This document shows, piece by piece, positions 1-23,831 of a stretch of DNA of 23,831 nt (the stretch's first letter is position 1; each line of letters starts with the position of its first letter). A program made the translations under genes and the position numbers. Under the pieces are notes generated by a model. It searched no databases. It was given only the letters and a program-made list of their open reading frames with translations, and was not told where the DNA came from. Source of the stretch: a virus; the IMG/VR virus record IMGVR_UViG_3300007735_000508, positions 1 to 23,831 of that record; one strand, written 5' to 3'.

Positions 1-7
1 AGTTTTA

Positions 8-1159
8 ATGAATTTAGCAACAAAAATTTCTGAAAAAATGCAACAACAACAATCTACATCATATAGCGGACGTGTAGTTGATATACCAGAACGTAAGTTG
101 TTTAATGTAGGCAATGCCATGGTATTTTCATATAAAGACTTTAATACATGGCTACAACAATTGAAACAATTAAGCGAACAATACAAGATTCCATTAGTTG
201 ATGGTCGTACTAATCAACCATATAAATGGTTAGATTTAGATGCAATGAATACACCAGATACTGCGGAAGAAGAATCTACAGAAATAACCCCAGAAACAGT
301 TAAGATGGTTAAAGTAGATGTTGATAACAGTGGAAAATACGGATTAACTAATTATGCAGGAAATGTTGAAATACAAACACTGCCAAATGGTAAGTTAACA
401 GCAATGCCAGTTGGTTATGGTATGATAGATGTAAATCGCGAAAATGATGGTGTTCTTGGTACGTTTACCGGGGAATTTAAAAATGGTATGCCGGCGAGTG
501 GAAAAATAACATGGGATGATGGTACTATATGGGAAGGCCAGTTTGAATCAAAACTAACATATGAAGAAGATGGTTCAAAGAATTTTACATTTAAACAACC
601 AATAGCTCAAACTAAACCATATGTGTTAAAAAAAGATGAAAAAGGCGTTAGTATAGTAACATTTAGCGATTCAGATCCATATGTATATGCATTTGTAAAT
701 GGTAAATGGTTTAGTTTATCAAAAACTGATTATAATAACAAGCAAACTAATAACCAGCAAGAAGTAACTAATACTGAAGCGATTAATAAACTAAACGCAG
801 CGTTTCCGGAAATAATAAAAAACCCTATTACCGTCGACACGGTAACACCAATTGAAAATAACGACAACAGCAAAATAAAAATCATTCAAACTAAAAAACC
901 TGTAATCAAAAAACAAACAACTACAACTTCTACTACGAAACTTGGTAAATCATACGGTGTAATTGGAAAAGAAATACCATTATATAGATACAATACAAAA
1001 TCTGGTTATGTAAATACTAATGATCCATATGTGCCAGATCCAGGAGAAAAATTTATCGTAGCAGCATTGTCTCAAGATAAAAACTATGCGTTTGGTGTAT
1101 TTAATAAAGATGCCGACAAACGAAAAACATGGATTAAAGTATCAAATTTAAAAAAATAA
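8..1159 (+). CDS. Hypothetical protein with a MORN-like motif; possibly 5'-truncated
   Basis: I do not recognise this 383-residue protein. Residues of roughly 151-180 (GTFTGEFKNG then GTIWEGQF) match the MORN repeat pattern of Gly, Tyr/Phe, Glu and Lys-Asn-Gly. MORN repeats form beta-hairpins in structural or membrane-associated proteins. The middle is Asn/Thr/Lys-rich and looks disordered (about 240-310). The last 70 residues (from SYGVIGKE) look like a compact beta-rich domain. There is no signal peptide or membrane segment. The ATG at 8 is the first in view, but no in-frame stop precedes it, so the true start may lie outside the window. The gene is followed after 3 bases (TAA GTT ATG) by the resolvase gene, so the two are probably translated from one message. 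A structural or baseplate role is possible but not shown. Confidence 0.6.
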   Translation: MNLATKISEKMQQQQSTSYSGRVVDIPERKLFNVGNAMVFSYKDFNTWLQQLKQLSEQYKIPLVDGRTNQPYKWLDLDAMNTPDTAEEESTEITPETVKMVKVDVDNSGKYGLTNYAGNVEIQTLPNGKLTAMPVGYGMIDVNRENDGVLGTFTGEFKNGMPASGKITWDDGTIWEGQFESKLTYEEDGSKNFTFKQPIAQTKPYVLKKDEKGVSIVTFSDSDPYVYAFVNGKWFSLSKTDYNNKQTNNQQEVTNTEAINKLNAAFPEIIKNPITVDTVTPIENNDNSKIKIIQTKKPVIKKQTTTTSTTKLGKSYGVIGKEIPLYRYNTKSGYVNTNDPYVPDPGEKFIVAALSQDKNYAFGVFNKDADKRKTWIKVSNLKK

Positions 1160-1162
1160 GTT

Positions 1163-1645
1163 ATGGCAAAAAATCATTGGCACACAGGTGGCAACTCTAA
1201 ACGAGCTGCCGCACTAAAATACGGTTATAAATCAGGTCTCGAACATACTGTAGCAGAACGCATACAAAGTTCCGAATATGATTTGAATTACGAGACAGAA
1301 ACATTAAATTACATAGTACCAGAGCGTCGAGCAAAGTATACACCTGACTTTGTGTTCACAAAACGCAACGGTGAAATTATGTACATAGAAACCAAAGGAC
1401 GTTGGACCAGCGCTGACCGATTAAAAATGAAACATGTATTAGCATCTAATCCTGGAATTGATATTCGCATGGTGTTTCAATCTCCTACACAAAAAATATC
1501 AAAAGGAAGCTCTACTACGTATGAAGCATACGCTTTAAAGCTAGGCATAAAATATGTTGCAAAGAAAGATATTCCTGCAGAATGGCTTGCTGAATGTGTA
1601 AAATCAGGGGAAGAGCCAGCCAATCCGAAAAAGTTTTTTGCGTAA
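1163..1645 (+). CDS. Holliday junction resolvase, T7 endonuclease I family
   Basis: This 160-residue protein resembles phage T7 endonuclease I (gp3) along its length. That enzyme cleaves four-way DNA junctions and branched replication intermediates. The PD-(D/E)XK catalytic set is visible: SGLE (E27), YTPDF (D62) and IETKG (E76, K78). Downstream are family features IRMVF, KGSxTxY and IPAEW. Length matches the family (T7 protein 149 residues). The start follows the upstream stop by 3 bases within TAAGTTATG, with no Shine-Dalgarno. In T4 the job of resolving branched DNA before packaging belongs to the unrelated endonuclease VII (gp49), so this would be a functional replacement in a T4-like genome. 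It probably works with the gp46/47 fusion encoded at 2773-5913. The identity is strong from motif order; whether it processes packaging substrates is inference. Confidence 0.9.
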   Translation: MAKNHWHTGGNSKRAAALKYGYKSGLEHTVAERIQSSEYDLNYETETLNYIVPERRAKYTPDFVFTKRNGEIMYIETKGRWTSADRLKMKHVLASNPGIDIRMVFQSPTQKISKGSSTTYEAYALKLGIKYVAKKDIPAEWLAECVKSGEEPANPKKFFA

Positions 1646-1646
1646 A

Positions 1647-1773
1647 GGTTGGATTTGTGGAATATTTTTAATATATTCATGATGAAATTAATGAAATTTA
1701 TTTTATTAATAGATTGATTCAGTATGAAATTGAATCGATCGTTAGACCAGGAATGCAATGTATGTGTCTAACC
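1647..1773 (+). ncRNA. Possible structured RNA in the 1646-1837 gap
   Basis: This gap of 192 bases has no ORF on the coding strand but contains several complementary segments. GATTGATTCA (1712-1721) pairs with TGAATCGATC (1731-1740), 10 pairs with one G-U and a 9-base loop. GTTAGAC (1741-1747) pairs with GTCTAAC (1766-1772), starting on the very next base. Alternatively GGTTGGA (1647-1653) can pair with TCTAACC (1767-1773) with one G-U, closing the whole region as a 127-base domain. The two pairings involving 1766-1773 are mutually exclusive, as in a switch. It is not a tRNA: there is no cloverleaf or T-loop. The rest of the gap (1774-1837) is AT-rich without a clear signal. It could be a leader of the primase operon, an operator, or chance pairing in AT-rich DNA. 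Confidence 0.3.
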
Positions 1774-1837
1774 AATATTAAATAATATTAATAATAATTA
1801 ATTGGAATACTGTTAAAAATTAATTATATTAATAGTA

Positions 1838-2782
1838 ATGAAGAATTTAAAATTATTACAGTTACTGGAATCAGTATTAGGTAAAGGTAAACCTACATCT
1901 GGTGATAATATTGCTTTCTTCTCTCCTTTTGTTTCTCACTACAAACCTAAACTTGAAATTAACATAAACACAACAACTGCTGGTGAGAATACTTGGCATT
2001 GTTGGATATCTGATAAAAAAGGTCGTAGCATTGCTACATTGTTCAAACAACTCAATTTACCACGTGAAAGATTTGAACAACTTGCAAAAGTAATTGAATC
2101 TACTCGATACAAGTTTCAAGCTGACACAGACAAAAAAACTGTGACATTGGCTTTGCCGGAACAGTATCGACCACTTTGGATAAAAAAGAATACTCCGGAT
2201 TATCGCAACGCATTGCATTATGTTACACAGCGTGGCATAACAATATTTGATATCATCAAGTATCGCATCGGATACTGTGAATCTGGAGACTATGCCGGCA
2301 AAATAGTAATACCAAGTTATGATGCCGATGGTCAATTAAATTATTTTGTAAGTCGAGCATTCTACAAAGCAGACACACAACGGCATAAGAATCCAAAAGT
2401 ATCAAAAGACATTATTGGATTTGAAATGTTTATTAATTGGTCAGAACCAATCATACTGTGCGAAGGGGCATTTGATGCAATTGCAGTTAAACGCAATGCA
2501 ATACCATTATTTGGTAAAATTATTCAGCCAGCACTTCAGAAAAAAATCATCGAAGAGCGAGTAAAAAATATCTATCTATGTTTAGATGCAGATGCTTTGA
2601 GTAAAGCGGTTCAAATTGCTGAACGTTTTATGGGAGAAGGATTAAACGTGTATTTTGTGGAATTGCAAGATGCAGATGCTTCAGAACTAGGATTCAAACA
2701 AATAAACGAAATATTAGCAAACACAGATGTGTTAACATTTGAACGGCTAATGCAATTAAAAATGGGAATGTTATGGGTATAA
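1838..2782 (+). CDS. 61: DNA primase, T4 gp61-like, TOPRIM domain, degenerate zinc finger
   Basis: This 314-residue protein resembles T4-type primases, which make RNA primers for lagging-strand synthesis with the replicative helicase. The TOPRIM motifs are intact: CEGAFDA (C208-E209-G210) and the metal-binding LDADA (D250, D252). The N-terminal part keeps the frame of a primase zinc finger (SPFVSHYKPKLEIN at 29-42, WHCW at 53-56, GRSIATLF at 62-69). Only one expected cysteine, C55, is present; positions normally Cys are Phe/Val/Ser. Zinc binding is therefore probably lost, at least in the standard form. Start: the ATG at 1838 gives the full conserved N-terminus and has no Shine-Dalgarno. It overlaps the next gene by 10 bases, so the two are translationally linked. 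The family assignment is confident; gene number 61 is by analogy. Confidence 0.85.
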   Translation: MKNLKLLQLLESVLGKGKPTSGDNIAFFSPFVSHYKPKLEININTTTAGENTWHCWISDKKGRSIATLFKQLNLPRERFEQLAKVIESTRYKFQADTDKKTVTLALPEQYRPLWIKKNTPDYRNALHYVTQRGITIFDIIKYRIGYCESGDYAGKIVIPSYDADGQLNYFVSRAFYKADTQRHKNPKVSKDIIGFEMFINWSEPIILCEGAFDAIAVKRNAIPLFGKIIQPALQKKIIEERVKNIYLCLDADALSKAVQIAERFMGEGLNVYFVELQDADASELGFKQINEILANTDVLTFERLMQLKMGMLWV

Positions 2783-5700
2783 AAAAAATACCAAGCACAA
2801 TACAACAAATTGATAAAATTTATCATGTATCAGACATACATATTCGCACACTAAAACGCCACACTGAATATCGCGAAGTCTTTAAAAACTTGTATGATTA
2901 CATTGATAGCACAGCAACCGCAAACAGTGTTGTGGTGCTTACTGGTGATATTGTGCATAGCAAATTAGATATGTCGCCGGAATTAGTGCAAATGCTTGTT
3001 GAATTTTTTAATGGATTCAAAATACCAACCATAGTTATACTTGGTAACCACGACATGAATCTTAACAATATGCATCGCATTGATGCTGTGAGTCCAGTGT
3101 TAGCTGTTGTTAACAATCCAAACATTATTTTTATCAAAGATAACGGTTTGTTTGAATTTGGTGGGGTAACATGGAATCATATGGCAGTGGATGTAGCACC
3201 TGCAGAATATATCAAAGCCGCAGATTTCATAGCTTCATATAAAATTGCTTTGCACCACGGAGCTGTTAACACAGCAAAAACAGATATAGGATATCAAATA
3301 TCCAATGAAAATGTCACAGTTGAAACATTTGATGGGCATGACATCACATTGTTGGGAGATATACATAAACCAGCTCAATTCTTAAATGAAGCTCGCACAA
3401 TTGGATATCCTGGTTCATTGCTACAACAAAATCACGGTGAAGCATTAGATCATGGAATATTGGTATGGGATGTTGAATCTCGCAGCGCTGAATTTGTGCA
3501 GATTGACAATGATTATGGTTATGTAACTCTAGAAACACAAGGCACTGCTATTGTTTCATCTCCACACCGAATGCCAAATAAACCACGTATTCGAATTAAA
3601 TTTAATGATACTAGTGCAGCGGATATGCAAAAATTAATTGCAACTATTCGTAAAAAATACAATGTGCAAGACATCACAATTCAACGTGGTTCTGCAATTT
3701 CAAACACAAACGCAACATCATCATTTAGCATTGGTAATGTTCGAGATGTTGAATATCAAAACACCTTAATTACAGATTACATATCAGTTAATTATCCACA
3801 AGCATCAGCTGTTGAGATTGATGCAATACGACACATTAATCGCACAATAAATTCAAAACTGCCAGCAGTTGAATCAGTAAGGCATATGACCTGGCATCCA
3901 ATATCATTTGAATTTGATAACATGTTTTCATATGGTGAAGGCAATGTGATTAATTTTCAATCATTGAAGGATGTGTGTGGATTGTTTGCAGCAAATACAT
4001 CTGGTAAGTCTTCATTGCTTGATGCAATAACATACACTATATTTGACAAATGTAGTAAAACCGGAAAAGCAAATGAAGTGTTGAACAACAAGAAAACTTC
4101 ATTTACTGGTAAATTTGTGTTTGAAATGAATGGTGTAACATATACCATTATTCGCAACGGTATTAAATTGAAAAATGGTCACGTTAAAGTGCTTGTAGAT
4201 TTTCACACTGACACCGAAAATTTAAACGGTGAAGAGCGTAGTGACACTAACAAAGCAATTCGTAGATACTTAGGCACATATGATGATTTTATTTTAACTG
4301 CGTTCTCATTGCAAGCCGACAACAACAATTTTATTGAAAAATCACAAAGAGAGCGCAAAGATTTACTTTCACAGTTTTTAGATATCACGGTGTTTGAACA
4401 ATTGTATCAACTTGCGGCAGATGAAATCAAAGAAACTGCTGGTAAATTGAAAACATACAAACAAACAGAATTCAATGTGATTATTACGGATGCTGATGCA
4501 GTCATCACGGCAAATCAAGATCAAATTGACACATTGAAAACACAGGATGATGAGTTGCAAGAAGAACGCAACATGTTGCAAAATGATATGTTGCAACTAA
4601 TTGAAACAAAACTTCCAACAACATATGAAGGTCCGGATATCAATGAATTAGAACAGCAAGAAGCTGTGTACATAGAAAACATAGAAACACTTCAGACTCA
4701 AATTGAAACATTGGAATCTGAAATGTCTAATTTAGAAACAAACATAGTTGCATATAAAAACACAATACGACAATACAATGAAACACAAATCAATGCAGAC
4801 ATTGAAACTTGTGAAATTTACAAAACACAATATGAAGATTTAGACAAAAAAATCAAACAACAAGAAAGGCTAATTAATGCAAAACAAGAAAAAATTGCAC
4901 ATCTTGCCGAACATGAATATGATCCAAACTGCCAATACTGTACATCTAACGTTTTCGTGCAAAATGCAATCGAAGCTCAAAATACGATTGATGCAGATAC
5001 AACGGTATTAACTGAGTTACTAGCTGAACAAACTGCATTAGCAACACAAATAGCATCATATCAATCAGCATATGATCAACATCGAGACCTAGTAGCAATG
5101 ACAACTAAACTAGGCGTTGATAAAAACAACATGGAACGCAAAGAGTTGCAACTTCAAATTTTAGAGAGTGATTTGCAAACTCGAGAATCTGAGTTAGAAA
5201 CATGTTTAGAACGACAACAATCATTCCGAGCTAATGAAACAGCAATCGCACATAATGCAACTGTGAATGTTGCTATTGATGCTAAACGAGCAAGAATCGA
5301 TGAAATTGCAAACGAAATTAAAAAAATTACAGCTGAAGTTCGTACTATGCATGGTGATATTGAAGTTGCTAAAACTAAAAAGAAAACGGCGTTAACGCAA
5401 CTTGAAACATACAAACAACTTGAAACAGAATACAAAGCATATCAATACTATTTAGACACTGTGAAACGAGATGGTGTACCGTATGAATTAATTTCAAAGG
5501 CAATACCAAAAATTGAAGCAGAAATAAATAATGTGCTTAATCAAGTTGTAGATTTTAATATGGTGTTGCAAAGTGATGGAAAAAACATCAACGGATACAT
5601 TATATATGATGAAGATAATTTTTGGCCATTAGAATTAACATCTGGTATGGAACGATTTATTTCATCGTTAGCAATACGCATAGCACTTATCAATGTGTCA

Positions 5701-5913
5701 GCATTACCGCGACCTAATTTTATTGCAATAGATGAAGGTTGGGGAAGTTTAGATGCAGAACATATTTCAGCTGTTGTGAATCTATTTGATTATTTTCGAA
5801 CTAAATTTGATTTTTCTATTATTATCAGTCACGTTGATTCAATGCGTGATATGGTTGATAACTTAATTGAAGTAAACAAACAAAACGGATTCAGCCAGAT
5901 TCAACACACGTAG
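2773..5913 (+). CDS. Fused recombination nuclease-ATPase, gp47 (Mre11/SbcD-like) joined to gp46 (Rad50/SbcC-like)
   Basis: One 1046-residue chain carries both subunits of the T4 gp46/gp47 recombination exonuclease, which resects DNA ends for recombination-dependent replication. Residues 1 to about 365 are a calcineurin-type phosphoesterase: DIH (21-23), GDIVH (58-62), GNHD (91-94), HH (161-162) and GDIHKP (195-200). From about 375 comes the ABC ATPase: Walker A AANTSGKSS (406-414), long coiled coils, a zinc hook CQYC (C720, C723), signature SGMER (957-961), Walker B FIAIDE (D987, E988) and the ISHVD H-loop. All catalytic motifs are present in both halves. In T4 these are two separate genes, and I see no stop or restart at the junction, so this is a true fusion in the sequence. 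It overlaps the primase gene by 10 bases and has no Shine-Dalgarno. Confidence 0.93.
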   Translation: MGIKKIPSTIQQIDKIYHVSDIHIRTLKRHTEYREVFKNLYDYIDSTATANSVVVLTGDIVHSKLDMSPELVQMLVEFFNGFKIPTIVILGNHDMNLNNMHRIDAVSPVLAVVNNPNIIFIKDNGLFEFGGVTWNHMAVDVAPAEYIKAADFIASYKIALHHGAVNTAKTDIGYQISNENVTVETFDGHDITLLGDIHKPAQFLNEARTIGYPGSLLQQNHGEALDHGILVWDVESRSAEFVQIDNDYGYVTLETQGTAIVSSPHRMPNKPRIRIKFNDTSAADMQKLIATIRKKYNVQDITIQRGSAISNTNATSSFSIGNVRDVEYQNTLITDYISVNYPQASAVEIDAIRHINRTINSKLPAVESVRHMTWHPISFEFDNMFSYGEGNVINFQSLKDVCGLFAANTSGKSSLLDAITYTIFDKCSKTGKANEVLNNKKTSFTGKFVFEMNGVTYTIIRNGIKLKNGHVKVLVDFHTDTENLNGEERSDTNKAIRRYLGTYDDFILTAFSLQADNNNFIEKSQRERKDLLSQFLDITVFEQLYQLAADEIKETAGKLKTYKQTEFNVIITDADAVITANQDQIDTLKTQDDELQEERNMLQNDMLQLIETKLPTTYEGPDINELEQQEAVYIENIETLQTQIETLESEMSNLETNIVAYKNTIRQYNETQINADIETCEIYKTQYEDLDKKIKQQERLINAKQEKIAHLAEHEYDPNCQYCTSNVFVQNAIEAQNTIDADTTVLTELLAEQTALATQIASYQSAYDQHRDLVAMTTKLGVDKNNMERKELQLQILESDLQTRESELETCLERQQSFRANETAIAHNATVNVAIDAKRARIDEIANEIKKITAEVRTMHGDIEVAKTKKKTALTQLETYKQLETEYKAYQYYLDTVKRDGVPYELISKAIPKIEAEINNVLNQVVDFNMVLQSDGKNINGYIIYDEDNFWPLELTSGMERFISSLAIRIALINVSALPRPNFIAIDEGWGSLDAEHISAVVNLFDYFRTKFDFSIIISHVDSMRDMVDNLIEVNKQNGFSQIQHT

Positions 5914-5930
5914 ATATTTATATAAAAAGA
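5914..5930 (+). promoter_or_regulatory. Candidate late promoter element (ATATTTAT box) before the tail-fibre gene
   Basis: ATATTTATATAAAAAGA starts one base after the TAG of the recombination gene and 27 bases before the tail-fibre ATG. It is almost identical to the copy before 10374. The box is the reverse complement of the T4 late -10 element TATAAATA with one extra A/T. Promoter function is inferred from recurrence and position. Confidence 0.5.
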
Positions 5931-5940
5931 ATATCAACGT

Positions 5941-8900
5941 ATGAGACGTAAAACGATTACACGTAAAAATTTACTACAACAATCGTATTGGTTTGCTGAC
6001 ACAACACCTACATCACCTGATTATTTTCAAATAACAGAATTTCCTACACAACTAACTGCAGGTAAAAATTTATTTAAAATCAAAGCTGCTAACAATGTGT
6101 TTCGCAATGGTAGTATGGTTAACATTGAAGTTGTTGATTTCAATGGTAATCCTATTTATCATGAAGTTTTAAATTATCTGGATGATGATAAGTCTCGGGT
6201 TGTTGCAATTTATGTGTATGATGATACACCAGTAGGCGATTGCACAATCATTGTAACAGGTGAAGCTGTGGATGTACCCGCAGAATGGCAGGGTATGCCT
6301 AACGTTGTTTGGTCTCGCATCGTAACTGTTAATAATACCATAGCAAATATATCAGAAATAATTTTTGACGTAGAGCCTGTAGTCACAATCAAAGAACAAG
6401 TAGGTGCACATTTAGATCGCACATATACAAATGGTCAAACACCTACATACAACACAGGTACGGTAAAATATTATTCATACAACGGACAGCCAGCTTTAAA
6501 ATTAACAGGTGGTAAATTCAATGCGGATATGAACGGTGGCGTTATCACAGTGTCATCTCCACAGAATCCAACGCCTACGGGTGGTTTAACGTTGCCGACA
6601 ACGGCGTTCTCTAGTTCGATAAAAAAAGTATTATCTGACACATTAGCATTGTTAGATGCTGAGTATACGGTTTATAGCACAACGAGTTTTCAATCATACA
6701 CTTACACTGCATTATCGGATTCTGCATATTCATTGTCTTATGAAGCTGCACCTACATATACCGCAACACAAAATTCAGAATCATTTGCAATCATAGAAAT
6801 TAATGGGTTACAAGCCGCAACTGGAGATGTAGCTCGCATTAAAACTTTTATGAATAACAATGGTACGGTTGGCACATGGGAACTAATCAATGACATTGAA
6901 TTGACGGACACTGAAGTATTTGTTGCAAACACGGCATCATTATACCCAGACCAAAACATTGCACAGTTCACATCGCAAAGCGTTATTGATACGTATTGGG
7001 AAGCTCATACATATCAAGGTCGCACAGAAACTACCGCACCAACGTTAACGTGGTCGACTGCATCATTGATGAATGCCATGGTAATTACTAGTGCAACTGA
7101 TATTTCTGCAAAAAATGCAGTGCATGTTGCTCAAATTAAATCTACGTATCGAGCTCGTTTTACTGAAGAAAATTCATATAAAATAACATTGGATGCTGTA
7201 GCAACACAAACAGGTCGATTATCAGTGTATATGTCTGGTAGTGCGTTTGATTATGAGTCTACGGATTATTTCACACAGAATTTAGCAGTTAAACTAGGAC
7301 GTCGTGTCGGATACATAGAACTAAACGCATCACAACGTGTTGATGACTATGTGATTGAATTTGATGCAGATAGAACTGGTACTGCAACCATGTTATTAGT
7401 TATAGAAAGCGGTGAATGGCAAGTTTCTAACATACGAACTACCACAAACAATGATGCCGGATATACTCCGAATTATACGCGTATACGAACTCTAGTACCA
7501 ACTGCACATAAATCAAACAATCAATTATCATTCAAAACTGAGTATTATAACGTTGCCGGTAATCGAAGCAAACAGATATCTTATGTGTATAATAAAACAT
7601 GGACAGGTGGAAATCGGTATATAGATGGTGATTATTCTATGATAACCGGATCATTGTATGTTGCTGACACATTGGAATCTGGTATTGCAATCACAGGACA
7701 AAAGAACACGGGATACGTTAGGTCATTAGGATACACAGGCTTTGATGCAGGTAATCCAGGATTCTTAATTTGGTCTGGGTCTGCATTGCCAGGCGCAACG
7801 AGTAAAGGCAGTGCATATAGCGGAGTTGGTATTGAATTGTATGCAAATAACAGTAGTTATTTTCGTTATTCAACGCGTGATTCGGAGCTAGATGTACGAA
7901 CTGATAAATTTTTTCTAGGAAGTGCTGGGCAATTCATATCAGGTGCTAACGGTAACATTGAAATTTCTTCAAGTGGGTTTCATTTAGATGCTGCTGGTAA
8001 CATTACTGCTAGCAATGGCGAATTTCGTGGTAACAACTTAGCAGACTTTTATCAATTTCGTGTTGTAACAATTGGAGGTTCTTTAAATAATTTATCTACG
8101 TATACATATGGCGGACAAACATATTATTCATTGAATTTAACAGGTAGTTATGATCCAAGTCTTGCAAGTACCGGGCCTGGGATGTTTGTTAGAATTGCAA
8201 CAGCATTATCATATCCAATTGGTTCAATTAATATACACCCTGCAGGATGGGCATCAGGCAAATATTTGTATTACGGCGCTCTTGTAGTTATTGAGTCTGC
8301 TAATGATGACTGTTATATAAGTAGTACTGCATATAACATATTACCAGACGGAAACATTTCATATGATGCAGATGATTTTGTAGCACTAGGATTTAAAACG
8401 CAAACCGTAGGTGGAAATACATATTATAATACATTACAAATAACATCTGGAAATCGTGCATTATTAGCTCAAAGTGCGTTTGATTGGAAAGTGCAATCAC
8501 TTACTAGTTATGACACCGTGAAAGTTCAATTCCCAGCTGGAATTGTTATTTCACAAAGTTTAAATGTAACCGGAAGCTCTGTATTTAATAGCACTGTAGA
8601 TGTATATAAAAAATTACAAGTTTTTGATTCCGCATCAGTTAATAATTTATATGTTGCAGATGGTGCACAATTTTATAATGACGCAGCACTGTATGCAGCA
8701 GAGTTTTATGGTAGTACATATATGCCAGCTGGTTATATAATGTATGGTACATCATCATATGCTATTACAGCATCGTATGCGATGAACGGAGGAAGTGGCG
8801 GATCCGCATTTCCATACACAGGTAATGCGGTAATTTCTGGATCGCTGCTAGTTTCAGGTAGTGGTATAACAGTTACAGGTTCATTACGTGCACCAAATAT

Positions 8901-9816
8901 AACCGGATCATTGCAAGGTACTGCATCATTTTCTTTAACTTCCTCGCGCGCCATATCTTCATCATATGCAGTTACTGCATCATATGCCATGAATGGGGGT
9001 GGAGGAGCTGCATTCCCATACACAGGTAATGCTGTAATTACAGGTTCATTGTTAATATCAGGTTCAACATTTGAAGTAAAAGCAGGCGTCGCCGGAGGAG
9101 GAATTAATACAAAATTTTCAGAGTTGATAGATACCGCAGCAACTCAATCGGTAGAATGGAATAGTCGCTATTTGTTAGATGCTGGACACATAATTTCTGT
9201 AGATTGGAATAGTAGATATTTACAAGATGGATCAAATAACGTATCTATTGCATATGGTTCTAGACTAATATACACTAACGGAGCATCTGATATTGCATTA
9301 AATTACGCAGGTACAGACGGAAAAATATCTACGAATTATTATGTCCGTAAATTTGTATCAATTAATCGACAAGAGGATTTTGTTAAACCAGCAGATAGTT
9401 CTACGTTTAATTGGGAAGGTGAAACTATAGAAGGTGTAATTGATGGAAATGTAAACCCATATGAATTAGTTGCACTAGACACAGATAACATTTGGTATGA
9501 AGTAAGTCAAAACACCACATTATCAACGAAAATGTTAGGTATATACATAGGACAAATTGAAGCCATTGATGTTATATTATTAGAAGGTAATTTAATAGTG
9601 CAAGATGGTGGCGGTACCGTAGGACCAATTGTTAACAATGTAGATCATGGATTACCTATATACATTCGCGGAGGAACAGGTAATGGTGAATTAGACACAG
9701 CAATTCCTACCGCAAATTATGTACGTACTGTCGGACATTGTTATTATCAATCTACAACTAACAACAAGTATTGGATAATGAAATTTAGACCAGCAAATGA
9801 TTGGTATTACATTTAA
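5941..9816 (+). CDS. Long tail-fibre / receptor-binding structural protein
   Basis: A 1291-residue protein built like marine T4-like tail fibres. The N-terminal 200 residues are beta-rich and may attach to the baseplate. The middle has fibre-like glycine/serine/asparagine-rich segments such as AGQFISGANGNIEISSSGF and LDAAGNITASNGEF. From about residue 935 there are TASYA and GSL repeats, including two copies of an AMNGG...AFPYTGNAV block (941-974 and 1010-1042). Three 16-residue repeats follow (SVEWNSRYL, SVDWNSRYL, SIAYGSRLI; 1070-1117). The C-terminus (VGHCYYQS, KFRPANDW) looks like a compact tip domain of a kind I have seen in other marine phages. There is no signal peptide. It has a candidate promoter 27 bases upstream and no Shine-Dalgarno. 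It is followed after 15 bases by a small adhesin, so the two probably form the host-recognition unit. Exact T4 counterpart (gp34-37 or gp12) cannot be assigned. Confidence 0.8.
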   Translation: MRRKTITRKNLLQQSYWFADTTPTSPDYFQITEFPTQLTAGKNLFKIKAANNVFRNGSMVNIEVVDFNGNPIYHEVLNYLDDDKSRVVAIYVYDDTPVGDCTIIVTGEAVDVPAEWQGMPNVVWSRIVTVNNTIANISEIIFDVEPVVTIKEQVGAHLDRTYTNGQTPTYNTGTVKYYSYNGQPALKLTGGKFNADMNGGVITVSSPQNPTPTGGLTLPTTAFSSSIKKVLSDTLALLDAEYTVYSTTSFQSYTYTALSDSAYSLSYEAAPTYTATQNSESFAIIEINGLQAATGDVARIKTFMNNNGTVGTWELINDIELTDTEVFVANTASLYPDQNIAQFTSQSVIDTYWEAHTYQGRTETTAPTLTWSTASLMNAMVITSATDISAKNAVHVAQIKSTYRARFTEENSYKITLDAVATQTGRLSVYMSGSAFDYESTDYFTQNLAVKLGRRVGYIELNASQRVDDYVIEFDADRTGTATMLLVIESGEWQVSNIRTTTNNDAGYTPNYTRIRTLVPTAHKSNNQLSFKTEYYNVAGNRSKQISYVYNKTWTGGNRYIDGDYSMITGSLYVADTLESGIAITGQKNTGYVRSLGYTGFDAGNPGFLIWSGSALPGATSKGSAYSGVGIELYANNSSYFRYSTRDSELDVRTDKFFLGSAGQFISGANGNIEISSSGFHLDAAGNITASNGEFRGNNLADFYQFRVVTIGGSLNNLSTYTYGGQTYYSLNLTGSYDPSLASTGPGMFVRIATALSYPIGSINIHPAGWASGKYLYYGALVVIESANDDCYISSTAYNILPDGNISYDADDFVALGFKTQTVGGNTYYNTLQITSGNRALLAQSAFDWKVQSLTSYDTVKVQFPAGIVISQSLNVTGSSVFNSTVDVYKKLQVFDSASVNNLYVADGAQFYNDAALYAAEFYGSTYMPAGYIMYGTSSYAITASYAMNGGSGGSAFPYTGNAVISGSLLVSGSGITVTGSLRAPNITGSLQGTASFSLTSSRAISSSYAVTASYAMNGGGGAAFPYTGNAVITGSLLISGSTFEVKAGVAGGGINTKFSELIDTAATQSVEWNSRYLLDAGHIISVDWNSRYLQDGSNNVSIAYGSRLIYTNGASDIALNYAGTDGKISTNYYVRKFVSINRQEDFVKPADSSTFNWEGETIEGVIDGNVNPYELVALDTDNIWYEVSQNTTLSTKMLGIYIGQIEAIDVILLEGNLIVQDGGGTVGPIVNNVDHGLPIYIRGGTGNGELDTAIPTANYVRTVGHCYYQSTTNNKYWIMKFRPANDWYYI
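8761..9066 (+). repeat. Two diverged direct repeats inside the tail-fibre gene
   Basis: Copy 1 (8761-8862, 34 codons) and copy 2 (8968-9066, 33 codons) both encode TASYAMNGG, a short glycine linker, AFPYTGNAV, then GSLL and SGS. The DNA copies differ mostly at third positions but share the 12-base stretch CCATACACAGGT. The spacer between them is itself made of GSL/TASF/SSYA short motifs. The repeats look like tandem fibre modules that arose by duplication. Confidence 0.8.
9148..9291 (+). repeat. Three 48-base tandem repeats near the tail-fibre tip
   Basis: Exact 48-base periodicity: units start at 9148, 9196 and 9244. The encoded 16-residue units begin SVEWNSRYLLD, SVDWNSRYLQD and SIAYGSRLIYT. 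The first two are close and the third is degenerate. They sit between the Gly-rich linker and the C-terminal tip domain, where trimeric fibres often have a short beta-structured stem. Confidence 0.75.
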
Positions 9817-9831
9817 TACGTGAGATAAAAC

Positions 9832-10347
9832 ATGGCAATAAGTCAAATTAATGGATTAACGATACACGCAGCAACCGCTGACAATGCAACTAATGCAACT
9901 AACGCTGTTGATGCAACTACAATAAATGGTGCAGATATAACATCTGCATGGACTGCATACACTCCAACATGGACAGCACAAGGTACACAACCTGCAATTG
10001 GAAATGGATCTATTTCTGCAGCATACAAAGTAATTGGTAAAACGTGTTTTTATCGCGGTAAATTGTTGTTAGGATCTACTTCAACAACAGGAACATTAGG
10101 TTGGATAATACGATTACCATTTACAGCATCTGCACCAGAACAAGTACAAATACCAGTTTCAATGTTGGATAGTGGTATAGCATGGTATCAAGGATTAATG
10201 AATGGTGGATACTTAGGATCAGCAACTGCATCAGCAATACTATGTCCAACTAATACTAGTGCAAGTGCCGGCGTATCAAATACAACACCATTTACATGGG
10301 GCAATACTGACTACTTAGTTTGGAACGGCTCATATGAAATAGTGTAA
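9832..10347 (+). CDS. Small tail adhesin / receptor-binding tip protein
   Basis: This 171-residue protein has a short N-terminal stalk with alternating Asn-Ala-Thr units (ATADNATNATNAVDATT, about 13-29) and then a beta-rich domain beginning AYTPTWTAQGTQPAIGNG. Similar segments (WTxYTPTWT followed by NGxxxxxYKxIGKT) occur at the ends of many phage tail-fibre and appendage proteins and are thought to fold as trimeric receptor-binding heads. That is family knowledge, not shown here. The gene follows the long fibre by 15 bases with GTGAGAT upstream but no real Shine-Dalgarno. The pair is probably co-transcribed. It could be a separate short fibre, a cap on the long fibre, or a chaperone-like accessory. 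It has no signal peptide or membrane segment. Confidence 0.7.
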   Translation: MAISQINGLTIHAATADNATNATNAVDATTINGADITSAWTAYTPTWTAQGTQPAIGNGSISAAYKVIGKTCFYRGKLLLGSTSTTGTLGWIIRLPFTASAPEQVQIPVSMLDSGIAWYQGLMNGGYLGSATASAILCPTNTSASAGVSNTTPFTWGNTDYLVWNGSYEIV

Positions 10348-10350
10348 ATG

Positions 10351-10368
10351 ATATTTATATAAAAAGAA
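10351..10368 (+). promoter_or_regulatory. Candidate late promoter element (ATATTTAT box) before the nucleotidyltransferase-ligase gene
   Basis: ATATTTATATAAAAAGAA begins 23 bases before the ATG at 10374 and 3 bases after the stop of the adhesin gene. It shares 17 consecutive bases, counted from the box, with the copy at 5914. It marks the ligase gene as the head of its own unit, although read-through from the fibre genes is also possible. Confidence 0.5.
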
Positions 10369-10373
10369 ACGTA

Positions 10374-12872
10374 ATGGATAAAATAACAGTACTATTTCCT
10401 GGAGGATTTAAACCTTTAACCGGCGCGCATTTAGCATTAGCACAACGTTATGCTGAATTGCCTGAGGTAGGTCGAGTAATCATGTTGATTGGCCCAAAAG
10501 AACGAGATGGAATCACTCGAGAAAAAACCATGGAAATGTTCAACTTGATGAACACTAATCCAGATATTGTAATGCAACCCACAGAATTCAATTCGCCTAT
10601 CATGGCCGCATACGAATACTTGTTTGCACTGCCACAAGATGCTACAGGTCGATATGCGATGGCTGCATCCAAAAAAGGAGATGATTATGTACGTGCAATG
10701 GATTTCGTTCCTAATGTAGATAAATATGCTACAATTGGAGATAAAAAAGGACGTACAATTCCTTCGGGTATTGATGCTACGTTATTAGCAGTAGATGTAG
10801 AACCACTAAATTATGAATCGGGTGAACCTATATCAGCAACTAATGTGAGAACTGCAATTCAGAATCGAGACTATGATGCATTTCGAGTTTCATATCCAGA
10901 TCAAGACGATGCTACGGTAAAAAATGCTTGGCAAATTTTAACGGGAGTTCAAGAAGCAGCAATGTTTTCAAAGGAATGGTGGAAACTTAATTTGCAAGAA
11001 GATGTAGAAGAAGTCGTAGAATCGATGATGTTTCCAAAAGAGAAAAAACGTCACGCTGCAAAAATTAAACATCTTCGTGCATTTTTAGATAAACATCGCG
11101 GAGAATCATTTGTATATGATTTTGATAAGTTTGCAAAAACTGTGATGGGTGCAAAACTTCTAGAAAGCATCATTTCAGAAAATTATATTACTCGTGATGA
11201 ATTACGACAAATAGAGCCTACTATCGATAGATTTTTTAAGCAATATGGAATTGATGTAGATTTCCAAGGCAAGTTTACGCATTTCATAGATCGTTTAAAT
11301 GATCCACGTAATGAAGGAACAATTCGTTTAGAAGATTTAGAAAACCTATTTCGAGACTTGGCAGATGAATATGGTCCACAAATAGTACGACAAATTCAAC
11401 AAGGAAAACCAACAGCAGTAGAATCTGATTATCAGTTCGATGTTCCAATTCATATGCCATTTCAATTAGAGTTTGACCGTCAATTGGGACAAATTAAATT
11501 GATTCCTCGCACTATAAAAGCACAACGAAGAAACTGGCAAACCAATGATCCAAATGATGTAATTTATCGCATTGAATCGGCAATGGGTAAAGGACAACTT
11601 TTAACAGAAGGCGGTGCAGCCGGACATATGGCACATCCATGGGATGATCATGGATTAACATTTGGCGACATGAAAGAAATTGTTGCACGTGCATTGTCAG
11701 GCCGTTTAGATATGGAAGAAGCTGTCACTGAAAAAACTGACGGCCAAAATATTCAAGTTACGTGGAAAGATGGACAACCAGGTTTTGCTCGTAACAAAGG
11801 CACTATAATTAATCCAATGACTCCAGATGTGTTGATTGCAGATTTTCAACGCAAACAACAAGAAACCATCGCAAAGAATGGAGCAGATGCTGGAGCAAAT
11901 TATCAACGCGTTGTTGATGCATATCGTGCATGTGCCGAAGATTTAACAGAAGCATTGCAACGCATACCTGCAGATCGTTTAGCACAAATATTCAAAAATG
12001 GACGTGTATTTGCTAACATGGAAATAATCTTTCCTGCAACTAAAAATGTAATTTCATATGATAAAGCACATCTTCAATTTCACAATCTAGTTGAATATGA
12101 TGAAGCTGGTAATACTGTAGAAACAGATTTAGCCGGCGGTGCTATGATGCAACAAATCATACAAGATGCAAATGCTCATATGCAAAAAACATTTTCATTC
12201 ATTCCACCGCAACGCATCAAAATGGGACGAGTTTATGATTTTGAAGATCAACAAGCGGCGTTCTTTTCTGAAATAGAACAACTAGAAAACCGTTACGGTT
12301 TAAAAGACCAAGACATGATACGAGAATATCATTATGCATGGTGGCGAGATGTAATACAAAGCAAATCACAAGAATTAAGATATGCGATTCCAGAAGAAGT
12401 ATTACGTGCATTAGTAATGCGTTGGTCATTCGATGATAAATCTACAAATATTGCCGTGCTTAAAAAACAAATTGATAACGCAGAATTTGCCGCATGGGTA
12501 ACGGAATTTGATAAAAAAGATTTCAAAGCGTATCGCAAACAAAATTTAGAACCATTCGAATCCATATTCTTAAGATTAGGAGTAGTGGTTTTACAGAATG
12601 CTGAAAATTTCCTTGCTGCAAATCCTGATAAGACAGTTCAAGAAATCAAAACGGAACTAGCACAACTTATCAAAGACTTACGTGCTAAAGGAGATGCTGC
12701 TACAATATCTAAATTGGAATTGGAATTACGCCGTATACAAAGGTTAGGAGGATTTGATTCCATAGTACCAGCAGAAGGAATAGTATTTGTTTATGGCGGG
12801 CATACATATAAAATGACAGGTGCATTTGCTCCGGTAAATCAGTTGTTAGGAGTATTAAAGTACGCAAGGTGA
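10374..12872 (+). CDS. Bifunctional enzyme: HxGH-type nucleotidyltransferase fused to a lysine-adenylating polynucleotide ligase
   Basis: An 832-residue protein with two enzyme domains. Residues 1 to about 200 form an adenylyl/cytidylyltransferase fold: PGGFKPLTGAHL (9-20) corresponds to GxFxPxHxGH with the first His replaced by Thr (T16, H19), and ISATNVR (153-159) to the ISSTxxR motif. From about residue 420 to the end is a covalent nucleotidyltransferase: EKTDGQN with nucleophile K454 (motif I), NMEIIFP (motif III-like), EGIVF (E801, motif IV) and YKMTG (K813, motif V). The long region between (about 210-410) is helical and unassigned. Known relatives of the first domain make NAD, CoA, FAD or CDP-alcohols; known relatives of the second join RNA or DNA ends. 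Substrates cannot be read from sequence. It lies directly downstream of fibre genes behind a candidate late promoter. In T4, RNA ligase 1 (gp63) also promotes tail-fibre attachment. Confidence 0.82.
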   Translation: MDKITVLFPGGFKPLTGAHLALAQRYAELPEVGRVIMLIGPKERDGITREKTMEMFNLMNTNPDIVMQPTEFNSPIMAAYEYLFALPQDATGRYAMAASKKGDDYVRAMDFVPNVDKYATIGDKKGRTIPSGIDATLLAVDVEPLNYESGEPISATNVRTAIQNRDYDAFRVSYPDQDDATVKNAWQILTGVQEAAMFSKEWWKLNLQEDVEEVVESMMFPKEKKRHAAKIKHLRAFLDKHRGESFVYDFDKFAKTVMGAKLLESIISENYITRDELRQIEPTIDRFFKQYGIDVDFQGKFTHFIDRLNDPRNEGTIRLEDLENLFRDLADEYGPQIVRQIQQGKPTAVESDYQFDVPIHMPFQLEFDRQLGQIKLIPRTIKAQRRNWQTNDPNDVIYRIESAMGKGQLLTEGGAAGHMAHPWDDHGLTFGDMKEIVARALSGRLDMEEAVTEKTDGQNIQVTWKDGQPGFARNKGTIINPMTPDVLIADFQRKQQETIAKNGADAGANYQRVVDAYRACAEDLTEALQRIPADRLAQIFKNGRVFANMEIIFPATKNVISYDKAHLQFHNLVEYDEAGNTVETDLAGGAMMQQIIQDANAHMQKTFSFIPPQRIKMGRVYDFEDQQAAFFSEIEQLENRYGLKDQDMIREYHYAWWRDVIQSKSQELRYAIPEEVLRALVMRWSFDDKSTNIAVLKKQIDNAEFAAWVTEFDKKDFKAYRKQNLEPFESIFLRLGVVVLQNAENFLAANPDKTVQEIKTELAQLIKDLRAKGDAATISKLELELRRIQRLGGFDSIVPAEGIVFVYGGHTYKMTGAFAPVNQLLGVLKYAR

Positions 12873-12890
12873 TATTTATATTAAATAAAA
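12872..12890 (+). promoter_or_regulatory. Candidate late promoter element (ATATTTAT box) before the 12904 gene
   Basis: The ATATTTAT box followed by ATTAAATAAAA begins at the stop codon of the ligase gene and 32 bases before the ATG at 12904. A weak AAAGG (12888-12892) follows. An earlier ATG at 12897 runs directly into TAA, so it cannot be the start. Confidence 0.45.
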
Positions 12891-12903
12891 GGTAAAATGT
12901 AAA

Positions 12904-13677
12904 ATGGCTCAAAAACACAAAAGCAAATACAAAGCACCAAAGGATTTGGAAAAATCACAAAAACCAAAACCTCGCAAAGATTTAAAAGATTACACTGAAG
13001 ATGATAAGGATGGAAAACTGAATCCAAAATCTACTAAAGATAAACAACTCAATGTGCTTCGTAAAACAGATAAAGCTGTGCAAGATGATGGAAAAATGAT
13101 TCCTAAATATGAAGCAGATGATCGTTTATACAAAGACATCGAAGATGGTGATTGGGATCCGAAGACTGCTGCAAAACGTCTTAAAAAACATCAAGATGCA
13201 GAAGAAAAGGATGTTGCTGATGTGTTAAAAGACAAAATTGAAAACTTAACTCGCGAACAAAAAGAACGAGTAATCAGAGAGTATGTGCGCAGAAAAATTG
13301 CAAAGATATTGTCTGAACAAGCAGACCCAGCACCAGCTCCAGAAGAAGAAATTCCTGCAGATGCACCAGCACCAGATGCTGCAGCACCAGAAACACCTGC
13401 ACCTGCAGTACCAGAAGCACCAGCCGCAGAAACACCAACTGAACCAGCAATTGCTCCAGAAGAACAAGAAGCTATTAATATACAAAAATTTATTGATAGT
13501 TTAAAGTCAGATGGAACTGTTAAACAAGTTACTGCATTGATGAATGTGGCGGATAAGTTGACTAAAGAAGTAGATCCAAAAGATGCTAAAACATTTTACG
13601 TGTTACTTCGCAAAAAAATAATACAAAACTTAACAAAACTTGCGCAAACAGATACATCGGCAGAACAACCCGAATAA
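12904..13677 (+). CDS. Hypothetical charged protein with a Pro/Ala/Glu-rich linker
   Basis: I do not recognise this 257-residue protein. The first 100 residues are very rich in Lys and Asp and probably disordered. About residues 95-140 form a charged helix (DVLKDKIENLTREQKERVIREYVRRKIAKIL). Residues of roughly 142-186 are a Pro/Ala/Glu linker. A compact helical C-terminus follows (IQKFIDSLKSDGTVKQVT and on). There is no signal peptide or membrane segment. Domain-linker-domain layout is typical of phage structural or scaffolding partners. It sits five genes upstream of nothing obviously related and four genes before the terminase. It might be a head or neck accessory protein or a diverged small terminase, but nothing in the sequence proves either. 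A candidate late promoter and a weak AAAGG precede it. Confidence 0.7.
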   Translation: MAQKHKSKYKAPKDLEKSQKPKPRKDLKDYTEDDKDGKLNPKSTKDKQLNVLRKTDKAVQDDGKMIPKYEADDRLYKDIEDGDWDPKTAAKRLKKHQDAEEKDVADVLKDKIENLTREQKERVIREYVRRKIAKILSEQADPAPAPEEEIPADAPAPDAAAPETPAPAVPEAPAAETPTEPAIAPEEQEAINIQKFIDSLKSDGTVKQVTALMNVADKLTKEVDPKDAKTFYVLLRKKIIQNLTKLAQTDTSAEQPE

Positions 13678-13692
13678 TAAAATAAAATAGTT

Positions 13693-14340
13693 ATGTCAAA
13701 AAAGTTACAAAACACCAAAGCTATTCAACAAATGTTGGATGGTACCCACAAGTTTCAAACTAAACGTACGGTAGGATTTTCCGATGCAGAAAGCATTGCA
13801 AAACGCAACGAACGACATGAAGTTGGTGACACGTGGGAAGACACAGACCCAGCAACTGGCATCACGTATATTTACGAACAGCGTGAAGGTTTTCGAGTAA
13901 AGAAAACTAAAGTAACAGATGCATTGCAATCAATTCGAGAAGAAAGCCGAGCATTTCCTAATTGTCGCAAAGACGTGTGCACTTGCATAGGAACGCATCA
14001 CCTAGATCAAAAGATGCGTAAAATACATGGAATGTGTTTTGATTGCACCATTGAAATGGAACATGAATTAAAAAAGGAAGGCAAGTTTGAAGCATATGAA
14101 CGATCCAAAATTCGTGAAAATAAACTTGCTTGGTTACAGGCTGCAGAACGAGATGTAGCAATGCTTAAAGAAGCATATACTCAAGCTTCTAAATTTGTAA
14201 CCAATTCAGAAGGACAACAAGAATCGTGGACAGCGCGAATGACTCCGGAAGAATTTGAAGAGACCGTACAAAAACAATTTGATAAATTTAAACAAGAATT
14301 CTTAGAAAACTTAGACAAGGAAACAGATGAAAACAATTAA
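13693..14340 (+). CDS. Hypothetical protein with a Cys/His zinc-type motif
   Basis: This 215-residue protein is unrecognised. Its centre holds C91, C96, C98, H102/H103, C115 and C118 (NCRKDVCTC, then GMCFDC), a probable zinc site. Around it are charged helices; the C-terminal third is predicted to be helical (from SKIRENKL). Length is close to T4 gp16 (164 residues), and the location upstream of the large terminase makes a small-terminase or packaging-factor role possible, but gp16 is not known to me to carry such a zinc site. It starts ATAGTTATG with no Shine-Dalgarno, 15 bases after the previous stop. Its 3' end overlaps the next gene by 14 bases, so translation of the two is likely coupled. 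Confidence 0.72.
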   Translation: MSKKLQNTKAIQQMLDGTHKFQTKRTVGFSDAESIAKRNERHEVGDTWEDTDPATGITYIYEQREGFRVKKTKVTDALQSIREESRAFPNCRKDVCTCIGTHHLDQKMRKIHGMCFDCTIEMEHELKKEGKFEAYERSKIRENKLAWLQAAERDVAMLKEAYTQASKFVTNSEGQQESWTARMTPEEFEETVQKQFDKFKQEFLENLDKETDENN

Positions 14341-14671
14341 AAAAATCATAGGAGCAGTAGTAGGGATATTTGCTGCAATTGCTGGAATAGCATTTTTCTT
14401 TAATTCAAGCAAAAACAAGAAACAATCTGAATTAAACAATAAAATCAAAAACAATGATGCTGCAATCGAAAAAATTGAAGAAGCTGTTGAAGTGATAGAA
14501 CAAAAACGCGAAGCAATTAATGATCAAATCACAGATGCAGTTACCGCAGTAAAGGAACTTAAAGAAGTTAAAGAAAATTTAACGGTAGAAGTTCGTGATG
14601 TTGTTGATGCTAAAGCAAATATCTTAAACAAAACAAAACGAGGTAGAAAACCTAATAATAAAAAGAAATAA
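14327..14671 (+). CDS. Small membrane protein with one N-terminal transmembrane helix and a coiled coil
   Basis: A 114-residue protein. Residues 7-25 (IGAVVGIFAAIAGIAFFF) are one hydrophobic segment with Lys on the N-terminal side. A long charged heptad-like region (about 30-95) follows, then a basic tail RGRKPNNKKK. The layout resembles an inner-membrane spanin (Rz type) or a membrane-anchored coiled-coil, but no family is certain. It overlaps the previous gene by 14 bases and the next membrane protein starts one base after its stop, so the pair is probably co-expressed. An AAGGA (14317-14321) lies 5 bases before the ATG, within the preceding coding sequence. A lysis role is a guess from topology. 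Confidence 0.7.
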   Translation: MKTIKKIIGAVVGIFAAIAGIAFFFNSSKNKKQSELNNKIKNNDAAIEKIEEAVEVIEQKREAINDQITDAVTAVKELKEVKENLTVEVRDVVDAKANILNKTKRGRKPNNKKK

Positions 14672-14672
14672 A

Positions 14673-15047
14673 ATGAAACGTTTATTTATCATATTGTTAT
14701 TTCCATTTTTTAGTTACGGTCAAATGGATACATGTTTTACGCAGGATGAACTAGTTGATATTTCTTTTACATTGGATTCATTGTATGTATTAGATTCTTT
14801 GAATGAAGAAATTATTGCACACTACGAGGAACAAATTGAATCATATAAACAACTGGTTGCATTAGATTCATTGCAAATTGAATACAATAAAAAACAAATT
14901 GCATTGTTAAAAGAAAATGTTGAATTATATGTTGAACGAGAAAAATATCTTAAACCACGCTGGTATGATCACAAAGTAATTTGGTTTACTGGTGGAATTG
15001 TAACTGCAGTGTTTACAGGTAAATTTGTTGCAACTATAGTAAAATAA
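14673..15047 (+). CDS. Secreted/membrane coiled-coil protein with signal peptide and C-terminal transmembrane helix
   Basis: A 124-residue protein starting with a signal peptide (MKRLFIILLFPFFSYGQ); the SYGQ ending is of the kind common in Flavobacteriia secreted proteins. There is no lipobox, since C21 is not in an L-x-x-C context. The middle is a coiled coil with repeated DSL units (about 30-95). The C-terminus VIWFTGGIVTAVFTG is hydrophobic enough to cross a membrane. This gives a periplasmic coiled coil anchored at its C-terminus, next to a protein anchored at its N-terminus (14327-14671). Such a pair could bridge or disrupt the envelope at lysis, but that is inference. It is followed after 3 bases (TAAGTTATG) by the terminase gene. 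There is no Shine-Dalgarno. Confidence 0.72.
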   Translation: MKRLFIILLFPFFSYGQMDTCFTQDELVDISFTLDSLYVLDSLNEEIIAHYEEQIESYKQLVALDSLQIEYNKKQIALLKENVELYVEREKYLKPRWYDHKVIWFTGGIVTAVFTGKFVATIVK

Positions 15048-15050
15048 GTT

Positions 15051-16634
15051 ATGGCTCAACAGCAAAACATAAAGCAAATAATACAGCAACAGTACATGCA
15101 ATGTGCTAAAGATCCTGTGTTTTTTATGCGTAATTATTGTTATATTCAGCATCCGAAGCGAGGTAAAATCAAATTTAATTTGTATGAATTTCAGGAAGAT
15201 GCTTTAACCGAATTACGAGATAATCGATACAATGTAATATTAAAATCACGGCAGTTAGGTATATCAACTCTTTCTGCCGGATTTGCTCTTTGGTGCATGT
15301 TGTTCAAAGAAGATTTCAATGTATTGGTTATTGCAACCACTCAAGAAGTAGCAAAAAACCTAGTAACAAAAGTACGGGTGATGCACGACAATCTTCCAAG
15401 CTGGTTAAAAGGAACCATTGAAGCTGATAATAAATTGTCGCTTAAATTTAAAAATGGTTCACAAATCAAAGCCGTATCATCAGCAACCACAGGAGCACGT
15501 TCAGAAGCATTGTCACTACTAATCATAGATGAGGCTGCGTTTATTCGTAACATTGAAGAAATTTGGATAGCATCACAAGCAACACTATCAACAGGTGGTG
15601 GTGCTATTGTATTATCTACTCCTAATGGTGTTGGTAACTGGTTTCATCAAACGTGGGCAGATGCTGAGGCAGACATAAATGGATTTCACACAATTCGACT
15701 ACGTTGGGATGTGCATCCAGAGCGAGATCAGAATTGGCGTAACGAACAAACAGCGTTATTAGGTGAACGTGGTGCGGCACAAGAATGTGATTGTGACTTC
15801 GTATCATCTGGTCACACAGTTGTAGATGGACCATTGCTATTAGAATATGAAGCAAAATGCACAGATCCTATAGAAAAACGTGGATTTGATGGCGCATATT
15901 GGATTTGGGAATATCCTAACTACGAACGCGATTACATGGTAGTAGCTGACGTTGCACGGGGTGACGGAGGTGACTGGTCTGCATTTCATGTATTAGATGT
16001 TGAGTCGGTAACGCAAGTTGCAGAGTTCAAAGGTAAAATACCACCCAATGAATTTGGTAACATGTTAGTATCAGTTGCAACAGAATGGAACAATGCATTG
16101 TTAGCCATTGAAAATGCAAATATTGGTTGGGCTGCAATTCAGCCAGCACTAGACAGAAATTATCAAAATTTACATTACACATATAAAGATGACGGATACA
16201 CTGATGCAGATGTGCAATTGAAAAAGGGATATGATATGAAAGACAAGACCCAAATGGTTCCTGGAGTATCAACCACAACACGCACGCGACCATTAATGAT
16301 ATCTAGTTTAGAAATGTATATGCGAGAACGTACTCCGATTATACGTAGTCGTCGACTAATTCAAGAACTACTTGTGTTTGTTTGGCTGAACGGAAAAGCA
16401 CAAGCACAACAAGGATACAATGATGACCTTGTGATGTCGTTTTGTATCACATTATGGCTTCGCGACACCGCACTTAAACTTCGCCAGCAAGGTATTGACT
16501 TAAATAAACGCGCGTTATCGTCTTTTCAAAAATCAAGTCCAGTTATTTACACAGGTAACAGAAACAACAATGACACCGGATGGAACTGGAACCCAGGCTC
16601 AGGTGATGAATCTCTAACCTGGTTGATTAAATAA
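15051..16634 (+). CDS. 17: Large terminase subunit, T4 gp17-like
   Basis: This 527-residue protein is the DNA-packaging motor: an ATPase that threads DNA into the prohead and a nuclease that cuts concatemers. The adenine-binding YEFQ (45-48), Walker A KSRQLGIST (65-73), Walker B LLIIDEAAF (D160, E161) and coupling motif LSTPNG are in order. The nuclease domain shows DVARGDGGDW (D300, D308) and YNDDLVMS (D458/D459). In place of the usual GKT/GKS lysine the Walker A has GIS, with the lysine at the front (K65), as in several phage terminases. It is shorter than T4 gp17 (610 residues). It starts 3 bases after the previous stop in the same TAAGTTATGGC context found at 1163, without Shine-Dalgarno. 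The T4 tail sheath and tube genes (18, 19) that follow 17 in T4 are absent before gp20. Confidence 0.96.
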   Translation: MAQQQNIKQIIQQQYMQCAKDPVFFMRNYCYIQHPKRGKIKFNLYEFQEDALTELRDNRYNVILKSRQLGISTLSAGFALWCMLFKEDFNVLVIATTQEVAKNLVTKVRVMHDNLPSWLKGTIEADNKLSLKFKNGSQIKAVSSATTGARSEALSLLIIDEAAFIRNIEEIWIASQATLSTGGGAIVLSTPNGVGNWFHQTWADAEADINGFHTIRLRWDVHPERDQNWRNEQTALLGERGAAQECDCDFVSSGHTVVDGPLLLEYEAKCTDPIEKRGFDGAYWIWEYPNYERDYMVVADVARGDGGDWSAFHVLDVESVTQVAEFKGKIPPNEFGNMLVSVATEWNNALLAIENANIGWAAIQPALDRNYQNLHYTYKDDGYTDADVQLKKGYDMKDKTQMVPGVSTTTRTRPLMISSLEMYMRERTPIIRSRRLIQELLVFVWLNGKAQAQQGYNDDLVMSFCITLWLRDTALKLRQQGIDLNKRALSSFQKSSPVIYTGNRNNNDTGWNWNPGSGDESLTWLIK

Positions 16635-16657
16635 TTACCACCTTATCAAAACAAGTT

Positions 16658-16677
16658 ATATTTATTATAAAAAAGAA
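16658..16677 (+). promoter_or_regulatory. Candidate late promoter element (ATATTTAT box) before the portal gene
   Basis: ATATTTATTATAAAAAAGAA lies in the 45-base gap after the terminase stop, 22 bases before the portal ATG at 16680. Its extra T after the octamer is shared with the copies at 18526 and 22060. No Shine-Dalgarno follows. Confidence 0.5.
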
Positions 16678-16679
16678 AT

Positions 16680-18518
16680 ATGGCGTCATTAAGAAAACGT
16701 TTACAAAACCTGTTTAAAACCAACGTTATTGTCCGAGCTTACGGCAAAGACCAAGTACGTGTTGTTGATACAAACAGATTGCAATCCGCAGGTAACTTAG
16801 CTCAAAGTAAATTAGCAGACCGATATACTCGTTTGCATGGTGCAAATAAACATCGTGTAGGTGGAATGGGTGGATATGACTCAAATTATTACATGAGTCA
16901 AAACCGTATGCAACTCTATGCGGATTATGAAATGATGGATAAAGATCCAATCATCTCTGCAGCACTTGATATATATTCTGATGAATCTACATTGGAAGAT
17001 CAATTCGGTGAAATCCTAACTATAAAAAGTGATAAGACAAACATACAAAAAATACTTTACAATTTATTTTATGATGTTTTGAACATTGAATTCAATTTAT
17101 GGACATGGATTCGCAATATGGCCAAATATGGCGATTTCTTTTTAAAATTAGATATTGCCGACACATATGGCGTTATCAATGCTCGTCCATTTTCAAGTTA
17201 CGAAATGGAACGTTGGGAAGAATTCAATGAAGCAACTGGTGAATATGAAATTAAATTTAAAAACATTGCTTCAGAACAAATGACATATGATGTGTTTGAA
17301 ATTGCACATTTTCGCATGTTATCAGATTCTAACTTCTTACCATATGGTAAATCAATGTTAGAAGGTGCTCGTAAAGAATTTCAAAAATTAACAATGATGG
17401 AAGATGCGATGCTTATTCATCGTATAATGAGAGCCCCGGAAAAACGTATCTTTAAAATTGATATTGGTAATATTCCACCAAATGAAGTTGATAGCTTCAT
17501 GGAACAAATTATCAATAAAATGAAAAAAATTCCACACGTAGATCCACAAACTGGAAATTACAATCTTCGATTCAATATCAATAACATGTTAGAAGATTAT
17601 TACTTGCCCGTGCGCGGAGGTCAATCTTCAACTACAATTGACACATTGCCTGGTATGACATTCACAGGAATGGAAGATATTGAGTATGTTAAAGATAAAA
17701 TGATGGCTGCACTTAAAATTCCTAAACCATTCTTAGGTTATAGTGAAGCAGTTGAAGGTAAAACTACGTTAGCATCAATGGATATTCGGTTTGCTAGAAC
17801 CATTGAGCGCATACAAAAGATTGTTACCTCCGAACTAACAAAAATTGCCATTGTGCATTTATATTCACAAGGCTTTGAAAATGAAGATTTAATTGGATTT
17901 GAATTAAAATTAACAGCGCCATCTATTATTTATGATCAGCAAAAAGTAACATTGATGAATGAAAAGATTCAGTTAGCTAACACAATGAAGGATAGCAAAT
18001 TAGTTTCCGATCGTTATATCTATGAATTCATATTCAATATGTCTGAAGATCAATGGCTTCAAGAGCGAGTTGATGTTATTGAAGATCTTAAACTTCGATT
18101 CCGTCAAAATCAAATTGAACAAGAGGGCAATGATCCAGCAGTTACTGGAGTATCATTTGGTACACCACATGATTTAGCATCAATGCACATGTCCAGCGAC
18201 GAAGTAGAAGAAAAAGATTTAGGAGGTCGCCCACCAGAAGGAATCAAATACGGACAACATCAAAATGAATTTGGATGGGATCCAACTGGTGCTAAGACTA
18301 TTAAACAAACATTTAATCCAGAAAATCAAGCAAACACATATCAGCCAGATCCTAAATTTAAAAACATGGCCGGCAATGTTGCAGTAGAAAGCTTTGTGAA
18401 ACGTATTCAAACAAGAGATAAGAAATTTGGTATTATATCAGAATCAATGAAATCAGCTAAATTATCAGAAACAGATAAAGATGCTGGTACATTTTTAGAT
18501 GAGACTAATATTTTGTAA
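16680..18518 (+). CDS. 20: Portal protein, T4 gp20-like
   Basis: This 612-residue protein matches T4-type portals, the dodecameric ring at the capsid vertex that nucleates the prohead, binds the terminase and conducts DNA. Family segments include SAALDIYSDE (about residue 97), RAPEKRIFKIDIGN and MEQIINKMKK. These are followed by LEDYYLPVRGG, TLPGMTF and ALKIPKPFLGY. It is longer than T4 gp20 (524 residues) because of a polar C-terminal tail (from about 490) with IKYGQHQNE and repeated Asn/Gln-rich stretches. The ATG at 16680 has no Shine-Dalgarno and an A-rich leader. It follows the terminase by 45 bases containing an ATATTTAT box, so it may head a new transcription unit running through the prohead genes. 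Confidence 0.96.
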   Translation: MASLRKRLQNLFKTNVIVRAYGKDQVRVVDTNRLQSAGNLAQSKLADRYTRLHGANKHRVGGMGGYDSNYYMSQNRMQLYADYEMMDKDPIISAALDIYSDESTLEDQFGEILTIKSDKTNIQKILYNLFYDVLNIEFNLWTWIRNMAKYGDFFLKLDIADTYGVINARPFSSYEMERWEEFNEATGEYEIKFKNIASEQMTYDVFEIAHFRMLSDSNFLPYGKSMLEGARKEFQKLTMMEDAMLIHRIMRAPEKRIFKIDIGNIPPNEVDSFMEQIINKMKKIPHVDPQTGNYNLRFNINNMLEDYYLPVRGGQSSTTIDTLPGMTFTGMEDIEYVKDKMMAALKIPKPFLGYSEAVEGKTTLASMDIRFARTIERIQKIVTSELTKIAIVHLYSQGFENEDLIGFELKLTAPSIIYDQQKVTLMNEKIQLANTMKDSKLVSDRYIYEFIFNMSEDQWLQERVDVIEDLKLRFRQNQIEQEGNDPAVTGVSFGTPHDLASMHMSSDEVEEKDLGGRPPEGIKYGQHQNEFGWDPTGAKTIKQTFNPENQANTYQPDPKFKNMAGNVAVESFVKRIQTRDKKFGIISESMKSAKLSETDKDAGTFLDETNIL

Positions 18519-18525
18519 ACGAAAC

Positions 18526-18545
18526 ATATTTATTATTAAAGAAAA
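18526..18545 (+). promoter_or_regulatory. Candidate late promoter element (ATATTTAT box) before the 18561 gene
   Basis: ATATTTATTATTAAAGAAAA begins 35 bases before the ATG at 18561 in the 42-base gap after the portal gene. The 8-base palindrome CTGTACAG (18550-18557) lies between it and the start codon and could be a binding site or chance. AAAAGG (18542-18547) is too far upstream (13 bases) to be a normal Shine-Dalgarno. Confidence 0.5.
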
Positions 18546-18560
18546 GGCGCTGTACAGAGC

Positions 18561-19415
18561 ATGAAGAAATTGAAACATTCGAAGTATAAAAATACTGGCA
18601 TTCTATTTGAAATGCTAGTACAAAAATTAACTTCTGAAACATTGTCATCGGATAAATCTGTTACAATTGATATAATCAAAAAATACTTTGGTAAAAACAC
18701 GGAATTATCAAAAGAATTACAACTTTACAATGCATTAGTTAAAGAGCAATTCAGGAGTGAAGCACAAGCATTAGATTATATACGGACTGTTAAATCTGCG
18801 TATGATAAACTAAATCAAACGGTGTTGAAACGACAAAAGTATAATCTGGTTAAAGAAATATCAGAAAAGTTTAATTTCACGGATATGACAAAAATACATA
18901 TCGGAAATTACAAAGTTTTAGCATCAATTAACATGATTTTTGAACATGCTGAGTCAGAAAATCCAAAACAAATAATGGAATGTAAAACTGCTATCATTGA
19001 TAACAGCCTTAATAAAAAGACCGCAGCACCACAAAAAGATCCAATTATTGAATCATTTGAATCACAACCAAAAGAAATTCGTTTGTTAACGTATAAAATT
19101 CTTATTGATAAATTCAATGAAAAATATTCTACGGCGTTAAATGAATCACAAAAACAACTTTTAAACAAATACATCACACACGTTAATGATACTACTGCGT
19201 TACGAGAATACGTTCAAACAGTGATACCAAAAATTAAACGTGAACTTTCCGCGCAGTCAAAACATGTAACTGATCCTGCAACTAAAATCAAAGTAGCAAA
19301 ATTATCAGAAATGCTTTGCAATGTAGAATCAATTAAAACGATAAAAGAATCGCATATTTTGAATCTTTTACGTTATTTTGATTTGGTTAAAGAATTAAAA
19401 GGAATTCATCAATGA
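18561..19415 (+). CDS. Conserved T4-like prohead-region hypothetical protein
   Basis: A 284-residue protein located between portal and protease, where T4 has the small prohead core genes 67 and 68. Its start, MKKLKHSKYKNTGILFEMLV, resembles a hypothetical protein that I recall at this place in other marine T4-like phages. It is helical and Lys/Glu-rich throughout with no signal peptide, membrane segment or enzyme motif. A core or scaffolding assembly role is inferred from position only. It overlaps the next gene by four bases (ATGA), which indicates translational coupling. It begins 42 bases after the portal stop, behind an ATATTTAT box. Confidence 0.75.
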   Translation: MKKLKHSKYKNTGILFEMLVQKLTSETLSSDKSVTIDIIKKYFGKNTELSKELQLYNALVKEQFRSEAQALDYIRTVKSAYDKLNQTVLKRQKYNLVKEISEKFNFTDMTKIHIGNYKVLASINMIFEHAESENPKQIMECKTAIIDNSLNKKTAAPQKDPIIESFESQPKEIRLLTYKILIDKFNEKYSTALNESQKQLLNKYITHVNDTTALREYVQTVIPKIKRELSAQSKHVTDPATKIKVAKLSEMLCNVESIKTIKESHILNLLRYFDLVKELKGIHQ

Positions 19416-20158
19416 AATTAATTTTGGCAGAAATGAAACAAAAATTCATGGAAATACAAGATTCATACTGCGATTCCTGTGATCGTCCTACGGATAAATG
19501 CGTTTGCGATGAAGAAGAAATTGATGAACAAAATGTAACTGGCGCTGTTCCTGGTTTCAATGTGCCCGGAGCATTTCGCGACACGGTTAAAAAAGTTGAT
19601 TACGGCAGTGGCGTAGAAGTTAAAGAATCAATCAATGTTAAACCTTCATTTGATTGGAAAACAACGGGATATCAAAGACCAGAGTCAGATGAAGAAATAT
19701 TCAATGATAAATTTCCATTTTCGCCCGATGAACAATATTGGTGGCACTCAGATCAAGAGTTTCCAGTAAAGTTTTATCCAGATGGTGAAGGAACTAATAA
19801 TATCAAAGACACAACGACTCAGATTGGTAATTTACCACAACATGGTTCACGTAAACAAATATCTGCTTTAAAAGTAGAAGATGTGATGGAACGCAAGTAT
19901 GAGGAACTAATCGAAGGATATCGAACATTTGCAACTGCGGATAAAGATGTGTCTCCGGAGAAAAAAGTAAATCGCACCATACAAGAAATTGCTAAAAAAT
20001 TGCATGAGATAGATGAACTTGTTAAACACAATACACGTTTAAAAACAGAAGCAGGAGTAGCAGCTTCATCATATGGTAACCGAACTAAAAAAGCATTATC
20101 AACAATATCAGAACGATTAATTAAAATATCAGAGCGAGTAAGGGCGTTAGGAGAATAA
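19412..20158 (+). CDS. Hypothetical protein with an N-terminal Cys cluster
   Basis: This 248-residue protein is unrecognised. Near the start it has C20, C23, C30 and C32 (YCDSCDRPTDKCVCDEEE), a plausible zinc knuckle followed directly by an acidic run. The middle is aromatic and Pro/Asp-rich (PFSPDEQYWWHSDQEFPVKFYPDG, split around 100-125) and the last 90 residues form charged helices. It overlaps the preceding gene by ATGA, and AAAGGA ends 8 bases upstream, so start choice is good. It is followed by gp21 with one base between stop and start. Position suggests a prohead core or assembly partner like T4 gp67/68, without sequence proof. Confidence 0.72.
   Translation: MKLILAEMKQKFMEIQDSYCDSCDRPTDKCVCDEEEIDEQNVTGAVPGFNVPGAFRDTVKKVDYGSGVEVKESINVKPSFDWKTTGYQRPESDEEIFNDKFPFSPDEQYWWHSDQEFPVKFYPDGEGTNNIKDTTTQIGNLPQHGSRKQISALKVEDVMERKYEELIEGYRTFATADKDVSPEKKVNRTIQEIAKKLHEIDELVKHNTRLKTEAGVAASSYGNRTKKALSTISERLIKISERVRALGE
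20149..20153 (+). promoter_or_regulatory. Shine-Dalgarno-like AGGAG before the protease gene
   Basis: AGGAG ends 6 bases before the ATG at 20160, an ideal spacing. It lies in the last codons of the preceding gene (Leu-Gly-Glu-stop), so it may be partly coincidental. It is notable because most genes here have none. Confidence 0.5.
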
Positions 20159-20159
20159 C

Positions 20160-20792
20160 ATGACAAAACAACTTATAGTAGAATATATGCCATTCCGTCC
20201 AATTGGTTCATTAACTGAATCAAGCGGTGCTGCATATGGAATACCAGGCGGTTTTGTAGTGCAAGGAGTTTTACAACGTGCAGGAGCAAAAAATCAAAAT
20301 GGTAGAATCTATCCAAGAAACATATTAGAACGCGAATGTCGTAGATATGAACAAGAGTTTATCAATCAGCACCGAGCATTAGGAGAATTGGATCATCCAG
20401 AATCTTCCGTAGTAAACTTAAACAACGTTTCTCACAATGTTTTAAAAATATGGTGGGACGGTGATGACTTAAAAGGTGCAGTGCAAATACTAGAAACTCC
20501 TTCTGGAAAAATTCTTAAAGAACTTTTCAAAGCCGGCATCACATTAGGTATTTCATCTCGTGGATTAGGTAGCGTAAAAGAATTACGCAGCGAGGGAACT
20601 GTGGAAGTGCAAGAAGATTTTGAATTGATTTGTTGGGACTTTGTATCAAATCCATCAACCCATGGGGCTTTTATGCGCCCGACACATATGCATGAATCGG
20701 TAGATAAAACAATTAAACCAAATAAATACGCTCGTGTAAATGATATCATTACATCAATTCTATGCGAAGACGGTAAATGTAGAATAATATAA
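20160..20792 (+). CDS. 21: Prohead core protease, T4 gp21-like
   Basis: This 210-residue protein is a serine protease of the herpesvirus-assemblin-like fold that is packaged in the prohead and cleaves the scaffold and capsid proteins during maturation. The catalytic His lies in GELDHP (H79) and the nucleophilic Ser in GISSRG (S132/S133). Conserved surroundings include NQNGRIYP (45-52), LVKE-like PSGKILKEL and VQEDFELICWDFVSNPS. Length matches T4 gp21 (212 residues). It begins one base after the preceding gene's stop with AGGAG 6 bases upstream. Its substrates, gp22 and gp23, are encoded downstream in this window. Confidence 0.95.
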   Translation: MTKQLIVEYMPFRPIGSLTESSGAAYGIPGGFVVQGVLQRAGAKNQNGRIYPRNILERECRRYEQEFINQHRALGELDHPESSVVNLNNVSHNVLKIWWDGDDLKGAVQILETPSGKILKELFKAGITLGISSRGLGSVKELRSEGTVEVQEDFELICWDFVSNPSTHGAFMRPTHMHESVDKTIKPNKYARVNDIITSILCEDGKCRII

Positions 20793-20794
20793 CG

Positions 20795-21166
20795 ATGAGA
20801 AATTTAAAATTCATACTAGAGACGTTGTTAGATGACCAACCAAAACCAATGACGCGTGAAGAAAAACAAGCATTCATGCAAGAAGTAGCAAACTTCTCAG
20901 CATTAGGCGAATCAGTGTATGGTAAAGGTGATTTAGAAAAAATCGTTGAACGTGTAAAAAACATTGTAACAAATGCAGATAGAATCATGACCGAAAGTGA
21001 TGATTGGATGTCAAATGTTGCACATAAAAAAGCTAATAAAAGAATGCACGAAGATTATCGTGATTTTGAACAAGCAGCTCGCGAATTAAAAGAAGCACAA
21101 GATCGAATGGCAATGTGTTATGAAAATATCGGTCAACACTTAAACAGATATTTTGATGTTAATTAA
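20795..21166 (+). CDS. Hypothetical small helical protein
   Basis: A 123-residue protein starting 2 bases after the protease stop. It is helical and charged, with no signal peptide or membrane segment. The start MRNLKFILETLLDD and the central helix EKIVERVKNIVTNADRIM are visible, as is FEQAARELKEAQDRM near the C-terminus. I do not recognise the family. The tight link to gp21 and location within the prohead block suggest a core or scaffolding partner, which is inference. It has no Shine-Dalgarno. Confidence 0.68.
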   Translation: MRNLKFILETLLDDQPKPMTREEKQAFMQEVANFSALGESVYGKGDLEKIVERVKNIVTNADRIMTESDDWMSNVAHKKANKRMHEDYRDFEQAARELKEAQDRMAMCYENIGQHLNRYFDVN

Positions 21167-21208
21167 TTTGGATGTTTGAATTTTTTTAAATATAATAGAG
21201 ATGATAAG

Positions 21209-21694
21209 ATGAATATGTTTAAACGACTGTATAAAGAATTTTTCGGAATAACAGAACAAACAAAACAAAAATCTGGGCTGTTTACTGTAACAGATAAAGA
21301 TGTTGCAAATATAAAAGCCATGGCTACTGCTGCACAACAAGTAAAAAAAGCATTGGGCGAAGAAGAAATGGTCGATGAAGCACAACTTATCAATCACATA
21401 GCAGATTATCGAGGAGGCGTTGAATACGTATTGCGAGATCCATCCACTGCACAAAATGTAGCAAATGATATACGTGATTGGGCAGAACGCAAAGGTTTTA
21501 CCATAGTTAAACAAAATATTTCAAAATCAGGTAAAGTAGGATATTTCTATTTTCGATTAGGAGAAGATCCAGGTCGCGAATCACAAAGAATACAAGGATA
21601 CATAGCACAAGTTCCAGAAATTAAACACTTTCGATTCAATGTGCGAGGAGAACAACCTAAACCAGAAACACCACAGACCCCGGCAGAAATTTAA
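21209..21694 (+). CDS. Hypothetical protein in the prohead block
   Basis: A protein of about 161 residues from the ATG at 21209 (MNMFKRLYKEFFG). The frame is open further upstream through a TTG at 21176, but an in-frame ATG after AAG at 21206 is the more likely start; an ATG at 21215 is an alternative. The sequence has an amphipathic N-terminus, then a helix region (ANIKAMATAAQQVKKAL) and a small alpha/beta part (RKGFTIVKQN, GKVGYFYFRLG) ending in a Pro/Gln-rich tail. No known family is recognised. It lies between a small helical protein and phage bS21. A sequence TTGGAT-17 bases-TATAAT lies at 21168-21196, but it is not trusted as a promoter. Confidence 0.65.
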   Translation: MNMFKRLYKEFFGITEQTKQKSGLFTVTDKDVANIKAMATAAQQVKKALGEEEMVDEAQLINHIADYRGGVEYVLRDPSTAQNVANDIRDWAERKGFTIVKQNISKSGKVGYFYFRLGEDPGRESQRIQGYIAQVPEIKHFRFNVRGEQPKPETPQTPAEI

Positions 21695-21712
21695 TATTAT
21701 TAAACAAGTTAT

Positions 21713-21958
21713 ATGAATAAAAAACAAAAACAACATCAACAAATCGTACCTGGTAATTCTTTAGCAGTGCAAGTAGTAGGTACAGAATCAATTGATTTAG
21801 CACATGCACTTAAAGCATGGAAACGCAAAGTTAAAAATGCCGGAGTATTAGAAGCCGTTAAAGACCGCAGAGAATTTATTAAGCCTAGTGTAATTAAACG
21901 TCAGCAAAACATTAAAGCATCATATATTCAAATGATACGCGACTTAAACAACGATTAA
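21713..21958 (+). CDS. rpsU: Phage-encoded ribosomal protein bS21
   Basis: This 81-residue protein matches bS21, a small-subunit protein near the 3' end of 16S rRNA that influences start-site recognition. The core from about residue 19 reads ALKAWKRKVKNAGVLEAV then REFIKPSVIKRQ, lining up with the family's ALxxxKRxxxxxGVLxEVxxRxxxxKP. The IKPSVxKR and KASYIQ (Y71) segments resemble Bacteroidota bS21. There is a short N-terminal extension (about 17 residues, Gln/Lys-rich) beyond most bS21. In Flavobacterium johnsoniae bS21, with bS18 and bS6, holds the 16S 3' tail and masks the anti-Shine-Dalgarno (published). The gene has no Shine-Dalgarno (AAGTTATATG) and ends just before a strong terminator. 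Phage bS21 has been reported before; the pairing with SD-bearing head genes here is discussed under findings. Confidence 0.9.
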   Translation: MNKKQKQHQQIVPGNSLAVQVVGTESIDLAHALKAWKRKVKNAGVLEAVKDRREFIKPSVIKRQQNIKASYIQMIRDLNND

Positions 21959-21982
21959 ACGATTATTCAAAAATTATTTTTA

Positions 21983-22009
21983 AGCCCTTACTTCGGTAGG
22001 GGCTTTTTT
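21983..22009 (+). terminator. Rho-independent terminator after bS21
   Basis: AGCCCTTAC (21983-21991) and GTAGGGGCT (21996-22004) form a 9-pair stem with one G-U, closed by a stable UUCG tetraloop and followed by a run of T (22004-22009). It begins 24 bases after the bS21 stop and separates the 18561-21958 block from the gp22-gp23 unit. Confidence 0.92.
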
Positions 22010-22022
22010 ACTGTCCGAAACT

Positions 22023-22048
22023 TTTTTTACGGTTTTTTACGGTTTTTG
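22023..22048 (+). repeat. T-rich tandem repeat TTTTTTACGG
   Basis: Two adjacent copies of TTTTTTACGG (22023-22032, 22033-22042) plus a partial third (TTTTTG, 22043-22048). They lie between the terminator and the ATATTTAT box before gp22. The 10-base period could present the T-tracts on one helix face as bent DNA or a protein-binding array, or act as an upstream promoter element. Confidence 0.7.
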
Positions 22049-22059
22049 TAAACACCTTC

Positions 22060-22075
22060 ATATTTATTGTAGAAT
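22060..22075 (+). promoter_or_regulatory. Candidate late promoter element (ATATTTAT box) before the gp22-gp23 unit
   Basis: ATATTTATTGTAGAAT lies 109 bases before the gp22 ATG, directly after the T-rich repeats. Unlike the other copies it has no AAAGAA tail and is followed by a long leader. A promoter is expected here because a strong terminator precedes it and the two most abundant head proteins follow. Confidence 0.55.
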
Positions 22076-22138
22076 ACGCTATCATTATATAGCGTCACCT
22101 ATTTTAAAAATATTCTATTAAGATTTCAAATAATCTTA
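22076..22138 (+). promoter_or_regulatory. Two hairpins in the gp22 leader
   Basis: ACGCTAT (22076-22082) pairs with ATAGCGT (22089-22095) around a 6-base loop, and TAAGATT (22119-22125) pairs with AATCTTA (22132-22138) around a 6-base loop. Both stems are perfect 7-mers. The first lies where a transcript from the 22060 box would begin, so it could protect the mRNA 5' end. The second ends 18 bases before the Shine-Dalgarno. Confidence 0.6.
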
Positions 22139-22156
22139 TTTCCAAAAAACAAATTT

Positions 22157-22162
22157 AAGGAG
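22157..22162 (+). promoter_or_regulatory. Strong Shine-Dalgarno (AAGGAG) of gp22
   Basis: AAGGAG ends 6 bases before the gp22 ATG (22169). This is the only canonical site in a non-coding leader in the window and stands out against a genome where most genes have none. Confidence 0.85.
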
Positions 22163-22168
22163 AAACAA

Positions 22169-23179
22169 ATGGCAAAATCTGATTTGCTAAAACAAGCTAT
22201 TGCTGATGCACGTGCTGTAAAAGAGACCGCATTAGCAAACGCAAAAATTGCCTTACAAGAAGCTTTTGCTCCACGTCTTGAAAGAATGTTAGCTACTGAG
22301 CTATCAAATGAAATGGAAGACGATGAGGAATTGCCAGCAGAAGAACCAGCATTAGATGATGCAGGTGCTGATATGCCGGCAGATGACACAATGGGAGCTG
22401 AAGATGATTTAGGTGGGCCAGAAGACGTTGGTGATTTATCAATCGATGTTGATGGTGACGGAGAATTCGATGAATTCGATATCATGTCTCCAGAAGAAGG
22501 TGGTGCACCTGAGGGTGAAGAAGAAATGCCAGCATCTGATGAAGATTTAGAAGGTGAGTACAACGAAGATTTGAATCTTGAAGCAATTATTCGTGAATTA
22601 GAAGAAGATCTAAACGAAGAAGCAGAAGATGAAGAAGAGGCAGAAGAACCTACGACAGAAGGATATGATATGCCAAAAGATGATGATCTTTCAGAAGACT
22701 TTAACATCGATGAAATCATTGAATCTATTCTTCGCGAGGAAGAAGAGGAAGAAGAGCTAGAAGAAGGACGTGATGAAGGTCATGAAGGAACTAATGGCGA
22801 TGAACTTAAGTTAGCAAACGAGCAACTTGAAGAAGCATACAAAACGGTTCGTGAATTGAAAAAAATCATCAACGAAGTAAATCTTCTAAATGCAAAACTT
22901 CTTTACACAAACAAATTGTTCCGCAATTTTGAGTTGTCAGAAGGTCAAAAAATGAAAGTGATTGAAGGATTTGATCGTGCTGGTAACACAAGAGAAGTAA
23001 AATTAGTATTTAGTACATTGGCTGAATCATTCAATCGCCCTGCTAAAAAACGTGTAGTTAAAGAGTCATATGCATCTAAACCAGCTGCATCAACTGCTCC
23101 TAAAAAAGAAACTACTCAAGTATTAAGCGAAGGATTTGAATTAGCTAATCGTTGGAAAAAATTAGCAGGATTGCTATAA
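22169..23179 (+). CDS. 22: Prohead scaffolding core protein, T4 gp22-like
   Basis: This 336-residue protein is the main internal scaffold around which the capsid forms and which the gp21 protease degrades. Its first 45 residues (LLKQAIADARAVKETALANA) are typical of T4-like gp22. A very acidic middle (about 50-205) with long Glu/Asp runs follows, then a helical segment (KLANEQLEEAYKTVRELKK) and the C-terminal NRWKKLAGLL. Position directly before gp23 matches T4. Residues 93-104 (DVDGDGEFDEFD) fit an EF-hand-type calcium loop, which may be chance in such acidic sequence. A strong Shine-Dalgarno, a hairpin leader and an ATATTTAT box precede it. A long minus-strand ORF here is a shadow of the acidic codons. 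Confidence 0.93.
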   Translation: MAKSDLLKQAIADARAVKETALANAKIALQEAFAPRLERMLATELSNEMEDDEELPAEEPALDDAGADMPADDTMGAEDDLGGPEDVGDLSIDVDGDGEFDEFDIMSPEEGGAPEGEEEMPASDEDLEGEYNEDLNLEAIIRELEEDLNEEAEDEEEAEEPTTEGYDMPKDDDLSEDFNIDEIIESILREEEEEEELEEGRDEGHEGTNGDELKLANEQLEEAYKTVRELKKIINEVNLLNAKLLYTNKLFRNFELSEGQKMKVIEGFDRAGNTREVKLVFSTLAESFNRPAKKRVVKESYASKPAASTAPKKETTQVLSEGFELANRWKKLAGLL

Positions 23180-23185
23180 CAAAGA

Positions 23186-23191
23186 AAAGGA
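23186..23191 (+). promoter_or_regulatory. Weak Shine-Dalgarno (AAAGGA) of gp23
   Basis: AAAGGA ends 8 bases before the gp23 ATG at 23200, in a purine-only stretch between gp22 and gp23. It supports the chosen start. Confidence 0.6.
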
Positions 23192-23199
23192 AAAAAGAA

Positions 23200-23831
23200 A
23201 TGGATATTTCGAATTTATTGAGTACAAACGATTTCAACCAAAGAAACGCAGCAAAAGCTATCGTGAACAAATGGGAGAAAACAGGTTTGTTAGAGGGTCT
23301 TCGTACCGAGACTGAAAAAGCAGGTATGGCGCAATTGCTTGAAAATCAAGCACGTCAATTAGTAAAAGAAGCAACTTCAACTGGTATAACTGCTGGATCT
23401 GAAGAATGGAATGGTGTAGCTCTTCCATTGGTACGTCGTATCTTTGCTGAGTTTGCTGCAAAAGAATTTGTATCAGTTCAACCAATGAACTTGCCATCAG
23501 GTCTAATTTTCTACTTAGACTTTAAATATGGTACAGCTCAACCTGGATTTGATAACGATAACAACTTAAGATCTGGCGATCCATTTAGTTCTCCAAATGC
23601 AGATGATTCATTATTCGGTGTTACTACTACAGGTAATGATCCATCAGGAGGTCTTTATGGTGCAGGTCGTTTCGGATATTCAATCAATGATACATCATCT
23701 GCAGTTACTGCAGTTACTGGTTCAACGCCAACTGTAGCACAAGTAAATGGCGATTCTGCATACTCAGGATCAACACAATGGAGAATGGTAACTGTTAATG
23801 TTCCTACAAATGCTGATTTGTATGCAGTTAG
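23200..23831 (+). CDS. 23: Major capsid protein, T4 gp23-like (3' end outside the window)
   Basis: The window ends inside this gene; the first 210 codons are visible. The N-terminal propeptide has NKWEKTGLLEGL and LLENQ, matching the T4 gp23 propeptide pattern NKW...LLEG and ENQ. The body begins with LPLVRRIFAEF, VSVQPMNLPSGLIFYLDFKYG, the most conserved gp23 stretch. The tripeptides L30-L31-E32 and L46-L47-E48 fit the (L/I)-x-E rule for cleavage by gp21. The start at 23200 follows gp22's stop by 20 bases and is preceded by AAAGGA. The gene forms the hexamers of the capsid; no gp24 vertex paralogue is seen here. Confidence 0.95.
   Translation, partial: MDISNLLSTNDFNQRNAAKAIVNKWEKTGLLEGLRTETEKAGMAQLLENQARQLVKEATSTGITAGSEEWNGVALPLVRRIFAEFAAKEFVSVQPMNLPSGLIFYLDFKYGTAQPGFDNDNNLRSGDPFSSPNADDSLFGVTTTGNDPSGGLYGAGRFGYSINDTSSAVTAVTGSTPTVAQVNGDSAYSGSTQWRMVTVNVPTNADLYAV

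Follow-up and report, generated by a model that had tools for sequence, protein, structure and literature searches.

Introduction

bS21 is the commonest ribosomal protein gene of viruses. Phage bS21 genes are widespread and their products are able to enter ribosomes (Mizuno et al., 2019; PMC6375957). The bS21 of Pelagibacter phage HTVC008M was shown to do so in E. coli, and for the phage described here incorporation is predicted; the host of HTVC008M is an alphaproteobacterium without known occlusion of the anti-Shine-Dalgarno (anti-SD) sequence, and a link to Shine-Dalgarno (SD) sequences was not reported in that study. The rpS21 proteins of huge phages carry a basic N-terminal extension, as does the one studied here, and these extensions were proposed to help the protein bind ribosomes or to give phage mRNAs preference at initiation (Al-Shayeb et al., 2020; PMC7162821). 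That paper's main text ties SD sequences to rpS1 rather than rpS21, and draws no connection between the extension, the type of host and SD use.

Among the closest described phages are the bS21-encoding Bacteroidetes phages of lakes, in which bS21 is expressed late and has an aromatic residue at position 54, and for which late replacement of host bS21 has already been inferred (Chen et al., 2022; PMC9723584). Our phage resembles them in having bS21 beside the terL, portal, protease and capsid genes, in the aromatic residue at the Tyr54 position, and in a divergent bS21 N-terminus; their bS21 was proposed to favour phage mRNAs late in infection. It differs in that their bS21 lies on the strand opposite to the structural genes, whereas here all genes are on the plus strand and bS21 is the last of its unit. 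Their genomes (clades a-e) are 293-331 kb; the largest contig related to our phage is 160 kb, possibly incomplete, and has no end repeat. An SD analysis of phage genes was not found in the text of PMC9723584.

The host side of the problem has been studied in Flavobacterium johnsoniae, where bS21 occludes the anti-SD (Jha et al., 2021, as cited in PMC9976891) and governs SD use (McNutt et al., 2023; PMC9976891). Tyr54 of this protein, a residue conserved uniquely in the anti-SD-occluding bS21 of Bacteroidia, stacks on A1534 of the 16S tail, and either deletion of the bS21 C-terminus or the Y54A change increases translation of SD messages (PMC9976891). The phage protein is a version of this protein and would occupy the same ribosomal site, with the same SD/anti-SD logic. 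In E. coli the N-terminal region of bS21 contacts the SD through Arg17 and Arg21 (PMC10123108). Phage bS21 and its N-terminal extensions are thus already known. What appears to be new is that SD use follows one kind of bS21, marked by a basic N-terminal extension of 15 residues together with D24K; we found no report tying SD use in Bacteroidota phages to an extended bS21 in the literature searched.

Results

The bS21 gene closes a terL-gp20-gp21 unit

The window, by which we mean the whole stretch of 23,831 bases and a complete IMG/VR record, is a piece of a T4-like myovirus (Table 1). The order terL-gp20-gp21-gp22-gp23 and the homologous proteins are those of T4-like Immutovirus-type phages. 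The gp22 of the window had no PHROG match, and an Rfam search of the window gave no match. A terminator-like hairpin with a T-run lies 3' of bS21 in 77/77 loci of the clade by a loose criterion, and it places bS21 last in the terL-gp20-gp21 unit, with gp22 opening a new one. This agrees with the original prediction that bS21 is the final gene ahead of the gp22 unit, although the feature delimited there ran on to 22171, inside gp22.

The closest cultured relative is vB_FspM_immuto, a phage grown on Flavobacterium (sp. LMO8) whose genes stand in the same order and whose portal protein is 50% identical. bS21 is absent from all 160 kb of its genome, and the leaders of gp21, gp22 and gp23 are SD-less. 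By comparison, Microcystis phage Mel-JY01 carries bS21 at the same place and most of its genes are SD-led.

Table 1. Features of the window, with positions counted from its first base.
Feature	Position	Strand	Evidence
Endonuclease, primase, SbcC-like, tail genes and genes without assignment	5' part of window, before terL	+	
terL (gp17), SD-less	15051..16634	+	PHROG 2, E=1.9e-45; SD at -6 kcal/mol or better in 0/19
Portal (gp20), SD-less	16680..18518	+	PHROG 213, E=2e-61; SD at -6 kcal/mol or better in 0/20
SD AAAGGA of ORF 19412-20158	19398..19403	+	at least 5 nt in 22/26
SD AGGAG of gp21, within 3' end of upstream ORF	20149..20153	+	34/34 distinct leaders at -6 kcal/mol or better; conservation may be partly coding
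gp21 prohead protease	20160..20792	+	PHROG 207, E=2e-53
bS21 translation initiation region, SD-less	21691..21712	+	no SD of at least 5 nt in 46 distinct relatives
Phage bS21 gene (81 aa with an N-terminal extension and a C-terminus of Bacteroidota type)	21713..21958	+	PF01165, E=4.8e-13
bS21 N-terminal extension MNKKQKQHQQIVPGN	21713..21757	+	alignment; AF2
Lys41 codon of bS21 (host position Asp24)	21833..21835	+	alignment
Tyr71 codon of bS21 (equivalent of F. johnsoniae Tyr54)	21923..21925	+	alignment; PMC9976891
Terminator-like hairpin and T-run	21982..22011 (hairpin 21982-22005)	+	closes terL-gp20-gp21-bS21 unit
SD AAGGAG of gp22 (scaffold/prohead core)	22157..22162	+	-6 kcal/mol or stronger in 37/37 distinct leaders
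gp22-like prohead core protein	22169..23179	+	syntenic with immuto and Mel-JY01 gp22
SD AAAGGA of gp23	23186..23191	+	-6 kcal/mol or stronger in 41/43 distinct leaders
gp23 major capsid protein, truncated where the contig ends	23200..23831	+	homology to immuto and Mel-JY01 gp23

SD sites are conserved on particular genes

SD pairing with the 16S tail was computed at every start of the window and then at orthologs in up to 80 related contigs, with ortholog starts anchored by homology and with mock windows taken 25 nt further upstream. The sites named in the original prediction were recovered, namely AAGGAG at gp22 (-8.2 kcal/mol), AGGAG at gp21 (-8.4) and AAAGGA at gp23 (-6.5), and the ten starts called SD-less there range from 0 to -2.2. 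All three sites are conserved beyond chance, since the mock windows are nearly empty of SDs (Table 1). No motif of at least 5 nt occurs in the terL or portal leaders, nor in any of 18 distinct leaders of the ORF starting at 13693. The contrast between genes is real, and stronger than originally stated.

The accompanying claim that the genome otherwise lacks SDs is wrong, however. SD-like sites also precede the starts at 12904 (AAAGG), 14327 (AAGGA) and 19412 (AAAGGA), and in whole relatives motifs of at least 5 nt outnumber mock sites by 42 to 7 (G003, 160 kb) and 37 to 6 (G001, 110 kb, approximately 82% identical in DNA to the window along the longest segment that aligns). Roughly one gene in four (20-30% in relatives) is SD-led, including tail genes, SSB, UvsX and GroES.

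The bS21 message itself has no SD

The leaders of bS21 behave differently from those of the neighbouring genes. None of 46 distinct relatives has an SD at -6 kcal/mol or better (0/46) or one of at least 5 nt (0/46), and even a 4-nt SD is rare ahead of bS21 (1/46 in the window clade and 3/39 in the wider clade), compared with 59-63% for genes at the same loci. This is the opposite of the host gene: in Flavobacteriales rpsU has an extended SD, with a mean of -15.8 kcal/mol over 79 leaders (mock -0.95), against a mean of -2.1 for the phage leaders. In F. johnsoniae the extended SD of rpsU (-14 to -21 kcal/mol in PMC9976891) serves autoregulation, so that the phage gene lacks the hallmark of host-type control and its message would probably evade it. 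Window-type phages instead place moderate SDs on many other genes.

The phage protein carries a conserved basic extension

The window gene is certainly bS21, judged by a PF01165 profile match of 43.9 bits over a curated cut-off of 27, and the closest solved chain is F. johnsoniae bS21 (PDB 7jil, E=3.2e-9). An AF2 model has the bS21 fold, with helices at 26-43, 45-52 and 58-79 (mean pLDDT 83.7, pTM 0.48); the extension is modelled at low confidence as a short helix (3-8) and a strand. Extended phage bS21s have approximately 15 additional residues. In the window clade the extension has the conserved basic form MNKKQKQHQxIVPGN, the MNKKQKQHQ stretch of which lacks Phe, Tyr and Trp altogether. Its residues 1-8 are nearly invariant among 55 related phage bS21s whose protein bodies are approximately 60% identical, and synonymous codon changes within it (AAT/AAC, CAT/CAC) indicate that the constraint acts at least partly on the protein. 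The extension is missing in 80 host bS21s and in the plain bS21s of other phages. The bS21 of Mel-JY01 differs in the sequence of its N-terminal region and may be only loosely comparable.

Changes in the body accompany the extension. Asp24, present in all 80 host proteins, is replaced by Lys throughout the window clade (100%) and in 94% of the wider extended bS21s (0% of hosts), while Lys51, found in 100% of hosts, is retained in 23% of the window clade. Alignment with 7jil bears out the earlier proposal that Y71 corresponds to the host residue contacting the 16S tail, i.e., Tyr54. The statement that the tyrosine is kept is right for the window, but for the clade as a whole Tyr is found in 35% and Phe in 65%, so an aromatic residue is present throughout; in the wider clade the position is Arg in 54% and Tyr in 43%. 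Hosts have Tyr there in 99% and plain phage bS21s in 97%. Taken together, Phe/Tyr or Arg at position 54, the frequent loss of Lys51 and the change of Asp24 to Lys fit an altered rather than a preserved handling of the 16S tail. The C-terminus of the window bS21 is Flavobacteriales-like, and some wider-clade bS21s have a C-terminus of the general type. The idea that the phage also supplies its own bS18 was dropped, as PF01084 was found in none of 11 records.

Genome-wide SD use follows the extended bS21

When genes are pooled over loci, SD motifs are far in excess of mock in the two classes with an extended bS21: 364/612 against 87 in the window clade (59% vs 14%) and 381/603 against 69 in the wider clade (63% vs 11%). 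Phages with a plain, host-like bS21 have no excess (46/563 vs 66 mock, 8% vs 12%), and neither do the immuto-like phages without bS21 (93/854 vs 139, 11% vs 16%). The same division is seen for motifs of at least 4 nt on long contigs, which are mainly fragments and whose genes were predicted with a simple script that takes no account of ribosome-binding sites. Extended-bS21 contigs are enriched over mock (G003 55 vs 19, G001 40 vs 13, G026 30 vs 13, G043 36 vs 12, G045 38 vs 14, G048 39 vs 6, G047 24 vs 7, G049 46 vs 16), as are Mel-JY01 (25 vs 3 and 17 vs 2) and, as a control, E. coli (17 vs 5). Plain-bS21 phages (G059 11 vs 9, G054 13 vs 28, G056 7 vs 23) and those without bS21 (immuto 8 vs 26 and 3 vs 14, G024 13 vs 21, G025 11 vs 13, jumbo G013 13 vs 10, L213 2 vs 4, L216 2 vs 3) are not; Cellulophaga phage phi14:2 has 4 vs 5 and crAss001 8 vs 14, and Flavobacteriales host genes are depleted (30 vs 53). 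A GGA peak at -12 to -8, with approximately 5-17 per 100 genes over a background of approximately 1, is confined to the two extended classes, the profile being flat in plain-bS21 and bS21-less phages. The p-values of these genome-wide comparisons take no account of relatedness; the fair unit is the lineage, with one superclade that made the gain and three bS21-less lineages inside it that are not SD-enriched.

The original prediction of a link between phage bS21 and the handling of SD messages is thus supported across relatives, but for one kind of bS21 only: because plain-bS21 phages are SD-poor, the notion that any phage bS21 goes with SD use can be ruled out, and on alignment the N-terminal extension is the feature that divides SD-using from SD-less bS21 phages.

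To place these classes on a tree we used the capsid protein, and capsid-based searches contributed 160 further loci. A gp23 SD of at least 5 nt is present in 65/69 window-like loci with bS21 and in 0/53 immuto-like loci without it (0/76 with uncertain ones). Mel-like loci with bS21 have a gp23 SD of at least 4 nt in 46/48. In the 133-row tree, bS21 was not detected in a superclade of 66 rows, which also lacks the gp23 SD; the other superclade is mainly positive for both. Within the latter, the bS21-less L213 and L216 lack SDs and genome-wide enrichment, and a jumbo bS21-less clade (L238, 297 kb) has weak AGGA/AAGGA SDs at gp23 and no genome-wide enrichment; for the main bS21-less cases bS21 was sought across whole records. 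bS21 requires at least 4 changes on the tree, 2 of them forced by well-supported branches, and a pair test is underpowered. On this tree bS21 is clustered, as is SD status; the extended bS21 and SD use probably arose once, in one superclade, which leaves few independent contrasts. Besides the weak gp23 SDs of the jumbo clade there are two exceptions. L201 has a bS21 with a short N-terminus, no SD at gp23 and a borderline genome-wide count (9 vs 3), and L162 has AAGGAG at gp22 with bS21 missing on its 13.8 kb contig.

Promoters and hosts

The textbook Bacteroidota promoter pattern TTG-N17..23-TAnnTTTG is strongly enriched upstream of genes in Mel-JY01, with 20 sites against 1 on the reverse strand, and in G045, with 12 against 2. 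The same holds for Flavobacteriales (66 against 3), whereas E. coli has none on either strand (0 against 0), so a change of host phylum is not the explanation for these two SD-rich phages. The strict TAnnTTTG form is missing in the window clade and in immuto, and is therefore unusable there. The window clade has instead a conserved early promoter GCTTGACACGCA...TAnnTTTA, and only the relaxed pattern TTG-N18..22-TAnnTTT[AG] is enriched (17 vs 2 and 14 vs 2 in the window clade, 27 vs 8 in immuto). A Bacteroidota host is probable for the window clade as well.

Direct searches for the host were less informative. Searching 298 Flavobacteriales genomes with 20 kb of DNA gave short matches at chance level plus one assembly (G185), which was dismissed as a clue because it mixes several T4-like phages, with and without bS21, and its binning is uninformative. 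At the protein level, no close phage turned up in 396 Bacteroidota or in 398 Flavobacteriales genomes. Nearly all the matches listed in a scan for bacterial bS21 were from Bacteroidota, but the search pattern is partly derived from F. johnsoniae and is hence a biased test of the host.

Discussion

We are left to explain why a bS21 with these features co-occurs with gene-specific, conserved SDs at canonical spacing. Since relatives without the extended bS21 also lack SDs, the extended protein may be what makes host ribosomes read them. We favour the explanation, at a probability of about 0.58, that the extended bS21 takes the place of its host counterpart and enables normally SD-blind ribosomes to use the SDs of the phage, its own gene remaining without one. 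The SD-less bS21 message would be translatable by the SD-blind ribosomes of the host, and the phage protein would then displace host bS21, which is bound loosely, from the 30S platform. There the extension and the altered contacts beside the anti-SD may free the 16S 3' tail, which could pair with moderate SDs such as AAGGAG and AAAGGA, and converted ribosomes would prefer the SD-bearing phage messages, mostly those of abundant proteins. An SD-less bS21 gene would fit a converter whose first synthesis depends on unconverted ribosomes. The more general statement, that a phage ribosomal protein switches the initiation rule of its host from SD-blind to SD-reading and that the genome is written for the changed ribosome with the converter gene left SD-less, we hold at even odds. 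Against conversion count the phage SDs themselves, whose pairing (-6 to -9 kcal/mol) falls far short of that at host rpsU.

If the phages simply infected bacteria that already read SDs, no new mechanism would be necessary: their SDs would follow the hosts, and bS21 could serve, say, to compete for ribosomes or resist defence. The clustering of both bS21 and SD status on the capsid tree, the failure to find the host of the window clade by DNA and protein searches, and the general-type C-terminus of some wider-clade bS21s are all compatible with such a confound. We nevertheless consider it unlikely, because Mel-JY01 and G045 are SD-rich despite their Bacteroidota promoters, the early promoters of the window clade share their relaxed form with the Flavobacterium phage immuto, the window bS21 is closest to that of F. 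johnsoniae with a Flavobacteriales-like C-terminus, and Flavobacteriales genes are SD-depleted. Even less probable is the view, raised as a possibility in the original prediction, that the phage protein preserves masking. Phage bS21 would then keep the ribosomes replete, and the SDs would serve ribosomes lacking bS21, which rise when bS21 becomes scarce in infection. The aromatic residue kept at the Tyr54 position throughout the window clade would argue for this and against conversion; bS21-less F. johnsoniae ribosomes do favour SD messages (PMC9976891), and an SD-less bS21 gene would be expressed by replete ribosomes. Preserved masking leaves unexplained, however, why SDs are absent from bS21-less phages of similar hosts and from phages with plain, Tyr54-bearing bS21s, and it sits badly with Arg at this position in 54% of the wider clade.

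The purine motifs might also have a function unrelated to initiation, e.g., in mRNA processing or stability, or reflect A-rich leader composition. The sites do lie in very A-rich leaders, and T4-like phages have GGAG-type RNA-processing signals (T4 RegB). This we regard as very improbable: the spacing to the start codon is canonical and narrow, the differing cores (AAGGAG, AAAGGA, AGGAG) are all complementary to the anti-SD, and the leaders of bS21-less relatives are A-rich and G-poor without having an SD.

Conversion by the extended bS21 would sharpen the idea of "favouring phage mRNA" into a prediction, that this protein restores SD reading in SD-blind Bacteroidota ribosomes. Natural controls are available in immuto, without bS21, and in the plain-bS21 phages, and the existing F. 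johnsoniae reporters suit the prediction. If true, it would amount to a specialised ribosome made by a virus and provided with a start signal of its own, and it would offer a means of controlling translation in Bacteroidota.

The genes that carry the signal indicate what such a ribosome would favour. Of the 93 ortholog pairs that G003 and G001 share, both members are SD-led in 27 and neither member is in 47. The identified SD set comprises capsid, scaffold, head-tail connector, PhoH, tail sheath, tail tube, baseplate hub, ssDNA-binding protein (SSB), UvsX, GroES and a transcriptional regulator, and the SD-less set late sigma, clamp loader, helicase, DNA polymerase, GTP cyclohydrolase, primase, SbcC-like, terL, portal and bS21. 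Because SSB, UvsX, GroES and tail genes have SDs, these are not confined to head genes. Thus the expected genome-wide contrast in SD strength does exist, but rather than separating head genes from the rest it divides mainly abundant proteins from low-copy enzymes: conserved SDs mark mostly abundant or high-copy proteins of several expression classes, and the SD-less genes encode mostly low-copy enzymes. RNR and QueE fall between the two sets, with an SD in just one of G003 and G001.

Extended bS21 types and Shine-Dalgarno sequences

An additional type of extended phage bS21, beginning MRTFNNNYNKPRR... and ending in a C-terminus of the general type, was found at loci L485, L493, L463, L464, L466 and L468, which are likewise rich in Shine-Dalgarno sequences (SDs; 44 in real versus 3 in mock windows). 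Two loci depart from the rule that SDs accompany extended bS21 and are not enriched where bS21 is absent: L162 carries AAGGAG on gp22, yet its contig lacks bS21, and at L201 a short bS21 is present while gp23 has no SD. Within the genome set, the contigs of a single Flavobacteriales assembly (G185) represent five or more distinct T4-like phages; bS21 and an SD on gp23 are present in some of these and missing from others. Two bS21 genes occur in the single bacterial genome of Lutibacter sp. B1 (G061, the genome of L267).

Recorded host of Mel-JY01

Mel-JY01, entered in the database as a Microcystis phage, has numerous textbook Bacteroidota promoters (TTG-N-TAnnTTTG, 20 versus 1 on the reverse strand) and is related to the Flavobacterium phage immuto; the host on record is doubtful.

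Other features

In the window relatives G003 and G001, AAAAAAAGTTT runs lie upstream of the early promoter, and leaders close downstream of it end in AAGAGAGAT before the start codon. The window protein whose N-terminus resembles a nucleotidyltransferase has a ligase-like KTDGQN motif downstream of that N-terminus, and one Mel-JY01 homologue is annotated as cytidylyltransferase-like.

Location of features in the window and in compared phages
Feature	Location	Detail
Early promoter, highly conserved	L082 8.7-17 kb (G003); L095/L094 (G001, reversed)	GCTTGACACGCAN..[CT]TAnnTTTA
Protein, N-terminus nucleotidyltransferase-like	window 10374-12872	N-terminus with GGFKPLTGAH
Long leader upstream of gp22	window 22012-22156	repeated ACGGTTTTT
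Hairpin in gp22 leader	window 22076-22095	ACGCTATCATTATATAGCGT
Microcystis phage Mel-JY01	PP395634.1	loci L103, L433-L434, L530-L534
G185 phage contigs	C19, C35, C58, C59, C67, C78	loci L438, L439, L447-L450
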